The notes under the pieces are model-generated. The model saw nothing but the letters and a program-made list of their open reading frames with translations. It was not told the DNA's origin and searched no databases. The translations under genes were made by a program, and so were the position numbers. A stretch of 64,000 nucleotides of DNA, taken from assembly GCF_900090285.1 (NCBI RefSeq), contig NZ_LT607754.1, positions 3,498,001-3,562,000 on the forward strand, read 5' to 3'. This DNA comes from Micromonospora inositola. Lineage in GTDB: Bacteria; Actinomycetota; Actinomycetes; Mycobacteriales; Micromonosporaceae. Positions 1 to 64,000 of this stretch are shown piece after piece (the first letter of the stretch is position 1; every line of letters begins with the position of its first letter).

Positions 1-1
1 C

Positions 2-370
2 TCGGCCGAGGACGTCACCATCATCACCTTCGGTAACGGGGTGCGGATGTCGCTGCGGGCGGCGGCCACCCTCGCCGACGAGGGGATCGGCAGCCGGGTG
101 GTGGACCTGCGCTGGCTCGCCCCGCTGCCGGTGGCGGACATCATCCGGGAGGCCTCGGCCACCGGCCGGGTGCTGGTCGTCGACGAGACCCGTCGGTCGG
201 GCGGGGTGGGCGAGGGGGTGATCGCCGCGCTGGTCGACGCCGGGTACGTCGGCGCGGCGCGGCGGGTGGCCGGCGTCGACTCTTTTGTACCATTAGGTCC
301 GGCAGCACGTCAGGTTCTGGTCTCCGAGGAAGCCATTACCCAGGGTGCCCGTACGCTGCTGGCACGGTAA
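2..370 (+). CDS. TPP-dependent 2-oxoacid dehydrogenase E1, beta-type C-terminal part (5' partial)
   Basis: The reading frame is open from the window edge, so only the last 122 residues are seen. They form the transketolase C-terminal-type domain of E1 beta subunits: a VTIITFGNG strand, a VVDLRWLAPL segment, a VLVVDETRRSGG segment typical of pyruvate/branched-chain E1 beta, and a closing SEEAITQGARTLL helix. Such proteins decarboxylate a 2-oxoacid and pass the acyl group to a lipoyl E2. Whether this is a separate beta subunit or the tail of a fused alpha-beta protein cannot be told from here. The substrate is not determinable from this domain alone. The gene precedes DUF3052 and ahpE, as pyruvate dehydrogenase E1 (aceE) lies near their homologues in mycobacteria. 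Confidence 0.85.
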   Translation, partial: SAEDVTIITFGNGVRMSLRAAATLADEGIGSRVVDLRWLAPLPVADIIREASATGRVLVVDETRRSGGVGEGVIAALVDAGYVGAARRVAGVDSFVPLGPAARQVLVSEEAITQGARTLLAR

Positions 371-431
371 ATTCCGTTCCACCCGGTGCGCCACTTGCGC
401 GGGGAGCCACAACTGTGTGGACTTGGCCCGA

Positions 432-449
432 CGGCGTCGTACGACGCCG
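432..449. promoter_or_regulatory. 18-bp perfect palindrome upstream of the DUF3052 gene
   Basis: CGGCGTCGTACGACGCCG is a perfect palindrome centred 41 bases before the GTG start at 482, in the short gap after the E1 gene. It could be an operator for a dimeric regulator or a small hairpin in the leader. No regulator is encoded beside it, so the role is inferred from symmetry alone. Confidence 0.4.
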
Positions 450-481
450 CGAGCAGGGATGAGATGAGGAGGCACGCGACA

Positions 482-919
482 GTGAGCGCGACCGCTGGTC
501 AGGCCGCCGACGGGGTACGCAGCCTGGCGGACCGGTTCGGGATCGAGCCGGGGATGGTCGTCATGGAGATGGGGTACGACGACGATGTCGACCAGGATCT
601 CCGGGACGCCCTGACCGACCGCTGTGGAGAGCTGGTCGACGAGGACACCGACGAGGTGGTCGACTCGGTGCTCGTCTGGTACCGCGACGGCGACGGTGAT
701 CTCTTCGAGCTTCTCGTCGACGCCCTCGGGCCGCTGGCCGACAACGGGGTGGTGTGGCTCCTGACGCCCAAGGCGGGGCGGGACGGCCACGTCGAGCCGA
801 GCGAGGTCGCGGAGAGTGCGCAGACCGCCGGCCTCCAGCAGACCTCCACCATCAACGCGGGCCGCGACTGGAGCGGCGCGCGCCTGGTGCTCCGGCGCGG
901 GTCCAAGGCGAAGAAGTAG
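482..919 (+). CDS. DUF3052 family protein
   Basis: A 145-residue soluble acidic protein matching the actinobacterial DUF3052 family (homologue of Rv2239c). Family marks include LADRFGIEPGMVVMEMGYDDDVD near the N-terminus and GVVWLLTPKAGRDGHVEPSEV in the second half, ending in a basic tail. The GTG at 482 is chosen because it follows a GAGGAGGC ribosome site (466-473) and gives the family's usual N-terminus; an in-frame ATG at 386 would add 32 residues of unlikely sequence. Biochemical function is not known for the family. Its position just before ahpE is conserved in actinobacteria, which suggests a shared role around central carbon or redox metabolism, but that is inference. Confidence 0.88.
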   Translation: MSATAGQAADGVRSLADRFGIEPGMVVMEMGYDDDVDQDLRDALTDRCGELVDEDTDEVVDSVLVWYRDGDGDLFELLVDALGPLADNGVVWLLTPKAGRDGHVEPSEVAESAQTAGLQQTSTINAGRDWSGARLVLRRGSKAKK

Positions 920-1000
920 CGACTGTCCACGCCCCGGCGGCCCGCGCCGCCGGGTGTGGCAGGCTGATTGTCTCCAGACTCGACCCCCCGAGGAGCTCGC

Positions 1001-1468
1001 ATGACCATCGAGGTTGGCGCCGAGGCGCCGGACTTCGTGCTGAAGGACCAGAACAACCAGGAGGTCCGGCTCTCCGACTTCCGCGGCAAGCGCACCGTGC
1101 TGCTGGTCTTCTACCCGCTCGCCTTCACCGGCATCTGCCAGGGCGAGCTGTGCGAGGTGCGGGACAACCTCAACGAGTACGTCAACGACGACGTCCAGGT
1201 GCTGACCGTCAGCGTCGACTCGGTCTACGCCCACAAGATCTGGGCCGACCGGGAGGGCTACCAGTTCCCGCTGCTGGCCGACTTCTGGCCGCACGGCGCG
1301 GTGGCCCAGGCGTACGGCGTCTTCAACGACGTCGCGGGCATCGCCAACCGGGGCACCTTCGTGATCGACAAGGCTGGCGTGGTCCGCTTCGCCGAGATGA
1401 ACATGCCGGGCGAGGCGCGGGACCAGCAGGGCTGGCGCAAGGCGCTCGCCGAGACCGCCGCCGCGTGA
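1001..1468 (+). CDS. ahpE: AhpE-type peroxiredoxin
   Basis: A 155-residue thioredoxin-fold peroxidase that reduces hydrogen and organic peroxides in the cytoplasm. The peroxidatic motif is PLAFTGIC, giving Pro39, Thr43 and catalytic Cys46. The DFWPHGAVAQAYGVFN and GIANRGTFVIDK segments are characteristic of AhpE of mycobacteria, known to work as a one-cysteine enzyme reduced by mycothiol/mycoredoxin. A second cysteine, Cys51, follows five residues later where the M. tuberculosis protein, as I recall it, has an acidic residue. An AGGAG ribosome site at 991-995 fixes the ATG start. It is co-directional with DUF3052, 81 bases downstream. Confidence 0.95.
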   Translation: MTIEVGAEAPDFVLKDQNNQEVRLSDFRGKRTVLLVFYPLAFTGICQGELCEVRDNLNEYVNDDVQVLTVSVDSVYAHKIWADREGYQFPLLADFWPHGAVAQAYGVFNDVAGIANRGTFVIDKAGVVRFAEMNMPGEARDQQGWRKALAETAAA

Positions 1469-1551
1469 TCCCAGAACCGGGCATACCGTTCGACCGGGCC
1501 GGTGACCGGCAGGTAAGCTTGCCAGCCACCGGCCCGCCGTACGGGCGTTCC

Positions 1552-1626
1552 GGGCGCGTAGCTCAGCGGGAGAGCACTCGCCTTACAAGCGAGGGGTCGC
1601 AGGTTCGAAACCTGCCGCGCCCACCA
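1552..1626 (+). tRNA. tRNA-Val (anticodon TAC), CCA encoded
   Basis: A complete cloverleaf: acceptor stem GGGCGCG/CGCGCCC, D arm GCTC/GAGC, anticodon stem CTCGC/GCGAG with loop CTTACAA (anticodon TAC, reading GTA), T arm GCAGG/CCTGC around TTCGAAA, discriminator A, then CCA. It reads forward after ahpE. Its 3' half is repeated at 7100-7128, so it has served as the attachment site of an integrating element and was restored intact on the left side. Confidence 0.96.
1597..1625 (+). repeat. Left attachment site (attL) inside tRNA-Val 3' end
   Basis: Positions 1597-1625 (T arm through most of CCA) match 7100-7128 in 28 of 29 bases, the only difference being C1616 versus T7119. A duplicated tRNA 3' end in direct orientation is the standard signature of tyrosine-recombinase integration into a tRNA gene. 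Confidence 0.88.
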
Positions 1627-1639
1627 CCAACTGACCAGG

Positions 1640-1950
1640 GAAAACCTGCTCCACACCCTGTTCGTGCTGCACGGCAGCGAAACGGGCGGTGGGCAGCAGG
1701 TGCGTCGGGACGGTGACGGGTTCCGGCTTGGGGGCCGGGGTGAGGGCGGCCGGCGGTGCCGGCTGGGTGACCTGCTCGGCTATCTGGACGCGGATCGGCT
1801 CAGCCGGCGCAGAGGCCGGCGGGGTGTCCTGCGACCCGGCCGGAGCCGGGGCGAGGACGAGCTTGACCAGCGCCATGAACGCCTGGGCCGGGACAGCCGA
1901 GAGAAGCCAGCCGGACGGGCCGGACTTGGCGACCGCGAGTTTGCGCGGCC
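1640..1950 (-). pseudogene. C-terminal fragment resembling DUF2637/Spd-type membrane protein
   Basis: On the minus strand the frame reads SGWLLSAVPAQAFMALVKLVLAP, a hydrophobic helix, followed by a Pro/Ala-rich tail with several APAP and KPEPVTVP runs. This resembles the last membrane helix and tail of DUF2637/Spd-like proteins of actinomycete integrative elements. No upstream domain is present, and the frame runs on into antisense of the tRNA. I read it as a truncated remnant; limits are approximate and the family call is tentative. Confidence 0.35.
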
Positions 1951-1984
1951 AAGGACAGGCTGGCGGCGTACCGGGATCGTGGCT

Positions 1985-2416
1985 GTGCCGGTGTCGTGGG
2001 CTGTTCTGCGGCAGGCCGAGGCGGAGCGAGGTGAGGCGACGCGGGACGCGGCGGTGACCGTATACGTACTCCAGATGAGCAGCGGGGAGGAGATCGGTCT
2101 GTCGCGGGTGCTGGCCGGCAGGCGTCATGACGAGCTGCTGCGGCAGTGGCGTCAGTACCGCGGCGAGATGGAGCGCGCCAATGTTCCGTCGAAGCTTGAG
2201 ACGGTCGGACCGATTGACGTCGAGGACCAGGGCGACGAGCGTGCGACGGTGACCGCCCAGGTCCACGCGATCTGGTGGAACGAACAGGCCAACCTCAGCG
2301 GCACAGCCCATCCGCGGCGGTTCGAGACGCGGTGCGACGCGGGCGGCTGGCGGGTGTGGGCAGCCGACCTGCCGCCGTGGTGCGGTGTGCACGTCCGAGC
2401 GGATGCCTGCCGTTGA
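1985..2416 (+). CDS. Hypothetical protein of the tRNA-Val element
   Basis: About 143 residues from a GTG at 1985 (other in-frame GTG at 1979 and 1991; none has a clear ribosome site). The body has alternating charged and hydrophobic segments, a double Trp (AIWWNEQANL), and ends with a Trp/Cys-rich stretch (GGWRVWAADLPPWCGVHV). This composition resembles a small exported or membrane-anchored protein from actinomycete integrative elements, and the missing signal or membrane segment suggests that its N-terminus was lost. I do not recognise a named family. It lies between the tRNA-side fragment and the oppositely oriented NmrA-like gene. Confidence 0.5.
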   Translation: MPVSWAVLRQAEAERGEATRDAAVTVYVLQMSSGEEIGLSRVLAGRRHDELLRQWRQYRGEMERANVPSKLETVGPIDVEDQGDERATVTAQVHAIWWNEQANLSGTAHPRRFETRCDAGGWRVWAADLPPWCGVHVRADACR

Positions 2417-2491
2417 GCAGCTGCCGCCACGCGTCGGCTGAGCCGGCCCCGCGACAGCAGTCGCCCCGGGGCCGGCCTTGGCCGGGGCGGC

Positions 2492-3397
2492 TCAGCCCAG
2501 GTAGAAGTCCCTGCGGGCGGCCACGAACGCCTCGATCGACTGGGGCGGGATGCCCGTCACGCGCTCGACGCCGTCGGCCGTACGGTCGTAACGGTTGTCC
2601 CGGTGCAGCTGGGCCATGGTGGCGATGTGCTGTTCGACGTGCGGCGGCAGGCCCATCCTGGAGAGCCCCTGGGTCTGCCACCGGTCCAGCGGCACGTCCA
2701 CATAGGACACCTGACGATCCAGCGCCCGAGAGAATTCCGCGGCCAGCTCCGTCATGTCGACCGACTGTGGCCCGGTCAGCTCGTAGACCTGCCCGATGTG
2801 CGGAGCCGGGTCGCGGAGCACGGTGGCGATGACCCGGGCGACGTCGCCCACGGCGACCGGCGAGGTGCGTCCGGTGCCGAACGGCAGCGCGATCGTGCCG
2901 TTCTCCTGAATCGACCGCGCCGCCATCGTGGTGAACAGCGGAGTGTCCAGGAACGCCGTCGGCCGGATGTGCACCACGGGCAGGCCGGACCAGTTGAATA
3001 CCTGCTCCGCCAGCCAGTGCAGCCGCTGCTGGTGCGACTCCTCGGTGCTGGTGGCGGTCATCTGCGACACCGTCATCTGCGACAGGTCGACCAGGGCCTC
3101 CAGCTTCCCGTACTCCCGTGCCACGGTGGCCACCACGGTCGCCGCCAGCAGGTGGTCCGGCGACACGGGCATCGCGAAGTACATCCGCGCCACGCCCTGC
3201 AGCGCGGCCGCTACCGTCTCGGGCCGGGTCAGGTCACCGATGACGACCTCCGCGCCGAGCGCCCGCAGCTCAGCCGCACGCTCGTCCTCGCGACGGACCA
3301 TGAAACGCACCGGCACATCCTGAGCGCGCAATTGCTCGAAGACCGTACGGCCCACGCCGCCGGCACCGGGGATGAGAACAAGGTTGCTGGCAACCAT
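2492..3397 (-). CDS. NmrA-like NAD(P)-binding protein (atypical SDR)
   Basis: A 301-residue Rossmann-fold protein with the dinucleotide motif IPGAGGVGRTV (Gly11, Gly13-14, Gly16), then VRFMVRREDE, where the second basic residue favours NADP(H), and VIGDLTRPE after the third strand. The FAMPVSPDHL and VVHIRPTAFLDTP segments are typical of the NmrA/HSCARG group. These act as redox sensors or small-molecule reductases; the substrate is unknown. The active-site Tyr-Lys pair of classical SDRs is not obvious. It sits downstream of the DUF3533 gene on the same strand and probably belongs to the TetR-controlled set. Confidence 0.82.
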   Translation of the reverse strand: MVASNLVLIPGAGGVGRTVFEQLRAQDVPVRFMVRREDERAAELRALGAEVVIGDLTRPETVAAALQGVARMYFAMPVSPDHLLAATVVATVAREYGKLEALVDLSQMTVSQMTATSTEESHQQRLHWLAEQVFNWSGLPVVHIRPTAFLDTPLFTTMAARSIQENGTIALPFGTGRTSPVAVGDVARVIATVLRDPAPHIGQVYELTGPQSVDMTELAAEFSRALDRQVSYVDVPLDRWQTQGLSRMGLPPHVEQHIATMAQLHRDNRYDRTADGVERVTGIPPQSIEAFVAARRDFYLG

Positions 3398-3556
3398 CAG
3401 TCGATCTCCTTCGGAGTAATGGATTATCTGAGTTGAGGTGTGATCAGAGCGTCAGCGGAGCTGCCAGCAAGGCGTCGGCCGCGGCGATGTGCACGGTGGG
3501 CACCGAGCATAGGACGGCAAACGGGGCCTGACCTGCGGGTCCCGGGCAGCGGGCCC

Positions 3557-4585
3557 TCACCCCCGGGTGGCGACCTGTCCGGCCCGGGTGGCGACCTGTC
3601 GGGACCGCAGGCCCACCAGCAGCGTCCCGAGCACGGCCCACAGCGCGAGGGTGATCAGCGGGCCGGCGACGTGGGCACCGCCGAAGTAGCTGAGGTCGCC
3701 GACGGCCCGTATGGCGGCGCCGGGCGGGAGCAGCCCCGAGACGATGCGGGCCAGACGGGGCAGCAGGACGACGCCGATGGTGGCGCCGCTGGTCGAGTTG
3801 CCGATGGTGAGCAGCAGCAGGGTGGCCACCGGGACGCCGATCGGGCCCAGCCAGGTGCCGAGCAGCTTGGTGGCGAACGCTGCCGCGGCTGCCAGCAGCG
3901 CGAGCGTGCCCGCCAGGGGCAGGAACGGTGCCGGTAGGGCTCCCAGGATGGGTCCGGCGATGGCGGCCGCGATGGTGCCGCAGGCTGCCGAGAAGCCCCA
4001 GATCAGCCGGAACCGGTAGCGCAGGGGCAGCACGTGGCTGAGGCCCAAGGTGGCCTGGGCGAGGACGAACCCGGCGAGGGTCACACCGAACGCCACATAG
4101 AAGCCGCTCAGTCCGCGACTGTCGTACTTGGCCAGCGGGACGATGTCCGCGGTCTCCAGGTGCTGCCCCGCCTGGTTCGCATAGGTGGCGGCGAGGCCGG
4201 TGACGGCGTTGGTGGTGGACACGCCGTTGGCTCCGGCCACGTCCAGCCGCAGCCCGCCGTCACCGTTGGGGCCGAGGGCTGCGACGGCGTCACGGTAGAG
4301 CACTGCGCGGCGCGCCGAGGCGGCGTCGGCTGCCTGGTGCACGTCGACTCGGTCGCCGAGCGTCTGCTGGACCTCGGTGGCGAGCTGCTGCCCGGTCACG
4401 GCCAGCGGCACGCCGTGCGGCTCGGGGTTGCGCTGGAGGCCCACATATAAGCCGATGAAGGCCGATACCACGATCAGTCCGACGATCGCTGGTTGCAGCC
4501 AGGCCCGCACCGGCACCCTCCGGCGGGCGGACGGCCCGGACGGCACGGGTGGCGTGGACTCGGTGGGGGTGGGTGGCGATGTCAT
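3557..4585 (-). CDS. DUF3533/ABC-2-like integral membrane protein
   Basis: A 342-residue membrane protein: a Pro/Ser-rich cytoplasmic N-terminus, TM1 around residues 31-50, an extracytoplasmic domain of roughly 120 residues including GDRVDVHQA and SGFYVAFGV, then five hydrophobic segments to about residue 330. This TM-large loop-5TM plan is that of DUF3533 and the YhgE/Pip-related ABC-2 permease family, seen in proteins linked to export of lipids or drugs. No ATPase gene is adjacent. It diverges from the TetR gene and is probably under its control. The last residues repeat QVATR twice. Confidence 0.78.
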   Translation of the reverse strand: MTSPPTPTESTPPVPSGPSARRRVPVRAWLQPAIVGLIVVSAFIGLYVGLQRNPEPHGVPLAVTGQQLATEVQQTLGDRVDVHQAADAASARRAVLYRDAVAALGPNGDGGLRLDVAGANGVSTTNAVTGLAATYANQAGQHLETADIVPLAKYDSRGLSGFYVAFGVTLAGFVLAQATLGLSHVLPLRYRFRLIWGFSAACGTIAAAIAGPILGALPAPFLPLAGTLALLAAAAAFATKLLGTWLGPIGVPVATLLLLTIGNSTSGATIGVVLLPRLARIVSGLLPPGAAIRAVGDLSYFGGAHVAGPLITLALWAVLGTLLVGLRSRQVATRAGQVATRG

Positions 4586-4702
4586 AGGGTGTCCAGTTCT
4601 GTCGGCGGTGCTGCGATTGCTGGACTGAGGCCGTCGCCCTCAGACGGTGGGAGGCAGCGCTAGGCCCTGCTTGACCTGCCGGGTGACCCAGTCGGCCTCA
4701 AT

Positions 4703-4756
4703 TGGATGTCGCCAACAATCTAAACGGAGGCTAGGATAGATGGCAAGTGACATCCA
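4703..4756. promoter_or_regulatory. Inverted repeat between DUF3533 and TetR genes
   Basis: TGGATGTC at 4703-4710 pairs perfectly with GACATCCA at 4749-4756, extended inward by GCCA (4711-4714) and TGGC (4741-4744). It lies in the divergent gap between the DUF3533 and TetR starts, where an autoregulatory TetR operator would be expected. A further CCATC copy follows at 4761-4765. Confidence 0.5.
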
Positions 4757-4781
4757 TCATCCATCTGAGGAGAGTGATTCC

Positions 4782-5366
4782 ATGAGCCGCGTGTCCCAGG
4801 CGCAAGCACAGGAGAACCGGCAGCGCGTCGTAGCCGCCGCCTCCCGGATGTTCCGCGAGAAGGGCACCGCGGTCAGCATCGCCGACCTGATGAAGGCCGT
4901 CGGGCTCACCCATGGCGGGTTCTACAAGCAGTTCGCCTCCAAGGAGGCCCTGGTCGACGAGGCCATCGCCCACGCCTTCGCCGAGCAGGCGGCACACTCG
5001 GCGGTGACGCTCGTGGAGCACGAGGCCGCCCGCCGGACGCTGATCGAGCACTACCTCTCGGTCTGGCACCGCGATCACGCCGGAGACGGCTGCCCCGTCT
5101 CCGGATTCGCCGCTGACCTGGGGCGCGAGCCCGACCAGGCCGCCCGCGCCCACCACGTCTACATCAACGCGGTACGGAACCGCGCCGCTCAGCTGGCCAC
5201 CGGCGACGACGACGGCATGGCCCAGCTCTGCACCATGGTCGGTGCCCTCGTCCTCGCCCGCGCCACCCGGGGCAACCCGCTCTCCGAAGAACTGCTGCAG
5301 GCCGCGCGCACGGCTCTCACCGAGAGCGGCACCGGGCAGTCCGAACCGCAGCAGCGCACGGACTGA
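4782..5366 (+). CDS. TetR/AcrR family transcriptional regulator
   Basis: A 194-residue regulator. Residues 10-55 form the TetR helix-turn-helix: ENRQRVVAAASRMFREKG, then VSIADLMKAVGLTHGGFYKQFASKEALV, a recognition region close to the AcrR/NemR group. The C-terminal ligand domain contains two cysteines (Cys105 region, DGCPVSGFAADLG; and AQLCTMVGAL). The ATG at 4782 is chosen for its GAGGAG site at 4768-4773; an in-frame ATG at 4740 lies inside the inverted repeat. It faces away from the DUF3533 and NmrA-like genes and probably represses them and itself. The effector is unknown. Confidence 0.9.
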   Translation: MSRVSQAQAQENRQRVVAAASRMFREKGTAVSIADLMKAVGLTHGGFYKQFASKEALVDEAIAHAFAEQAAHSAVTLVEHEAARRTLIEHYLSVWHRDHAGDGCPVSGFAADLGREPDQAARAHHVYINAVRNRAAQLATGDDDGMAQLCTMVGALVLARATRGNPLSEELLQAARTALTESGTGQSEPQQRTD

Positions 5367-5795
5367 CCGGGGGCCGGCCGACGGCGTCGGCCGCCGCCCG
5401 GGGCTGCAGGTCGGCTCCAGGCCGGGCCCGGCCGTCCGTTCCCGGCCCGCGGCAGGACCGGGCGCCGGCGCAGGGTCAGCACGGGGGCCAGCGCCTCCCG
5501 GCAGAGCCGATCTCACTCGGCGAATCGCCACTCGCCGAGCATCGCGTCGCCCACCATCAGCAGCCCACGGCCGATCCAGCCCTCCACCACGTTCGCCAGC
5601 CGTCGCTGTCCCGCTGCTCCTGTCGCCATACCAACTCGCGTCCCCGGCCCTGGCCTGGTCAAACCTCCCTCGGTGCACATCCGGCGAGTCGCGGTCGACA
5701 GGGGTTTGGTCGACGCCGTGGCGGGGAGATGGGGTTCTGGTTTCGCGTGGGCACCCACGTTGCTGTATCCGTCGCGGCGAGTCACCGCGGTCTAG
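5367..5795. other. Non-coding or degraded stretch in the element
   Basis: 429 bases between the TetR gene and the small minus-strand gene. Very GC-rich at first and of lower GC after about 5510. On the minus strand 5513-5629 could encode a 38-residue peptide with a plausible helix (RRLANVVEGWIGRGLLMVGDA), possibly the tail of a lost gene. I see no promoter, RNA or repeat that I can defend. Confidence 0.4.
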
Positions 5796-6023
5796 CTATT
5801 CACTGCGCCGGTGATTGGCCTCCTGCCGGAGCGCCTCCGTGAGGTCGCACCACGTACCGGCCGAGGTCTTCATCATCCGGTCGACCATCGACCGGGCGGA
5901 CGCCTCATCCGCGAAGTCGTACGAGACCTCCTGCCCTCCGTCACCAACGCGGCCACGAGCCCGCCAGAGCCGACCGTCCGACAGCAGCCAGATGTCGCCG
6001 CACCAGATCGACCGGGCAATCAT
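5796..6023 (-). CDS. Small hypothetical protein
   Basis: 75 residues with an aromatic N-terminal half (SIWCGDIWLLSDGRLWRARG) and an amphipathic, charged C-terminal half (DEASARSMVDRMMKTSAGTWCDLTEAL). The codon pattern is convincing for a gene. The product has the look of the short proteins that accompany plasmid or AICE modules, but I know no family for it. Two cysteines and four tryptophans in so short a chain are notable. No ribosome site is clear before the ATG. Confidence 0.5.
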   Translation of the reverse strand: MIARSIWCGDIWLLSDGRLWRARGRVGDGGQEVSYDFADEASARSMVDRMMKTSAGTWCDLTEALRQEANHRRSE

Positions 6024-6249
6024 GTGGCTGCGTCGGTACTACCCGGTGCGCGGCGGCGCCGAGGTCGGCCGATGACCGGGGTGGTCGCTGGCGGTCGTGT
6101 GCCCGATGCGTGCCCGATCCATTGGTCAGCAGCGGCCAACAACGGCGCTTCCCTGGCCTCTTCCAGTGGCACTCCGTAGCGCTACGGCGGCCATGATCTC
6201 GAAACAAGCGAGCGCAGCGTGACGAGCAAGGCACCTTCCAAACTGATGG

Positions 6250-6645
6250 TCAGGGCTGGTGCTGCGCGCGCCTCGCCAACACGAGGTCCGCATAGTCGTC
6301 CCCGGCAACCCCGTGGTTGACCCACCGATGCGGGGAGGCCCCGGTTGCCCGCTTTGCCAGCTCCAATGCTTCGGCCGGGTCTTGAACGTGGCCGATCACG
6401 CGGCCAAAGCCCGTGTCGCCTTCGTCTTCTGGATCGAGGGGCGGGAACACGGACACGTCGCGGTAGTGCTCGTCGTCCAGATCCTGTACGTCATGGACGG
6501 ACACGTTGTAGCCGTCCTGCCAGGGCCAGACCGAGACCCAGCGGATGCCCCGGACGCCCGCCAGCGTGATGGGTCCGACGAACTGCTCAACGCCCTTCCT
6601 GCGGCCGAGCGCGCCGAGGACAAACGACCGGGTGAGGTAACGCAT
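6250..6645 (-). CDS. Hypothetical protein of the tRNA-Val element
   Basis: 131 residues beginning MRYLTRSFVLGALGRRKGVEQF and containing a compact alternating beta/turn region (GIRWVSVWPWQDGYNVSVHDV) and an acidic DPEDEGDTGFG loop. Codon use is that of a real actinomycete gene. It reads as a soluble cytoplasmic protein; I do not recognise the family. Its ATG lies inside the 3' part of the preceding hypothetical frame, consistent with translational coupling or with a deletion that joined the two genes. Confidence 0.62.
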   Translation of the reverse strand: MRYLTRSFVLGALGRRKGVEQFVGPITLAGVRGIRWVSVWPWQDGYNVSVHDVQDLDDEHYRDVSVFPPLDPEDEGDTGFGRVIGHVQDPAEALELAKRATGASPHRWVNHGVAGDDYADLVLARRAQHQP

Positions 6646-7100
6646 GCTCGGAGGCTATCCCGGATGCCTTCGTAGCGGGAACCCTCCACTTCGAGCACGA
6701 GCGGGTCGGCCGCTGCCGAACTGGACCACTGCGGGTGCGTTCCCACCAGCCACACGTCGCCTACGATGCGGATCCACGACGACAGCGCCATCGCCAGTGG
6801 GCCGAGACGCTCCTCCAGCCAGCGGAGGTGGTCTTCTGCATCGGGTCCGGGCGGAGCGTATGGCTCGGTCGGAGTCTGGTCGTCGTTGTTCTCGTGGAAC
6901 CGGTAGCCCTGCTGGCGTAGGCGCGCGATGACCGTCTCGATGTTGCTCCGCGCTCGTCGGGCCATCTCGTCGCAGACCGCCTGCGCCTCTGCGGCAAACA
7001 CTGGGTCACGAACGCCGTTGCCCAGCTGTCTCATCTCATGCCAGACCCGCTCTCGCTCGCCAGCGACGTAGCGGTCCACCCAGTCCAGGCGCTCAGTCAT
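6396..7100 (-). pseudogene. Hypothetical protein, probably truncated and out of frame at its 3' end
   Basis: From the ATG at 7100 the first 150 residues look like a genuine soluble protein: MTERLDWVDRYVAGERERVWHEM, a helical region with RARSNIETVIARL, then LVGDVWLVGTHPQW and ADPLVLEVEGSRYEGI. After about position 6660 the frame overlaps the next gene (start 6645) and its composition becomes Arg/Ser-rich, typical of an out-of-frame tail. The most likely history is loss of the natural C-terminus by deletion. The ATG abuts the right att repeat exactly, so its native promoter, if any, would lie in or beyond attR. Confidence 0.5.
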
Positions 7101-7128
7101 CGCAGGTTCGAAACCTGCTGCGCCCACC
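7100..7128 (+). repeat. Right attachment site (attR), tRNA-Val 3'-end copy
   Basis: Repeats 1597-1625 with one mismatch (T7119 for C1616). It contains the T arm and acceptor 3' strand only, with no D or anticodon arm, so it is not a tRNA gene. Ordinary chromosomal sequence resumes after it with the GNAT gene. Confidence 0.88.
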
Positions 7129-7156
7129 CATCACCACCAGCACCGGCCGGCCGGGC

Positions 7157-7642
7157 TCACCCGGCAAGTCGACGGTGGTACCGCACACCGGGGCGACCGT
7201 CGAGGACGATGTCCGCGACCGTGGTGAACCCGGTGCGTCCCAGCACCGCCATGGACGCCGGGTTGTCCCGGGTGGTGACCGCGGCGAGCGCGGTGAGTCC
7301 GTACGCCGTGGCGGCCAGCCGGCACACCTCCTCGACCGCCGCCGTCGCCACGCCGCGACCGGTGGCGCGCTCGCCGATCCGGTAGCCGAGCTCGGCCGCC
7401 CCGTCCTCGACGTCCACGAGGTTGACGCGGCCGATCAGCTCCCCCCGCTCGTCCAGGACGACGTGGAAGTGGATCGAGCCGGCGTCCTGCTCGGCCAGCA
7501 GGGCGCGATGCCGGGCGGCGAACTCGGCGAAGTACGCGTCCCCGCGATCCGGCACGGTCCGGGCGAAGAACTCCCGGTTCTCCCGCTCGAAGGCCAGGAG
7601 AGCCGGCGCGTGGTCGGCCCGCAGCCGTTCCAACCTGATCAC
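7157..7642 (-). CDS. GNAT family N-acetyltransferase (RimJ/RimL type)
   Basis: 161 residues from a GTG at 7642 (MIRLERLRADHAPALLAF). The protein shows the GNAT core: VLDERGELIGRVNLVDVEDG (strands 2-4), LGYRIGERATGRGVATAAVEEVC carrying the acetyl-CoA pyrophosphate loop R/Q-x-x-G-x-G/A as RATGRGVA, and the DNPASMAVLGRTGFT segment near the end. RimJ/RimL-like members acetylate protein N-termini or small amines; the substrate here is unknown. It is divergent from the MFS remnant that begins 79 bases away. Confidence 0.9.
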   Translation of the reverse strand: MIRLERLRADHAPALLAFERENREFFARTVPDRGDAYFAEFAARHRALLAEQDAGSIHFHVVLDERGELIGRVNLVDVEDGAAELGYRIGERATGRGVATAAVEEVCRLAATAYGLTALAAVTTRDNPASMAVLGRTGFTTVADIVLDGRPGVRYHRRLAG

Positions 7643-7721
7643 GTCGGACAGCCTACGTAGCGACGGCGACCGGGTCGGCCCGGACGGCGACGGACCCGCC
7701 GGGCGCACTACCGTCCGGGGG

Positions 7722-8433
7722 GTGACACGACCGTCCGGCCACCCCGGGTACGCGCGGTTCTGGGCGGCCGACGCGGTCTCCACGTTCGGGACGTACCTGA
7801 CCACGGTGGCGTTGCCGATCATCGCGATCGTGACCCTGGACGCGACCGACGCCGAGGTCGGGCTCGTCAACGGCGCGCGCTGGACGCCGTACCTGCTGTT
7901 CGGGCTGCTGGCCGGGATGGTGGCCGACCGGTACCGGCGGCGGCCGATCCTGGTGGCCACCGACGTCGCCCGCGCGGTGCTGCTGACCCTGATAGCGGCG
8001 CTCGCCCTGCTCGGGGCGTTGAGCGTGCCCGCGCTGATGGTCCTCGTCGCCGTCTTCGGCGCGCTGTCGCTGCTCTACGAGGCCGCCCACCAGTCCTACC
8101 TGCCCCGACTCGTGCCCACCGCGGCACTGACCCGGGCCAACGCCCGGATGGAGCAGACCCGGGCCGCCGCCACCTCGGCCACGAACTGCGCGAAGGTCTC
8201 GCCTGGGTGTACCGGCACCCGGTGCTGGCGCCGTACGCCGTCACCCTGCACGCGCGCTTCCTCTTCGCCAGCCTGGCGTCGACCGTCCTCACGCACGGCC
8301 GGCGATCTGGGTCGGCGTGGCCGGCATGGCGGTCGCCGCCGTGGTCGCCGCGCTCTCCCCGCTGCGTACCGCGCGGCACGCCGAGCCGACCCCGGCCGCG
8401 GAACCGACGCCGATCCCGGCCGTTCAGGACTGA
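7722..8433 (+). pseudogene. MFS transporter pseudogene with two internal deletions
   Basis: From the GTG at 7722 a normal MFS N-terminus is read (GYARFWAADAVSTFGTYLTTVALPI, five membrane helices with the GMVADRYRRRP loop motif) to [15 protein letters not shown] near 8170. The frame then jumps: the next recognisable piece, in another frame, is [24 protein letters not shown] at about 8185-8290, and after a second break [21 protein letters not shown] at about 8310 leads to a stop at 8433. Roughly helices 6 and 8-11 are missing. The gene was an enterobactin-exporter/MFS_3-like pump and cannot now make an intact protein. Confidence 0.82.
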
Positions 8434-8493
8434 CCCTGGGCGCGGGTAGCAGCCCTGACGGCTTATCCGGTTGCCTCTGCCGGTGTCGGTCGG

Positions 8494-9270
8494 TTGGCTG
8501 GGGGAGTGGCCGACGTCGACTCGTACTTCATCTGCGCCACGCCCCGGACGGGCAGTTCGCTGCTCTGCGGCCTGCTCGCCTCCACCGGGGTCGCCGGGCG
8601 GCCGGAGGCGTACTTCCGGGTGCCCGACGAGCCACTCTGGGCCGGGCGGTGGGGGCTTCCCGCGGGCGGTTGGGGCTACGGCGACTTCGTGGCCGCGGCG
8701 CTGGCGGCCGGGCGGACGGGCAACGGGGTCTTCGGGGCGAAGCTGATGTGGGGGACGCTGGACCGGGTGGTGGAAGGACTGGCCGCGGTCCACCCCGAGC
8801 TGGCCGGCGCGGACGACGCGCTGCTGCGTCGTGCCTTCGGGCGGACCGCCTTCGTCCACCTGCGGCGCGACGACGTGCTGACGCAGGCGGTCTCGTGGCT
8901 GCGCGCGGAGCAGACCGACCTCTGGTACGTCGGCTGCCCGGACGCGAACGGCGCGGCACCCTGGTACGACGGCGAGGGTATCGACGAGCTGATCCGGACC
9001 ATCGAGACGCACCAGGCGGCGTGGGAGGAGTGGTTCGCCGCGTACGACGTGACGCCCCACCGGGTGCGCTACGAGGACCTGGCCGGCGACCCGACCGGGG
9101 TGACCCGGAAGGTCCTCGGCTTCCTCGGCCTCGGCCTGCCCGCCGGCGCGACGATCCGCCCCCGGCACCAGCGGCAGGCCGACGCGCTCAACGCGGAGTG
9201 GGTCGCCCGTCACCGGGCCGGGTCGACGGGGTGGCGGATGTCGCCGCACCCACCGGGAACCAGCGGGTGA
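8494..9270 (+). CDS. Stf0-family sulfotransferase
   Basis: About 255 residues. The N-terminus [27 protein letters not shown] carries the 5'-PSB loop (TPRTGSS) that binds the 3'-phosphoadenylyl sulfate donor, and [20 protein letters not shown] carries the 3'-phosphate motif. [21 protein letters not shown] and the [14 protein letters not shown] tail match Stf0, the trehalose 2-sulfotransferase of mycobacteria. The acceptor here is not determinable. A TTG at 8494 and a GTG at 8506 are both possible starts; neither has an ideally spaced ribosome site. It ends in a GTGA overlap with a short downstream frame. Confidence 0.88.
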
Positions 9271-9434
9271 CCGATCAACCCCTCGCGCCGGCCGTCGACC
9301 ATGATCCGGACCCGATCACCGCCGCGCCGGGCGAGCGGCCCGCTGTCCTGGACAGTCGGCTGACGGTGACGTTGCCCACCCCCACTGCGGGCGCACGGGT
9401 AGGGGCAGGTCATCCGGCGTTACCGGGCAGTTAA
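9267..9434 (+). CDS. Possible 55-residue coupled ORF
   Basis: A GTG at 9267 overlaps the stop of the sulfotransferase (GTGA) and opens a 55-codon frame rich in Pro, Asp and Ala ([22 protein letters not shown]). GTGA overlaps join many real gene pairs in this window, but no family is recognised and the frame could be chance in such GC-rich DNA. Confidence 0.25.
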   Translation: MTDQPLAPAVDHDPDPITAAPGERPAVLDSRLTVTLPTPTAGARVGAGHPALPGS

Positions 9435-9605
9435 GGTGGTGGGGCGAAGTCGCTCCCCGACCGGGGTGCGGCTTCGTAGTGCTTCACGGGATCCGTGGAG
9501 CCCAGCCGTTCCGACGTTCTCCGGGCCAACCGCTCCGGGACGGCTGCACCCCCACGCCCGACCGGCACGTCCGGCGGGCCAACCCGGAACGGAGTAAGCC
9601 ACGCC
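9435..9605 (+). promoter_or_regulatory. Structured leader before the purine permease
   Basis: The gap holds a strong hairpin at 9445-9476 (CGAAGTCGC and GCGGCTTCG outer arms, CCCC/GGGG inner arms, one T-T mismatch) followed at 9485-9497 by a small CACGG/CCGTG stem. It may end the upstream transcript or act as an attenuator. I could not match it to a known purine riboswitch fold. Confidence 0.4.
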
Positions 9606-11096
9606 ATGAGCGTGACTACGCAGGATCCTGCTGTCCCGGTCGAGCCGACGGAACCCGCCGAGCGCGGCCGTCTCGACCGCTTCTTCGAGATCACCCGGCG
9701 GGGCTCGACCGTCAAGCGTGAGGTGCTCGCCGGGCTCACCACCTTCGCGACGATGGCCTACATCGTCGTGCTCAACCCCCTCATCATCGGCACCGCACCG
9801 GACGCCGACGGCAACCTGCTCGGCATCGCGCCGGTCGCCGGGGTCACCGCCCTGGTCGCGGCGGTGATGACCATCCTGATGGGCATCGTCGGCCGGGTGC
9901 CTTTCGCGGTGGCGACCGGCCTGGGCCTCAACGCCTTCGTCGCGTACGCCGTCGCCTCCCAGATGACCTGGGCCGAGGCGATGGGCCTGGTCGTCATCGA
10001 GGGTCTGATCATCACCGTGCTGGTGCTGACCGGCTTTCGGAAGGCCGTGTTCCGCGCCATCCCCGGCGAGCTGAAGGCGGCCATCGCCGCCGGCATCGGC
10101 CTGTTCATCGCGCTGATCGGCTTCGTCGACGGCGGTCTGGTCCGGCGGATGCCGGACGCCGCCGGCACGACGGTGCCGGTGCAGCTCGGTGGCGACGGTA
10201 CGCTGCGCGGCTGGACCACCGTCGTCTTCCTGGTCGGCCTGCTGGTCACCGGCATCCTGGTCGCCCGCAAGGTGAAGGCCGGCGTCCTGATCGGCATCGT
10301 GGCGACCACGGTCGTCGCCGTGATCGTCGACGCGCTGGCCAAGCCGGGCCCGGCGTTCGTCGACGGCAAGCCGAACCCGACCGGGTGGCAGCTCAACGTG
10401 CCGACCCTGCCCGACCCGCTGATCAAGGCGCCCGACCTGCACCTGCTCGGCAACGTGTCGTTCACGGCGTTCGCGCACGTCGGCGTGATGACCGCCGTGC
10501 TGCTGGTCTTCACGCTCGTCCTCGCCGACTTCTTCGACGTGATGGGCACGACCGTGGGTCTGGCGAAGCAGGCCGGCCTGGCCACCGCCGACGGCACCGA
10601 CATGCCGCGGCTGGGCAAGGTGCTCTTCGTCGACGGCGTCGCCGCGGTCGCCGGTGGCGCGGGCAGCGCCTCCTCGGCCACCACGTACGTGGAGTCGTCC
10701 TCGGGCATCGCGGACGGCGGCCGTACCGGTCTGACCAGCGTGGTCACCGGGCTGCTCTTCCTCGGCGCGCTGCTGCTCACCCCGCTGGTGTCGCTGGTGC
10801 CCAGCGAGGCCGCCGGTCCGGCGCTGGTCGTCGTCGGCGCGCTGATGATCCGTCAGGTCAAGGACATCGACTTCTCGGACGTCGGGGTGGCGGTCCCGGC
10901 GTTCCTGACCATGACGCTCATGCCCTTCACCTACTCGATCACCAACGGCATCGGCGCCGGCTTCGTCAGCTGGGTGGCGATCCGGGTCGCGCAGGGCAAG
11001 GCCCGCCAGATTCACCCGCTGATGTGGGCGGTCGCGGTGGCGTTCGTGTTCTACTTCGGCATCAACCTGGTCAAGGCCGTCACCGGCGTCAGCTGA
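9606..11096 (+). CDS. NCS2/AzgA-type purine permease
   Basis: 496 residues, a proton-coupled nucleobase transporter in the cytoplasmic membrane. Family marks: LDRFFEITRRGSTVKREVLAGLTTFATMAYI at the N-terminus, the GLGLNAFVAYAV substrate-site segment, DFFDVMGTTVGLAKQAG in helix 8, and GSASSATTYVESSSGIADGGRTG, the AzgA signature that lines the binding site. About 12-14 membrane segments are evident. AzgA members take up adenine, guanine or hypoxanthine. The ATG at 9606 follows GGAGTAAG. A long leader precedes it and a strong terminator follows, so it is a single-gene unit. Confidence 0.93.
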   Translation: MSVTTQDPAVPVEPTEPAERGRLDRFFEITRRGSTVKREVLAGLTTFATMAYIVVLNPLIIGTAPDADGNLLGIAPVAGVTALVAAVMTILMGIVGRVPFAVATGLGLNAFVAYAVASQMTWAEAMGLVVIEGLIITVLVLTGFRKAVFRAIPGELKAAIAAGIGLFIALIGFVDGGLVRRMPDAAGTTVPVQLGGDGTLRGWTTVVFLVGLLVTGILVARKVKAGVLIGIVATTVVAVIVDALAKPGPAFVDGKPNPTGWQLNVPTLPDPLIKAPDLHLLGNVSFTAFAHVGVMTAVLLVFTLVLADFFDVMGTTVGLAKQAGLATADGTDMPRLGKVLFVDGVAAVAGGAGSASSATTYVESSSGIADGGRTGLTSVVTGLLFLGALLLTPLVSLVPSEAAGPALVVVGALMIRQVKDIDFSDVGVAVPAFLTMTLMPFTYSITNGIGAGFVSWVAIRVAQGKARQIHPLMWAVAVAFVFYFGINLVKAVTGVS

Positions 11097-11104
11097 CCGG
11101 CACC

Positions 11105-11147
11105 GACGCGCCCCCGCTGCCTCCGGCCGAGTCAGCGGGGGCGCGTC
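11105..11147 (+). terminator. Terminator after the purine permease
   Basis: A perfect 15-bp stem, GACGCGCCCCCGCTG (11105-11119) with CAGCGGGGGCGCGTC (11133-11147), around a 13-base loop, 9 bases past the permease stop. No long T tract follows, as is usual in high-GC actinomycetes. The same GACGCGCCCCCGC arm recurs in the terminator at 36675-36717. Confidence 0.82.
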
Positions 11148-11168
11148 GTATCCGCACCGGGCGGTAGA

Positions 11169-11452
11169 GTGCGACCGCGCGAGAACCTTTCCTTCCGTAC
11201 GTCCGACCTGATCACCGACCGGCTCGTCCTGCGCCCCTGGTCGGCCGACGAGGTCGCCGCCGTCGTCGACGGCGATCGACCGCAGCACTGGGCGGAGGAC
11301 TCCCCGCCGAGGGTGACCGCATGATCGCCCGTCTCCTCGCCCGGCAACCCGACTCCCTCCACGAGTACGGGCACCGCCAGATCATCGAACGGGAGACCGG
11401 CCTGACCGTCGGCGCCATCGGCCTGTTCTGGCCGCCCACCGCCGGCGCGGTC
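11169..11452 (+). pseudogene. GNAT acetyltransferase remnant
   Basis: A GTG at 11169 opens LSFRTSDLITDRLVLRPWSADEVAAVV, the usual start of a RimJ/RimL acetyltransferase. The frame stops at 11324 after a frameshift; in the shifted frame the similarity resumes with LLARQPDSLHEYGHRQIIERETG and GAIGLFWPPTAGAV, the centre of the fold. The acetyl-CoA-binding half that should follow is absent, and the convergent kinase gene begins at once. The gene is thus both frameshifted and truncated. Confidence 0.75.
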
Positions 11453-12023
11453 AGCGTTCCGAGGTGTCCACCCGAAGGTCGGCCCGCTCCCGGGCGCCGT
11501 CGGCGGCGAAGAACGCCGCCTCCTCGCGCATCCACCGTTCCCACAGGTCGCGGTGCTCGGCGCCGTCGCGGGCCAGGCCGCGCGCCAGCCGCACGGCCGG
11601 ATCGGCCTCCACCCAGATCGCGTACGCGAGCCGGCCGACCGTCTCCCGACGGGTGCAGGTGACTCCTTCGAGGATCACCAGCGGGTGCCACGGGAGAGTC
11701 TTCCAGCTGCCCAGCGAGCCACCCCGCCAGTCCCGCGCCCAGTCGCGTACCTGGTATCGGGCGTCCCGGCCGGCGAGCAGCGGGGTGAGGACCTGCTCGT
11801 CGAAACGGGGCCACCAGCCGGCGAAGTCGTCCCACGAGACGAAGTCGTCGATCTCGACGACCGGGGCCGAGGTCAGCTCCGCCAAGCGACGGGCCAGCAG
11901 GCTCTTGCCGCCGCCGCTCGGCCCGTCCACGCCGACGATCCGGATGCCGTGGACCGGCTCACGGCGGAGGATCTCGTCCCGGAGTTCGTCGTCGGAGAGG
12001 ATGGCCACGTCGCACTCTGGCAC
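11451..12023 (-). CDS. Uridine kinase-like P-loop kinase
   Basis: 190 residues from a GTG at 12023 (a GTG at 12008 is an alternative). The P-loop is VGVDGPSGGGKSLLARRLAE; VVEIDDFVSWDDFAGWWPRFDEQVL resembles the acceptor-binding DDF region of uridine kinases, and LVILEGVTCTRRE is the Walker B-like strand. Members phosphorylate nucleosides or related small hydroxyl compounds with ATP; the acceptor is unproven. It converges on the GNAT remnant and diverges from the hydrolase gene. Confidence 0.85.
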   Translation of the reverse strand: MPECDVAILSDDELRDEILRREPVHGIRIVGVDGPSGGGKSLLARRLAELTSAPVVEIDDFVSWDDFAGWWPRFDEQVLTPLLAGRDARYQVRDWARDWRGGSLGSWKTLPWHPLVILEGVTCTRRETVGRLAYAIWVEADPAVRLARGLARDGAEHRDLWERWMREEAAFFAADGARERADLRVDTSER

Positions 12024-12134
12024 ACCGCCGTTTTCCAGATGTTCGCGGCACCGATGAGTTCCGGGCGGCGCCGGCGTTTCACGGAGTGCGGCGGTGGTCG
12101 CGACGGGTCCACGACCCGACGGAGGAGATTCAGG

Positions 12135-12932
12135 GTGAGCTACGCGGACGTCAACGGGGTGCGCCTCTGGCACGAGATCCACGGCTCCGGCCGGCCGCTG
12201 GTGCTGCTCCACGGCGGGTACGGGTCGGTGGAGATGTTCGCGCCGGTCCTGCCGGCCCTCGCCGCGCACCGGCAGGTGATCGCGGTCGACCTGCAGGGGC
12301 ACGGCCGCACCGCAGACCTCGACCGGCCGCTGCGGTACGAGTCGATGGCCGACGACGTCGCGGCTCTTCTCCGGCACCTCGACCTGCCCGGGGCCGACCT
12401 GCTGGGCTACTCGCTCGGCGGCGGGGTGGCGCTGCGGACCGCGATCCAGCACCCGGAGCTGGTCCGTCGGTTGGTGCTGGTCTCCACCCCCTGCCGCCGG
12501 CTGGGCTGGTATGCCGAGGTGCTGGCCGCGATGGCCACCCAGGACGAGCGGGTCGGGGAGCAGATGCGCGGCACCCCGCCGCACGAGCTCTACGCCCGCG
12601 TCGCGCCGCGGCCGGAGGACTGGCCGAAGCTCTGGGCCAAGACCGGTGACCTGCTCCGCCGCGAGTACGACTGGTCGGCGGAGGTGGCTGCGCTCGCCAT
12701 GCCCGTCATGCTGGTCTTCGCCGACGCCGACTCGGTCCCGGTGAGCCACATGGCGGAGTTCTTCGGGCTGCTGGGCGGCGGTCACCGGGACGCCGGCTGG
12801 GACGGCTCGGACCGTCCGGCCGCGCGGCTGGCCGTGCTGCCCGGCCTGACCCACTACGACATCGTCACCTCACCGGCGCTGCCCGCCGCCGTCCTGCCGT
12901 TCCTCACCCACGAGGTGCGCTCACCGGCCTGA
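12135..12932 (+). CDS. Alpha/beta hydrolase
   Basis: 265 residues with the alpha/beta-hydrolase layout: oxyanion strand LVLLHGGYGSVEMF, VIAVDLQGHGRT, nucleophile elbow LLGYSLGGGVALR (Ser in GYSLGG), acid residue in MLVFADADSV and the catalytic His in LPGLTHYDIV. The reaction could be ester or amide hydrolysis; the substrate is unknown. The GTG at 12135 is preceded by GGAGGA at 12121-12126. A cysteine-basic segment STPCRRLGWY follows the nucleophile region and would form the cap entry. Confidence 0.9.
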   Translation: MSYADVNGVRLWHEIHGSGRPLVLLHGGYGSVEMFAPVLPALAAHRQVIAVDLQGHGRTADLDRPLRYESMADDVAALLRHLDLPGADLLGYSLGGGVALRTAIQHPELVRRLVLVSTPCRRLGWYAEVLAAMATQDERVGEQMRGTPPHELYARVAPRPEDWPKLWAKTGDLLRREYDWSAEVAALAMPVMLVFADADSVPVSHMAEFFGLLGGGHRDAGWDGSDRPAARLAVLPGLTHYDIVTSPALPAAVLPFLTHEVRSPA

Positions 12933-12959
12933 TCCGCCCGGGACGTCCCGCCCAGCGGC

Positions 12960-13703
12960 TCAGATCGCGAAGCCGCCGTCGACGTCGATGGTCGCCCCGG
13001 TCACGTAGCCGGAGTCGGGGCCGGCGAGGTGGCAGACCATCGCCGCGATCTCGGCCGGTGCGGCGTACCGGCCGAGGGCGGTGAGGCCGCTGATCGCCGC
13101 GGCGTTCGGGCCGTCCGCCGGGTTGGCGTCCGTGTCGGTCGGACCCGGGTTCACCAGGTTGACGGTGATTCCACGCGGACCCAGCTCCCGGCCGAGCCCC
13201 TTCGTCAGGCCGACGAGCGCAGTCTTGCTCATCGAGTAGAGCGCCAGGCCGGGGAAGGGGGCCCGGCGAGCGACGTTGCTGCCGATGTTGATGATCCGGC
13301 CGCCGTCGGTCATGTGCCGGGCCGCTGCCTGCGCGGCCACGTAGGGTGCCCGGACGTTGACCGCCAGCGTCCGGTCCAGCTCGTCGGGGCCGAGTTCATC
13401 GACCGGGCCGACCAGGAACACCCCGGCATTGTTGACCAGGATGTCGAGTCGTCCCAGTTCCTCGACCGTCCGGTCCACGGCCACCCGTACCGCGTCCGGG
13501 TCCGCGCTGTCGGCCCGCACGGCCAGTACCCGCCGGCCCAGCGCCTCGATCTGCTTCACCACCAACGCGGCCCGGTCGGCGTCCCGCTGGTAGGTCAGCG
13601 CCACGTCGGCGCCCTCGGTGGCCAGGCGCACGGCGATCCCGGCGCCGATGCCCCGGCTGCCCCCGGTGACAAGGGCGACTTTTCCGTCCAGTGTGGTCGT
13701 CAT
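12960..13703 (-). CDS. Short-chain dehydrogenase/reductase (FabG-like)
   Basis: 247 residues, a classical SDR. Cofactor motif TGGSRGIG (residues 13-20), NNAG after strand 4, catalytic Ser in IINIGSNVARR, and the YSMSK active-site Tyr-x3-Lys. The C-terminus GYVTGATIDVDGGFAI is typical of 3-oxoacyl-ACP reductase-like members. It reduces or oxidises a carbonyl with NAD(P)H; no neighbouring pathway gene defines the substrate. The ATG at 13703 gives the standard N-terminus. Confidence 0.93.
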   Translation of the reverse strand: MTTTLDGKVALVTGGSRGIGAGIAVRLATEGADVALTYQRDADRAALVVKQIEALGRRVLAVRADSADPDAVRVAVDRTVEELGRLDILVNNAGVFLVGPVDELGPDELDRTLAVNVRAPYVAAQAAARHMTDGGRIINIGSNVARRAPFPGLALYSMSKTALVGLTKGLGRELGPRGITVNLVNPGPTDTDANPADGPNAAAISGLTALGRYAAPAEIAAMVCHLAGPDSGYVTGATIDVDGGFAI

Positions 13704-13795
13704 GAGACGAGCATCGCCGTTGCGGCGGCGCGGGTCCGGCGGAGATCGGACGTCTCGTTCGGCACCGGCGCTGCTCGGCGCGGCCCCGCCGGCTC

Positions 13796-14731
13796 TCAGC
13801 CCAGGCGCTCGGCGAGCCAGGGCAGCAGCGCGTCGCCCTGGGCCCGCTGGAACGCGCGGACCGTCGGGATGCCGGGCGGGGGCGGCTGCCGGGACCCGTC
13901 GATGAAGAAGCCGGCGAGACCGGCCAGCACCCCGGTCAGCGCGGCCGGGTCCACCCCGGCGGTGAGCGGCAGGTCGCGCAGCAGCGCCTCGGTGTCGTGG
14001 CCGCCGTGCAGCCGGACGTTCACCAGCAGGAGCAGGGTGTCCAACCAGGACGGTCCCCGGCAGGCCCACGGCCAGTCCACCACGCTGACCGTGCCGTCCG
14101 GGCCGACCAGCAGGTTGTCGGCGCGGACGTCCAGATGGCACAGCGTGTCGCCGGCCAGCGCGGCGAGTCCATGGTCCGCCGCGGCGCACAGTTCGGGCAG
14201 GCGCGCGTGGGCCCACGGCGGCAGGTCAGCCGGCGGGTCCGCCGCGATCCGCCGCCAGCCGGCGAAGTCGTACCCGAGCTGCTCGGCCGCGGTGGGCACG
14301 GCCGCGACCGGCGCCGGGGTCAGCGTCGCGGCCATGTCCGCCAGGGCGGCGAGCACGGCGGCCAGCTCGGTGGCGAGCCAGGGCGTGGCCGGATGCCGGC
14401 CGTCGACGTCGGTGAACACCAGGGCCACCCACTCGCCGTCGTCGTGGCTGCCCAGCAGCCGGGGCGTCGGCGCGTACGGCGGCAGCGCGGCCGCGATCCG
14501 CGCCTCCGCGCGGTGCAGGTGCGGGCTGCGGTCGTTCTGCGCCGGGCTGACCGCCTTGACGAAGGCTCGCCGACCGCCGGCGGTGCGGACCCGGTCGGCG
14601 GTGCCGGGGGAGTAGCCGCCCGGCTGGGACACCGCCTCGACGACCCGGTCGCCCAGGATCTCCTCGACCGTGGCCCGGACGTCGGTCGGCAGGTCGGCCC
14701 AGCCGATCCGGGTCTTCGTCGCGCTCGCCAT
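13796..14731 (-). CDS. Aminoglycoside phosphotransferase-like kinase (APH family)
   Basis: 311 residues with a protein-kinase-like fold. RRAFVKAVSP supplies the ATP-binding Lys, DTLCHLDVRADNLLVGPDGTVSVVDWPWA contains the catalytic HxDxxxxN and metal-binding D. Members phosphorylate aminoglycosides, choline-like or other small hydroxyl compounds; many actinomycete copies are not resistance genes, and nothing here indicates a drug target. The chain ends at the typical length. It lies 92 bases from the SDR on the same strand. Confidence 0.9.
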   Translation of the reverse strand: MASATKTRIGWADLPTDVRATVEEILGDRVVEAVSQPGGYSPGTADRVRTAGGRRAFVKAVSPAQNDRSPHLHRAEARIAAALPPYAPTPRLLGSHDDGEWVALVFTDVDGRHPATPWLATELAAVLAALADMAATLTPAPVAAVPTAAEQLGYDFAGWRRIAADPPADLPPWAHARLPELCAAADHGLAALAGDTLCHLDVRADNLLVGPDGTVSVVDWPWACRGPSWLDTLLLLVNVRLHGGHDTEALLRDLPLTAGVDPAALTGVLAGLAGFFIDGSRQPPPPGIPTVRAFQRAQGDALLPWLAERLG

Positions 14732-14822
14732 CCCTCCACGGTGGGTCCGGCCGCCCCGGCGGGCAAGCCGATTACCGGGGCGTCGCGGCGTAGCGGAGGA
14801 TCACCGGTTCACTGGCGAAGGG

Positions 14823-14980
14823 TCGCGCGTCCAACTACTTCCCGTCCCGCACGGCGCTGCTCGGCGCCGTCGGCGAGCGGATCTTCGACGGGATGGCCCC
14901 GCTTCGACACGGATCAGGTGGTTTCCGCCCTGGTGTCCCGCCTGGTCGGTGCGGCGGCGGGCTGGCCACGCGCCCAGGTA
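14823..14980 (+). pseudogene. TetR regulator remnant
   Basis: Within 303 bases between the APH-like and pyruvyl transferase genes, one frame reads ASNYFPSRTALLGAVGERIFDGMAP, the recognition-helix end of a TetR DNA-binding domain, and another reads DTDQVVSALVSRLVGAAAG, like a fragment of the ligand domain. There is no N-terminus, no complete ligand domain and no single frame, so the gene is dead. Limits are approximate. Confidence 0.55.
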
Positions 14981-15034
14981 TGTCCACCGGCGCAGCGGGA
15001 AACCGGCCGGAGACGCACCTGGGGAGGAGCGACG

Positions 15035-16186
15035 ATGACGGATGGCGACGGACTGACAATCGGTCTGCTCGGTTCGTATGGCGGTCGCAACCTCGGCGAC
15101 GAGGCGATCCTCAGCGGGCTCCTGGCCGACCTGCGGCACCAGGAGCCGGACGCGCGGATCATCGTCTTCTCCCGCAACCCGGCGCACACCGCCCTGGCCC
15201 ACCCGGACGTGGAGGCGGTGCCCTGGGAGGGCGTCAGCCGGGCCGACTCGTCGGTGACCCTGTCCGAGCTGGACCTGCTCATCCTGGGCGGCGGCGGCAT
15301 CCTCTACGACCGCGAGGCCCGGCGCTACCTGCGGGTGGTCCGGGTCGCCCAGGAACGCGGGCTGCCCCTGCTCACATACGCGGTGGGGGTCGGGCCGCTC
15401 AGCGACGGGGTGGACACCGGCATGGTCCGGGAAACCCTGGCCGGGGCGACCGAGGTGACCGTGCGGGACCAGGAGTCCCGGATGGTGCTCGAGGAGGCCG
15501 GCCTGGTGAACCCCATCACCGTCACCGCCGACCCGGCGTTCCTGCTCGAACCGGAGGACTTCCCGGCGAGCTGGCTCCGCGACGAGGGGGTCCCGGAGGG
15601 CAAGCGGCTCGTCGGGTTGAGCGTCCGCGAGCCGGGCCGGGCGGCGGAACGCCTCGACGTGGACGGCTACCACCGGCTGCTCGCCCAGATCAGTGACTTC
15701 CTGGTGCACCGGATCGACGCGTACGTGCTGTTCGTGCCGATGGAACGCGACGACATCCGGCACGCCCACGGCGTGATGTCGCACATGGTCGCCGCCGAGC
15801 GGGGCCGGGTCCTGCACGGCGACTACATGCCCCGCCAGATCCTGGGGCTGATGAAACACTTCGACCTCGCGGTCGGCATGCGGCTGCACTTCCTGATCTT
15901 CGCGGCCATGGTGGGCACGCCGTTCCTGCCGCTGCCGTACGCCGGAAAGGTCTTCGACCTGGCCCAGCGGCTCGGGGTGCCGGCGCTGCGCGGCGTGGAG
16001 CGGGAGGTGGAGGGCCCGCTGCTGGCCGAGGTGGACCGGCTGTGGGACGAGCGGGAGGCCCGGGCGAACGAGACCGCCCGCCTGGTGGCCGAGGTGTGCG
16101 AGCAGGCCCGGGGCACCTCCCAGGTCACCCGGGGGGTGCTGGAGAGCATCCGCTCCCGCCGCCTGACCGGGGTTCACGCGGCCTGA
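15035..16186 (+). CDS. Polysaccharide pyruvyl transferase family protein
   Basis: 383 residues. The N-terminus LTIGLLGSYGGRNLGDEAILSGLL is the sugar-nucleotide-like Rossmann motif of the CsaB/WcaK family; LDLLILGGGGILYD and LLTYAVGVGPL follow, and the C-terminal half carries the GMRLHFLIFAAMVGTPFLPLPYAGK segment that completes the cleft. Members transfer a ketal pyruvate from phosphoenolpyruvate to cell-surface polysaccharides. The ATG at 15035 has a strong GGGGAGGAG site at 15021-15029. No glycosyltransferases are adjacent, so the target polymer is unknown. Confidence 0.9.
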   Translation: MTDGDGLTIGLLGSYGGRNLGDEAILSGLLADLRHQEPDARIIVFSRNPAHTALAHPDVEAVPWEGVSRADSSVTLSELDLLILGGGGILYDREARRYLRVVRVAQERGLPLLTYAVGVGPLSDGVDTGMVRETLAGATEVTVRDQESRMVLEEAGLVNPITVTADPAFLLEPEDFPASWLRDEGVPEGKRLVGLSVREPGRAAERLDVDGYHRLLAQISDFLVHRIDAYVLFVPMERDDIRHAHGVMSHMVAAERGRVLHGDYMPRQILGLMKHFDLAVGMRLHFLIFAAMVGTPFLPLPYAGKVFDLAQRLGVPALRGVEREVEGPLLAEVDRLWDEREARANETARLVAEVCEQARGTSQVTRGVLESIRSRRLTGVHAA

Positions 16187-16211
16187 GCCGGCCCGGCGCC
16201 CCGCCGGCCGG

Positions 16212-16418
16212 TCAGAGCGCCGGCCCCCGCCAGTTGTAGATCCACGGCCGGCCCGCCCGGTCGTCCGACTCCAGCTCGTAGATCTGCGCCTCGGCCAGCC
16301 CCTCCGGGCCGAGGTGGTGGTGGGTCAGCGGCGGACGGCCGTTGCCGTCCAGCTCGACCGTGACGGTCTCGCCATCGGCCGCGCCGCCCGCCAGGGGGAT
16401 CTGCACCGTGGATGCCAT
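16212..16418 (-). CDS. Small hypothetical protein
   Basis: 68 residues: STVQIPLAGGAADGETVTVELDGNG, then a His-rich turn (LTHHHLGPEGLAEAQIYELE) and an aromatic end (GRPWIYNWRGPAL). It looks like a single small beta-rich domain, soluble and acidic. It is sandwiched tail-to-tail with the pyruvyl transferase. I do not recognise a named family, but the coding pattern is clear. An upstream extension to 16493 is possible and less convincing. Confidence 0.65.
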   Translation of the reverse strand: MASTVQIPLAGGAADGETVTVELDGNGRPPLTHHHLGPEGLAEAQIYELESDDRAGRPWIYNWRGPAL

Positions 16419-16545
16419 GGGCCCATCCTGCCCCGGACGCCGCCGGCCCGCAGCGGATAGCGGGGCAGCGGGCCGCTTCCACCGGGCCGACATCCTCCGC
16501 GAGCTGACCGACGGCGAGACCGGCGCGCGCTGACCGGCCGCCGGC

Positions 16546-17418
16546 TCAACCCCGTGGCAGCAGCCCGGGCGGGTACTCCATCCCGTCGTGGGTGCACGCG
16601 GCGGCGGCGACCCGGGCGGCGTACCCGGCCGCGTCGGGCAGGGCGGCGCCGCGCAGCCGGGCGGCGATCAGGCCCGCGGCGAACGCATCGCCCGCGCCGT
16701 TGCTGTCGACCACCGCGCCGGGCAGGGTGGCCGCGGGCACCGGTACCGGTGGGCCGTCCGCCGGGTGCAGGGTCGCGCCCGCCTCCCCGCCGGTCACCAG
16801 CACCGTCCGGGGCGCCAGCTCCGCCGCGAGCTTTTCGGCGCGGTCACCGAGGCGAACCCCGCTGACGAAGACCAGGTCCGCCGCCTCGGCGAAGGGGTGG
16901 TGGTAGGGGTTGTCCCCGTCCCAGTCGTGCAGGTCGGTGGAGAGCCCTACGCCCTCGGCGAGCCCGGCGCGCAGGACCGGCAGCGCGTCGCGCGCCCAGT
17001 CCATGATCGACACGTGCACGTGGGCCGCCTCCCGGACCAGCGCGGTGAGCGCGTCTGGCGGGAACGGCGGTGGCCCCTGCCAGGGCCGCGGATCGTAGAG
17101 GGACATCCGCCGGCCGCCGGAGTCGACCAGGTTGACCGAGCGGCGGGTGCCGGCCGGGGCGTCGGCGAGCACGGCGTGCACCGAGGTCCGGGCCAGCGCC
17201 GCCCGGACCACGTCCCCGGCCGGGTCGGCGCCCAGCACGTCCACCAGGGCCACCCGCAGGCCCAGCGCGTGCGCGGCGAGCGCCACCCCGGCGCCGGTGT
17301 TGCCGATCCGCAGGTCGATGGGGGGCACGGTCAGCGAGTCGGCGGCCGGCAGCGGGAGCGCGGGCACCCGGGTCCGCACATCGACCCCGAGGCCGCCGAT
17401 CACGAGCAGATCGAACAT
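16546..17418 (-). CDS. PfkB-family carbohydrate kinase
   Basis: 290 residues of the ribokinase fold. LLVIGGLGVDV opens the chain, LRIGNTGAGVALAAHALG holds the sugar-site residues, and VDSNGAGDAFAAGLIAARL near the C-terminus is the PfkB signature 2 with the catalytic Asp in GAGD and the anion hole. The first part of signature 2 has a Ser-Asn in place of the usual Thr. Substrate (sugar, nucleoside or other) is not evident. It starts 63 bases from the divergent SNF2 gene. Confidence 0.9.
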   Translation of the reverse strand: MFDLLVIGGLGVDVRTRVPALPLPAADSLTVPPIDLRIGNTGAGVALAAHALGLRVALVDVLGADPAGDVVRAALARTSVHAVLADAPAGTRRSVNLVDSGGRRMSLYDPRPWQGPPPFPPDALTALVREAAHVHVSIMDWARDALPVLRAGLAEGVGLSTDLHDWDGDNPYHHPFAEAADLVFVSGVRLGDRAEKLAAELAPRTVLVTGGEAGATLHPADGPPVPVPAATLPGAVVDSNGAGDAFAAGLIAARLRGAALPDAAGYAARVAAAACTHDGMEYPPGLLPRG

Positions 17419-17481
17419 GGCGCCGACAGTAGCCGGGCCGGGCCGCCTATCCTTGCCCCGGGCGTCGACGAGGGGGAGTGC

Positions 17482-20400
17482 GTGCTGGTCATCCACGGGG
17501 TGTGGCTGTCCGGCGTCGGGCTCGCCGTCTGGGCCGAGGACAGCACGCTGCCGGCGCGGGCGCCGCGCCGGCCCGGCCGGGTCCCGCGCGAGCGGCCGCA
17601 CCCGTTCGCCGCCGGCCACGCCACGCTGGCCGGGGTGCTCGGCGACCTCCCGGCCCGGGCCACCTCCGTCCTGCTCACCCTCCCCACCCGGGCCGGCTCG
17701 CCGCTCGACTCGCCGGAGCTGGTCCGGACCGCCGTCGCGGAACCGGTCCGCGGCCGGGTCGCCCTCGCCGGCTGGCGGGTCCCCGCCCTGACGTACGCCC
17801 CCGACGCCGCCTTCGCCGTGCTGCGGGAGATCGACCTCGGCGCGGCCGTGCCGGGGGCGGACCTGCGTCACCTGGCCGAACTGGCCGACTTCGCCGCCGA
17901 CCTGGTCACCCGCGGCCGGGTGCTGCCCGGCGTCGCGTCCCCGGCCGGCGCCGCGCCGACTACCAGCGCGGACCCGCCGGCCCGGCCCGGCCCGGTGGAC
18001 GACGCCGACGGGGTGACCGCCCGGGCGGTCTGGCGGCCCCTGCTGACCGGCACGGACGCCGGCTGGGCCCGGTCCCTGGCCCTCGCGCTGCCGCCGGCCG
18101 CCCGCGCCGCCGCCGCTCCGCCCGCCCAGGTCGAACCGGATGCGCCAGTAGGGCCGGGTGCGCGGGTCGAGCCGGGTGGGTTGGTCGAGCCCGGCGCGCT
18201 GGTCGCCGACGCGCTGGACGCGCTGACCGACGCCGCGGCCCGGGCCGCCCTCGCGGGGACCGCGCTGACCCGGGGCCTCCGGCCGGGCGGGCCGGTGCCG
18301 GCCTGGCTGGCGGCGCTCACCGGCGAGCGCCGGGAGTTCACCGCCGATCCGGCCGGGCTGGACACCCTCCGCGCCGAGCTGGACGCCTGGCAGCGCGACG
18401 CCGCCGGGGGCCCGGTGCGGGCCAGCTTCCGCCTGGTTGAGCCGGATCCCGACGAGATCGCCGAACCACTGCTGGTGGTGCCGGCCGACCCCACCGCCGT
18501 GGTGGCGCAGGGTGGGCGGTGGCGGGTGGAGTTCGGCCTGCAACCGGCCGACGAGCCGGGGCTGCTGATCGAGGCGGGCCAGGTGTGGCGGTCACCGGGG
18601 AGCCTGCCCGCGCTCGCCGTCGCAGACCCGCAGGAGACCCTGCTCGCCGAGCTGGGCCGGGCCAGCCGGCTCTGGCCGGAGCTGGACGACGCGCTGCGTA
18701 CCGCCACGCCGGAGGGGATGGAGCTGGACCCGGAGGGGGCGCACCGCTTCCTGCGGGAGGGCGCGCCGGTGCTGCACGCGGCCGGCTTCGGGGTGCTGCT
18801 GCCGTCCTGGTGGCGGCGGCCGTCGACGCGGTTGGGCGCCCGGCTGCGGGCCCGGAGCCGGACCGCCCCGGGCACCGTCGCCGCCGCCTCCGGCGGGCTG
18901 GGGCTGGACGCGCTGGTCGACTACCGGTGGGAGGTCGCCCTCGGCGACCAGCCGCTGACGGCCGAGGAACTGGCCGCCCTGGCCGAGCTGAAGTCCCCGC
19001 TGGTCCGGCTGCGCGGGCAGTGGGTCGAGCTGGACCCGAAGCGGCTCGCCGCCGGCCTCCGGCTGCTCCGCTCGACCGGGGAGCTGACCGTCGCCGACCT
19101 GCTCCGGCTCGGCCTCGCCGAGACCGACCGGGCGGACGAGCTGCCGGTGCTGGAGGTCAGCGCCGATGGCGCGCTCGGCGAGCTGCTCGCCGGGGCCGCG
19201 GAGCGGCGGCTCACGCCGGCCGACCCGCCGCCCGGGTTCCACGGCACGCTGCGGCCGTACCAGCGGCGGGGGCTGGCCTGGCTGGCCTTCCTCCAGTCGC
19301 TCGGGCTCGGCGGGATCCTCGCCGACGACATGGGGCTGGGCAAGACCGTGCAGCTGCTCGCCCTGCTGGCCGGGGATCCGCCGGAGGCCGGACCGACCCT
19401 GCTGGTCTGTCCGATGTCGCTGGTCGGCAACTGGCAGCGGGAGGCGGCCCGGTTCACGCCCGGGTTGCGCGTACACGTGCATCACGGGGCCGAGCGGGCC
19501 CGGGGGGCGGAGTTCCGGACCACCGTGCACGGCGCGGACCTGGTGCTGACCACCTACTCGGTGGCGGCGCGGGACGCGTTCGCGCTCGCCGGCATCGACT
19601 GGCACCGGGTGGTGGTGGACGAGGCGCAGGCGATCAAGAACGCGTCGACCCGGCAGGCCGAGGCGGTCCGGTCGCTGCCCGCGCGGCACCGGGTCGCGGT
19701 CACCGGTACGCCGGTGGAGAACCGGCTGGCCGACCTCTGGTCGATCATGCAGTTCGCGAATCCCGGACTGCTCGGCCCGGCCGCCACCTTCCGGAAGAAG
19801 TTCGCCGAGCCGATCGAGCGGCACGGCGACGACGAGGTGGCCGGCCGGCTGCGCCGGATCACCGGTCCGTTCGTGCTGCGCCGGCTCAAGACGGACTCGT
19901 CGATCATCTCCGACCTGCCGGAGAAGCTGGAGATGGAGGTGCTCTGCAACCTCACCGCCGAGCAGGCCGCGCTCTACCGGGCGGTGGTCGACGACATGCT
20001 GGCGAAGATCGAGTCCAGCGACGGGATGGAGCGCCGGGGGCTGGTGCTGGCCACCATGACCCGCCTCAAGCAGGTCTGCAACCACCCGGCGCAGCTGCTG
20101 CGCGACGGCTCGCCGCTGCCCGGCCGCTCCGGCAAGCTGGAGCGGCTGGAGGAGATCGTCGACGAGGTCCTCGCGGCGGGGGAGAAGGCCCTGCTGTTCA
20201 CCCAGTACGCCGAGTTCGGCGGCATGCTGCGCGGCCACCTGTCGGCCCGGGTCGGCCGGGAGGTGCTCTTCCTGCACGGCGGCGTCGACAAGGCCGACCG
20301 GGACACCCTGGTCACCCGGTTCCAGTCCGCGGACGGACCGCCGCTCTTCGTGCTCTCGCTCAAGGCCGGCGGCACCGGGCTCACCCTCACCGCGGCGAAC

Positions 20401-20667
20401 CACGTGGTGCACGTCGACCGGTGGTGGAACCCGGCCGTCGAGGACCAGGCCACCGACCGGGCGTTCCGGATCGGCCAGCGCCGCCGCGTGCAGGTCCGCA
20501 AGTTCGTCTCCGCCGGCACGGTGGAGGAGAAGGTGGCCGCCATGATCGCCGACAAGCGGAGCCTGGCGGGGCGCGTGGTGGGCAGCGGGGAGCAGTGGGT
20601 CACCGAACTCTCCACCGGCGCGCTGCGCGAGCTGTTCGCCCTGGAGTCCGGGGCGGTGGTGGAGTGA
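17482..20667 (+). CDS. SNF2-family DEAD/DEAH-type helicase-like ATPase
   Basis: 1061 residues from a GTG at 17482 (GGGGGAG just before it). The first 550 residues form the actinobacterial N-terminal module, opening VLVIHGVWLSGVGLAVWAED and interrupted by an Ala/Pro-rich linker near residues 150-240. The ATPase follows: motif I DDMGLGKT at about 615-622, motif II DEAQ at about 713-716, VTGTPVENRLADLWS, and the second RecA lobe with LFLHGGVDKADRD near 930 and TDRAFRIGQ near 990. It is a double-stranded DNA translocase used in chromatin or repair transactions. Its stop overlaps the start of the SWIM gene, a conserved pairing. Confidence 0.94.
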   Translation: MLVIHGVWLSGVGLAVWAEDSTLPARAPRRPGRVPRERPHPFAAGHATLAGVLGDLPARATSVLLTLPTRAGSPLDSPELVRTAVAEPVRGRVALAGWRVPALTYAPDAAFAVLREIDLGAAVPGADLRHLAELADFAADLVTRGRVLPGVASPAGAAPTTSADPPARPGPVDDADGVTARAVWRPLLTGTDAGWARSLALALPPAARAAAAPPAQVEPDAPVGPGARVEPGGLVEPGALVADALDALTDAAARAALAGTALTRGLRPGGPVPAWLAALTGERREFTADPAGLDTLRAELDAWQRDAAGGPVRASFRLVEPDPDEIAEPLLVVPADPTAVVAQGGRWRVEFGLQPADEPGLLIEAGQVWRSPGSLPALAVADPQETLLAELGRASRLWPELDDALRTATPEGMELDPEGAHRFLREGAPVLHAAGFGVLLPSWWRRPSTRLGARLRARSRTAPGTVAAASGGLGLDALVDYRWEVALGDQPLTAEELAALAELKSPLVRLRGQWVELDPKRLAAGLRLLRSTGELTVADLLRLGLAETDRADELPVLEVSADGALGELLAGAAERRLTPADPPPGFHGTLRPYQRRGLAWLAFLQSLGLGGILADDMGLGKTVQLLALLAGDPPEAGPTLLVCPMSLVGNWQREAARFTPGLRVHVHHGAERARGAEFRTTVHGADLVLTTYSVAARDAFALAGIDWHRVVVDEAQAIKNASTRQAEAVRSLPARHRVAVTGTPVENRLADLWSIMQFANPGLLGPAATFRKKFAEPIERHGDDEVAGRLRRITGPFVLRRLKTDSSIISDLPEKLEMEVLCNLTAEQAALYRAVVDDMLAKIESSDGMERRGLVLATMTRLKQVCNHPAQLLRDGSPLPGRSGKLERLEEIVDEVLAAGEKALLFTQYAEFGGMLRGHLSARVGREVLFLHGGVDKADRDTLVTRFQSADGPPLFVLSLKAGGTGLTLTAANHVVHVDRWWNPAVEDQATDRAFRIGQRRRVQVRKFVSAGTVEEKVAAMIADKRSLAGRVVGSGEQWVTELSTGALRELFALESGAVVE

Positions 20668-21815
20668 CCACCCCGGACGGGAACGCGAGCGGGCGGTTCG
20701 CCGAGTTCGGGCCGCCGCGCCGGGTGGAGGGCGGCCTGCGGGCGCGCAGCACCCGGGGCGCGATCGGGCAGTCCTGGTGGTCTCGCCGGTTCCTGGAGGT
20801 GCTGGAGTCCTTCGCCCTCGGCACCCGGCTCACCCGGGGCCGGGCGTACGCGCGCCGCGGTCAGGTGCTCCGGCTGGACATCGCCCCCGGGCTGGTCACC
20901 GCCGCCGTGCAGGGCTCCCGGCCCGACCCGTACCCGGTGCGGATCGAGCTGGCCGCCTATCCGGTCGAGCTGTGGGCCCGCATCGAGGCGGAACTCGCCG
21001 GGCAGGCGTTCTTCAGCGCCCGGCTCCTCGCCGGCGACCTCCCGACCGAGCTGGAGGAGCTGTTCGCCGGGGCGGGCGCGCCGCTCTTCCCGTCCACCGT
21101 GGACGAGTTGACCCAGCGCTGCGGCTGCCCCGACTTCGCGGTGCCGTGCAAGCATCTCGCGGCCACCTTCTACCTGCTCGCCGAGGCTTTCGACGCCGAC
21201 CCGTTCCAGCTCCTGCACTGGCGCGGCCGCAGTCGGGCCGAGCTGCTCGACCGGCTCCGTATGCTGCGTGCCGCCGCCGGCGAAACCGGTACGCCGGAGA
21301 CGGTGACCGGTGGGGCCCACGTGGCCACGGCACGGTCCGGTCCGGACCCGGCCGGGCCGGCGACGAGCCGCCCGTCCACCCCGACGGCCGGTCCGGCGCC
21401 GACCGGACGGTCGACGGCGGCCGGGGCGGCCCGGGTGCTCGGCGCCCTGCCCGCGGCGTCGCCGGCCGACCCGGTCGACCGGTTCTGGGTGGCGCCGGTG
21501 CCGGTGCCCGACCGGCCACCGACCCTCGCGACCGCCCCCGACCTGCTGCTGCGCCAGCTCGGCCCGCCCGGGCCGGCCATCGGCGGCCCGGGGCTGGTCG
21601 AACGGCTGCGCCGGGCCTACCGGGACCTCGGCCGGCCCCGGTCGGACCTGCCCACCACCGGCTCTGCGGAGGCGACGCCCACCGACCGGTCGGGGTCGGC
21701 GCGGTCACAGCCAGCGCCGTCGGAATCGCCACATCAGACCGGCGTTCGCCAGCAGCACCACGGCGCAGATCGCGCCGGCCAGTCGCCCGGCCAGCACGGT
21801 CATCGCCGGCAGTGA
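20664..21815 (+). CDS. SWIM zinc-finger protein
   Basis: 383 residues. The GTG at 20664 overlaps the SNF2 stop (GTGA), so the two are translationally coupled. After RSTRGAIGQSWWSRRFLEVLE the chain reaches the SWIM finger: Cys153-x-Cys155, then Cys162-x-His164 in CGCPDFAVPCKHLAATFYLLAE. SWIM domains bind DNA or protein partners, and this family regularly accompanies a SNF2 ATPase, suggesting one complex. The C-terminal 150 residues are low-complexity Pro/Thr/Ala. The last 37 codons overlap the convergent DUF3040 gene, so the true end of function may lie earlier. Confidence 0.9.
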   Translation: MTTPDGNASGRFAEFGPPRRVEGGLRARSTRGAIGQSWWSRRFLEVLESFALGTRLTRGRAYARRGQVLRLDIAPGLVTAAVQGSRPDPYPVRIELAAYPVELWARIEAELAGQAFFSARLLAGDLPTELEELFAGAGAPLFPSTVDELTQRCGCPDFAVPCKHLAATFYLLAEAFDADPFQLLHWRGRSRAELLDRLRMLRAAAGETGTPETVTGGAHVATARSGPDPAGPATSRPSTPTAGPAPTGRSTAAGAARVLGALPAASPADPVDRFWVAPVPVPDRPPTLATAPDLLLRQLGPPGPAIGGPGLVERLRRAYRDLGRPRSDLPTTGSAEATPTDRSGSARSQPAPSESPHQTGVRQQHHGADRAGQSPGQHGHRRQ

Positions 21816-21962
21816 GGCCCACAGCACGATCGTCAACAGCATGAGGTACCGGCCCCGGCGGGCGCGCGCCCGATGGTCGAGCCGGGCGAAGAACTGCGGA
21901 TCGCTCTCCCGCAGCTGGCGGGTGATCTGCTCGAACCTGCGCTGATCCTCTTTGCTGAGCAT
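21705..21962 (-). CDS. DUF3040 family membrane protein
   Basis: 85 residues. The N-terminal half is basic and helical (LSKEDQRRFEQITRQLRESDPQFF) and matches the DUF3040 opening; two membrane segments follow around residues 39-58 and 60-77, ending in an Arg-rich tail. DUF3040 proteins are small actinobacterial inner-membrane proteins of unknown function. The gene overlaps the end of the SWIM gene by 111 bases, tail to tail. Confidence 0.88.
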   Translation of the reverse strand: MLSKEDQRRFEQITRQLRESDPQFFARLDHRARARRGRYLMLLTIVLWASLPAMTVLAGRLAGAICAVVLLANAGLMWRFRRRWL

Positions 21963-22433
21963 GGCGGTGCCTTCCCCTCACGGCTTCAGCGGTTCGTCGG
22001 CATACCCGCAACGGAGGCGGGTCACGCGCTGCTCCAGCTGCCACTTTCGGCCACGGCGGTGGGGAGGTGGAGGCGGCTCGGCGCGGGTGGGCAGCTTCCG
22101 GTCGGACGACCTCAGCGCAGGCTTATCCGCGCCTTAAGTTTGCCTGTGCCGTTGAACGGCGCAAGCAGCGCCACGGCGGTCGAAAACGTTACGTCCCGGC
22201 GTTCGGGGGCGACGTCGACCCTGCTGGGATGACGCCGCCCGGGCGGTGCCGGACCGACCGCCCGGCCGGGGCATGAGCACCGTCTTAAGTGCCCTCCGGA
22301 GCGCCTTCCGGCCGCCTTGAGCGCCGGGGAACACGTGGCTACTTTCCGTACAACTCCTCCGGCAACAGTCGCCGCCCCTGATGTCCTCCCCGGTCGCAGG
22401 CGTGCCGGCGCTCGAAGAAAACGGGATTGGTAC
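21963..22433 (+). promoter_or_regulatory. Upstream region of the DUF1800/flavin operon
   Basis: 471 bases with no gene I can support. It contains a GCCGTT-G-AACGGC inverted repeat at 22148-22160, two CTTAAG-centred segments (near 22133 and 22283) and lower GC around 22125-22200, fitting a promoter for the five-gene operon to the right. No known box is matched. Confidence 0.35.
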
Positions 22434-24476
22434 ATGGCCGACCAGAATGTGCCACCACGTCGACCCCGGGACGACCGCGGGTGGGACGGGCGACAGCACC
22501 CCACCTCGGACGGGTACCGCGACCTGGACCACGCGACGACGTACGCCCCCGCCGCCGGCTACGGCGGACCCGCCGGGTACCGCCGTGCCACCACGACCCT
22601 CCCCGGCCAGGGATCGCAGTGGGTCGGCCCGGACGGCTTCGGCCGCCAGGGTCACGCCCCGGCGCCCGGCGCGGGACTGCCCAACCTGGACGATGACGGC
22701 GAGCCGGGTCGCCGCGGTCGGCGGCGCGCCCTCGCCGCGCTCGGCGGCGCGGCGGTCGTCGCCGGCGGGGCCGCCCTCGCCATGACCCCCCAGGTGCGCG
22801 GGCTGTTCCGGGACGACCCGGTGGCCGGCGACGCCACCGGCACCGTGGTCACCGACGGCACCGCCGCCCGGCCCAGCGGGCAGCAGCCGAGCACAGTGCG
22901 CACCTACACCGAGCAGAACGAGAGCTACATGGGCTCCCGGGCCGGCGCGGCGCTGAAGCGGAACTCCCCGACCGGCGGCCGGGTCTTCGACGGCCCGGCG
23001 GCCGCCGCCGCGGCGACCCGGGTGACCGTGAAGACCGTGCTCGCCAAGGACCCGGTCCGGCACCTGGCCAGCCGGGCCACTTTCGGCGCCACCCCGAAGG
23101 TGCTGGCCGACATCAAGCGGCTCGGCATCGACGGCTGGCTGCGCCGGCAGCTCGACCCGGAGAAGATCGCCCCGACCAGGGCCGAGCTGAAGCTCGCCGA
23201 GCTGCCCACCCTGAAGCTGACCCCGCAGCAGCTGCGCGACCAGCGGGACCAGCTCAACGAGCGGGGCGCCCAGCCGGAGCGGGAGATGATCGACGGGACC
23301 ATCGCCCGGCAGATCTGGTCCGACCGGCAGCTCTTCGAGGTGATGGTCGACTTCTGGAACGACTTCCTGCACGTCGCCGCCGAGTTCGACGGCGGTGAGG
23401 TCTACCGCAACTCGTTCGACCGGGACGTCGTCCGGGCCCACGCCCTGGGCAGCTACCCGGAGATGCTGATCGCCGCGAACAAGCACCCGGCGCTGCTGCT
23501 CTACCTGAATCAGGTCGACTCCCGCAAGGACGCGGTCAACGAGAACCTGGCCCGGGAGAACCTGGAGCTGTACTCGGTCGGCGTCGACGGCGGGTACACC
23601 GAGAAGGACGTCCGGCAGGCCGCGATGCTGCAGACCGGCCGGGGCGTCGCCGACGGGAAGTACGTCTTCCACCCGGAGCGGCACTACGTGGGCAGGGTGA
23701 AGATCCTCGGCTTCAGCCACCCGAACAGCTCGGCGGACCCGAAGGTCGCCGACCGGGTGATCGACCAGTACATCGCCTACCTCGCGCTGCACGCGTCGAC
23801 GGCCCGGTACGTGGCCCGCAGCCTGGCCACCCGGTTCGTCTCGGACACCCCGCCCAAGTCCCTGGTGGACCGCCTGGCCAAGACTTACGCGGCGAACAAG
23901 GGCCTGATCAAGCCGGTGCTGATGACGCTCTTCAGCTCGTCGGAGTTCTGGGCCGCGGTGGGCCAGAAGGTGCGCCGGCCGATGGAGTACCTGGTCGCCA
24001 CCTACCGGACCCTCGGGGTCCGGCCGGAGGCGTCGCCCGGTTTCCAGGGCGACAACCGGCGCACCCCGTACGCGCAGGGCCTGCGGCAGATCCAGGACAA
24101 GATGCGCGAGCTGGGCCAGTACCCGATGGGCAAGCCCACCCCGGACGGCTACGCGGACGTCTACGTCGCCTGGACCTCGGCCGGCACCATGGTCGACGGC
24201 TGGAACGAGGCCGGCGAGCTGCTCGGCGGCTGGCGCAAGCAGTTCACCTACACCGCGCCGGAGAAGCTGGTGGCGCGCCCGCCGGCCACCGCCGGGGCGT
24301 ACGTGGACGAGCTGGCCGAGCGGCTGGTGCACCAGAAGCTGAGCGGCAAGGAGAAGGCACTGATCCTCGGCGTCGCCGGAGTCCCGGCGACCACGAAGGT
24401 CGACGCCACGTTCAACGGGGCCGTCGCCGCCGTCGCGCGGACGATCCTCGCTTCCCCCCAGCACCACCTCCGGTGA
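22434..24476 (+). CDS. DUF1800 domain protein
   Basis: 680 residues. A cytoplasmic Pro/Gly-rich N-terminus of about 95 residues is followed by an Arg-rich stretch (GRRGRRRALAALGGAAVVAGGAALAM) that acts as a membrane anchor or Tat-like signal. The DUF1800 region starts with VRHLASRATFGATPKVLADI, includes DFWNDFLHVAAEF, NENLARENLELYSVGVDGGYTEKDVRQAA and MLQTGRG, and ends in SSSEFW-type and LILASPQ-like segments. DUF1800 proteins are exported and commonly paired with DUF1501; their activity is unknown. Its stop overlaps the GTG of the next gene, and the operon continues through ApbE, so it is probably served by that redox chain. Confidence 0.88.
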   Translation: MADQNVPPRRPRDDRGWDGRQHPTSDGYRDLDHATTYAPAAGYGGPAGYRRATTTLPGQGSQWVGPDGFGRQGHAPAPGAGLPNLDDDGEPGRRGRRRALAALGGAAVVAGGAALAMTPQVRGLFRDDPVAGDATGTVVTDGTAARPSGQQPSTVRTYTEQNESYMGSRAGAALKRNSPTGGRVFDGPAAAAAATRVTVKTVLAKDPVRHLASRATFGATPKVLADIKRLGIDGWLRRQLDPEKIAPTRAELKLAELPTLKLTPQQLRDQRDQLNERGAQPEREMIDGTIARQIWSDRQLFEVMVDFWNDFLHVAAEFDGGEVYRNSFDRDVVRAHALGSYPEMLIAANKHPALLLYLNQVDSRKDAVNENLARENLELYSVGVDGGYTEKDVRQAAMLQTGRGVADGKYVFHPERHYVGRVKILGFSHPNSSADPKVADRVIDQYIAYLALHASTARYVARSLATRFVSDTPPKSLVDRLAKTYAANKGLIKPVLMTLFSSSEFWAAVGQKVRRPMEYLVATYRTLGVRPEASPGFQGDNRRTPYAQGLRQIQDKMRELGQYPMGKPTPDGYADVYVAWTSAGTMVDGWNEAGELLGGWRKQFTYTAPEKLVARPPATAGAYVDELAERLVHQKLSGKEKALILGVAGVPATTKVDATFNGAVAAVARTILASPQHHLR

Positions 24477-24484
24477 GGCATTCG

Positions 24485-25864
24485 ATGGAGAAGACCGTGT
24501 ACTCGTATCCCCTGCACCCCGAATGCCCGGACCTGCGGCGGCTGGCCGACAACCCGGCCGAGGCGCTGCTGCGCGCGGAGGTCGACATCGTCGCGGCGGA
24601 GAACGCCGCCGAGGCGGACCGCTACCGACGGCTGGAGGAGCTGGAGGAGGCCCAGCAGGACGGGCGCGGCGTCACCCGGCGCACCTTCGTCGCCGGGGCC
24701 GCCGCCACCGCCACCGCGCTGGCCACCGCCCAGTTCGTCACCACCTCGGCGTCCTTCGCGGCGACCAGGACGGGCACCCTGATCCACGTCTTCCTCTACG
24801 GCGGGCTGGACGGGCTGAGCCTGGTCGCCCCGGCCGACGACCCGGTCCTCGGCAAGGCCCGGCCGGACCTGCTGCTCGGCAACGACTCGCTGGCCCTGGG
24901 CCGCGGCTTCAAGCTGACCAGCGCCTTCGCCCCGCTGGAGAAGTGGCTCAGGGCCGGGCAACTCGGCTTCGTCCCGGCGGTCTCCGACCCCCGGCTGTCC
25001 CGCAGCCACTTCCAGGCCGCCGACGCCTGCAACCTGGGCGGCCTGCCGGGCGAGACCGGTGGCCGGGGCTGGCTGGACAGCCTGGTCGACGCGCTCGGCA
25101 AGGGCACCGCGTTCCGCAGCGTGGGCATCGGCAGCACGCTGCCCCGGTCGCTGGTCGGCGTCAACGGCGCGCTCTCCCTGACCAGCGTCGGTGAGCTGCG
25201 GCTCAACGGCGACGAGAAGTACCGGGCCGCCACCGAGAGGGCGATCCGCGGGCTGTTCACGGGGATCAACCACCCGGTGGAGGAGGCGGTCATCGAGGGG
25301 ATGGGCGCGCTGGCCACCGCCCAGAAGCTCGCCGCCAAGCCGTACCAGGCCGCCGCCGGGGTGAAGTACGAGGGCGTCGGGTACGCGTTCCAGCAGCTCG
25401 CCCAGCTGATCAAGGGCGGGGCGAACGTGCGGGTCGCTACCGTCGGCATGGGCGGCTACGACACCCACGAGAACCAGGGCACCCAGGACGGCGGGAACCT
25501 GTGGCGGCGGCTCAACGAGCTGGCCGCCGCGATGGCCGCGTTCTTCACCGACCTCGGCGACCGTGCCGCCGACGTGACGATCATGGTGTCCAGCGAGTTC
25601 GGCCGCCGGGTCGGGTCCAACGGCGGCGGCACCGACCACGGGCACGGTGGGGTGGTGACGATCCTGTCCGGGCGTAAGCTCGCCGGGTCGCTGCTCGGCA
25701 GGTGGAACGGGTTGAACGATCTGGACTCGGGCGACGTACCCGAGTACAACAACATGTTCAACGTCTACGGGTCCGTGGCCCAGGGCCGGTTCCGCCTCAC
25801 CACGGCGGAAGTGGACAAGGTCTTCCCCCGGCAGAAATACGTACCCATGAAGTTGTACGCGTGA
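24485..25864 (+). CDS. DUF1501 domain protein with Tat-type signal
   Basis: 459 residues from the ATG at 24485 (a GTG at 24473, overlapping the previous stop, would add four). A 65-residue charged leader precedes VTRRTFVAGAAATATALATAQFV, a twin-arginine signal. The mature part opens GTLIHVFLYGGLDGLSLVAP and contains LSRSHFQAADAC, VGMGGYDTHENQG and SSEFGRRVGSNGGGTDHGHGG, which place it in DUF1501, related in fold to sulfatases and alkaline phosphatases. His/Asp clusters (YDTHE, TDHGHG) suggest a metal site. The substrate is unknown. The stop overlaps the reductase GTG, supporting coupled translation. Confidence 0.9.
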   Translation: MEKTVYSYPLHPECPDLRRLADNPAEALLRAEVDIVAAENAAEADRYRRLEELEEAQQDGRGVTRRTFVAGAAATATALATAQFVTTSASFAATRTGTLIHVFLYGGLDGLSLVAPADDPVLGKARPDLLLGNDSLALGRGFKLTSAFAPLEKWLRAGQLGFVPAVSDPRLSRSHFQAADACNLGGLPGETGGRGWLDSLVDALGKGTAFRSVGIGSTLPRSLVGVNGALSLTSVGELRLNGDEKYRAATERAIRGLFTGINHPVEEAVIEGMGALATAQKLAAKPYQAAAGVKYEGVGYAFQQLAQLIKGGANVRVATVGMGGYDTHENQGTQDGGNLWRRLNELAAAMAAFFTDLGDRAADVTIMVSSEFGRRVGSNGGGTDHGHGGVVTILSGRKLAGSLLGRWNGLNDLDSGDVPEYNNMFNVYGSVAQGRFRLTTAEVDKVFPRQKYVPMKLYA

Positions 25865-27282
25865 CATATCAGGACACCTGCGCCGCCGGCCGCCGTACCG
25901 GGACCTCCCCGGAGTACGGCGGCCGTTCGGCTGCCCCCGTACCCCCGCCGCCGGCGCTGCCCCGCCGGGGGGCCGGCGGCCGGCGGGCCCTGGTGGCCCT
26001 GTTCTGGCTCGGCCTGGTGGCCGCGGTGCTGCCCTGGTGGCTGGACACCCCGGCCGGTTCCTTCGCCGGCACCACCGACGACCTCACCGCGGCCGGCCGG
26101 ATCACCGGCCTGGTCGCCGGCTACCTGCTGCTGGTCCAGGTGGCGATGATGAGCCGGCTCGGCGTGCTGGAACGCTGGGTCGGCGGGGAGCGGCTGTCCC
26201 GCCTGCACCGGGACGTCGGCGCCACCCTGCTCGTCGCGGTGCTCGCCCACCTCTCGCTGATCGTGGTCGCCTACGCCGGCCTGGAGGAGAAGTCTATCCT
26301 CGGTGAGGTCGGCTCGCTGCTGCGCGACTACGAGGACATGGTCTCCGCGTTCGTGGCCGCCGGCATCATGGTGCTGGTTGGGTTCACCGGCATCCGGGCG
26401 GTCCGCACCGTCCTGCCCTACGAGTTCTGGTACCACCTGCACCTGACCAGCTACGCCGCCCTGCTGCTCGGCTTCGGCCACCAGTTCAGCAACGGCGCCC
26501 AGCTCTACGAGCCCGGGCCGGTCCGCACCGGCTGGATCGCCGCGTACCTCCTGGTCCTCGCCGCGCTGATCTGGGGTCGGGTGGTGGCCCCGTTGCACTT
26601 CAACCTGCGGCACCGGCTGCGGGTCGCGGACGTGGTGGCGGAGAGCCCCGACACCATCTCGATCTACCTGACCGGTCGCCGGCTGAACCAGATCGACATG
26701 CTCGGCGGGCAGTACTTCCGTTGGCGTTTCCTCAACGTCGGCGGCTGGTGGCAGTCCCACCCGTTCTCGCTCTCCGCCGCGGCCAACGGCCGCTGGCTCC
26801 GGCTGACCGTGAAGGTCGTCGGTGGGCACACCGCCGACCTGCGTGACCTCCGACCGGGCACCCTGGTCTGGGCGGAGGGCCCGTCGGGCACCTTCACCGC
26901 CGCCCACCGCACCCGGGAACGCGCCCTGCTGATCGCCGGCGGCAGCGGCATCGCCCCGCTGCGGGCGATGCTGGAGGAGCTGCCGCCGGGCGCCGCGCTG
27001 ATCTACCGCGCCCGCACCCCGGCCGACGTGTTGCTCCATCCGGAGCTGGACTGGCTGGCCCAGGCCCGGCGGACCTCCGTCTGGTACGTCATCGGCTCCC
27101 GCGACGATCCCGGCCCCCGCCAGGTGATGAGCCCGGAGGGACTGCGCCGGCTGGTGCCGGACGTGACCCGCCGCGACGTCTACCTCTGCGGGCCCGCCGG
27201 GCTGGTCGACGAGGCGGTCCGGGTGCTGCGCCGCGCCGGCGTCCCCCGCCGGCAGATCCACCTGGCCACCTTCGAGCTGTAG
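25861..27282 (+). CDS. Ferric-reductase-like transmembrane flavoprotein
   Basis: 473 residues. Six membrane helices lie between about 42 and 242, with paired histidines His116/His130 and His192 or His194/His207 placed to hold two b-haems. The cytoplasmic FNR-like module follows: HPFSLS (300-305) for FAD, GGSGIAPL (360-367) for NAD(P)H, and CGP (443-445) near the nicotinamide. The protein would move electrons from NAD(P)H through FAD and haem to the outer membrane face. The GTG at 25861 overlaps the DUF1501 stop. The FMN-binding and ApbE genes follow closely, so the likely acceptor is the exported flavin protein, not iron. A divergent relative is at 46287. Confidence 0.92.
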   Translation: MTYQDTCAAGRRTGTSPEYGGRSAAPVPPPPALPRRGAGGRRALVALFWLGLVAAVLPWWLDTPAGSFAGTTDDLTAAGRITGLVAGYLLLVQVAMMSRLGVLERWVGGERLSRLHRDVGATLLVAVLAHLSLIVVAYAGLEEKSILGEVGSLLRDYEDMVSAFVAAGIMVLVGFTGIRAVRTVLPYEFWYHLHLTSYAALLLGFGHQFSNGAQLYEPGPVRTGWIAAYLLVLAALIWGRVVAPLHFNLRHRLRVADVVAESPDTISIYLTGRRLNQIDMLGGQYFRWRFLNVGGWWQSHPFSLSAAANGRWLRLTVKVVGGHTADLRDLRPGTLVWAEGPSGTFTAAHRTRERALLIAGGSGIAPLRAMLEELPPGAALIYRARTPADVLLHPELDWLAQARRTSVWYVIGSRDDPGPRQVMSPEGLRRLVPDVTRRDVYLCGPAGLVDEAVRVLRRAGVPRRQIHLATFEL

Positions 27283-27297
27283 AAAGGCACTCCTGGA

Positions 27298-27879
27298 ATG
27301 CGTCGCGCCGTCCTCGCGATCACCGGCCTGGCCGCCAGCACCGCCGCGCTGGTGGTGCTCAAGGGTTCCCCGGGCGCCAGCCAGGTCGCTCAGGACCTGC
27401 CCGCCGACCAGGCGTCCGTGGCGCCGGGCGCGTCCGGGCCCGCGCCCGGAGTGACCCCGACCCCCGGCTCCGCCTCCGGCCCGGCCCCTTCGGTCCCGCC
27501 CAGCGCCGGGGCCAGCCGCACCCCGGGCACGAAGAAGACCGACACCACCGCCAGGGCGACCACGGCCGCGCCCCGGACCACCACCACCGCGCCCAGGCCG
27601 AGCACCCGTACCGTGACCGGGCCGTCGGTCACCTACAAGTACGGCTCCCTGCAGGTGCGGATCACCCTGAGCGGGACCCGGATCGTCGACGCCACCGCCG
27701 TCGGCATGCCGGTGGGCGGGCAGTCGGGCCTGCGCAGCGACGACGTGCAGGCCCGCTACAGCGGCACTTCGGGGGAGGTGGTGGCGAAGCAGAGCGCCAA
27801 CCTGGACACCGTCTCCGGGGCCACCTACACCAGCACCGCATACCGGCAGTCGCTCCAGGCCGCGATCGACAAGGCCTGA
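27298..27879 (+). CDS. Exported FMN-binding domain protein
   Basis: 193 residues. An N-terminal signal or anchor helix (AVLAITGLAASTAALVVL) leads into a 70-residue Pro/Thr/Ser-rich linker and then an FMN_bind domain: TYKYGSLQVRITLSGTRIVDATAV and LDTVSGATYTSTAYRQSLQAAI. The SGAT motif (Thr176) is the site at which ApbE attaches FMN through a phosphoester bond in this family. It is therefore a probable extracytoplasmic flavin electron carrier tethered by the linker. GAAAGG lies at 27282-27287 before the ATG. It lies 15 bases after the reductase and 4 before apbE. Confidence 0.92.
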   Translation: MRRAVLAITGLAASTAALVVLKGSPGASQVAQDLPADQASVAPGASGPAPGVTPTPGSASGPAPSVPPSAGASRTPGTKKTDTTARATTAAPRTTTTAPRPSTRTVTGPSVTYKYGSLQVRITLSGTRIVDATAVGMPVGGQSGLRSDDVQARYSGTSGEVVAKQSANLDTVSGATYTSTAYRQSLQAAIDKA

Positions 27880-27883
27880 GCCA

Positions 27884-28663
27884 GTGGTGGAGGTGACGGC
27901 GTCGCGCGCCCGTCCGGGCCTGCGCCGGGTCGAGCAGATCATGGGTACGGCGATCAGCCTGGACCTGGCCGACGACCTGCCTGCCGCGACCCTGCACCAG
28001 CTGGCCGAGGAGACCTTCCGTTGGCTCCGGGAGGTCGACGCCCGGTTCAGCACCTACCGGGAGGACAGCGAGGTGTGCCGGTTCGACCGGGGTGAGCTGC
28101 CGCTCGCCGAGGCGTCGGCGGACCTGCGGGCGGTGCTGGAGCGGTGCGCCGACCTCTGGGACGCCACCGACGGCTTCTTCGACGCGTACGTCACCGGGCG
28201 GCTGGATCCCTCCGGCTACGTGAAGGGCTGGTCGGCGCAGGTCGCCTCGGACCGGCTGCTCGCCGCCGGCGCGCCCAACCACTGCGTCAACGCCGGCGGC
28301 GACGTGCGGGTACGCGGCCACTCCGCGACCGGCGAGCCGTGGCGGATCGGCGTCCGGCACCCGTGGGACCCGTCGGCCACCTGCCTGGTGCTCAGCGGCA
28401 CTGACCTGGCGGTGGCCACCTCGGGGGTGTACGAGCGCGGTCAGCACGTGCTGGACCCCCGCCGGGGCGCCCCCGCCCCGGGCCTGCGCTCGGTCACCGT
28501 GGTCGGCGCGGACCTCGGGGTCGCCGACGCGTACGCCACCGCCGCCGTGGCGATGGGCCGGTCCGGGATCGGCTGGCTGGACCGCCTCCCGGACCACGGG
28601 CACGCGGTGGTCACCGACGACGCCCGCCTCCTCCACTCCACCCGCCTGTCCCTCGTCGACTGA
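27884..28663 (+). CDS. apbE: FAD:protein FMN transferase (ApbE)
   Basis: 259 residues. Typical ApbE features are EQIMGTAISLDLADD at the start, DARFSTYREDSEVCRFDRGE, the DPSGYVKGWSAQ segment contacting the flavin, NAGGDVRVRG, and VATSGVYERGQHVLDPRRGAPA, which includes the metal-binding region; ATAAVAMG is close to the end. It splits FAD and transfers FMN to a Thr on the partner domain. The start follows the FMN-binding gene by four bases. No signal peptide is evident, although many ApbE proteins act outside; a downstream start or Sec-independent localisation cannot be excluded. Confidence 0.93.
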   Translation: MVEVTASRARPGLRRVEQIMGTAISLDLADDLPAATLHQLAEETFRWLREVDARFSTYREDSEVCRFDRGELPLAEASADLRAVLERCADLWDATDGFFDAYVTGRLDPSGYVKGWSAQVASDRLLAAGAPNHCVNAGGDVRVRGHSATGEPWRIGVRHPWDPSATCLVLSGTDLAVATSGVYERGQHVLDPRRGAPAPGLRSVTVVGADLGVADAYATAAVAMGRSGIGWLDRLPDHGHAVVTDDARLLHSTRLSLVD

Positions 28664-28951
28664 TCCGGGGCCCCGGGGATCAGCGCAGGGGGCGGTGGGT
28701 GGTGGCGGGGCGGGAGCCGGGCGGGCGGGGGCGGCCGGGGCGGGTGCCCCACGGGCGGGTGCCGGCCCAGCCGTACGGGCGGCGCCGGGGCCGCCATGGC
28801 TCGGTGCCGCCGGTGTGGCGTGCCGCGTCGTCCCTGGACATGGTCTACCCCCGCTCACGGGCGTCGGTGCGCCGTCACCCGGTTCAACGAGGTCGACGCG
28901 GCCGGGGTCGCTGTCGCAGGGCGGTCGTTCACCCGGCCGGGCGGCGGTCGG

Positions 28952-29632
28952 TCACCAGCCGCGGCGCGGCAGCGGTAGTTGGCCGGGGAGCAGGTCGGAG
29001 GCGAGCGTCACCCCGGCCGCCCGTAACGCGTCGATCAGCGCGTTCTGCACCAGGTAGGAGTCGGGCAGCTGCCAGCGGGCCTGTTCGGGGGCGACGGCCC
29101 AGCGGACGACGCCCTCCGGCAGCCGGGTCGGCGGCGCCGGGATCCACGAGCCCGGGCCGTGCCGGACCACGTGGAAGCAGTGTTCCAGCTCGGGCCGGAG
29201 CGGGTCGGCGGGGCGGACCAGGAACATCCACCGGCCGGTGGGGGTGACCAGGACCGGCCCGCGTACTCCGAAGCCGGCGGGGTGGGTCGCGACGGCGTCC
29301 AGCACGTGGCGGCCGAGGTGGGCGGAGACCTCCAGCACGTCGAAGGAGCGTCCGGTGGGGAGCAGCACCCCGTGCGGGCGGCTGCGCCACCAGGTGACCA
29401 CCCGGGCCGGGTCGGCGGTCGCCGCCTGTTCCCAGTTCTCCAGCGCCGGGTGGCAGCCGACCGTGGGACAGCCCGCCCGGCCGCAGACGAAGCGGCTGTT
29501 GGCGAGGCAGGCGCCGGGGGTCACCGCCCAGCCGTGCCCGGCGTAGCGGACCGCGACCCGGCGCAGCCGGACCCGCTCCAGGAGCGACAGGTGAGCGACG
29601 CCCGGTCCGACATTCCCCCACATGTGTGCCAT
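28952..29632 (-). CDS. Bifunctional primase/polymerase (prim-pol)-like protein
   Basis: 226 residues, or 223 if translation starts at the ATG at 29623, which has GAGGAG at better spacing. The chain follows the actinobacterial prim-pol N-domain plan: YAGHGWAVTPGACL, a Cys-rich insert CGRAGCPTVGCHPALENWE, TWWRSRPHGVLLPTGRSFDVLEV, and LVTPTGRWMFLV. No helicase domain is fused, and the metal-binding DxD of active primases is not clear. It may be a stand-alone DNA-binding relative. It faces away from the XRE/TPR regulator. Confidence 0.78.
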   Translation of the reverse strand: MAHMWGNVGPGVAHLSLLERVRLRRVAVRYAGHGWAVTPGACLANSRFVCGRAGCPTVGCHPALENWEQAATADPARVVTWWRSRPHGVLLPTGRSFDVLEVSAHLGRHVLDAVATHPAGFGVRGPVLVTPTGRWMFLVRPADPLRPELEHCFHVVRHGPGSWIPAPPTRLPEGVVRWAVAPEQARWQLPDSYLVQNALIDALRAAGVTLASDLLPGQLPLPRRGW

Positions 29633-29836
29633 CTCCTCTTGCCCTGCCCGGCTGTCCCCACGTCACATGTCGAACGCCGTCACTGCCGTAACCCACGATC
29701 GTTGAGCTGACGAACGGCCCATGCAACTTGCACGAAAAGTACGAGGACTGGCTGGATGGCTGACGTACAGACTGTGCGACCAGCGAAAACCTGGTGACGT
29801 GGGGAGATCGGCCGACACCGCGAGGGGGAGGACACG

Positions 29837-31063
29837 ATGGACGAACTACCCATAGGCCGACGGGTGGCATATTGGCGCGGCCGGCGCAAGATGTCCCAGC
29901 AGGTCTTCGCCGACCGGCTCGGCAAGTCCAAGAGCTGGGTGGACAAGGTCGAGCGCGGCGTCCGGCGGCTGGACAAGTTCTCCGTCCTCTACGAGATCGC
30001 CGACATCCTCCAGGTCGACGTCCAACTGCTGCTCGGCAAGGACCCGGAGCGGCGTACCGACGCGTTGAACTGCATCGACCAGGTCGAGGTCGAGGAGATC
30101 CGGGCCGCGCTGGAGCGGTACGACTCGATGAGCGCCTACTTCGACGCCGCCCCGTACCCGCCGCCGCTGGCCGACATGCGCAAGGCGGTCAACCACGCCT
30201 GGCTCACCTACCAGTACGGCCGCTACGGGATGCTCACCCGCGCCCTGCCGAAGCTGCTGCGCGACGCCCAGGCGGCCGACGCCGGCTACGGCGGCGACCA
30301 GGCCCGGGAGTCGGCCCACCTGCTCGGGCAGGTCTACCAGATCGCCTCCTCGGTGCTGCGCAAGCTCGGCGAGTGCGACCTGGCCTGGCTGGCCGCGGAC
30401 CGTTCGATGGCGGTCGCCCAGCGGGCTGACGACCAACTGCTGGCCGGCATCGCCACCACCCGGGTCTGCAACGCGCTGGTCGCCATGGGCCGGGCCCGGC
30501 CGGCGCTCGAACTCAACGTCAACATCGCCAACCGGCTCGCCCCGGGCGGCGGCAACGACGCCTCCCCGGGCCGGCTCTCCGTCTACGGCATGCTGCTGCT
30601 TCAGGGCGCGATGGCTGCCGCCCGGATCGGCGACTCCGCCACGGTGGACGACCTGCTCACCGGCGCGCAGGAGGCGGCGACGCTGCTCGGCGGCGACCAG
30701 AACCACTACTGGACCTCGTTCGGCCCGACCAACCTGGAGCTGCACCGGGCCGCCGCCGCGGTGGAGCTGGGCGACGGCGGGCGGGCGGTGGAGATCCACC
30801 ACGCCATCGCCGAGCCGGCGTTCAACGCGCTGCTGCCCGAGCGGCGGGCGCACCACCTGCTGGACATCGCCCGGGGTTACGCGCAGCTCGGCGACGTGGC
30901 GAACGCGGGGGAGATGCTGCTGCGCGGCGACCGGCTGGCGCCGTCCGAGATCCGCTGCCGGCCGATCGCCCACGAGGTGATGGCGGACGTCCTCCGTCGC
31001 ACCCGGGGTACGCCGCCTCCGCCGATCGCGGAGTTGGCTGAGCACATGGGAGTCGGGGTATGA
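29837..31063 (+). CDS. XRE-family regulator with TPR-like C-terminal domain
   Basis: 408 residues. An N-terminal helix-turn-helix (about 6-65): GRRVAYWRGRRKMSQQVFADRLGKSKSWVDKVERG, then a long all-helical region with repeated 34-residue-like helix pairs (residues 110-400) as in TPR-type peptide-responsive regulators. The ATG at 29837 has GGGGGAG upstream. Such proteins bind DNA through the HTH and sense a ligand or partner through the TPR superhelix. The flavoprotein gene starts 16 bases after its stop, and this pair is repeatedly seen in actinomycetes. Confidence 0.9.
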   Translation: MDELPIGRRVAYWRGRRKMSQQVFADRLGKSKSWVDKVERGVRRLDKFSVLYEIADILQVDVQLLLGKDPERRTDALNCIDQVEVEEIRAALERYDSMSAYFDAAPYPPPLADMRKAVNHAWLTYQYGRYGMLTRALPKLLRDAQAADAGYGGDQARESAHLLGQVYQIASSVLRKLGECDLAWLAADRSMAVAQRADDQLLAGIATTRVCNALVAMGRARPALELNVNIANRLAPGGGNDASPGRLSVYGMLLLQGAMAAARIGDSATVDDLLTGAQEAATLLGGDQNHYWTSFGPTNLELHRAAAAVELGDGGRAVEIHHAIAEPAFNALLPERRAHHLLDIARGYAQLGDVANAGEMLLRGDRLAPSEIRCRPIAHEVMADVLRRTRGTPPPPIAELAEHMGVGV

Positions 31064-31079
31064 GCGTGGTGCCGGTCGA

Positions 31080-31661
31080 ATGAACGGTCCGCGCAGCAGC
31101 GACGGGCGCCGCGAGGTGCTCTACGTCATCGCCTGCGGTTCGCCGCTGGCTCGGCACGTGGGTCGGCTGGTCGAGCTGGCCCAGCAGGACGGGTGGGACG
31201 TCTGCGTGGTCACCACGCCGGACGGCGCGAAGTTCGTGGACCGGACCGCGCTGGCCCGGCAGACCGGTCATCCGGTCCGCACCCACTACAAGAACCCGGG
31301 CGATCCCGACGTGCTGCCGGCGGCGGACGCGATGCTGGTCTGCCCGGCGACGGTCAACACGGTCAACAAGTGGGCGGTAGGGATCACCGACACCCTCGCC
31401 CTCGGGCTGTTGATCGAGGGCCAGGGACTCGGGTTGCCGATCGCCGCGGTGCCGTACACGAACATGGCGATGGCCGCCCATCCGGCGTTCCGGGCCAGCC
31501 TCGGTCGGCTGCGGGAGTGGGGGGTGGCGGTGGTCTTCGGCGACCACGTCGTACCGCTGCACCCGCCCGGCACCGGGGAGCGCCATCTGGACGCCTTTCC
31601 GTGGGCCGCCGGCCTGGCGGCGCTGCGCGGCGTGCGCCGTCCGGTCGCCCCGGTCGGCTGA
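31080..31661 (+). CDS. Flavoprotein (PPC decarboxylase/HFCD-like)
   Basis: 193 residues. EVLYVIACGSPLARHVGRLVELA begins the flavodoxin-like fold; VCVVTTPDGAKFVD, the DAMLVCPATVNTVNKWAVGITDTLAL segment and LPIAAVPYTNMAMAAHPAF follow the HFCD family pattern, where the P-A-T-x-N-T-V-x-K loop binds FMN. Family members oxidatively decarboxylate peptidyl-Cys or phosphopantothenoylcysteine, but the catalytic His of true decarboxylases is not obvious. The tight arrangement behind the XRE/TPR gene suggests a shared sensory or metabolic role. Confidence 0.85.
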   Translation: MNGPRSSDGRREVLYVIACGSPLARHVGRLVELAQQDGWDVCVVTTPDGAKFVDRTALARQTGHPVRTHYKNPGDPDVLPAADAMLVCPATVNTVNKWAVGITDTLALGLLIEGQGLGLPIAAVPYTNMAMAAHPAFRASLGRLREWGVAVVFGDHVVPLHPPGTGERHLDAFPWAAGLAALRGVRRPVAPVG

Positions 31662-31797
31662 GCCGGGGACCGATGGCCTCGGGGCGCGCGGCGGGGTCGT
31701 CCGCCGGGGTCGGCCGGCGCGGCGCCCGGTCGTGCGCGGGGCGCGTCCCGGTGGTCCAGGGCGTGTGTCACGCCCCGCGCCGGTAAGCTGGCCGGCC

Positions 31798-32670
31798 GTG
31801 AGCACTACGGGATCCCCGCCCTCCGTGGCCGACGTGGTGGCCGTGCTGGACGGCCGCTACCCGCCCGCCTGGGCGGAGGAGTGGGACCGGGTCGGCCTGG
31901 TGCTCGGCGAGCCCAGCACCGGGGTACGCCGGGTCGCCTGCGTGGTGGACGTGGTGCCCGAGACGGTGGACGAGGCGCTCGCCGCCGGGGCCGACATGAT
32001 CGTCGCCCACCACCCGCTGCTGCTGCGCGGGGTCTCGTCGGTCGCCGCGACCACGTACAAGGGGCGGATCGTCCACCGGTTGATCAGGGCGGACGTGGCG
32101 CTGTACGTGGCGCACACCAACGCCGACGTGGCCGATCCCGGCGTCTCCGACGCCCTGGCGGCCCGGTTCGGGCTGACCGGGCTGCGCCCGCTGCACCGGC
32201 CGCGCCCCGGCTCCGCGGCCGACGGCCCGGGGCGGGGCATCGGCCGGATCGGTGAGCTGCCCACCCCGATGACCCTCGCCGAGCTGACCCGGCAGGCCGC
32301 CGCGGTGCTGCCCGTCACCGCCTGGGGAGTTCGCGCCGCCGGGGATCCCGGGCGTATGGTTCGTACCCTCGCCGTCAGCGGCGGCTCCGGGGACAGCTTC
32401 CTCGCCGAGGCGTCCGTCGCCGGGGTGGACGCGTTCCTCACCGCCGACCTGCGCCACCACCCCGCCGGTGAGCACCTCGCCGCCGGCGGCCCCGCCCTGC
32501 TGGACGCCGCCCACTGGGCGACCGAACGCCCCTGGTTGGACGACCTGGCCGCCCACCTGCGGGCCGCGCTGGGCGTCGAGACCGTGGTGTCCGACCTGGA
32601 CACCGACCCGTGGACCGTGCACGCCGCCGCACCCGTCCCGACGACAAGGAGCCCCGCCCGTGAAGGCTGA
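31798..32670 (+). CDS. Nif3-like dinuclear metal centre protein
   Basis: 290 residues from a GTG at 31798. Conserved blocks are AEEWDRVGLVLGEP, MIVAHHPLLLRG (two histidine ligands), VAHTNADVADPGVSDALA, and the C-terminal DAFLTADLRHHPAGEHLAAGG with further His ligands. This is the YbgI/Nif3 family, a conserved two-metal protein related to GTP cyclohydrolase I type 2, without agreed activity. It begins a coupled run: its stop overlaps the zinc-ribbon start, and the RNase H gene follows, the same set as Rv2230c-Rv2228c. Confidence 0.93.
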   Translation: MSTTGSPPSVADVVAVLDGRYPPAWAEEWDRVGLVLGEPSTGVRRVACVVDVVPETVDEALAAGADMIVAHHPLLLRGVSSVAATTYKGRIVHRLIRADVALYVAHTNADVADPGVSDALAARFGLTGLRPLHRPRPGSAADGPGRGIGRIGELPTPMTLAELTRQAAAVLPVTAWGVRAAGDPGRMVRTLAVSGGSGDSFLAEASVAGVDAFLTADLRHHPAGEHLAAGGPALLDAAHWATERPWLDDLAAHLRAALGVETVVSDLDTDPWTVHAAAPVPTTRSPAREG

Positions 32671-33397
32671 CCCGAAGGTGCAGCGCCGGCTGCTCGACCT
32701 CCAGGCGATCGACACCGCCCTCGCCCAGCTCGCCCACCGCCGCCGGTCGCTGCCGGAGCGGGCCGAGCTGGAGGCCCTCGCGCGGGAACTCTCCGCGCTG
32801 GAGGACGAGCGGGTCCGCGCCCAGGTGGCCGTCGACGACCTGGACCGGGACATCGCCCGGCTGGAGAAGGACGTCGACCAGGTGCGGGCGCGCAAGAGCA
32901 AGGACGAGGCCCGGCTCGCCGCCGGTAGCGGCCCGGCCCGGGAGCTGGAGGCGCTGCAGCACGAGCTGGTCTCGCTGAACCGCCGGCAGAGTGACCTGGA
33001 GGACGCCGAGCTGGAGCTGATGGAGCAGCGGGAGACCGCGCAGGGGGTGCTCGACGGCATCGAGCGGCGGATGGCCGAGGCCCGGGACCGGCGCGCCGCG
33101 ACGGAGCAGCGCCGCGACGACAGCCTCGCCGAGATCGGCAAGGAGGAGGAGTTCAAGCGCTCGGCCCGCCAGCCGCTCGTCGGTGACCTCCCGGCCGACC
33201 TGGTCGGCCTCTACGACAAGATCCGCGAGGACACCGGGCTCGGGGCGGCGCTGCTCACCGCGGGCCGCTGCGGCGGGTGTCGACTGGAGCTCTCCGGCGC
33301 CGACCTGGCCCGGATCCGCAAGGCCGACCCGGACGACGTGGTCCGCTGCGAGGAGTGCCGGCGGATCATGGTCCGTACCAACGAGTCGGGCCTGTAG
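32660..33397 (+). CDS. Coiled-coil C4 zinc-ribbon protein (CT398-like)
   Basis: 245 residues. Residues 10-175 form a long charged coiled-coil hairpin (ERAELEALARELSALEDERVRAQ and beyond); the C-terminus is a zinc ribbon with CGGC and CEEC pairs about 35 residues apart. The GTG at 32660 has AAGGA at 32646-32650 and overlaps the Nif3 stop by 11 bases. The CT398-like family (Rv2229c homologue) is thought to bind nucleic acid or assist secretion systems in other phyla; in actinobacteria its partner is the Nif3/RNase H neighbourhood. Confidence 0.92.
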   Translation: MKADPKVQRRLLDLQAIDTALAQLAHRRRSLPERAELEALARELSALEDERVRAQVAVDDLDRDIARLEKDVDQVRARKSKDEARLAAGSGPARELEALQHELVSLNRRQSDLEDAELELMEQRETAQGVLDGIERRMAEARDRRAATEQRRDDSLAEIGKEEEFKRSARQPLVGDLPADLVGLYDKIREDTGLGAALLTAGRCGGCRLELSGADLARIRKADPDDVVRCEECRRIMVRTNESGL

Positions 33398-33402
33398 CCG
33401 CC

Positions 33403-34623
33403 GTGGCGGTGCGCGCGGTCGTGGTCGAGGCCGACGGCGGGTCCCGGGGCAATCCCGGTCCTGCCGGTTACGGCGCGGTGGTCCGTGACCCGGAGACCGG
33501 CGAGGTGCTCGCCGAGCGCTCCGAGTCGATCGGCACCGCCACCAACAACGTCGCGGAGTACCGCGGCCTGATCGCCGGGCTGGAGGCCGCCGCCGAGCTG
33601 GGCGCGTCCGAGGTCGAGGCGCGGATGGACTCCAAGCTGGTGGTCGAGCAGATGTGCGGCCGCTGGCAGATCAAGCACCCGGGCCTGCGGCCGCTCGCCG
33701 CCCAGGCGGCCGGGCTGGTCGCCCGGTTCGCGAACGTCCGCTTCAGCTGGGTCCCCCGGGAGCGCAACAAGCACGCCGACGCCCTCGCCAACGCCGCGAT
33801 GGACGTCGCCGCCGGGAAGGCCCCGAGCCGGGCCGCCGTCGCGCCGCCGCGGATCGTGGAGCCGCCGCGCGAGGTCGCCGGCCCCGACTCGGCGGCCCGC
33901 GCGGCCGCCCGCGAGGTGGCCGCCCGGGCGGCCACCGGACGCACCACCGGCACCGACCCGGCCACCATCCCCGCCTCCTGGGAGCCGCGCCCCACCGAGG
34001 AGGCCACCCGGCTCATCCTGGTCCGGCACGGGGAGACCGAGCGGACCGTGCAGAAGCGCTACTCCGGCCGCGGCGACGTGCCGCTGACCGACCGCGGCCG
34101 GGCCCAGGCCCGGGCCACGGCCGCCCGGGTGGCCGCGCTCGCCTCGACCGTCGCGGCCGTGGTCAGCTCACCGCTGTCCCGCTGTACGGCCACCGCCGAG
34201 GTGATCGCCGCAGCCGTCGGCAACCCGCCGGTACGCCCCGACGACGACCTGATCGAGTGCGACTTCGGGGCCTGGGAGGGTTGCACCTTCGCCGAGGTGC
34301 GCGAGGGCTGGGCGGGCGAACTGGACGCCTGGCTCGCCTCGACCCGGGTCGCCCCACCGGAGGGGGAGTCGTTCGTCGCCGTCGCCGAGCGGACCAGCCG
34401 GGCCGTCGACCGGCTGCGCGCGGCGTACCCGGGGGAGACCGTGGTGGTGGTCTCGCACGTCTCGCCGATCAAGTTGGTGCTGCGTGACGCCCTCACGGCC
34501 GGCGACGCCTTCCTGCACCGGCTGTACCTGGACACCGCCGGCATCTCGCTGCTCGACCTGTATCCGGACGGCGGCGTCGCGGTCCGTTCGGTCAACGACA
34601 CCGCCCACCTCACCGGTTTCTGA
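33403..34623 (+). CDS. Bifunctional RNase H / acid phosphatase
   Basis: 406 residues, two fused enzymes. Residues 1-140 are RNase HI: VVVEADGGSRGNPGPAGYGAVV with the first Asp, NNVAEYRGLIAGLEAA with the Glu, MDSKLVVEQM and KHADALAN with the remaining acids. An Ala/Pro/Arg-rich linker (145-200) leads to a histidine-phosphatase/CobC domain: ILVRHGETERT with the phosphorylated His, and VVVVSHVSPIK with the second His. Rv2228c is the known model, removing RNA from RNA:DNA hybrids and showing acid phosphatase (alpha-ribazole phosphatase-like) activity. The GTG start follows the zinc-ribbon stop by five bases. Confidence 0.95.
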   Translation: MAVRAVVVEADGGSRGNPGPAGYGAVVRDPETGEVLAERSESIGTATNNVAEYRGLIAGLEAAAELGASEVEARMDSKLVVEQMCGRWQIKHPGLRPLAAQAAGLVARFANVRFSWVPRERNKHADALANAAMDVAAGKAPSRAAVAPPRIVEPPREVAGPDSAARAAAREVAARAATGRTTGTDPATIPASWEPRPTEEATRLILVRHGETERTVQKRYSGRGDVPLTDRGRAQARATAARVAALASTVAAVVSSPLSRCTATAEVIAAAVGNPPVRPDDDLIECDFGAWEGCTFAEVREGWAGELDAWLASTRVAPPEGESFVAVAERTSRAVDRLRAAYPGETVVVVSHVSPIKLVLRDALTAGDAFLHRLYLDTAGISLLDLYPDGGVAVRSVNDTAHLTGF

Positions 34624-34774
34624 CCAGGGTCGCCGGGCGGTGGCCGTCACCGCTCGGCGCAGCCGGAACGCCGTTCGGCGCACCGCCGTCGCACCGCTGA
34701 ACGTGACCGCGCTCACAGGGTCGTAGCCTCCGGCCGTCACATGGCGAGTTACGACTTTCCCGGAGGTGTGTCAC

Positions 34775-35017
34775 ATGGCAGCACCCGAACCGGAGGCGCC
34801 GACCTCGGTGCGATCCAGGGCGAAGGACCACAGTCCCTGGAACTGGTTGCTTTTCATACCGATCGTGGTGCCGCTGATCCCGGCCTTCTTCAACGCCGAC
34901 TCACCCCGGCTGTTCGGGTTCCCGCGCTTCTACTGGCTGCAGCTGGCCTGGATCATCCTCGGCGTGGCCACCACCACGCTGGTCTACCAGATGACCAAGA
35001 AGCGGGGTGACCGGTGA
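34775..35017 (+). CDS. DUF3311 small membrane protein
   Basis: 80 residues with two membrane helices (WNWLLFIPIVVPLIPAFF and FYWLQLAWIILGVATTTLVY) and a basic C-terminus. It is the usual small partner of MctP-type sodium:solute symporters and may serve in their assembly or stability. GGAGGTG at 34762-34768 precedes the ATG at 34775. The stop overlaps the transporter start in a TGATG junction, so the two are co-translated. Confidence 0.9.
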   Translation: MAAPEPEAPTSVRSRAKDHSPWNWLLFIPIVVPLIPAFFNADSPRLFGFPRFYWLQLAWIILGVATTTLVYQMTKKRGDR

Positions 35018-36669
35018 TGCGCGACCACCTGACCGAGATCATCGTCTTCACGTTCCTCTTCCTGCTGGTCAGCGCGATGGGCTTCGTGGCGGCCCGCTGG
35101 CGGGCGCCGCGAGACATGGCCCACCTTGACGAGTGGGGGCTGGGCGGCCGCAACTTCGGCGGCTGGATCACCTGGTTCCTCGTCGGCGGTGACCTCTACA
35201 CCGCGTACACGTTCGTGGCGGTGCCGGCGCTGATCTTCGGCGCGGGCGCGGCCGGCTTCTTCGCCGTGCCGTACACGATCGTCATCTACCCGCTGGTGTT
35301 CCTGGTGCTCTGCCGGCTCTGGTCCGTGTCGCACCGGCACGGCTTCGTCACCCCGGCCGACTTCGTCCGCAACCGGTTCGACTCGCCGATCCTGGCGCTG
35401 CTGATCGCCATCACCGGCATCGTCGCCACGATGCCGTACATCGCGCTGCAGCTGGTCGGCATCGAGGCGGTGCTCAAGACGATGGGCGTGACGGGTGACA
35501 ACGCCCTCGCGCGGCACCTGCCGATCATCATCGCGTTCGCGATCCTGGCGGCCTACACCTACCAGTCCGGGTTGCGCGCGCCGGCGCTGATCGCCTTCGT
35601 CAAGGACTCGCTGATCTACATCGTGATCCTGGTGGCGATCATCTACCTGCCGTACAAGCTGGGCGGCTGGGGCGACATCTTCAACGCGGCCGACGCCAAG
35701 TTCAAGGCGTCACCCGCCCCCGGGGACGGGATCCTGCTCAACGCCAACAACCAGCTCCAGTACGTCACCCTGGCGCTCGGCTCGGCGCTGGCGCTCTTCC
35801 TCTACCCGCACAGCATCACCGGCGTGCTGGCCAGCCGGAACCGGGACGTGATCAAGCGGAACATGTCCGCGCTGCCGGCGTACAGCCTGCTGCTCGGGCT
35901 GATCGCGCTGCTCGGCTACATGGCCATCGCGGCGGGGGTGAAGCCGCTGCCGGGCGCCAAGGCGGGCAGCGTGGACAGCAACACCGTGGTGCCGCTGCTG
36001 TTCGACCAGCAGTTCCCGGGCTGGTTCGCCGGCGTCGCGTACGCGGCGATCGGCATCGGCGCGCTGGTGCCGGCGGCGATCATGTCGATCGCGGCGGCGA
36101 ACCTGTTCACCCGCAACATCTACAAGGAGTACCTGAAGCGGGACGCCACCCCGGCGCAGGAGGCGCAGGTCTCGAAGGTGACCTCGCTGCTGGTCAAGGT
36201 GGGCGCGCTGGCGTTCATCATCTTCCTCGACCCGCAGTTCTCCATCGACCTCCAGCTCATCGGCGGCGTGATCATCCTCCAGACGCTGCCGGCAGTGGCG
36301 CTGGGCCTCTACACCCGCTGGTTCCACCGGGGCGCGCTGATCGCCGGCTGGGTGGCCGGCATGGGGCTCGGCATGTGGATGCTCTACCAGGTCGCGAATC
36401 CGACGACCGGGAAGAAGCACTTCGCCGGCTCGGCCTTCCCGCTCTCCGAGTTCGGCTTCGACACCAAGAAGACGATCTACGTGGGCATCGTGGCCGTGCT
36501 GGTCAACCTGGTGGTGGCCGCGCTGTTGACCCTGGTCCTGCGGGCCGCGAAGGTCACCGACGGGGTGGACCACACCACGCCGGACGACTACTTCGCCGAC
36601 GAGGGCGACCCCCGGGTCACCTCCGGCACCGAGCGCGACGCTGACTCCGCCCGGGAGCCGGTCGCCTGA
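35017..36669 (+). CDS. mctP: Monocarboxylate uptake permease (MctP-like, SSS family)
   Basis: 550 residues, about 13 membrane helices. Family marks are ARWRAPRDMAHLDEWGLGGRNFGGWITWFLVGGDLYTAYTF near the start, HGFVTPADFVRNRF, FLYPHSITGVLASRN and ALVPAAIMSIAAANLFTRNIYKEYL. SSS proteins co-transport Na+ with solutes; MctP homologues carry lactate, pyruvate, propionate or alanine. An ATG at 35017 overlaps the DUF3311 stop; a GTG one codon earlier is an alternative. The C-terminal 40 residues are acidic and cytoplasmic. A strong terminator follows. Confidence 0.9.
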   Translation: MRDHLTEIIVFTFLFLLVSAMGFVAARWRAPRDMAHLDEWGLGGRNFGGWITWFLVGGDLYTAYTFVAVPALIFGAGAAGFFAVPYTIVIYPLVFLVLCRLWSVSHRHGFVTPADFVRNRFDSPILALLIAITGIVATMPYIALQLVGIEAVLKTMGVTGDNALARHLPIIIAFAILAAYTYQSGLRAPALIAFVKDSLIYIVILVAIIYLPYKLGGWGDIFNAADAKFKASPAPGDGILLNANNQLQYVTLALGSALALFLYPHSITGVLASRNRDVIKRNMSALPAYSLLLGLIALLGYMAIAAGVKPLPGAKAGSVDSNTVVPLLFDQQFPGWFAGVAYAAIGIGALVPAAIMSIAAANLFTRNIYKEYLKRDATPAQEAQVSKVTSLLVKVGALAFIIFLDPQFSIDLQLIGGVIILQTLPAVALGLYTRWFHRGALIAGWVAGMGLGMWMLYQVANPTTGKKHFAGSAFPLSEFGFDTKKTIYVGIVAVLVNLVVAALLTLVLRAAKVTDGVDHTTPDDYFADEGDPRVTSGTERDADSAREPVA

Positions 36670-36674
36670 GGCCG

Positions 36675-36717
36675 ACGACGCGCCCCCGCCACCGATCGGG
36701 TGGCGGGGGCGCGTCGT
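36675..36717 (+). terminator. Bidirectional terminator between mctP and marR
   Basis: Arms at 36675-36693 and 36699-36717 form a perfect 19-bp stem with a five-base loop; the core is GACGCGCCCCCGCCACC. It begins six bases after the mctP stop and lies before the end of the convergent MarR gene at 36722, so it can serve both. The arm shares its first 13 bases with the terminator at 11105. Confidence 0.88.
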
Positions 36718-36721
36718 GGCG

Positions 36722-37201
36722 TCAGCGGCGCCGGTTGCGGGACTCGAGGGCGCCGTTGAGGCGGTGCAGCATCTCCGCGAGGGTCTCCCGGTCGTCGGCG
36801 CTCCAGTCGGCCAGGATGTCGCCGTAGAGGCGGGTGCGGGCCGCCTGCACGGCGGCCATCCGTTGCAGGCCGGCGTGGGTGGCGGAGATCACCGTGCCGC
36901 GCCCGTCGGTCGGGTCCGGGGCGCGGGCGATCAGGCCGTCCCGCTGCATGGCCGAGACCTGGCGGGTGACCGTGGAGCCGTCCAGGTTTAGCTTCGCGGC
37001 CAGCGCCGAGACGTTCTGCGGGCCGGCGTTGGCCAGGTGCCGCAGGATCACGTACGCCGCGCGGTCCAGCAGCCGGTGCTCCATCGTGCCGGTGCCCCGC
37101 CGGGTGGCCTCCCCGAGTCGCAGCAGCAGCGCCACCTCGGTCTCGATCCGACCGAGCGTGACCTCGTCCCGAGCCGTTCCCGTCGTGTGGTCGTCCTTCA
37201 T
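36722..37201 (-). CDS. MarR family transcriptional regulator
   Basis: 159 residues with the winged helix of MarR: DRAAYVILRHLANAGPQNVSALAAKLNLDGSTVTRQVSAMQRDGLIARAPDPTDGRGTVISAT, where the recognition helix is STVTRQVSAM and the wing DPTDGRGT. Dimerisation helices flank it. The divergent MFS gene and two palindromes in the gap make autoregulated control of an efflux pump very likely. The ligand is unknown. The ATG at 37201 sits four bases from the first operator, so repressor binding would directly block its own transcription. Confidence 0.94.
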   Translation of the reverse strand: MKDDHTTGTARDEVTLGRIETEVALLLRLGEATRRGTGTMEHRLLDRAAYVILRHLANAGPQNVSALAAKLNLDGSTVTRQVSAMQRDGLIARAPDPTDGRGTVISATHAGLQRMAAVQAARTRLYGDILADWSADDRETLAEMLHRLNGALESRNRRR

Positions 37202-37204
37202 AGC

Positions 37205-37237
37205 TGTATGATACAACGGAATTACCTGTACGATACA
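37205..37237. promoter_or_regulatory. Double MarR operator between marR and MFS genes
   Basis: TGTATGATACA (37205-37215) and TGTACGATACA (37227-37237) are each perfect inverted repeats about one base and lie exactly 22 bases apart, two helical turns. An outer TAGCTGTAT/ATACAGCTA repeat (37201-37209, 37233-37241) spans both. This is the expected layout for two MarR dimers repressing both divergent genes. Confidence 0.82.
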
Positions 37238-37259
37238 GCTATCTGCCCTGGGAGGCGGA

Positions 37260-38492
37260 GTGGATCGGCGATCCGAACCCAACCGCAGTGCCATCTACGC
37301 CACCGTCACGGTGGCGTTCCTCGCGATCTCCGGCATCGCCGTGGTCGACCCGATCCTGCCGGCCATCGGCGCCGACATCGGGGTCAGCGCCTGGCAGATC
37401 GAGTTGCTCTTCACGGCGTACATCGCGCTCATGGCCGTCGGCATGATCCCCGCGACCCTGGCCAGCGGCCGGTTCGGATTCAAGCCCGTGCTGATCACCG
37501 GGGTGTCGGTGGTCGGCCTGGCCGCGGTCCTCGCGTCGTTCAGCCACAACATCGTGCAGCTCTCCGTGCTGCGGGGCGTGTGGGGCCTGGGTAACGCGAT
37601 GTTCTTCGCCACCGCCATGGTCGTCCTGGTCAACCTCGCCATCGACCGGGAATGGGTGGTCGGTCTCTTCGAGACCGCCCTCGGCCTCGGGTTCGCCGTG
37701 GGGCCGCTGCTCGGCGGTCTGCTCGGCCACGTGAGCTGGCGGCTGCCGTTCTTCGTCTGTGGCGTCTTCATGGTCGTCGCGCTCGCCGTGGCGTCCCGCA
37801 GGCTGCGCGAACCGGACACCAAACTGCCGCCCGTCAAGATCCGGTCGATCTTCGCCACCTACCGGAAGCCGGCGTTCCTCGCGCTCTGCGTGGTGACCGC
37901 CGCCTACAACTTCATCTTCTTCGTGGTGCTCGGCTACACCCCGCTCTTCCTGCGCCTCGAGGTGGTGCCGCTGGGGCTGGCCTTCACCGCCTGGGGCCTG
38001 GGGCTCGCCGCCGGCATCCTGGTGATCGGCCACCGCCTGGCGCACCGGATCGGAGCGGTGCAGACCATCGGTGTCGCCCTCGCCGGCCTGCTCGTCTGCC
38101 TGGTGCTTTTCGCCACCTCGCACAGCACCGCTCGGTCCCTCGTCGTCCTGGTCCTCGCCGGACTCTGCATGGGGCTCGCCAACGCCAACCTGACCGACCT
38201 CGCGCTGGGCCTCGGCTCATCCGACCGGCGGATCGCCACCGGCGCGTTCAACCTGGTCCGGTGGGGCGCCGCGGCACCGGCCCCGATCATCTCCGGCAAG
38301 CTCGCCGAGCACAGCCTCGCCCTGCCGTTCTGGGTGGGTGCGCTGGTGCTCGCCGTGGGGGCGCTGGTCTACCTCGCCTTCGCGCACGTGATGGCGGCCG
38401 GCTACGGCGAGCGGGTGCTCTGGGCCCGCTGGAACCGCGCCGCCCGGGACGCCGAGCACGCCCCCGAGGAGCCGGTCGGCGAGGCGTACTGA
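37260..38492 (+). CDS. MFS transporter, DHA1-like drug efflux family
   Basis: 410 residues, 12 membrane helices. FLAISGIAVVDPILPAIGADIGVSAWQIELLFTAY is the DHA1 helix 1-2 pattern, MIPATLASGRFGFKPVLI the loop 2-3 motif (A-variant lacking the usual double Arg), and LGLGFAVGPLLGGLLGHVSWRLPFFV motif C, characteristic of drug:H+ antiporters. The GTG at 37260 has GGGAGGCGGA before it. Divergent MarR and double operator suggest induction by its substrate. Confidence 0.92.
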   Translation: MDRRSEPNRSAIYATVTVAFLAISGIAVVDPILPAIGADIGVSAWQIELLFTAYIALMAVGMIPATLASGRFGFKPVLITGVSVVGLAAVLASFSHNIVQLSVLRGVWGLGNAMFFATAMVVLVNLAIDREWVVGLFETALGLGFAVGPLLGGLLGHVSWRLPFFVCGVFMVVALAVASRRLREPDTKLPPVKIRSIFATYRKPAFLALCVVTAAYNFIFFVVLGYTPLFLRLEVVPLGLAFTAWGLGLAAGILVIGHRLAHRIGAVQTIGVALAGLLVCLVLFATSHSTARSLVVLVLAGLCMGLANANLTDLALGLGSSDRRIATGAFNLVRWGAAAPAPIISGKLAEHSLALPFWVGALVLAVGALVYLAFAHVMAAGYGERVLWARWNRAARDAEHAPEEPVGEAY

Positions 38493-38577
38493 GCTTTCCC
38501 CTCCGCCCCTGGTCGAACCGCCCCGGCGCAGCGTCGCGCCCGGGCGGTTCGGCATCTCAGGGCAACCCGCGCCGGTC

Positions 38578-39339
38578 TCAGCGCAGCGCGCGCCAGAGCA
38601 GGTAGAGGCCGATCGCCGTGCCGAAGACCACGATCAGGGTCTTCAGCACCACCGGCGGCAGCCGGCGGACCAGCCGGGCGCCCGCGTACCCGCCGACCAG
38701 CGTCGCCGGCGCGACCACCGCGACGGCCGCCCAGTTGACCGGGCCGAAGAGCGCGAAGACGACCAGCGTGGTCAGCCCCACCACCGCGGAGATCAGATTC
38801 TTGATCGCCGACACCCGGGCCAGCGTGGTGTCCAGCACCAGGGCCAGGCCGGCGACCAGCATCACCCCGAGCGCCGCGCCGAAGTAGCCGCCGTACACCG
38901 CGCCGAGCCCGACCATGGCCTGCACCGTGACGGTACGGCGGCGCGGGCTCAGGCCGGCCGGGTGACCGACCAGCCGGCGCAGCGGATCCTGGAAGGCCAG
39001 CACGGCGGTCGCGCCCAGCACCAGGAACGGCACCACCAGCTCGAACGCGCGCGCCGGGGTGGCCAGCAGCAGCAGGCAGCCGAGCACGGTGCCGGCGATC
39101 GTGGTGGGCACCAGCGTGGCCATCCGCCGGGCCGGCGGCAGGTCCGCGTGGCTGCCCGCGACGCTGGCGACGTACCCGGGAAAGACCGACACCGAGTTGC
39201 TGACGTTCGCCGGCACCGGGGGCAGCCCGACCGCGATCAAGGCCGGGAAGGTGATGAGGGAACCGCCCCCGGCCACCGCGTTCACCGTGCCCGCGGCGAG
39301 ACCGGCGGCGAGCAGGAGCGCGGCGTCGGAGAGATCCAT
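38578..39339 (-). CDS. TauE/SafE family sulfite exporter-like protein
   Basis: 253 residues, about seven to eight membrane helices. AAGLAAGTVNAVAGGGSLITFPALIAVGLPPVPANVSNSVSV is the family's first repeat, and GGYFGAALGVMLVAGLALVL with KNLISAVVGLTTLVVFAL the second. Members transport sulfite, sulfoacetate or other organic anions. No sulfur genes adjoin it, so the substrate is open. It is a stand-alone gene on the minus strand. Confidence 0.92.
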   Translation of the reverse strand: MDLSDAALLLAAGLAAGTVNAVAGGGSLITFPALIAVGLPPVPANVSNSVSVFPGYVASVAGSHADLPPARRMATLVPTTIAGTVLGCLLLLATPARAFELVVPFLVLGATAVLAFQDPLRRLVGHPAGLSPRRRTVTVQAMVGLGAVYGGYFGAALGVMLVAGLALVLDTTLARVSAIKNLISAVVGLTTLVVFALFGPVNWAAVAVVAPATLVGGYAGARLVRRLPPVVLKTLIVVFGTAIGLYLLWRALR

Positions 39340-39470
39340 GGTCCCGGAGGCTAGTACCCGCGACCCGCCAGCGCAGTTCCGGCTCGTTCCGGTGCGCGCC
39401 CGGTACGCCCCCCCGCGTGGGCTGCCGGGGCGGAAATGACCGCGGACGCTGCGTCGTTAGGATGAGTGCG

Positions 39471-39893
<423 letters not shown>

Positions 39894-40143
39894 CCCACCA
39901 GGTCACCGCCTCGATCAAGGCGGTGACCTCGGCGTATACCGGGCAGTCAATGGCCGTTCAGCGCCGGCTTGTGCGCCCCTGATGCGGAGGCCCTGATCCG
40001 ATCCGCCTCGGCGGCTCTGGCCTCGTGGGCCACCTGACAACCCGTGACGTCGTCATCCTTCGGCTTCAACTCGTGACCTTGCGTCCAAGCCTGAGCCGGG
40101 ACGCCCCTCTCGATCGTCAGTGACGAGCGGGGCGACCGGTGGA
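39894..40143 (-). other. Intergenic stretch with a possible gene remnant
   Basis: On the minus strand 39947-40120 reads in good codon pattern: GHELKPKDDDVTGCQVAHEA, then RAAEADRIRASASGAHKPAL to a stop. There is no ATG or GTG giving a sensible start, so it may be a short remnant. Lower GC than the flanks. Confidence 0.3.
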
Positions 40144-41688
40144 TCAGGAAGTTGCCGGGGGGTGCCGGACGAACAGCACCGTCGGGATCACCATGACGAG
40201 CAGGACGACGCCGCCGACGAGCCAGCCGAGGTGAAGGGCGTCGGTGAAGGCCCGCGGCACGGCCAGGGAGAGCGTGTGTGCCAGCGGGGCCGGGAGCTGA
40301 CCCGTGCTGCCGCCGTGCGTGGCTCCCGCGACGACCGCTTCGGACGTGTCGGACGGCACTCCGGCCGTCGCGAGCTGCTCGTGCAGGTACTTCGGGAAGC
40401 GGGTCGTCGCGAGGGTGCCGAGGATGCTCGGGCCGAGCACGCTGCCCAGCTGGCGGAACATGTTGACCGAGCCGGCGGCCATGCCGGCCTGCAGCGGTGG
40501 CACGCTGTTGACGGCGGCGGCGGTCGACGGCGCCACCAGCAGCGCCGAGCCGACGCCGGCGACGAACAGCCCCGGCCACATCGCCCCGTACCCGCTGAAC
40601 GGGCCGACCATCAGCAGCGCGAGGGCCCCGGCGCCCATGAGAACGAGCCCCGCGGCGAGCACGGGGGCGATGCCGACCCGGCGGGCCAGGCGTCCGGCGA
40701 GTGCGCTGACGACGATGTAGGGGACGAACATGGGGAGCAGCTTCACCCCGGTCTCCAGGGCGCTCGCGTGGGCGATCCGTTCCAGGTAAAGGACGGTGAG
40801 CAGCGAGATGCCGACGAAGCCGAACATGGTGACGGCGCCGATGGTCATCACGGTCGCGAACGAGGCGTGCTTGAACAGCCGCAGGTCCAGCATGGGGTCG
40901 TGGTGGCGGAGTTCGAGCCGGACGAAGGCCACCAGCGAGACGGCGAAGACCACGTAAGCCACGATGATCGGGGGCCGGCCGTAGCCGCTGGCGCCGCCCT
41001 GGATGATGGCGTAGGTCGCCGACGCGATCGCGATGGTGCCCAGCAGCACGCCGGCGGGATCGAATTGCCGGGTCGGGTGCTTGCTCTCTGCCACGAACAG
41101 CGGGGCGAGCACGAGGGCGAGCACCCCGAGGACGAGGTTGGTGAGGTAGACCGCGTGCCAGGAGGCCTGGTCCAGGAGCGCGCCCGCCACCAGCGGCCCG
41201 ATCGCCAGCCCGAGGCCGGCGCAGCTGGCCCAGACGCTGATGGCGCCGGTCCGCTCGTGGTGGTCGGTGAAGGCGTGACTCACGATCGACAGGCTCGACG
41301 GCAACACGGCCGCGGCGCCGACGCCCATCACGGCCTGGGCCGTGATGAGCAAACCCGCGTTCGGGGCGGCGAAGGCGAGCGCGCTGCCGAGCGTGAAGAG
41401 AGCGACGCCGTAGCAGAAGACCCGCCGCCGCCCGAGCAGGTCGCTCAGCGTGCCGGCGGAGAGGACCAGGCTCACCACGGCGAGGCTGAAGGCGCTGCTC
41501 ACCCAGACCAGCATGCTGGCGGACATGTGCAGGTCGTCCTGGATCGGCGGCAGCGCCGAGATGGTCGACGACACGTTGACGAAGGTCATCATCACGCCCA
41601 GGCCGACGACGAAGAGGGCGAACCATCGTCGCCGCGCCTCGGTCGTGGGCGCCGCTGCGGCGGTGTTAGGCTGGCTAGTGAAAACCAT
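40144..41688 (-). CDS. MFS transporter, DHA2-like (EmrB/QacA type)
   Basis: 514 residues, 14 membrane helices. WFALFVVGLGVMMTFVNVSSTISALPPIQDDL is helix 1 of the family, with the usual Asp replaced by Asn-Val; GTLSDLLGRRRVFCYGVALF is motif A and GLGLAIGPLVAGALLDQASWHAVYL motif C. The long loop after helix 13 holds THGGSTGQLPAPLAHTL. Such pumps expel antibiotics or antiseptics. The ATG at 41688 lies inside an inverted repeat shared with the divergent HxlR gene. Confidence 0.93.
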   Translation of the reverse strand: MVFTSQPNTAAAAPTTEARRRWFALFVVGLGVMMTFVNVSSTISALPPIQDDLHMSASMLVWVSSAFSLAVVSLVLSAGTLSDLLGRRRVFCYGVALFTLGSALAFAAPNAGLLITAQAVMGVGAAAVLPSSLSIVSHAFTDHHERTGAISVWASCAGLGLAIGPLVAGALLDQASWHAVYLTNLVLGVLALVLAPLFVAESKHPTRQFDPAGVLLGTIAIASATYAIIQGGASGYGRPPIIVAYVVFAVSLVAFVRLELRHHDPMLDLRLFKHASFATVMTIGAVTMFGFVGISLLTVLYLERIAHASALETGVKLLPMFVPYIVVSALAGRLARRVGIAPVLAAGLVLMGAGALALLMVGPFSGYGAMWPGLFVAGVGSALLVAPSTAAAVNSVPPLQAGMAAGSVNMFRQLGSVLGPSILGTLATTRFPKYLHEQLATAGVPSDTSEAVVAGATHGGSTGQLPAPLAHTLSLAVPRAFTDALHLGWLVGGVVLLVMVIPTVLFVRHPPATS

Positions 41689-41731
41689 AGCCAGGACGGT
41701 AGCACCCCTGGCTATGCAAACACCAAGCCAG
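41671..41731. promoter_or_regulatory. HxlR operator candidates between MFS and hxlR genes
   Basis: Two related repeats: CTGGCTA (41671-41677) with TAGCCAG (41688-41694), a perfect 7-bp pair, and CTGGCTA (41708-41714) with AAGCCAG (41725-41731), matching in six of seven bases. Spacers are 10 bases in both. One covers the MFS start and the other precedes the regulator start. Confidence 0.7.
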
Positions 41732-41746
41732 ATGGGTGTGGTAGCC

Positions 41747-42277
41747 ATGACACAGCCAGCCGGGCCGGCCGGGCCCGACACCGACGCCGTCGTCACCTTG
41801 ACCGGCCGCTTCGCCGATCGCGACGCGTGGCAGGCGGAGGGCTGGTGCCGCATCGAGCACGCGCTGGAGCTGATCGGCACCCGGTCGGCGATGATCCTGA
41901 TGCGCGAGATCTACTACGGTGGCCGGCGCTTCGACGAACTGGCCCGGCATACCGGCCTGACCGAGGCGGTGGCCGCCAAGCGGCTCAAGCGGCTGGTCGC
42001 CGACGGTCTGCTGCAGCGACGGCCTTACCAGGAGCCGGGCAAGCGGACCAGGTACGAGTACGTCCTCACCGAACTGGGCCGAGAGCTCTTCCCCGCGCTC
42101 GTCGCCCTGATGCAGTGGGGGGAGCGGCTCGGCCGGGAGGGCGGCGTCGAACTCGTGCACGCCGGCTGCGGGAGTCCGCTCGGCGTCGTGGTGAAGTGTG
42201 CAAAGGGGCACGAGGTGGCGCTACCCGACACGGCCGCCCGGCTGGTGACGGACGGAAACGGCACCGACCTCCCGTAA
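41747..42277 (+). CDS. HxlR family transcriptional regulator
   Basis: 176 residues. The winged helix is WCRIEHALELIGTRSAMILMREIYYGGRRFDELARHTGLTEAVAAKRLKRLVADGLLQRRPYQEPGKRTRYEYVLTELG, the full HxlR core. A C-terminal extension HAGCGSPLGVVVKCAKGHEV carries two Cys and two His, possibly a metal or redox site. The ATG at 41747 is preferred; one at 41732 is inside the operator repeat. Divergent placement and shared operators point to control of the DHA2 pump. Confidence 0.92.
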   Translation: MTQPAGPAGPDTDAVVTLTGRFADRDAWQAEGWCRIEHALELIGTRSAMILMREIYYGGRRFDELARHTGLTEAVAAKRLKRLVADGLLQRRPYQEPGKRTRYEYVLTELGRELFPALVALMQWGERLGREGGVELVHAGCGSPLGVVVKCAKGHEVALPDTAARLVTDGNGTDLP

Positions 42278-42402
42278 CTGGACCGGCACACCTCTCCCGC
42301 CGACGATCTCTAGTGCGGCAGCCGCTGGACGCTGCGAGGAACCTCCTCGCCCAAGACAGCCGGCTGCATGACACGGCCCACGGCGGCCTCGCAGTTGGTC
42401 GG

Positions 42403-42861
42403 CTACTCGGACCAACGGACGACCATGAACCCGTTCTCGGTGCGGCTCACGGCCAGGACCGCAGCGTTGTATCGCTCGAACGGCTGCGGCGGGGTATCCG
42501 GTGCCGCCCACCGAAGCTCGTCGCACTTATCAGGTTCGGCATTCACCGCCAGACCATGCCGTGCCGGATCGTGGACGGCGTGGAAGCCGAACCCGACGCG
42601 CGGTGTGCCGGTGCCGGGAAGGAGGTGCACCACGCCCGCCGGGGTGAGATCAGCACGGCTGAGGGTGATCCCGACCTCCTCCCGGGCTTCCCGCAGCACC
42701 GCCGTGATCACGTCCTCGCCCTCATCGGCCTTGCCCGACACGAGGTTCCACTGCCCGCCCGCGTACAGGTCCGCCGCGCGCAGCCCGAATAGCACCCGGC
42801 CGTCCCCGTCGCGAAGGACAAGGAAGACGTCGACCATCGCGGTCTGCGCGGTCGAGGTCAC
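42403..42861 (-). CDS. NUDIX hydrolase
   Basis: 152 residues from a GTG at 42861 overlapping the stop of the upstream 71-residue gene. The NUDIX box GKADEGEDVITAVLREAREEVGI has the full G-x5-E-x7-REU-x-EE-x-G-U pattern, with WNLVSGKAD before it. The domain TAMVDVFLVLRDGDGRVLF opens the fold. Members hydrolyse nucleoside diphosphate derivatives; this substrate is unknown. It lies beside a truncated phosphotransferase gene. Confidence 0.92.
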   Translation of the reverse strand: MTSTAQTAMVDVFLVLRDGDGRVLFGLRAADLYAGGQWNLVSGKADEGEDVITAVLREAREEVGITLSRADLTPAGVVHLLPGTGTPRVGFGFHAVHDPARHGLAVNAEPDKCDELRWAAPDTPPQPFERYNAAVLAVSRTENGFMVVRWSE

Positions 42862-43073
42862 GCGGGCCAGTCCAGCTGAGCTTGCGGCACGCCAACGCTG
42901 CGGGCGGCCTCGGCGGCCTCGGCGTACCCGTCCCGGTCGGCGCGCGGATACTTGAAGATCCGACCCGCGAACACCACCCACCTGATGCTGCCAGTCGCGT
43001 AGTCGGCGTACCACCGTCCCGGCCTCAGCGAAGCGGCCAACTGCTGCGCAAGTTGTCGTTCCTGCCCGGTCAT
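42858..43073 (-). CDS. Small hypothetical protein upstream of the NUDIX gene
   Basis: 71 residues: a helical start MTGQERQLAQQLAASLRPG, then an aromatic strand region YADYATGSIRWVVFAGRIFKYPR and a charged end. The ATG at 43073 is proposed because its stop TGA overlaps the NUDIX GTG and its N-terminus is compact. Residues before it (to 43202) are the antisense of phosphotransferase codons. It looks like a DNA- or nucleotide-pathway accessory protein but I recognise no family. Confidence 0.6.
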   Translation of the reverse strand: MTGQERQLAQQLAASLRPGRWYADYATGSIRWVVFAGRIFKYPRADRDGYAEAAEAARSVGVPQAQLDWPA

Positions 43074-43604
43074 GTTCCTCCACGATGGCGGCACTTCACC
43101 GACGGCCAGATCGGACAGGCAGCGGCACTGCTGCGACGGCTGCATGACGCCACGCAAGAACTCGCGTCCATCCTCGGGGGTGGTGAGGTGGTCTGCCATC
43201 ACGACCCAGGGCCGAACAATGTGGTATTCCGCGACGGCCAGCCGGTCGCGTTCATCGACTTCGACTTCGCGGCGCCCGGTCGGCGATTGGAGGACGTCGG
43301 GTACATGGCGTGGGCGTGGTGCATCTCGTCACGGCCCGACCGGGGACCCGCAACGGAACAGGCCGGCCAGGTGCGGGTCTTGGCAGACGCCTACGGCTTG
43401 AGCCGGAGCGACCGTGACGACCTACCAGCCGCCATCCGCGAGCGATTACGCCGCAACGAGGCGTTCTGGCGAGACATTCTGGAGGACGACGTCGCGGCGT
43501 CGGCCCATCGCGCACGTTGTGCCGAAGTTCTCGCTTGGACCCGACGCGAACTCGCCTACACCGAGGCCAACCAGGAGACGTTTACCGCCGCATTGTGTTC
43601 GCCC
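43060..43604 (+). pseudogene. Aminoglycoside phosphotransferase remnant lacking N-terminal lobe
   Basis: The plus strand reads GHVPPRWRHFTDGQIGQAAALLRRLHDAT, then VVCHHDPGPNNVVFRDGQPVAFIDFDFAAPG, the catalytic HxDxxxxN and DFD motifs of the APH fold, to a plausible end near TFTAALC. The N-terminal lobe, with ATP-binding Lys, is missing; similarity begins at about 43060, exactly where the divergent 71-residue gene starts. A rare TTA leucine codon is present (RERLRRNE). The gene probably lost its 5' half when the NUDIX segment was inserted or by deletion. Confidence 0.75.
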
Positions 43605-43752
43605 GTGAGATCCCCGTCTCGGCGGCCACGTGGAGCGATCGGCCCTGTCCGACAGCGGTCCACCGAACCGCATCATCACCACCCTGCGTACCCGTGATCT
43701 GGGAATCTCGGTCCGGACCGCGCTGATGTCGCCGGCCTTGCCGCGCGGCTGA

Positions 43753-44190
43753 TCAGTCGAGGCAGAACTCGTTGCCCTCGGGGTCGGCCATCACGATGTG
43801 ACCGGCGCCGAGCGGGGGAGCGGGCTCGTAGCGCCGGAGCCGGGTGGCGCCGTGGGAGACGAGCCGCTCGGCCTCCGCCTCAAGGGCCGCCATCCGCGCG
43901 TCGCGCTCGAGCCCTGGGGCGGCTCGCACATCGAGGTGCACGCGGTTCTTGGCCTGCTTGCGCTCCGGCACCCGCTGGAAGAACAGCCGCGGCCCGGAGC
44001 CCTCGGGGTCGACCACCGCCGACGCGTCGTTGCGGCTCTCGGGCGGCACGCCCATCGCCTCCAGGGCCTGCTCCCACGACTCGAAGCCCTCGGGCGGGTC
44101 CTGCACCCGGTACCCGAGGGCCTCGGCCCAGAACGTCGCCAACCCGGCCGGGTCGGCGCAGTCGAAGGTGATCTGGACGTCGCGGGCCAT
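43753..44190 (-). CDS. VOC (glyoxalase/bleomycin resistance-like) protein
   Basis: 145 residues in two beta-alpha-beta3 modules: VQITFDCADPAGLATFWAEALGY at the start, then RLFFQRVPERKQAKNRVHLDVRA and GHIVMADPEGNEFCLD at the end. This is the 'glyoxalase-like' VOC subgroup whose metal site is often incomplete. It follows the DinB gene with a one-base gap and so shares its transcript and probably its control by the WYL regulator. Confidence 0.92.
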   Translation of the reverse strand: MARDVQITFDCADPAGLATFWAEALGYRVQDPPEGFESWEQALEAMGVPPESRNDASAVVDPEGSGPRLFFQRVPERKQAKNRVHLDVRAAPGLERDARMAALEAEAERLVSHGATRLRRYEPAPPLGAGHIVMADPEGNEFCLD

Positions 44191-44191
44191 C

Positions 44192-44776
44192 TCAGCTCGC
44201 CTCCCGCCGGGTCTGCTGGTGGGTGTGCAGGTGGAGGTCGCGGAGCAGGCCCACCTCGGCCAGATGGTGGATCAGCTCGCGGTTGATGTGCAGCACCAGC
44301 GCTGCCAGAGGAAGCTCAGCGTACGGTCCCTCCGCCTCCCCGCACGGGCGGGCGAGGCCGGTCTCGCCGAGGGAGTCGACCCCGGCCAGCCACGTGGCGT
44401 ACTCCGTGTCGAGCTGGGCCAGCGCCGCGGCCGCGGTCGCGGCGTACTCGAACGACTGGTAGTCGGTGGGCGCGCGACCGAAGTGCGCGGCGTTGCGTAC
44501 CACGAGCACGCCGACGATCACGTGCCCGAGTCGCCAGGCGATCGTCGTGAACGGTGGCGGGTCGGGCTCCGGCATCGCGAAGTCGATGGTCATCGCGCCG
44601 GACCCGGCCTGCACCGGTGCGGCGCCGGTGCCGCGCGGGCGCACGCTCCAGCACCCGGGCGCCGGCTCCCAGAAGTACTCGTCGTCGGTGAGTCCGTCGA
44701 GGCGATCGCGCAGCTGGTTGGTCCAGTGCCAGGCGAGCTGGTCTCGAAGCAGGGGGTTCCAGGTCTGGTCGGTCAT
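44192..44776 (-). CDS. DinB family protein (putative thiol transferase fold)
   Basis: 194 residues, four-helix DinB/YfiT fold. MTDQTWNPLLRDQLAWHWTNQLRDRLDGLTDDEYFWEPAP is the N-terminal helix pair, with a His that would pair with TIAWRLGHVIVG and the C-terminal INRELIHHLAEVGLLRDL to make a three-His metal site. DinB-fold enzymes include mycothiol-dependent transferases, which suit an actinomycete; here the reaction is unproven. It is first of a two-gene unit with the VOC protein, divergent from the WYL regulator. Confidence 0.92.
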   Translation of the reverse strand: MTDQTWNPLLRDQLAWHWTNQLRDRLDGLTDDEYFWEPAPGCWSVRPRGTGAAPVQAGSGAMTIDFAMPEPDPPPFTTIAWRLGHVIVGVLVVRNAAHFGRAPTDYQSFEYAATAAAALAQLDTEYATWLAGVDSLGETGLARPCGEAEGPYAELPLAALVLHINRELIHHLAEVGLLRDLHLHTHQQTRREAS

Positions 44777-44806
44777 GGTTCCAGTCTCCCGCATATAGCG
44801 GACAGG

Positions 44807-44831
44807 ATCGTTCCTTGATCTGTGGAACGAT
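44807..44831. promoter_or_regulatory. Inverted repeat between DinB and WYL regulator genes
   Basis: ATCGTTCC (44807-44814) and GGAACGAT (44824-44831) form a perfect 8-bp inverted repeat around a nine-base spacer, seven bases upstream of the regulator's GTG at 44838. It is the best candidate operator in the 61-base gap, placed to control both directions. Confidence 0.72.
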
Positions 44832-44837
44832 GAGCGC

Positions 44838-45797
44838 GTGACCGTCGAGGCGACGACCGAGCGGGTGCTGCGGTTGCTGGCGCTGCTGCAGCGGCGGCCG
44901 TCCTGGACGGCCGCCGAGCTCGCCACCGAGCTGGGGGTCACCGACCGCTCGGTGCGCCGCGACGTGGGGCGGCTGCGCGCGGTCGGCTACCCCGTGCACG
45001 CGACGGCGGGCGTCGGCGGCGGCTACCAGCTCGGCGCGGGCACCCGGCTGCCGCCGCTGCTCCTCGACGACGAGGAGGCAATCGCGACGGCGGTTTCCCT
45101 GCGGCTGGCGTCGGGGGGCACGGTCGCCGGGGCGGGCGAGGCGGCACTGCGGGCGCTCGCGAAGCTCGACCAGGTGATGCCGCCCCGGCTGCGCGCCGAG
45201 GTGCGGGCGGTGCACGGCGCCACCGAGACCCTTGTCGGCCCCGGGGTCGAGATCGACGCGGAGCTGCTGGTGACGCTCGCGCGGGCCTGTCGCGACGCCG
45301 TGCGGGTGCGGTTCCGGTACGCCGGCCGCGACGGCGGGGAGCGCGAGCGCACGGTCGAGCCGGTGCGGATGGTCGCCACCGGCCGCCGCTGGTACCTGAT
45401 GGCCCGGGACGTCGACCGCGACGACTGGCGCACCTTCCGGCTGGACCGGATGCGCGAGGTGGTGGCGACGACATGGCACTTCCGGGCGAGGGAGCATCCG
45501 GACCCGGTCGCCTACGTGCAGCGGTCCGTGACCGAGGCGCCGTACCGGTATCTCGCCCGGGTGCGGGTGCACGCCCGGCCGGACCGGGTGCGGGAGCTGG
45601 TGCCGCCCCAAGTGGGGCGCGTCGAGGACGATCGCGACGGGTGGTGCGTGCTCGTCGTCGGCGGGGAGGACCTGGACTGGCTCGCCGCGCACGTGGCCCG
45701 GCTGGGCTTCGAGGTGGAGGTGCTGGAGCCTCCGGAGCTGCGGGAGGCCGCCGCCCTGCTCGCCCGCCGCCTCGCGGCGATGGCCGGGACCGGCTGA
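44838..45797 (+). CDS. DeoR-type HTH / WYL domain transcriptional regulator
   Basis: 319 residues. The N-terminal winged HTH is TERVLRLLALLQRRPSWTAAELATELGVTDRSVRRDVGRLRAVGYPV, then GVGGGYQLGAG. The central WYL domain holds RRWYLMARDVDRDDWRTFRLDRM (residues 190-215), and the C-terminal WCX-like segment contains GWCVLVVGGEDLDWLAAHV. WYL regulators sense nucleic acid fragments or small ligands. Divergence from DinB-VOC with a shared inverted repeat suggests that pair is its target. Confidence 0.92.
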   Translation: MTVEATTERVLRLLALLQRRPSWTAAELATELGVTDRSVRRDVGRLRAVGYPVHATAGVGGGYQLGAGTRLPPLLLDDEEAIATAVSLRLASGGTVAGAGEAALRALAKLDQVMPPRLRAEVRAVHGATETLVGPGVEIDAELLVTLARACRDAVRVRFRYAGRDGGERERTVEPVRMVATGRRWYLMARDVDRDDWRTFRLDRMREVVATTWHFRAREHPDPVAYVQRSVTEAPYRYLARVRVHARPDRVRELVPPQVGRVEDDRDGWCVLVVGGEDLDWLAAHVARLGFEVEVLEPPELREAAALLARRLAAMAGTG

Positions 45798-46286
45798 CGG
45801 ACCCGGTCAGTCCTTGCTCGACACCGTGCCCGGCAGGTCGAGCATCCGCTGCAGCGCCACTCGTCCGTCGCCCGCCAGGTCGGCCGCCCACGCATGGCGG
45901 CTGACCTGCTGTTTCTCCGGGCGCTAGTGGTCGTCGTCCATCGTTGTTGGTCGGCGTTTGGCGGCCCAGCGCCGGTCCCGGACGGCCCAAGGACGGCCCG
46001 AACGACCCGAAGCGCAGCCCCAACCATCGAACCGTTTACTGAAATCCCGCTGCCATAAAAAACGGCGGACGCGGTACGTAGAATCGGCAGAGATGCAGCC
46101 ATTGTGCCGCTACCCAAACTCGCCGGTGAATAAACGCGATCGCGCTCAATCATCTTTGTCCGGTGCGACGTTTTCTGACCGATTCTCCGATCGCACTTCA
46201 CGCTCGTCGGCGGATCACGGAGATGGCAATGGGGAAATCCGACGGTTAATGGGCGAACGGGCGGGGCTGGTGCGGGAGGGGGGCTT
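45798..46286. other. Low-GC intergenic region before the second flavin cassette
   Basis: 489 bases. At 45809-45905 the minus strand reads HAWAADLAGDGRVALQRMLD up to a stop, the likely tail of a lost gene. From about 46020 to 46250 the DNA is markedly richer in A/T than anything else here (AT-rich runs such as CATAAAAAAC). A GTGCGA/TCGCAC pair flanks 46163-46196. This probably holds the promoter of the reductase gene at 46287 and marks foreign DNA. Confidence 0.5.
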
Positions 46287-47678
46287 GTGACCGGGAAGGC
46301 GCAGGCGGTCGCCGCTGCGGCCAGGCCCGCACGAACCGCCGCGTGGTCGTGGTGGGCCGATGTGATCGCCTCTGCCGGCGCGGTCAGCGTGCTGATCGTC
46401 GTCGCGCTCTGGGTGCGAGGCGGCGGTGTGCAGGATCTTCGTGGCTGGGCGGCGGGCCTGACGTCGCTCGGCCGGTTGACCGGGCTTGTCGCGGCCGACC
46501 TGCTGCTCATCCAGGTGCTGCTGATTGCGCGCGTGCCGTGGATCGAGGGCACCTACGGACAGGACACGCTCGCCCGTTGGCACCGCGTCGTCGGGTTCGT
46601 CTCCTTTGATCTGCTGCTCGCGCACATCGTGCTGATCACGGCCGGGTACGCCGCGACGGATGGGGCCTCAGTGACAGGCGAGGCGTGGACCCTCGTCACC
46701 ACGTACCCGGGCATGCTGCTGGCGCTCGCCGGAGCGGCCGCCCTGACGATGGTCGTGCTCACCTCCCTGCGGGCCGCGCGGCGGCGGCTGCGCTACGAGG
46801 CGTGGCACCTGCTGCACCTGTACGCCTACCTCGGCGTCGGCCTGGCGCTGCCACATCAGCTCTGGACCGGGGCCGACTTCACCAGCTCCCGGGCCGCGAC
46901 GCTGTACTGGTGGACCGCGTACGCCGCGTGCGCCGGCGCGGTGGTCGGCTTCCGGCTCGGGCTACCGGCCTGGCGGACGATGCGGCACCGACTCACGGTC
47001 GCCGCAGTCGTCCCAGAGGCTCCCGGCGTTCACTCGATTTACATGCGCGGACGCCACCTGGACCGGTTGCCGGTGCGGGCCGGGCAGTTCTTCCAGTGGC
47101 GCTTCCTCAGCGGCCCGGGTTGGAGTCGCGGCCATCCGTACTCGCTGTCCGCGGTACCGCGTGAGGACATGCTGCGGATCACGGTGCGATCCCGCGGCGA
47201 GGGCAGCGAGAAGGTATCAGAGTTACGGCCGGGCACCCGTGTGTTGATTGAGGGGCCGTACGGCCGGCTGACCGCCGCCCGGCGCACGGCGCCGCGGGTC
47301 ACCATGATCGCGTCCGGGATCGGAATTACCCCGCTGCGGACGTTGTTGGAAGCATTACCGTACGCGCCGGGCGAAGCCACGCTGCTGTACCGGGCGCGCT
47401 CGGCAGAAGACCTGGTGTTTCGCCAGGAACTGGAGCGCCTCGCGGCCGCCCGTGGCGTGCGCGTGGAGTACCTGTTGGGGCCGCGCGGGCGGGAAGACTC
47501 GTGGTTGCCGGCCGGAGTCGGCGACGACGTGAAAGCCTTGCGTGAGCTTGTCCCGGACATCGCGCAGCACGACGTGTTCATCTGCGGACCGGATGAGTGG
47601 ATGCAAGCGGTGGTACGGGCGGCGCGGCAGGCAGGCGTGCCGGCGGAGCGCATTCATCTTGAGCGCTTCACCTGGTAA
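46287..47678 (+). CDS. Ferric-reductase-like transmembrane flavoprotein (second copy)
   Basis: 463 residues. Six membrane helices between about 24 and 226, haem-ligand candidates His99/His113 and His174 or His177/His190, then the cytoplasmic NAD(P)H-FAD module with HPYSLS (283-288), ASGIGITPL (342-350) and CGP (433-435). It is clearly related to the protein at 25861 but diverged throughout. Two rare TTA leucine codons (47223-47225, 47355-47357) suggest recent acquisition or, if a bldA-type tRNA exists, developmental control. It heads a three-gene unit with FMN-binding and ApbE genes. Confidence 0.92.
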   Translation: MTGKAQAVAAAARPARTAAWSWWADVIASAGAVSVLIVVALWVRGGGVQDLRGWAAGLTSLGRLTGLVAADLLLIQVLLIARVPWIEGTYGQDTLARWHRVVGFVSFDLLLAHIVLITAGYAATDGASVTGEAWTLVTTYPGMLLALAGAAALTMVVLTSLRAARRRLRYEAWHLLHLYAYLGVGLALPHQLWTGADFTSSRAATLYWWTAYAACAGAVVGFRLGLPAWRTMRHRLTVAAVVPEAPGVHSIYMRGRHLDRLPVRAGQFFQWRFLSGPGWSRGHPYSLSAVPREDMLRITVRSRGEGSEKVSELRPGTRVLIEGPYGRLTAARRTAPRVTMIASGIGITPLRTLLEALPYAPGEATLLYRARSAEDLVFRQELERLAAARGVRVEYLLGPRGREDSWLPAGVGDDVKALRELVPDIAQHDVFICGPDEWMQAVVRAARQAGVPAERIHLERFTW

Positions 47679-47729
47679 CTCGGCCACCCATCCTCATGGC
47701 GCTCACAATCCCGACCCGAGGAGGACGAC

Positions 47730-48215
47730 ATGCGCAAGATCACTATGTGGTTCCTCGCCACGATCGCCGCAGTGGTACTTCTCTTCAGTTACCGGACATC
47801 GACCGGACCCGACAGCTCCCCCTCGGCCGAGACCGTTGGCGGCGCAGGCGCGGCGGGCGTGGAGAACGGCCCCGGCGCGGCGGCGGACCCCAGGACGTCA
47901 CGGGGCACCGTCGCACGGTCCGGTTCCACCACCGTCGCCGACGGCCCAGCCGTGCAGACCAAGCGGGGGCGCGTCCAGGTGCAGGCCCACATCAGCGGCG
48001 GCCGGATCACCGACATCACGCCGCTGACGGTGCCGAGCACGAACAACCGCGACCGCGAGATCAACAAGTACGCGGTGCCGAAGCTGCGCGCGGAGGCGCT
48101 CGCCGCGCAGAGCGCCCAGATCGACGCGGTGTCCGGGGCGACGCTGACCAGCGGGGGCTACACGAAGTCGCTCCAGGCCGCGCTGGACTCCGCTCAGTTC
48201 ACGGCCAAGCCGTGA
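47730..48215 (+). CDS. Exported FMN-binding domain protein (second copy)
   Basis: 161 residues. A signal/anchor helix (ITMWFLATIAAVVLLF) precedes a short linker and an FMN_bind domain: GRVQVQAHISGGRITDITPLTVPS, then INKYAVPKLRAEALAAQSAQ and DAVSGATLTSGGYTKSLQAAL. The SGAT threonine is the expected ApbE target. The linker is shorter than in the copy at 27298 and lacks its Pro/Thr repeats. GAGGAGGA at 47718-47725 is a strong ribosome site. ApbE follows with overlapping stop and start. Confidence 0.92.
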   Translation: MRKITMWFLATIAAVVLLFSYRTSTGPDSSPSAETVGGAGAAGVENGPGAAADPRTSRGTVARSGSTTVADGPAVQTKRGRVQVQAHISGGRITDITPLTVPSTNNRDREINKYAVPKLRAEALAAQSAQIDAVSGATLTSGGYTKSLQAALDSAQFTAKP

Positions 48216-48946
48216 CCAGGCAGGCGTTCGTCGAGCAGATCATGGGTCTGCCGGTCAGCGTGCATGTGCGCGGTCCCGGTGCCGACTCCCCGGCGGCGGC
48301 GAACGCCGTCGCCGGGGCCTTCGCCGAACTGCGCGCGATGGACGCCGTCTTCAGCCCGTACCGCCCGGACAGCCGGCTGAGCGCGCTGAACCGGGGAGAG
48401 CCGGTACATGATCCGTTGATCGACGCGGTACTCGACCTGTGCGAGCAGGCGCGGCAGCGTACGGCCGGCTACTTCAACGCGTACCTTCCCGAACCCGGCG
48501 GTGGCACCCGCTTCGACCCGTCCGGCCTCGTCAAGGGCTGGGCCGTCGAGCGCGCCGCGGAGCACCTCGAGGGGTACACGTTCTACCTGAATGCAGGTGG
48601 GGACATGACGGTACGCGGATCCTGGCGCGTGGGCGTGGAGGATCCGGCACAGCCCGATCAGCTCCTCACCACCATCGAGGTCGTCGACGGGGCCGTCGCG
48701 ACCTCGGGCAGCGCACACCGCGGAGCGCACATCGTAGATCCGCACACCGGCGCCCCCGCCCGGGGCCTGCGCTCGGTCACCGTCATCGGCCCGTCCCTGA
48801 CCTGGGCGGACGTGTACGCCACCGCAGCGGCTGCGCAGGGACCTCAGGCGGTGACATGGCTCGCCACGCTACCCGGGTACGAGGCCCTGCTCGTCGGCGA
48901 CGACGGCGCCCTATTCGCCACGCCCGGCTGGCCACCACCCGCGTAA
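48212..48946 (+). CDS. apbE: FAD:protein FMN transferase (ApbE, second copy)
   Basis: 244 residues from a GTG at 48212 overlapping the FMN-binding stop (GTGA). ApbE blocks: EQIMGLPVSVHV at the start, MDAVFSPYRPDSRLSALNRGE, RFDPSGLVKGWAVERA, NAGGDMTVRGSW, and VATSGSAHRGAHIVDPHTGAPA with the metal-binding loop. It would attach FMN to the exported domain encoded just before it. It differs enough from the copy at 27884 to suggest specificity for its own partner. Confidence 0.93.
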   Translation: MTRQAFVEQIMGLPVSVHVRGPGADSPAAANAVAGAFAELRAMDAVFSPYRPDSRLSALNRGEPVHDPLIDAVLDLCEQARQRTAGYFNAYLPEPGGGTRFDPSGLVKGWAVERAAEHLEGYTFYLNAGGDMTVRGSWRVGVEDPAQPDQLLTTIEVVDGAVATSGSAHRGAHIVDPHTGAPARGLRSVTVIGPSLTWADVYATAAAAQGPQAVTWLATLPGYEALLVGDDGALFATPGWPPPA

Positions 48947-49471
48947 CCCGGCCGGCCGAGCTCGACCTCCACCTCGTCGGACTGCCCACGCCTGATCTCC
49001 GCCACCATCTCGGCGGCCACCTGTCTGCGGCGGCAGCACTGCTGCCTCGGCCGGGTTACCTACCGGCGTCCGTCCCCGACGCCGGCCGCTGACGCTCACA
49101 CCGGTTGCCACAGCCGGCTCACCCTTCGACTTCGCCGAACCACCGCGCGGGCGGGCCATCTGATCCGCTTCTCCCGATGGCCGTGCGGTGCCTGCGTACC
49201 CAGACTTCGGCGGTGCACAGGGCCACGGCCAGGTAACGGCCCGGGACGCGGGCGAGACTCGTTCGGGGCTGGCCTGCTGTATGGTCCTCCCACGTCCCGC
49301 CCGCGTAAGTCCTAGCTGCCTCGCCCCGGCACGCGGGTGGAGTCTGCGCATTTTCAGGTGACTCCACGGTGATGATCCCCTCCCTCTGGCTCGCGTTCTC
49401 GCCTGGAAGCCGCGTGTCTGTCGACCACTTGGCAGGGCGCCGGATGGCGCATTAGTCGACAGGACTTCACC
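48947..49471. other. Intergenic region before the MFS exporter
   Basis: 525 bases with no gene I can support on either strand. Near the right end CTGTCGAC (49418-49425) and GTCGACAG (49455-49462) form a perfect 8-bp inverted repeat ending nine bases before the MFS ATG; it could be an operator or a hairpin that hides the ribosome site. Several short frames across the region have shadow-type composition. Confidence 0.45.
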
Positions 49472-50707
49472 ATGGACACCCTCACCTCGGCCCAGTCGCC
49501 TAGCGTCTGGCGCCACCTTGACTTCCAACTTCTCCTCGGCGGCCGGCTCGTCTCCCAACTGGGTGACCAGCTGCAGTTTCTCGCTCTCCCGCTCCTGGTA
49601 GTCGCGCTGACGGGATCATCCACGCAGGCCGGGCTCGTCCTCGGACTGCAGACCGTCGTCTTCCTCGTGTTCGGCCTGATTGCTGGCGCACTGGTCGATC
49701 GCTGGGACCGCAAAGCCGCCATGATCATCTGCGAGATCGGCCGTGGCCTTCTCGTAGCTACCGTTCCGGTCGCGGCTGCGCTTGGCGTGCTGGGTATGCC
49801 CCAGCTCTACGCCGTCGCGCTCCTGACCGGTGTCTTGAGCACCCTGTTCTCGGCGGCGAACAGCTCGGCGTTGCCGAACATCGTCAGCAGGGCCGAACTT
49901 CCAGCGGCGTTGGGCGCGATCGGCGCCATGTCCAACGGACTGCGGATCGTGGGGGCCACCCTGGCGGGCATCGCCTATGCGCTGGGCCGCGTCGTACCGT
50001 TCGCGTTCAACGCCGTCTCGTTCCTGGTCTCGGCGGTCGCGCTTCGCGCTGTCCGTGCGGAGTTCCAAGAGGCGCGGAACACCGCGCTTGCCTCGCCTCG
50101 GGAGTTACTGACCGACATTCGCGAAGGTCTGGCGTGGCTGTGGCGCAAGCCGGTAATCCGCGTTCTGGCGCTGCTCGATGCCGGCGACAGCCTGCGCTAC
50201 GGTGCCGGCTACCTCCTGATCATCATGCTGGCCCAGCAGCTGCATGCGAATCCGACCCAGGTCGGCATCGTCTTCACGGGTGCCGCGGTCGGCGCGCTGG
50301 TGGGCAGCCTTGCTGCGCCCGCGTTGACTCGACGCTTTTCCCTCGGGCGGCTGTCGATCGTGATGCTGTGGGTGGAAGCGCTGACCTTCCCCCTCTATGC
50401 CCTGGCCCCGACCTGGTGGCTCCTGCTGGTCGTGGCGTTCGCAGAGTCAGTCGTGTCACCGATCTACAACGTCGGCCTCGACACTTATCGGATCACCGTG
50501 ACCCCAGATGCCCTCCGCGGACGTGTGACCAGTGCGATCGACACGCTGACCACCGGTGCTTCCGCCATCGGCGCCATGGCCAGCGGCGCCCTCATCGCCC
50601 TTCTCGGCGCACGGACGCTGACCTACGCACTGGCCGTCTGGCTGCTGCTTCTGGCGCTCATCGCCACGACCAGTCGGACAGTCCGCAACGCACAAGCGAC
50701 CGGGTGA
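49472..50707 (+). CDS. MFS transporter (EntS/MefA-like exporter)
   Basis: 411 residues, 12 membrane helices. WRHLDFQLLLGGRLVSQLGDQLQFLALPLLVVAL is the opening of the MFS_3 (enterobactin/macrolide exporter) group; LIAGALVDRWDRKAAMIICE is its motif A. SVVSPIYNVGLDTYRITVTPDALRGRVTSA is the family's helix 10-11 loop. It is probably an exporter of a siderophore or antibiotic; the substrate is unknown. One TTA codon occurs at 50105-50107. A palindromic leader lies upstream and a terminator downstream, so it is monocistronic. Confidence 0.92.
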   Translation: MDTLTSAQSPSVWRHLDFQLLLGGRLVSQLGDQLQFLALPLLVVALTGSSTQAGLVLGLQTVVFLVFGLIAGALVDRWDRKAAMIICEIGRGLLVATVPVAAALGVLGMPQLYAVALLTGVLSTLFSAANSSALPNIVSRAELPAALGAIGAMSNGLRIVGATLAGIAYALGRVVPFAFNAVSFLVSAVALRAVRAEFQEARNTALASPRELLTDIREGLAWLWRKPVIRVLALLDAGDSLRYGAGYLLIIMLAQQLHANPTQVGIVFTGAAVGALVGSLAAPALTRRFSLGRLSIVMLWVEALTFPLYALAPTWWLLLVVAFAESVVSPIYNVGLDTYRITVTPDALRGRVTSAIDTLTTGASAIGAMASGALIALLGARTLTYALAVWLLLLALIATTSRTVRNAQATG

Positions 50708-50713
50708 GACCGC

Positions 50714-50749
50714 CTCCCCGGGGCCCGCACGTGGCGGGCCCCGGGGGAG
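50714..50749 (+). terminator. Terminator after the MFS exporter
   Basis: Arms CTCCCCGGGGCCCGC (50714-50728) and GCGGGCCCCGGGGGAG (50734-50749) form a stem of about 15 pairs with one bulged G and a five-base loop, seven bases past the MFS stop. Confidence 0.85.
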
Positions 50750-50923
50750 CCTTCACGTTCTGGCCACTCGCGTCCCGTCCACCAGACGAGGAATCACCCG
50801 CTATTGCCGCTGACCGTGTGTCCCTGGTAGGTCGACCGGCATGCACGCGCTCCGGCGTTCCTACGCCTTGGCGCTTCTCGCCGCGGCGATGAGCATCAAG
50901 GCCGCCGCCTCGTACCTTGGCCG

Positions 50924-51112
50924 GACCGCATCGCCGCCCGCACGAACAACCCGTACGGCAAGCGGCGCGAGGAACGAGCCGCCATCCTGGAGCACCTGGC
51001 CGTCGTCGAGCCGCTGTTGCGGGCCACCGCCACCGTCGAGATCGACGCCTCGGCGCCGATCGAATCGGTCGTCCGGCAGCTCGAAGGACTCACCCGCGGG
51101 AGATCTTGCTGA
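50924..51112 (+). pseudogene. C-terminal remnant of a P-loop kinase-like protein
   Basis: The frame reads DRIAARTNNPYGKRREERAA, then ILEHLAVVEPLLRATATVEI, to a stop at 51112. This is the usual end of shikimate kinase-like/AAA P-loop proteins of actinomycetes, where the NPYGKR segment follows the LID. The P-loop and the first two thirds are absent: upstream sequence to 50750 has no matching frame. The rest of 50750-51157 appears non-coding. Confidence 0.6.
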
Positions 51113-51157
51113 GCACCGACCTGCCGGAACCGCAACTCTCCCCCGCCTGGCCGATGC

Positions 51158-52432
51158 TCAACCCGACCAGCTCACCTCGCGGCGCACCTGCTCGTAGTCG
51201 CGGGCCAGTTCGGCGTCGATCCGCGCCATCCGCTCGTCGGTCAGTTCCACCGTCGGCTCGTGCGCCGGCGGGCCGGCGAGCATCCGCCGGCGCAGCCCGC
51301 TCGGCGGATGGGTGGCGAACAGCGACGCCTCCTCCCGTACCGACAGCTGCCGCAGCAGCGGCAGCCGCTCCGCCGCGGCGGACCGGGACCCGGCGACCGC
51401 CGCCCGCCACCGGTCGGGCCCGTGCCCGGCCCGGGACTCCCGGCGGACCGCGAGGGCGATCGACTCCTCGGCGAGGAAGGCGTCGAGCATGCCGCACGCA
51501 GCCGGCGACCCGGCGACCCGCGCCGCCAGTTCGTCGGCCAGGTACTCGGCGCGTTGGCTGTCCCGTAGCGCGACGCTGACCAGCAGCAGGTGCGCGCCGA
51601 AGAGCAGCCCGGCCAGCACCCACTGGACGGCGTTCGCCAGGGCGGTGCCGACCAGCTCGGCGATGCCGCCGCCGGAGACGGTACGCACCGGACGCACCAG
51701 GTCGGCGGCGGAGCCGAGCATGGTGACGGCGGGTTGGGTCAGCAGCGTGCGGCGCGGATCGCCGTTGACGAAGTGGCCCAGTTCGTGGCCCAGCAACGCC
51801 ACCCGCTCTTGCGCCGGCAGCGACCCCCACAGCGGCAGCCCCAGGCAGAGCACCCGCCGCCGGCGCACCCCGACGGTGCCGGCGTACGCGTTGATGTCGC
51901 CGTCCACCCCGACCACCTGCGGTGCCGGCGCGCCGATCGCCGCGGCCACCTCGTCGACGAGGGCGAACAGCTCCGGCGCCCGGTCCCGGGAGAGCACCGT
52001 CAGGTCCTCGTCCAGGCGGCCGAAGCGGGGCCGCAGCGCGTACGCCAGGCCGAGCAGGGCGACGCCGAGCACCACCGACGGGTTCGGGAAGGAGAAGGCG
52101 ACGATCAGCCACACCCCGGTGACCGCGAGGGCGAGCGCGCCGCCGAGCAGCAGCATCGAGGCGATCGCGGTGACCAGCCGGGCGGTGGCCGGCCCGGGGT
52201 CGTCCAGCGGCCGCCCGACCAGCCGGTCGAACTGTCGCGTGGTCATCCGGTACGCCAACCGGTACGTCCACCGGTCCACCCAGGCCCAGCCGAACTCGCT
52301 CGCCCGCCGTTCCGGGTCGTACGCGTCGAGGTTCCACTCGCAGCCGGCGCACCACGGCGTCGCGTCCCACAGGGACACTGTCGTCGCCGCGCAGCGGGGG
52401 CAGGCGCCGGTCCCGGTCGTCGTGTCGATCAT
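51158..52432 (-). CDS. M48-family zinc metalloprotease
   Basis: 424 residues. A small N-terminal zinc ribbon (CPRC at 11-14, CAGC at 28-31) precedes two membrane helices around residues 85-130, the catalytic ERVALLGHELGHFVNGDP with the HExxH zinc site, a further membrane pair (NAVQWVLAGLLFGAHLLLVSVAL), and SQRAEYLADELAARVAG with the third ligand Glu. It ends with ATHPPSGLRRRMLAG typical of M48. HtpX-type proteases degrade misfolded membrane proteins; the added zinc ribbon is less common. Confidence 0.93.
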   Translation of the reverse strand: MIDTTTGTGACPRCAATTVSLWDATPWCAGCEWNLDAYDPERRASEFGWAWVDRWTYRLAYRMTTRQFDRLVGRPLDDPGPATARLVTAIASMLLLGGALALAVTGVWLIVAFSFPNPSVVLGVALLGLAYALRPRFGRLDEDLTVLSRDRAPELFALVDEVAAAIGAPAPQVVGVDGDINAYAGTVGVRRRRVLCLGLPLWGSLPAQERVALLGHELGHFVNGDPRRTLLTQPAVTMLGSAADLVRPVRTVSGGGIAELVGTALANAVQWVLAGLLFGAHLLLVSVALRDSQRAEYLADELAARVAGSPAACGMLDAFLAEESIALAVRRESRAGHGPDRWRAAVAGSRSAAAERLPLLRQLSVREEASLFATHPPSGLRRRMLAGPPAHEPTVELTDERMARIDAELARDYEQVRREVSWSG

Positions 52433-52535
52433 GACGACCGATCCTGCCGAGCGGGCGTGACCGGCGGAACCGGCCGTTCAGCCGACCGGGCGGGTCGATG
52501 GCCGGGCCGGCGGACGGTTGTCGTGTCGGCCGGGG

Positions 52536-53027
52536 TCAGTCCGGGCAGGGCAGCCGCTCCATCGGCGCCGGGGCGGCGGCGGGGCGCACCAGCTGGGCGA
52601 AGCACGCCCCGACGTTCGCCCGCTGCCACCCGAAGACCGAGGCGGCGGTCTTCGCCACCCGGACCCGGAAGACCAGCCGGACACCCGGATCCGCGTCCTC
52701 GACCGTCAGCACCTCGACCCCGTCGACGGCGTCTGCGGCGTCCCGCAGCGCCGGCCCGGACGCCGACGGCGTGGCCAGCAGCGCCGCCCGGGTCCGCTGC
52801 GCCGTCGTCGTCACCTCCCGGTCGGCACGCTGGTCCAACCGGTGCTGGGACCGGTCCCGCAGCAGCGGCACCGCCACCAGCACCCCGGCCGCGGCGAGCG
52901 CCGCGACCACTGCGGTGGCCAGCAGGCGGCGCCGCAGGCGTGCCGATGTTCTTCCCCCGTACCGCACCCCGGGATTGTCCGTCACCGGACCGGTGCGCGG
53001 CTGCCCCGTGCCTTGCCGTTTCGGCAT
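52536..53027 (-). CDS. Membrane-anchored hypothetical protein
   Basis: 163 residues: a basic cytoplasmic N-terminus (residues 1-34), one membrane helix (ATAVVAALAAAGVLVAVPLL), then an extracytoplasmic domain with RTRAALLATPSASGPALRDAA and two Cys near the end (GACFAQLV, LPCPD), perhaps disulfide-bonded. The single helix followed by a small alpha/beta domain is common in actinobacterial envelope proteins. No family is recognised. It lies between the M48 protease and the small plus-strand gene. Confidence 0.78.
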   Translation of the reverse strand: MPKRQGTGQPRTGPVTDNPGVRYGGRTSARLRRRLLATAVVAALAAAGVLVAVPLLRDRSQHRLDQRADREVTTTAQRTRAALLATPSASGPALRDAADAVDGVEVLTVEDADPGVRLVFRVRVAKTAASVFGWQRANVGACFAQLVRPAAAPAPMERLPCPD

Positions 53028-53121
53028 CCGGCGGCCGGTAGCACGTCTATTGTGGAGGACATCGGCGACTTTTTGTGGCGATCCGGTGGCGGCCGGACGC
53101 TACGCGGTGCACAGTGATCTC

Positions 53122-53325
53122 ATGAGCGACAGCGGAAGTGGTGTGCACTACTACTGGTGCGCGCGACACCACCGGGTCGAGACCGATGCCGACGTGTGCC
53201 CTGCGAAGCATGTTCTCGGACCGTATGCCTCAGCCGCCGACGCGGAGAACGCCCTGCAGAAGGTGCAGGAGCGCAACGAAGCGTGGGACGCCGAGGACGC
53301 CCGTTGGGCCGGGGAGGACAGGTAG
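53122..53325 (+). CDS. Small hypothetical protein with Cys/His motif
   Basis: 67 residues. HYYWCARHHRVETDADVCPAKHVLGPYASAADAENAL has a Cys-x2-His-His and a Cys ten residues later, possibly a small zinc-binding or SPOR-like element: the GPYASAADAENALQKV run resembles the sugar-binding helix of SPOR domains. A GATCTC-type spacer precedes the ATG at 53122 without a strong ribosome site. It is co-directional with the H1-like gene 82 bases on. Confidence 0.78.
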   Translation: MSDSGSGVHYYWCARHHRVETDADVCPAKHVLGPYASAADAENALQKVQERNEAWDAEDARWAGEDR

Positions 53326-53407
53326 GCGGCGCGGGACGGCCCGCGTCGAGGTACTCCGTGCTCCGCGAGGAGCCACGCGAGAGCACGTCCCCAAGGAGGG
53401 AACCGAG

Positions 53408-54361
53408 ATGGCCGAAGCACAAAAGGCCACCACCCGCCCGGCCGCCAAACGTACGCCCGCGAAGAAGACCGCCGCGACGCGGCGGTCCACGGGGGCCGCC
53501 ACGGCCCCGACGGCGACGGTCACCAAGGCCGCGCCGAACGCCTCGGGCGCCGGCGCCGGTCAGGTGCCGGCGAAGCGGGCCGTCGCGAAGAAGGCGGCCG
53601 CCAAGAAGGTCGTGTCGGCGGCGCGGAAGGCGCCCGCCAAGAAGGCCCCGGCCACGAAGACCACGGCGAAGAAGGCGCCCGCCAAGAAGGCCCCGGCCAC
53701 GAAGACCACGGCGAAGAAGGCGCCCGCCAAGAAGACCACCGTGGCGGCGAAGAGGGCGCCCGCCAAGAAGACCACCGTGGCGGCGAAGAGGGCGCCCGCC
53801 AAGAAGACCACCGTGGCGGCGAAGAGGGCGCCCGCCAAGAAGACCACCGTGGCGGCGAAGAGGGCGCCCGCCAAGAAGGCGCCCGCCAAGAAGGCTCCCG
53901 CCCGGAAGGCGGCGGCGAAGAAGGCACCCTCGAGGACCACGGCCGCCACCCGGAAGGTCACCGCCACGGGGAAGAAGGCCACCGCGGCGGTGAAGAAGAC
54001 CGGCCCCGCGGCGAAGAAGACCGCGGCGAAGAAGACCACCACCGCGGCGAAGAAGGCCCCGGCGAAGAAGACCGCCGCCGCGAAGGCCACCTCGACCCGC
54101 CCGACTGGGGGCGCCCGCAAGGCGGCGGCGAAGACGGCGCCGGCGAGGAGGTCGACCGCCGGTTCGTCGGCCACCGCGCGCAATGTGGCGGCGAGGAAGA
54201 CGACGTCGGCGGCGTCGTCCGTGGGCCCGGTCGAGGCCAGGACGAGCGGCTCGACCGCCACCCACAAGCGGATCACCGCCGCCCGGAAGCCCGCCGGCGC
54301 GAGGGTCGCCGCCGGCCGTTCGACGATCAAGCCGGCCGGCGCCCGGAGGGCGACCGGCTGA
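53408..54361 (+). CDS. Histone H1-like Lys/Ala/Pro-rich protein
   Basis: 317 residues, almost wholly built from PAKK/AAKK units with Thr, like eukaryotic H1 tails and the tail of actinobacterial HupB/HU2, but without an HU DNA-binding domain. It contains two 15-residue units (KAPAKKAPATKTTAK, 53627-53716) and four tandem 12-residue units (APAKKTTVAAKR, 53720-53863), then irregular repeats. The expected role is nonspecific DNA or RNA binding and nucleoid compaction. GGAGGGAACCGAG precedes the ATG. The RNB gene follows in the same direction. Confidence 0.9.
   Translation: MAEAQKATTRPAAKRTPAKKTAATRRSTGAATAPTATVTKAAPNASGAGAGQVPAKRAVAKKAAAKKVVSAARKAPAKKAPATKTTAKKAPAKKAPATKTTAKKAPAKKTTVAAKRAPAKKTTVAAKRAPAKKTTVAAKRAPAKKTTVAAKRAPAKKAPAKKAPARKAAAKKAPSRTTAATRKVTATGKKATAAVKKTGPAAKKTAAKKTTTAAKKAPAKKTAAAKATSTRPTGGARKAAAKTAPARRSTAGSSATARNVAARKTTSAASSVGPVEARTSGSTATHKRITAARKPAGARVAAGRSTIKPAGARRATG
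53720..53863 (+). repeat. Four perfect 36-bp tandem repeats in the H1-like gene
   Basis: Copies start at 53720, 53756, 53792 and 53828, each beginning GCGCCCGCCAAGAAGACC, followed by a partial copy at 53864. Two identical 45-bp units (53627-53671, 53672-53716) lie just before. In-frame identical DNA repeats would slip easily, so copy number should vary among strains. Confidence 0.93.
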
Positions 54362-54438
54362 CGCCCGAAATCCGCCGCTGACCGGCGGCACGCCGGGCCG
54401 GTGAGCGGATCACGCACCGCGCTGTCAGGATTGACCCC

Positions 54439-55872
54439 GTGGTGATCCGACGCGTACTGGCGAACCGCATCGACTTCGGCGCGCTGCGCCGCGAGCTGGG
54501 ACTGCCCGACGGCTTCCCGGCCGCGGCGCAGCGCGAGGCCGACGAGGCGGCCGCCGCGCCGCTGCCGGCCGCCGCCGACCGCACCGACATCCCGTTCGTC
54601 ACCGTCGACCCGGCGGCCTCGCGCGACCTCGACCAGGCGATGCACCTCAGCCGTCGTCCGGGTGGCGGCTTCCGGATCCGGTACGCGATCGCCGACGTCG
54701 CCACGCACGTACGCCCCGGCGGTCCGCTGGAGGAGGAGACCTGGCACCGCGGCCAGACCGTCTACCTGCCCGACGGCAACGTGCCGCTGCACCCGCACAC
54801 GCTCAGCGAGGGGGCGGCCAGCCTGCTGCCTGACGCCGACCGGGCGGCGGTGCTCTGGACCATCGACCTCGACACCGACGGCGACACGGTGGCCGTCGCG
54901 CTGGAACGCGCCCGGGTCCGCAGCCGGGCCAAGCTCGACTACGTCGGCGTGCAGCTCGACGCCGACGCCGGCCGCCTGCCCGAACCGATCGCCCTGCTGC
55001 CCGAGATCGGCGCGCTGCTCACTGCCCGGGGGCTCCGCCGGGGCGCGATCAACCTGCCCCTGCCCGAGCAGGACGTCGAACCGGACGGCGACGGCTGGCG
55101 GCTGGTGCTGCGCGGCCCGGGACCGATGGAGGACCACAACGCCCAGATCTCCCTGCTGACCGGGATGGCCGCCGCCGACATCATGCTCGCCGGCCGGATC
55201 GGCCTGCTGCGGACGATGCCGCCGCCGAAGCCGGAGGCGGTCGCCCGGCTGCGCCTCGCCGCCGCCCCGCTCGGGGTCGACTGGCCGGCGGACCGCACCG
55301 TCGGCGAGGTGCTCGCCGGGCTGGACGCCTCCCGGCCCCGGGCCGCGGCCTTCATCGACCAGGCGGCCGAGCTGATGCGCGGGGCGGCGTACACCGCCTT
55401 CGACGGCGAGCTGCCGGAGCAGCCGGAGCACGGCGGGGTGGCCGCCGCGTACGCCCACGTCACCGCGCCGCTGCGCCGACTGGCCGACCGGTACGCGACC
55501 GAGGTCTGCCTGGCCCTGCACGAGGGCCGGGAGGTGCCCGAGTGGACCCGCGCCGCGCTGCCCAAGCTGCCGGAGGTGATGGCGACGACCGACCGGACGG
55601 CGTCGGCGGCCGCCCGGGGCGCGATCGAGCTGGCCGAGGCGGTGCTGCTGGAACACCGGGTGGGGGAGACCTTCTCCGCGGCTGTGCTGGACGTGGACGC
55701 GCCGCCGAACGGCAACTCGAAGCCGGGCCGGGAGCCCGGCGGCACGGTGGCCCTGGACGAGCCGCCGGTCCGCGCCCGCTGCACCGGCGACCTCCCGCTC
55801 GGCGAGCGCGTCCAGGTCCGCCTGACCACCGCCGACCCGACCCGGCGCAAGGTGGTCTTCGACGTCGCCTGA
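54439..55872 (+). CDS. RNB-domain ribonuclease (RNase II/R family)
   Basis: 477 residues. The catalytic domain begins PFVTVDPAASRDLDQAMHLSRRPGGGFRIRYAIADVATHV, giving the metal-binding Asp cluster (DPAASRDLDQA), followed by YLPDGNVPLHPHTLSEGAASLL and AYAHVTAPLRRLADRYATEVCLAL, the RNA-channel and final motifs. The S1 and cold-shock RNA-binding domains of full RNase R are missing; this short form is common in actinobacteria. It degrades RNA 3' to 5'. A GTG at 54439 is used; the H1-like gene lies 77 bases upstream. Confidence 0.94.
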   Translation: MVIRRVLANRIDFGALRRELGLPDGFPAAAQREADEAAAAPLPAAADRTDIPFVTVDPAASRDLDQAMHLSRRPGGGFRIRYAIADVATHVRPGGPLEEETWHRGQTVYLPDGNVPLHPHTLSEGAASLLPDADRAAVLWTIDLDTDGDTVAVALERARVRSRAKLDYVGVQLDADAGRLPEPIALLPEIGALLTARGLRRGAINLPLPEQDVEPDGDGWRLVLRGPGPMEDHNAQISLLTGMAAADIMLAGRIGLLRTMPPPKPEAVARLRLAAAPLGVDWPADRTVGEVLAGLDASRPRAAAFIDQAAELMRGAAYTAFDGELPEQPEHGGVAAAYAHVTAPLRRLADRYATEVCLALHEGREVPEWTRAALPKLPEVMATTDRTASAAARGAIELAEAVLLEHRVGETFSAAVLDVDAPPNGNSKPGREPGGTVALDEPPVRARCTGDLPLGERVQVRLTTADPTRRKVVFDVA

Positions 55873-55954
55873 CAGCCACGCCGGGGGTGGGTCAGCGGGG
55901 ATTGTCACAGCGGCTGCGCTGCTGCCCGGCGGGGCGGTTTGCGAGGATGACGGC

Positions 55955-56653
55955 ATGGCTTACGACGCGACCACGCTGCCCGACGTCTCCGGGCTGACCG
56001 TCGGCATCATCGGTGGCACCGGCGACCAGGGGCGGGGGCTCGCCTACCGGTTCGCCCGGGCCGGACAGACCGTGCTGATCGGTTCCCGTTCCGCCGAGCG
56101 GGCGGCGCAGTCGGCCGCCGAGATCGCCGCCCTGCCCGGCGTGCCGGCGGGCGCGGCGGTGTCGGGCGGCGACAACGACGAGGTCGCCCGCGGCAGCGAC
56201 GTGGTGATCGTCGCGGTTCCGTGGGACGGGCACGCGGCCACCGTCGCCGCGCTGGCCGAGCCGCTCGCCGGCAAGATCGTGGTGGACTGCGTCAACCCGC
56301 TCGGGTTCGACAAGCAGGGCCCGTACGCCCTGCGGGTCGACGAGGGCAGTGCCGTCCAGCAGGCCGCCCGGCTGCTGCCGGACTCCCGGGTCTGCGCGGC
56401 GTTCAACCACGTCAGCGCGCCGCTGCTGGCCGACCCGGAGATCGACCGGATCGACCTCGACGTGCTGATCTGCACCGAGGAGCGGGAGCTGGTCGACGTG
56501 GTGGCCGCGCTCGCCGCCCGGATCCCCGGCATGCGTGGCATCTACGCCGGGCGGCTGCGCAACGCCCACCAGATCGAGGCGTTCACCGCCAACCTGATCG
56601 CCATCAACAAGCGCTACAAGGCGCACGCCGGCATCCGCGTCACCGACCTCTGA
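55955..56653 (+). CDS. npdG: NADPH-dependent F420 reductase
   Basis: 232 residues. LTVGIIGGTGDQGRGLAYRFARAGQTVLIGSRS is the NADP-binding Rossmann motif with the basic SRS after strand 2; VVIVAVPWDGH, KIVVDCVNPLGFDKQG, AAFNHVSAPLLADPE and MRGIYAGRLRNAHQIEAFTANLI match F420:NADP oxidoreductases. The enzyme passes hydride between NADPH and deazaflavin F420 in the cytoplasm, supporting F420-dependent enzymes of actinomycetes. It is a single gene after the RNB nuclease. Confidence 0.94.
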   Translation: MAYDATTLPDVSGLTVGIIGGTGDQGRGLAYRFARAGQTVLIGSRSAERAAQSAAEIAALPGVPAGAAVSGGDNDEVARGSDVVIVAVPWDGHAATVAALAEPLAGKIVVDCVNPLGFDKQGPYALRVDEGSAVQQAARLLPDSRVCAAFNHVSAPLLADPEIDRIDLDVLICTEERELVDVVAALAARIPGMRGIYAGRLRNAHQIEAFTANLIAINKRYKAHAGIRVTDL

Positions 56654-56709
56654 CCGACCTCGCGCCGCACCGGAAGCGCACCGTCACACCCGCAGGGCAC
56701 CATCGGCGG

Positions 56710-57153
56710 ATGGAATGGCAACTGGTGATCGACTGTCGGGAGCCGTCGCGGCTCGTCGGGTTCTGGGCGGAGGCGCTGCGATACCGTCCGCAGCCGCCGC
56801 CGGATGGGCACGCGACATGGCGTGACTGGTACCTGTCGATCGGGATTCCGCCCGACGAGCTCGGCGATGGTGACTGCCTGGACCGCCTGGAGGATCCGAC
56901 CGGGGCCGGGCCGCGGATCTGGTTCCAGCCGGTCCCGGAGCCGAAGTCGATGAAGAACCGGCTGCACATCGACCTGAAGGTCGGTGGTGGGCGGGCCGTG
57001 CCGCTGCCGGAGCGGCGGTCCCGCGTCGACGCCGAGGCGACCCGACTGGTGGACCTCGGGGCACGGGTGCTCGGGGGGATGGACGCGCCGGAGAACGACC
57101 ACTACTCCGTCCAGCTCGCCGACCCGGAGGGGAACGAGTTCTGCGTGGTGTGA
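56710..57153 (+). CDS. VOC (glyoxalase-like) protein
   Basis: 147 residues with two beta-alpha-beta3 modules: WQLVIDCREPSRLVGFWAEALRY, then RIWFQPVPEPKSMKNRLHIDLKVGG, and YSVQLADPEGNEFCVV. It belongs to the same subgroup as the protein at 43753, whose motifs (FFQRVPERKQAKNRVHLDVR) align segment by segment. Substrate and metal content are unknown. It lies 56 bases after the F420 reductase in the same direction. Confidence 0.92.
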   Translation: MEWQLVIDCREPSRLVGFWAEALRYRPQPPPDGHATWRDWYLSIGIPPDELGDGDCLDRLEDPTGAGPRIWFQPVPEPKSMKNRLHIDLKVGGGRAVPLPERRSRVDAEATRLVDLGARVLGGMDAPENDHYSVQLADPEGNEFCVV

Positions 57154-57227
57154 TCCGCCGGCCGGTTCCGGGGGACGGTGCACCGAGCGACGGGCGGTGC
57201 GGCTGCGGGCCGCACCGCCCGTCGTCG

Positions 57228-58073
57228 TCAGAAGGTGTGCTCGGCGGCCGGGAACTCGCCGCCGCGGACCTCCTCGGCGAAGCGGCGGGTCGCGTCGGTC
57301 AGCGCGCCGGCCAGGTCGGCGTAGCGCTTGACGAAGCGCGGCGCCTTGCCGGTACGCAGGCCGGCCATGTCCTGCCAGACCAGCACCTGCGCGTCGGTGT
57401 CCGGCCCGGCGCCGATCCCGACGGTGGGGATCCGCAGCTCGGCGGTGATCCGCTTGGCCACCTCGCCGGGCACCATCTCCAGCACCACCGCGAACGCGCC
57501 CGCCTCGGCCACCGCCCGGGCGTCGGCGATCACCTCGTCGGCCGTGTCGCCGCGTCCCTGGACCCGGTAGCCGCCCAGGGTGTGCTCGCTCTGCGGGGTG
57601 AAGCCGATGTGCGCCATCACCGGGATGCCGGCGCCGACGATCGCCGCGATCTGGTCGGCGCAGCGCCGCCCGCCCTCCAGCTTCACGGCGTGGCAGCCGC
57701 CCTCCTTCATGAACCGCACCGCCGTGCGCAGCGCCTGCGTCGGCCCCTCCTCGTACGAGCCGAAGGGCAGATCGCCGACGATCAGCGAGTGCCGGGTCGC
57801 CCGTACCACCGCGCGGACCAGCGGCAGCAGCTCCTCGGCGGTAACCGGCAGGGTGGTCTCGTAGCCGAAGACGTTGTTCGCCGCCGAGTCGCCGACCAGC
57901 AGCACCGGGATCCCCGCCTGGTCGAAGATGGAGGCGGTGTACTGGTCGTACGAGGTGAGCATCGCCCACCGCTCACCGCGCTCCTTGGCGGTGATCAGGT
58001 CGCGGGTACGGACCCGTCGGGTGGCCGGCCCGCCGTACAGGGCGGTCACCTCGGTCGGGGTGGACTCCACCAT
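57228..58073 (-). CDS. panB: 3-methyl-2-oxobutanoate hydroxymethyltransferase (PanB)
   Basis: 281 residues. The TIM-barrel enzyme of pantothenate synthesis that adds a hydroxymethyl from 5,10-methylene-THF to 2-oxoisovalerate, giving ketopantoate. Recognised blocks: [47 protein letters not shown] with the metal-site Asp, [14 protein letters not shown] [52 protein letters not shown], and [17 protein letters not shown] with the catalytic Glu. The ATG at 58073 has GAAGGAGAGA before it. nadE follows on its left side in transcription order upstream. Confidence 0.96.
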
Positions 58074-58193
58074 GACTCTCTCCTTCCTCGAGGCCGCCTC
58101 CGCGGTCCCCGGGTTCCGCCGCGATCGTCGCACCGGACGACCGGCTCACGGCAGGGCGGAGTGGAGGATTTCACTCCCCGGCCGGGGAGCCGG

Positions 58194-59957
58194 TCAGCCG
58201 TGCTCGCGCCAGCGGTTGGTGATGGGCAGCCGGCGGTCCCGCCCGAATGCCTTGTGCGAGATCTTCGTGCCGGGCGCGGACTGCCGACGCTTGTACTCGG
58301 CGGTATCCACCATCCGCAGCACCTTGTCCACCACCTCCGGGTCGTGGCCCGACGCGATCAGCCCGTCCCGGCCCAGGTCGCCGTCGACGTATCCGATCAG
58401 GATCGGGTCGAGGACGTCGTAGTCCGGCAGGGTGTCGCTGTCGAGCTGGCCCGGGCTCAGCTCCGCCGACGGCGGCTTGCCGATCGAGTTCTCCGGGATC
58501 GGCGGCGTCTCGCCCCGGCGCTCCGCGTCCGCGTTGCGCCACTTCGCCAGCCGCCAGATCAGCGTCTTCCAGACGTCCTTCACCGGGTTGTAGCCGCCGA
58601 CGGAGTCGCCGTAGAGGGTGGAGTAGCCCACTGCCAGCTCGCTCTTGTTGCCGGTGGTGAGGACCAGGTGGCCCTCCTGGTTCGACAGCGCCATCAGGAT
58701 CACGCCGCGGACCCGGGCCTGGAGGTTCTCCACCGTCACCCCGGAGAGCGACATGTTGGCCAGGAAGGCGTCGACCATGGGCTGGATGGGTTCGATCCGG
58801 TAGTCCATCCCGGTCCGCTTGGCCAGGTCCTCGGCGTCGGCACGGGAGTGCTCCGACGAGTGCTGGCTGGGCAGCGACACGCCGGCCACCCGGTCGGGGC
58901 CGAGCGCATCCACCGCGATGGCCGCCGACACCGCCGAGTCGATCCCGCCGGAGAGGCCGAGCACCACCGACGGGAAACGGTTCTTGTTGACGTAGTCGCG
59001 CAGGCCCAGCACCAGCGCCTGCCACACCTCGGCCTCGTCGGCGACCGGCTCGATGATCCCGCCGACCGCGGCCTCGCCGGTGGGCACCGGGGGGAGGGTG
59101 TCGCTGACCTTGGTTCGGACCACCCGCATCCCGTCGGCCAGCTCGCCGGTGCTCTCGACCGGCTCCTTCGCCGGGGGCAGCTCCACGTCGTGCACCAGGA
59201 GGTGCTCGACGAACTGCGGCGCCCGGGCGAGCAGCGCGCCGTCCGCGCTGACGATCATGGAGTCGCCGTCGAAGACCAACTCGTCCTGGCCGCCGACCAT
59301 GTTCACGTACGCGACGGTGGCGCCGGCTTCGGCGGCCCGGCGGCGGACCAGCGGCAGCCGGATGTCGTCCTTGTTCAGCTCGTACGGCGAGCCGTTGATG
59401 TTGAGGACCAGCCCCACGCCGGCCTGCCGCGCCACCGCGAACGGGCCGCCGGCCTGCCAGAGGTCCTCGCAGATGGTCAGCGCGACGTCCACCCCGCCGA
59501 TCCGCACCACGGTCAGCGTGTTGCCGGACACGAAGTAGCGGTCCTCGTCGAACACCCCGTAGTTGGGCAGGTGGTGCTTGAAGTAGGCGGCCACGACCGA
59601 CCCCCGGTGCAGCAACGCGGCGGCGTTGCGGGCACCCTTGCCCGGCTCGGCGTCGGCGCTGACCTGCGGCGGGCCGTCCGCGTCCAGGTAGCCGACCAGG
59701 ACCGGCAGCTCACCGAGCCCGTCGGCGGCCAGATCGTCGGCGAGCCGCTGGAGCGCGGCCTTCGAGGCGGCCACGAAGGAGCGGCGGAAGACCAGGTCCT
59801 CGACCGGGTAACCGGTCAGCATCAGCTCCGGGAAAAGGGCGAGCTGGGCGCCGGCGTCGGCGGCCTTGCGGGTCCAGCGGCGGACCAGGTCGGCGTTGCC
59901 GGCGATGTCACCGACGGTCGGGTCGACCTGGCACAGGGCGAGACGCAGGGTGGGCAT
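58194..59957 (-). CDS. nadE: Glutamine-dependent NAD+ synthetase
   Basis: 587 residues, two domains. Residues 1-270 are a nitrilase-like glutaminase: FPELMLTGYPVEDLV with Glu, HHLPNYGVFDEDRYF with Lys region, and VALTICEDLWQAGG with the catalytic Cys. Residues 310-587 form the synthetase: VVLGLSGGIDSAVSAAIAVDALG (PP-loop SGGIDS), VSLPSQHSSEHSRADAEDLAK and TTGNKSELAVGYSTLYGD. It converts nicotinate adenine dinucleotide to NAD with ATP and ammonia channelled from glutamine. It is upstream of panB on the same strand. Confidence 0.96.
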   Translation of the reverse strand: MPTLRLALCQVDPTVGDIAGNADLVRRWTRKAADAGAQLALFPELMLTGYPVEDLVFRRSFVAASKAALQRLADDLAADGLGELPVLVGYLDADGPPQVSADAEPGKGARNAAALLHRGSVVAAYFKHHLPNYGVFDEDRYFVSGNTLTVVRIGGVDVALTICEDLWQAGGPFAVARQAGVGLVLNINGSPYELNKDDIRLPLVRRRAAEAGATVAYVNMVGGQDELVFDGDSMIVSADGALLARAPQFVEHLLVHDVELPPAKEPVESTGELADGMRVVRTKVSDTLPPVPTGEAAVGGIIEPVADEAEVWQALVLGLRDYVNKNRFPSVVLGLSGGIDSAVSAAIAVDALGPDRVAGVSLPSQHSSEHSRADAEDLAKRTGMDYRIEPIQPMVDAFLANMSLSGVTVENLQARVRGVILMALSNQEGHLVLTTGNKSELAVGYSTLYGDSVGGYNPVKDVWKTLIWRLAKWRNADAERRGETPPIPENSIGKPPSAELSPGQLDSDTLPDYDVLDPILIGYVDGDLGRDGLIASGHDPEVVDKVLRMVDTAEYKRRQSAPGTKISHKAFGRDRRLPITNRWREHG

Positions 59958-60089
59958 GTCCCCATTTTGCCCCAGCGCCGCGGACCCATCACGTCAGGAC
60001 GCGGGAGACGCCGGCCACCCCCGGCCGGCCCTGTCCCGCCGCCCGGGCCCGGGCGGCGGGACAGGGCGGGACGCGCGCCGGATGGTCGC

Positions 60090-60105
60090 GTAACGTCTGC
60101 GTAAC
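60090..60105 (+). promoter_or_regulatory. GlnR-like box upstream of glnA2
   Basis: GTAAC (60090-60094), six bases, GTAAC (60101-60105). The five-base half-sites with six-base spacing match the a/b-site pattern of GlnR boxes (GTnAC-N6-GaAAC) in actinomycetes. The right half has GTAAC where GAAAC is usual. It lies 77-92 bases before the chosen glnA2 start. Confidence 0.62.
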
Positions 60106-60181
60106 GAGACCGGTGGAGACTGGGCGGTCAGGCCGGACCGGCCCGACCGGTTGCCGGGAATCAGTGTCGCGAGGGGTGGAA

Positions 60182-61531
60182 GTGGACCGTCAGCAGGAGT
60201 TCGTCCTCCGTACGCTGGAAGAGCGGGACATCCGGTTCGTCCGGCTGTGGTTCACCGACGTGCTCGGGACGCTGAAGAGCGTGTCGGTGGCCCCGGCGGA
60301 GCTGGAGGCGGCCTTCGAGGAGGGCATCGGCTTCGACGGTTCGGCGATCGAGGGCTTCGCCCGGGTCTTCGAGTCCGACATGGTGGCCATGCCCGACCCG
60401 ACCACCTTCCAGGTCTTCCCGTTCGAGGGCGGGGTCAGCGGCGAGAGCGCCCGGATGTTCTGCGACATCCTGCTGCCCGACGGCGGGCCCTCCTGGGCCG
60501 ACCCGCGGCACGTGCTGCGCCGGATGCTCTCCAAGGCGGCCGAGAAGGGCTTCACCTTCTACACCCATCCGGAGATCGAGTTCTTCCTGTTGGAGAACGG
60601 TCCCCAGGACGGCTCGGTGCCCCTCCCGGTGGACACCGGCGGCTACTTCGAGCACACCACCCACGCCGTGGCCCGGGACTTCCGCCGGCAGGCCGTGCTG
60701 GCGCTGGAGCGGATCGGCATCTCGGTGGAGTTCAGCCACCACGAGGTGGCCCCCGGCCAGCAGGAGATCGACCTGCGGTACGCCGACGCGCTGACCACCG
60801 CCGACAACATCATGACCTTCCGGCACGTGGTCAAGGAGGTGGCGCTCTCCACCGGGGTGCAGGCCAGCTTCATGCCGAAGCCCTTCACCGACCAGCCCGG
60901 CAGCGGCATGCACACCCACCTGTCGCTCTTCGAGGGGGAGCGCAACGCGTTCCACGACGCCGGCGACCCGATGAAGCTCTCCAAGGTGGCGAAGTCGTTC
61001 ATCGCCGGCCTGCTCACCCACGCCCGGGAGTACACCGCGGTCACCAACCAGTGGGTCAACTCGTACAAGCGGCTCTTCCCGCTTGCGCTGCCCGACCGGA
61101 TCACCGAGAGCCCGGCGTACGTCTGCTGGGGTCACCTGAACCGCTCCGCGCTGGTCCGCGTGCCCGCGTACGGCAAGCCGAACTCGGCCCGGGTCGAGGT
61201 CCGCTCGCTGGACTCGGCGACCAACCCCTACCTGGCCTTCGCCGTCATGCTCGGCGCCGGTCTGAAGGGCATCGAGGAGGGCTACGAGCTGCCCCCGGGC
61301 GCCGAGGACGACGTCTGGTCGCTGAGCAGCGCCGAGCGCCGCGCGATGGGTTACGAGGCGCTGCCGGAGAACCTGGCCGAGGCCATCGACGTGATGGCCG
61401 GCTCGGAGCTGGTCGCCGAGGTGCTCGGCGAGCACGTCTTCGACTTCTTCCTGCGCAACAAGCGGGCCGAGTGGGAGCAGTACCGCCGCGAGGTCACCCC
61501 GTACGAGCGGCAGCGCTACCTGTCTCTGTAG
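60182..61531 (+). CDS. glnA2: Glutamine synthetase-family enzyme (GlnA2)
   Basis: 449 residues. Blocks in order: MDRQ-like VDRQQEFVLRTLEERDIRFVRLWFTDVLG, EEGIGFDGSAIEGFARVFESDMVAMPDP, HPEIEFFLL (Glu ligands), HHEVAPGQQEIDLRYADAL, MPKPFTDQPGSGMHTHLSLF with the His metal ligand, and SARVEVRSLDSATNPYLAFAV. The GTG at 60182 gives the N-terminus of Rv2222c; a GTG at 60176 is also possible. The homologue in Streptomyces coelicolor has been reported to ligate glutamate to polyamines rather than ammonia, so the substrate should not be assumed. A GlnR-like box lies upstream. Confidence 0.94.
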   Translation: MDRQQEFVLRTLEERDIRFVRLWFTDVLGTLKSVSVAPAELEAAFEEGIGFDGSAIEGFARVFESDMVAMPDPTTFQVFPFEGGVSGESARMFCDILLPDGGPSWADPRHVLRRMLSKAAEKGFTFYTHPEIEFFLLENGPQDGSVPLPVDTGGYFEHTTHAVARDFRRQAVLALERIGISVEFSHHEVAPGQQEIDLRYADALTTADNIMTFRHVVKEVALSTGVQASFMPKPFTDQPGSGMHTHLSLFEGERNAFHDAGDPMKLSKVAKSFIAGLLTHAREYTAVTNQWVNSYKRLFPLALPDRITESPAYVCWGHLNRSALVRVPAYGKPNSARVEVRSLDSATNPYLAFAVMLGAGLKGIEEGYELPPGAEDDVWSLSSAERRAMGYEALPENLAEAIDVMAGSELVAEVLGEHVFDFFLRNKRAEWEQYRREVTPYERQRYLSL

Positions 61532-61607
61532 CTCACCCTGGCGCCGTATCGCCTGCGCCTGCATCGCCTGAGGCGGTCCGCGGACATGGCGGCGGCGCAA
61601 TCACCGA

Positions 61608-61645
61608 GACATGGCGGTATCCCGGCCTCGGGAAACCGCCATGTC
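61608..61645. terminator. Hairpin between glnA2 and the secreted-protein gene
   Basis: GACATGGCGGT (61608-61618) pairs with ACCGCCATGTC (61635-61645), and inside CCCG (61621-61624) with CGGG (61629-61632). It is placed between two convergent genes and can end both transcripts. A partial copy of the arm (GGACATGGCGGCGG) occurs at 61582-61595. Confidence 0.75.
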
Positions 61646-61672
61646 GGCGATCCGGAGTGGATCAAGGGTGGG

Positions 61673-62134
61673 TCACTTGTCGGTCGTACCCCAGGGGCCG
61701 TGGTGGCCCCGGCCGCCCGGGCCCGGGAAGACGCCGGCCTCGGCGGCCTTGGTGATGGCGTCGGCCTGCTCCTGGGTGAGCTTGCCGTCCTTCACCGCCT
61801 GGTCCAGCCGCTCCTTCAGCATCGCCTGCCGGTCCTCGGTGGACGGGCGCTCCGGCCGGTCGGCCTTGCGCTGCTCGCGCAGCTTCTCCAAGGCGGCGGT
61901 GACCTTGTCGGTGGGGACGCCCAGCTCCTTGGCCAGCGCCTCGGCGAAGTCGGCCTCCCGGTCGGCCCGCTGCTGCTGCCGGTCGGTGCCCTGGTCGCTG
62001 CTGCTGCTGGCGCTGGGGGCCGGGGTGGCGTTGTCCTCGGCGAACGCCACCGTGGGGGCGGCGATCCCCACGCCGAGGACGCCGGCGGCGGCCAGGCCGG
62101 CCAGCAGGTGCTTCTTCGACATCGTGCGGGACAT
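61673..62134 (-). CDS. Secreted Gln/Ser/Asp-rich protein with signal peptide
   Basis: 153 residues. A Sec signal peptide with basic start (MSRTMSKKHLLAGLAAAGVLGVGIAAPTVAFA) and AFA-like cleavage before residue 33 is followed by a Ser-rich spacer and a helical segment: FAEALAKELGVPTDKVTAALEKLREQR, then MLKERLDQAVKDGKLTQEQADAITKA, ending in a Gly/His-rich tail. The helical pattern is that of a common actinobacterial secreted family with EF-like 'DGKLTQEQADA' turn. Function unknown. Confidence 0.88.
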   Translation of the reverse strand: MSRTMSKKHLLAGLAAAGVLGVGIAAPTVAFAEDNATPAPSASSSSDQGTDRQQQRADREADFAEALAKELGVPTDKVTAALEKLREQRKADRPERPSTEDRQAMLKERLDQAVKDGKLTQEQADAITKAAEAGVFPGPGGRGHHGPWGTTDK

Positions 62135-62240
62135 CAGTCCTCCGTTTGGTCGGTGGTGGTGCGATGACGTGACCGACAGTGACGGGCGGAGCTGGGGGGA
62201 ACCCGTGGCGAACCTGTCAGCGCGCTGACAATCCGGCCCG

Positions 62241-63170
62241 TCAGCGGACGGCGGGGGAGACGGTCAGGGTCCCGGCGTCGCTGTCGAGGATGGCGGGGGT
62301 GCCGACGGGGACGGTGAGCTGGCCCACGCCGTGGCCGATCGGGAGGCCGCCGAGGACCGGCACCCCGAGGTCGCCGAGGCGTTCGGTGAGCACGTCGGCC
62401 GCCGTCGTCTCCCAGCCGTCCGCGCAGTCGGTGAACTGGCCCACCGCCACGCCGGCCACCCCCTCCAGCGCGCCGCAGCGGCGCAGCTGGGTGAGCATCC
62501 GGTCGACCTTGTACGGCGGCTCCTGCACCTCCTCGACCAGCAGCACCGCGCCGGTCAGGTCCGGCATGTCCGGAGTGCCGATCGAGGCGGTGATCAGGCA
62601 GAGGTTGCCGCCGAGCAGCCGGCCCTCGGCCCGCCCCGGCACGCGTACGCCGAAGGTCTCCTCGTCGGCCACCGCGGCGACCGTCACCGGTTCGGTGGTC
62701 ATCAGCGCGGCGTGCAGCGACTCCGCGGAGCGGGGCGGGGTCCGGTCGTCCAGCCAGGCCGCGCCCGGGCCGTGCACGCTGGCCAGCCGGGCTCCCCGCC
62801 AGAGCGCGAACTGCAGGGCGGTGATGTCCGAGAAGCCGGCCACCACCTTCGGGTCCCGGCGGACCGCCGCCATGTCGACCAGGTCCACCACCCGCTGCGC
62901 GCCGTAGCCGCCCCGGGTGCAGAGCACGCCGCGCACCTCCGGGTCGGCGAACGCGGCGTTCAGGTCGGCCGCGCGCAGCTCGTCGCCGCCGGCCAGGTAG
63001 CCCTGCCGGGCGTACCCGTTCGGCGCCAGCACCGGGCGCAGCCCCCAGCCGGTGAGCAGCTCGATGCCCCGGGCCACCCGCTCCGGCCGGGTCGGGCCGG
63101 ACGGGGACACCAGCATCACCGTGTCGCCGGGACGCAGGACGGGTGGGCGCAGGCAGTCGTCGGTGAGCAC
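62241..63170 (-). CDS. LD-carboxypeptidase (S66 family)
   Basis: 309 residues. RPGDTVMLVSPSGPTRPERVARGIELLTGWGL opens the S66 fold; GVLCTRGGYGAQRVVDLVD carries the nucleophile-elbow region typical of LdcA (here R-G-G-Y), VAGFSDITALQFAL and GRLLGGNLCLITASIGTPDMPDLTGAVLLVEEV, with Glu and His (LPIGHGVGQLTVPVG) completing the triad. The enzyme removes the terminal D-Ala from muramoyl tetrapeptides in wall recycling. It diverges from the amidotransferase at the window end. Confidence 0.92.
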   Translation of the reverse strand: MLTDDCLRPPVLRPGDTVMLVSPSGPTRPERVARGIELLTGWGLRPVLAPNGYARQGYLAGGDELRAADLNAAFADPEVRGVLCTRGGYGAQRVVDLVDMAAVRRDPKVVAGFSDITALQFALWRGARLASVHGPGAAWLDDRTPPRSAESLHAALMTTEPVTVAAVADEETFGVRVPGRAEGRLLGGNLCLITASIGTPDMPDLTGAVLLVEEVQEPPYKVDRMLTQLRRCGALEGVAGVAVGQFTDCADGWETTAADVLTERLGDLGVPVLGGLPIGHGVGQLTVPVGTPAILDSDAGTLTVSPAVR

Positions 63171-63241
63171 AGCGGGAGCCTAGTGCGCGCCGGGCTGAGC
63201 CGTTCCGGGCGTTCGGCGGCGTACCGGATAGCCTCGACACC

Positions 63242-64000
63242 GTGGCGACCGCGCTGGTGATCGAGAACGACCCGACCGACGACCTCCGCCGACTGGGGGA
63301 GTGGCTGACCGAGGGGGGCCTCCAGCTGCGGGTGCTCCGCCCGCACGCGGGCGAGGAACTCCCCGCCGACCTGGCGGGGTACGCCGCCCTGGTGGTGCTC
63401 GGCGGCGAGCAGCAGGCGTACCCGCTGCCCGACGGCACCCCCGGCGCACCCTGGTTCCCCGCGCTGGAGGGGCTGCTGCGCAAGGCGGTGCGGTACCGCG
63501 TCCCGACCCTCGGCGTCTGCCTCGGCGCCCAACTGCTGGCCACCGCGCACGCCGGCCTGGTGGAGCGGAGCCCGTCCGGCCCGGAGGTCGGCCCGGGCGT
63601 GGTCGGCAAGCGGGACGCCGCCGACGCCGACCCGCTCTTCCGGTACGTGCCGCTGATCCCGGACGTGCTCCAGTGGCACTCCGACGAGATCACCGAGCTG
63701 CCCCGGGGCGCGACGCTGCTGGCCGCCTCCACCCGCTACCCGCACCAGGCGTTCCGCCTCGGCGACCGGGCCTGGGGGCTGCAGTTCCACATCGAGTGCG
63801 ACACCGCGATGATCGCCGACTGGGCCCGCGACTCGGACCTGCTGGCCGAGCTGGGGTACGACGAGGAGCTGGTGGTGGCCGCCTGTGACCGGGTGATGGC
63901 CGACGTCGAGGAGGTCTGGCAGCCGTTCGCCATCCGGTTCGCCGCCCTCGCCCTCGGCGAGCTGGACGACGACGCCCCCCGCCGCAGCCTGCCGCTGCTC
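63242..64000 (+). CDS. Class I glutamine amidotransferase (3' partial)
   Basis: From the GTG at 63242 the frame is open to the window end, 253 codons without a stop. The GATase1 fold shows LVVLGGEQQAYPLPDG, the nucleophile elbow LGVCLGAQLLATAHAG with Cys at the GVCLGAQ, and AWGLQFHIECDTAMIADWA with the catalytic His and Glu. DEITELPRGATLLAAS is the loop before it. Stand-alone GATase1 proteins release ammonia from glutamine or act as peptidase-like relatives. It lies near glnA2, consistent with glutamine metabolism. Confidence 0.92.
   Translation, partial: MATALVIENDPTDDLRRLGEWLTEGGLQLRVLRPHAGEELPADLAGYAALVVLGGEQQAYPLPDGTPGAPWFPALEGLLRKAVRYRVPTLGVCLGAQLLATAHAGLVERSPSGPEVGPGVVGKRDAADADPLFRYVPLIPDVLQWHSDEITELPRGATLLAASTRYPHQAFRLGDRAWGLQFHIECDTAMIADWARDSDLLAELGYDEELVVAACDRVMADVEEVWQPFAIRFAALALGELDDDAPRRSLPLL

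Follow-up and report, generated by a model that had tools for sequence, protein, structure and literature searches.

A DUF1800-DUF1501 gene pair joined to an MsrQ-like flavinylation trio in Micromonospora inositola and related Micromonosporaceae

Introduction

The locus described here raises the question whether five adjoining genes of Micromonospora inositola encode one oxidoreductase or two systems that share a place on the chromosome. The genes lie in a window of 64,000 nucleotides (the whole stretch of DNA that was analysed) and encode a DUF1800 protein, a DUF1501 protein, a membrane reductase, an FMN-binding carrier and an ApbE flavin transferase. A preliminary description had proposed that electrons from NAD(P)H pass through haem to exported, covalently bound FMN and from there to DUF1501 and DUF1800 as the terminal part.

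The last three genes resemble the MsrQ-like flavinylation system, which was published in 2021 by Meheust et al. with 1797 clusters and is broadly conserved in Actinobacteria (PMC8238504). It is defined by a PF01794 protein encoded in a flavinylation-associated cluster, with a signal peptide or lipidation site on at least one target gene product (FMN_bind or ApbE) (PMC8238504). The names DUF1800 and DUF1501 do not occur in the main text of that paper. DUF1800-DUF1501 operon pairs have been named beside bacterial chitin synthases (PMC5122149), and DUF1501 clusters of PVC bacteria are found in PMC4452313. PSCyt2-PSD1 modules are treated in PMC5615132, the main text of which does not name DUF1501. 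In the literature searched, the five-gene arrangement was not found, and DUF1501, DUF1800 and PSCyt/PSD are families without known activity.

Organization of the locus

All five genes are encoded on one strand, and their coordinates, order and families were confirmed by open reading frames and Pfam searches, in which each of the five scored above the cut-off (Table 1). The junctions are, in gene order, a 4-base overlap (at 24473), a 4-base overlap (at 25861), a 15-base gap and a 4-base gap; the earlier reading of one direction with overlaps or gaps of at most 15 bases is thus borne out. The DUF1800 and DUF1501 genes are adjacent, and their products exceed the curated cut-offs (375.8 versus 26.1 bits and 70.2 versus 27 bits). 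Both modules are probably carried on one transcription unit. No sigma-70-like promoter sites were found across the operon region, a result uninformative on a single transcript either way.

Table 1. Features of the Micromonospora inositola window
Feature	Position	Strand	Details
DUF3040 gene	21705-21962	-	Pfam 8.7e-15; left flank of conserved synteny
DUF1800 protein	22434-24476	+	680 aa; Pfam PF08811, E 4e-112
DUF1501 protein	24473-25864	+	463 aa; Pfam E 2.5e-19; Tat-type RR at residues 69-70; predicted alkaline-phosphatase-superfamily fold
Membrane reductase	25861-27282	+	473 aa; Ferric_reduct haem domain E 3e-14; C-terminal FAD_binding_8 and NAD_binding_1
Exported FMN_bind carrier	27298-27879	+	193 aa; Pfam FMN_bind E 4e-6
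ApbE flavin transferase	27884-28663	+	259 aa; Pfam ApbE E 2e-43
Prim-Pol-domain gene	28952-29632	-	Pfam 4.2e-16; right flank of conserved synteny
XRE-type regulator	29837-31063	+	Pfam HTH_31 1.2e-9; right flank of conserved synteny
Second trio, reductase	46233-47678		Ferric_reduct 5e-16
Second trio, FMN protein	47730-48215		MRK start; VSGATLTS motif
Second trio, ApbE	48167-48946		3e-37
MFS transporter	49472-50707		Downstream of second trio

The M. inositola chromosome is a single contig of 6.71 Mb. It has one DUF1800 gene and encodes three Ferric_reduct proteins, and ApbE is matched at four sites. A second, paralogous trio is located within the window (46233-48946). A third is found elsewhere in the genome (L150, 3738360-3740823), with one TGA inside its ApbE match.

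The reductase, FMN carrier and ApbE trio

The window trio is of the MsrQ-like kind: a PF01794 (Ferric_reduct) membrane protein with haem-ligand histidines and an NAD-binding C-terminus is encoded beside an FMN_bind protein and apbE. It differs from the published systems in the DUF1800-DUF1501 pair that lies upstream and in an ApbE on which no signal was seen. The ligands H116, H130, H194 and H207 are invariant in 69/69 reductase rows, with or without the pair. H192, the fifth histidine of the membrane part, is not conserved in these rows, so that the four to five haem ligands counted earlier become four.

The carrier starts with MRR and a hydrophobic segment, followed by a long Pro/Thr/Ala-rich linker and the motif VSGATYTS, in which the SGAT threonine, Thr176, is the predicted flavinylation site. 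A twin arginine plus hydrophobic stretch was present in 76 of 79 carrier starts, by a pattern that demanded a basic residue and at a high GC content that favours Arg over Lys. Judged by hydropathy, the signal that marks MsrQ-like targets would lie in this segment of the carrier; none was seen in the window ApbE, nor was a hydrophobic N-terminal segment in 72 ApbE rows, some of them mis-started. The window ApbE matches solved FAD:protein FMN transferases (best 6nxi, E 5.5e-21). As ApbE appears to have no export signal, the carrier most likely receives its FMN in the cytosol and is exported afterwards. ApbEs that act in the cytosol on intracellular substrates are known (PMC12052999).

The FMN motif was surveyed in 58 rows, among which L144, L156 and L205 are truncated calls. 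Six carriers (L061, L077, L079, L174, L200, L203) have VS[QDT]ATATS for VSGATxTS, so that Gly is lost and the flavin threonine is kept. Three (L137, L143, L145) have SGAS, with Ser replacing the flavinylated Thr, and one (L135) has TGAT.

As a standard MsrQ-like electron exporter, the trio would operate as follows. NAD(P)H would reduce FAD in the cytosolic module of the reductase, two bis-histidine haems would carry the electrons across the membrane, and covalent FMN on Thr176 of the linker-tethered carrier would pass them to an extracytosolic acceptor. The families support this part of the preliminary description, and the route had already been published for MsrQ-like systems (PMC8238504).

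Conservation and distribution

The linked set comprises 38 loci, the window and 37 relatives, from six genera of one family; it was assembled from 27 DUF1800 neighbourhoods and eleven more loci including the window. The association of DUF1800/DUF1501 with flavin genes, which the preliminary description would have abandoned had it been confined to one genome, is therefore a wider one. All five genes have the same order and strand in 36/38 loci, and the arrangement is thus not due to chance. ApbE is missing in the other two, at a contig end in L156 and in L087, where no ApbE was found in about 3.7 kb downstream and no match in the genome (assembly 94% complete). Beside this ApbE-less cluster, which belongs to genus g273, three genes convergent to it (L087:173-3570) resemble the EfeU, EfeO and EfeB genes of iron uptake; the L087 trio may accordingly serve iron reduction.

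DUF1800 is present in 138/200 genomes of the family and 33/396 of the phylum. Among 60 DUF1800 neighbourhoods, 27 contained the pair followed by reductase and FMN genes (20 in genus g1, 7 in other genera), with ApbE in 26 of the 27. In the other 33, a DUF1800-DUF1501 pair was present, and homologues of the reductase, the FMN protein and ApbE were absent at E<=1e-3. One contig carries two different DUF1800-DUF1501 pairs in tandem (L100:6606-14995).

Among the best 80 of 415 DUF1501 loci (named genomes), a reductase adjoins DUF1501 in 32, all from Micromonosporaceae (Micromonospora, Asanoa and one unclassified). In 47, no reductase was found in the flank examined, some flanks being short; one further locus, L183, was left out of judgement, its sequence stopping 91 bases past DUF1501. 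The same DUF1501 subfamily occurs in five of these 47, namely four Dactylosporangium loci and L204. The remaining 42 have more distant DUF1501 proteins from Actinobacteria, Chloroflexi, Acidobacteria, Gemmatimonadetes and others. The pair without the trio is the rule in the other loci read.

In the 38 genomes of genus g1, both modules were present in 26, the trio only in 5, the pair of this subfamily only in none and neither in 7; one of the searches behind these counts scored at most 8 candidates per genome. The genome counts of the separate surveys share genomes and are not independent. Some profile HMMs, built from sets with overlapping-frame ORFs, gave spurious matches, and counts were taken from other searches. 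Several genes in the neighbourhood calls were mis-started.

Joining and separate absence of the modules

A quick reductase tree of 69 rows was built without bootstrap; the second-frame piece of L132 (<300 residues) was left out, and of the over-long match L069 the last 476 residues were used. All 38 linked rows fall into a single group together with 7 unlinked ones (SH-aLRT 98). The linked/unlinked label requires 5 changes, of which at least 4 are forced by supported branches; none of 500 shuffles was as low. Two of the linked rows, L087 and L138, sit on long branches and are uncertainly placed, which counts against the reading favoured below. The label also needs 5 changes on the DUF1501 tree (22 linked loci and 14 rows of unknown context; the outgroup is not one clade). 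In the simplest history, pair and trio would have been joined once in Micromonosporaceae and the pair then lost several times.

Seven trio-only loci (L131-L137) occupy the same syntenic place, with an SNF2 helicase and Prim-Pol in 7/7 and DUF3040 called in 5/7, and no DUF1501 of the subfamily was found elsewhere in their genomes. In one trio-only genome (G535), only the last 109 residues of DUF1501 remain, directly upstream of the reductase. Conversely, DUF1501 of the subfamily occurs in 6/6 genomes of genus g266 (63-70% identity), a close relative of which is Phytohabitans rumicis (P0109), with XRE downstream in 6/6 and Prim-Pol in 5/6. DUF1800 precedes DUF1501 in five of these loci (L267-L271), and in L204, taken as the sixth because its reductase-match coordinates are identical, the contig starts at DUF1501. 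The best reductases of g266 match at E 3e-90 or weaker, the two listed being 40 and 43% identical, which indicates that there is no orthologous trio at the search sensitivity used. In Dactylosporangium fulvum (NZ_CP073720.1), the pair (L198, 237-255 kb) lies about 1 Mb from the best trio (reductase at 1.34 Mb). The fixed co-occurrence of all five genes, proposed earlier as a check, does not extend to the seven trio-only genomes and the six g266 genomes.

Modules left alone look constrained in sequence: dN is 0.036-0.046 versus dS 0.24-0.32 for the reductase in L133-L135, and 0.05-0.06 versus 0.24-0.27 for DUF1501 in L268-L271. As each module is missing independently at one locus, a single obligate five-part oxidoreductase in which DUF1501/DUF1800 act as the terminal enzyme is very improbable, in spite of the common gene order, the overlapping genes and the lack of pair-only genomes in g1.

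The same separability, together with the distance between pair and trio in D. fulvum, would fit modules that have unrelated substrates and nothing in common but a promoter or a regulatory condition, such as a growth stage. That several genera have kept the two together seems to exceed what neutral drift would leave, and we regard this reading as possible without expecting it to be correct.

The DUF1501 and DUF1800 proteins

By structural matching, the predicted DUF1501 model has an alkaline-phosphatase-superfamily fold, like that of NPP, sulfatase and LtaS structures, at about 5-15% identity among the matches listed. D113, S178, H179, D330, H332, E375, D388 and H389 are strictly conserved and are candidates for the canonical two-metal ligand set and nucleophile; residues 386-390 have pLDDT <50. 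About 65 residues stand ahead of the twin arginine (window 24473-24680), an unusually long leader common to many subfamily members and absent in P0109 and L138.

The DUF1800 protein has a long low-confidence N-terminal part with a twin-arginine-like RRRALAALGG, followed by a mostly helical domain (about 158-680); pLDDT of the AlphaFold2 model is mostly >90 across residues 180-680. The model gave no PDB match at Foldseek E<=0.001, and the window protein contains no Cys. No recognised redox cofactor site was seen in the DUF1800 or DUF1501 sequence; this and the phosphatase-type fold predicted for DUF1501 argue further against the obligate five-part enzyme, in which the two proteins would be the terminal part.

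The window pair shares with the pair beside chitin synthases (PMC5122149) the joint occurrence of both genes and a Tat motif on DUF1501; it differs in the flavin electron exporter that follows and in the changed subfamily residues DUF1501 R109Y, D427N, R429F and E434S and DUF1800 H380Y. Further changes at near-fixed positions are DUF1501 G318N and DUF1800 L376N. These changes are common to trio-linked and trio-less members, which suggests that a change of substrate preceded the joining of the trio.

Relation of DUF1800 to PSCyt2-PSD1 cytochromes

PSD1 was found in 2 of 11 genomes searched, both from Acidobacteria, and DUF1501 directly follows the PSD1 gene in 9/10 cases there, the tenth being cut by a contig end. 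Of the proteins tested with Pfam, 6/6 partners have PSCyt2 and PSD1, two of them with PSCyt1 as well, and 2/2 downstream proteins are DUF1501. These modules are thus like the window pair in having DUF1501 directly downstream of a large partner.

In profile-profile comparison (hhalign), DUF1800 and PSCyt2-PSD1 aligned with a score of 58.1, E 5e-6 and probability 86% over 405 collinear columns. Among the controls, the 50 checked column shuffles reached at most 30.2 and ten unrelated profiles at most 23.9; reversal of one side gave 17-18, and reversal of both gave 53.6. With fewer rows, an earlier alignment had covered 89 columns of PSD1 (E 2.7e-5, probability 74%). DUF1800 would therefore be a remote homologue, and the remote homology to PSD1 falls in its C-terminal half. 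The haem region (E 0.29) and the N-terminal halves alone (E 0.09) gave no significant alignment, and Pfam gave no PSCyt2 or PSD1 match to the window DUF1800 at E<=1. CxxCH, the c-type haem motif of the PSCyt2-PSD1 partners, is present in 21/21 of their rows (11 are close relatives of one protein) versus 0/102 DUF1800 rows, and is absent from all five window proteins.

By this relation, the pair may be part of a redox family. As the partner of DUF1501 elsewhere is a cytochrome and its neighbour here is a flavin carrier, flavin may have replaced haem: DUF1800 would be a haem-less cousin of PSCyt2-PSD1, an exported FMN carrier would have taken over electron transfer from haem, and the pair would be an optional client of the trio. 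That flavinylated domains and cytochromes can be exchanged is a subject of the paper on MsrQ-like systems (PMC8238504). The insignificant haem-region and N-terminal alignments, the DUF1501 kept without an orthologous trio in g266, the distant trio in Dactylosporangium and the lack of a flavin partner in the examined flanks of trio-less loci weigh against such a replacement, which we consider unlikely. In its full form it is more doubtful: DUF1800 proteins would be haem-less descendants or cousins of these cytochromes, and in one actinobacterial lineage a carrier loaded in the cytosol, exported folded and tethered by its linker would have taken the place of the lost haem in wiring electrons to or from a DUF1501 enzyme of alkaline-phosphatase fold.

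Conclusions

The reading that we favour, and hold to be rather probable, is that the operon consists of two envelope modules that were joined once within Micromonosporaceae, that neither needs the other, and that any coupling is optional. The first would be the MsrQ-like exporter. The second would be a Tat-exported metallo-hydrolase or transferase of the alkaline-phosphatase superfamily (DUF1501) with a helical partner protein (DUF1800). Optional coupling is made more plausible by the remote homology of DUF1800 to haem-c PSCyt2-PSD1 proteins.

Several observations stand against this two-module reading. The pair never outlives the trio in g1, as if it depended on the trio in that genus, and this is the strongest argument for some dependence. 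Translation of the genes may be coupled, as their 4-base overlaps suggest. In L266 (G396), DUF1800 and reductase are both broken and ApbE was not found, which points to joint decay, and L132, which lacks the pair, has a frameshifted reductase. The FMN carrier is less constrained in trio-only loci (dN/dS 0.52-0.60 versus 0.34-0.42 in three linked loci). Paralogous trios, of which M. inositola has three, could serve the pair in trans, so that pair-only loci are no proof of independence. The haem-bearing relatives of DUF1800 suggest a redox role of the pair.

The MsrQ-like system with its electron route and the DUF1800-DUF1501 pair were already known; the predicted DUF1501 fold and the apparent DUF1800-PSCyt2-PSD1 homology are new. 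The DUF1501 enzyme class is not known to be redox-linked. An ApbE without a signal also invites the question whether actinobacteria attach covalent flavin before export. The predicted fold and the DUF1800-PSD1 relation offer concrete biochemical starting points, and a locus in which each half has been lost separately provides natural knock-outs with which to learn whether electrons are used by the DUF1501 enzyme. If the flavin-for-haem replacement were true, it would be an extracytosolic swap of cofactors feeding this enzyme class.
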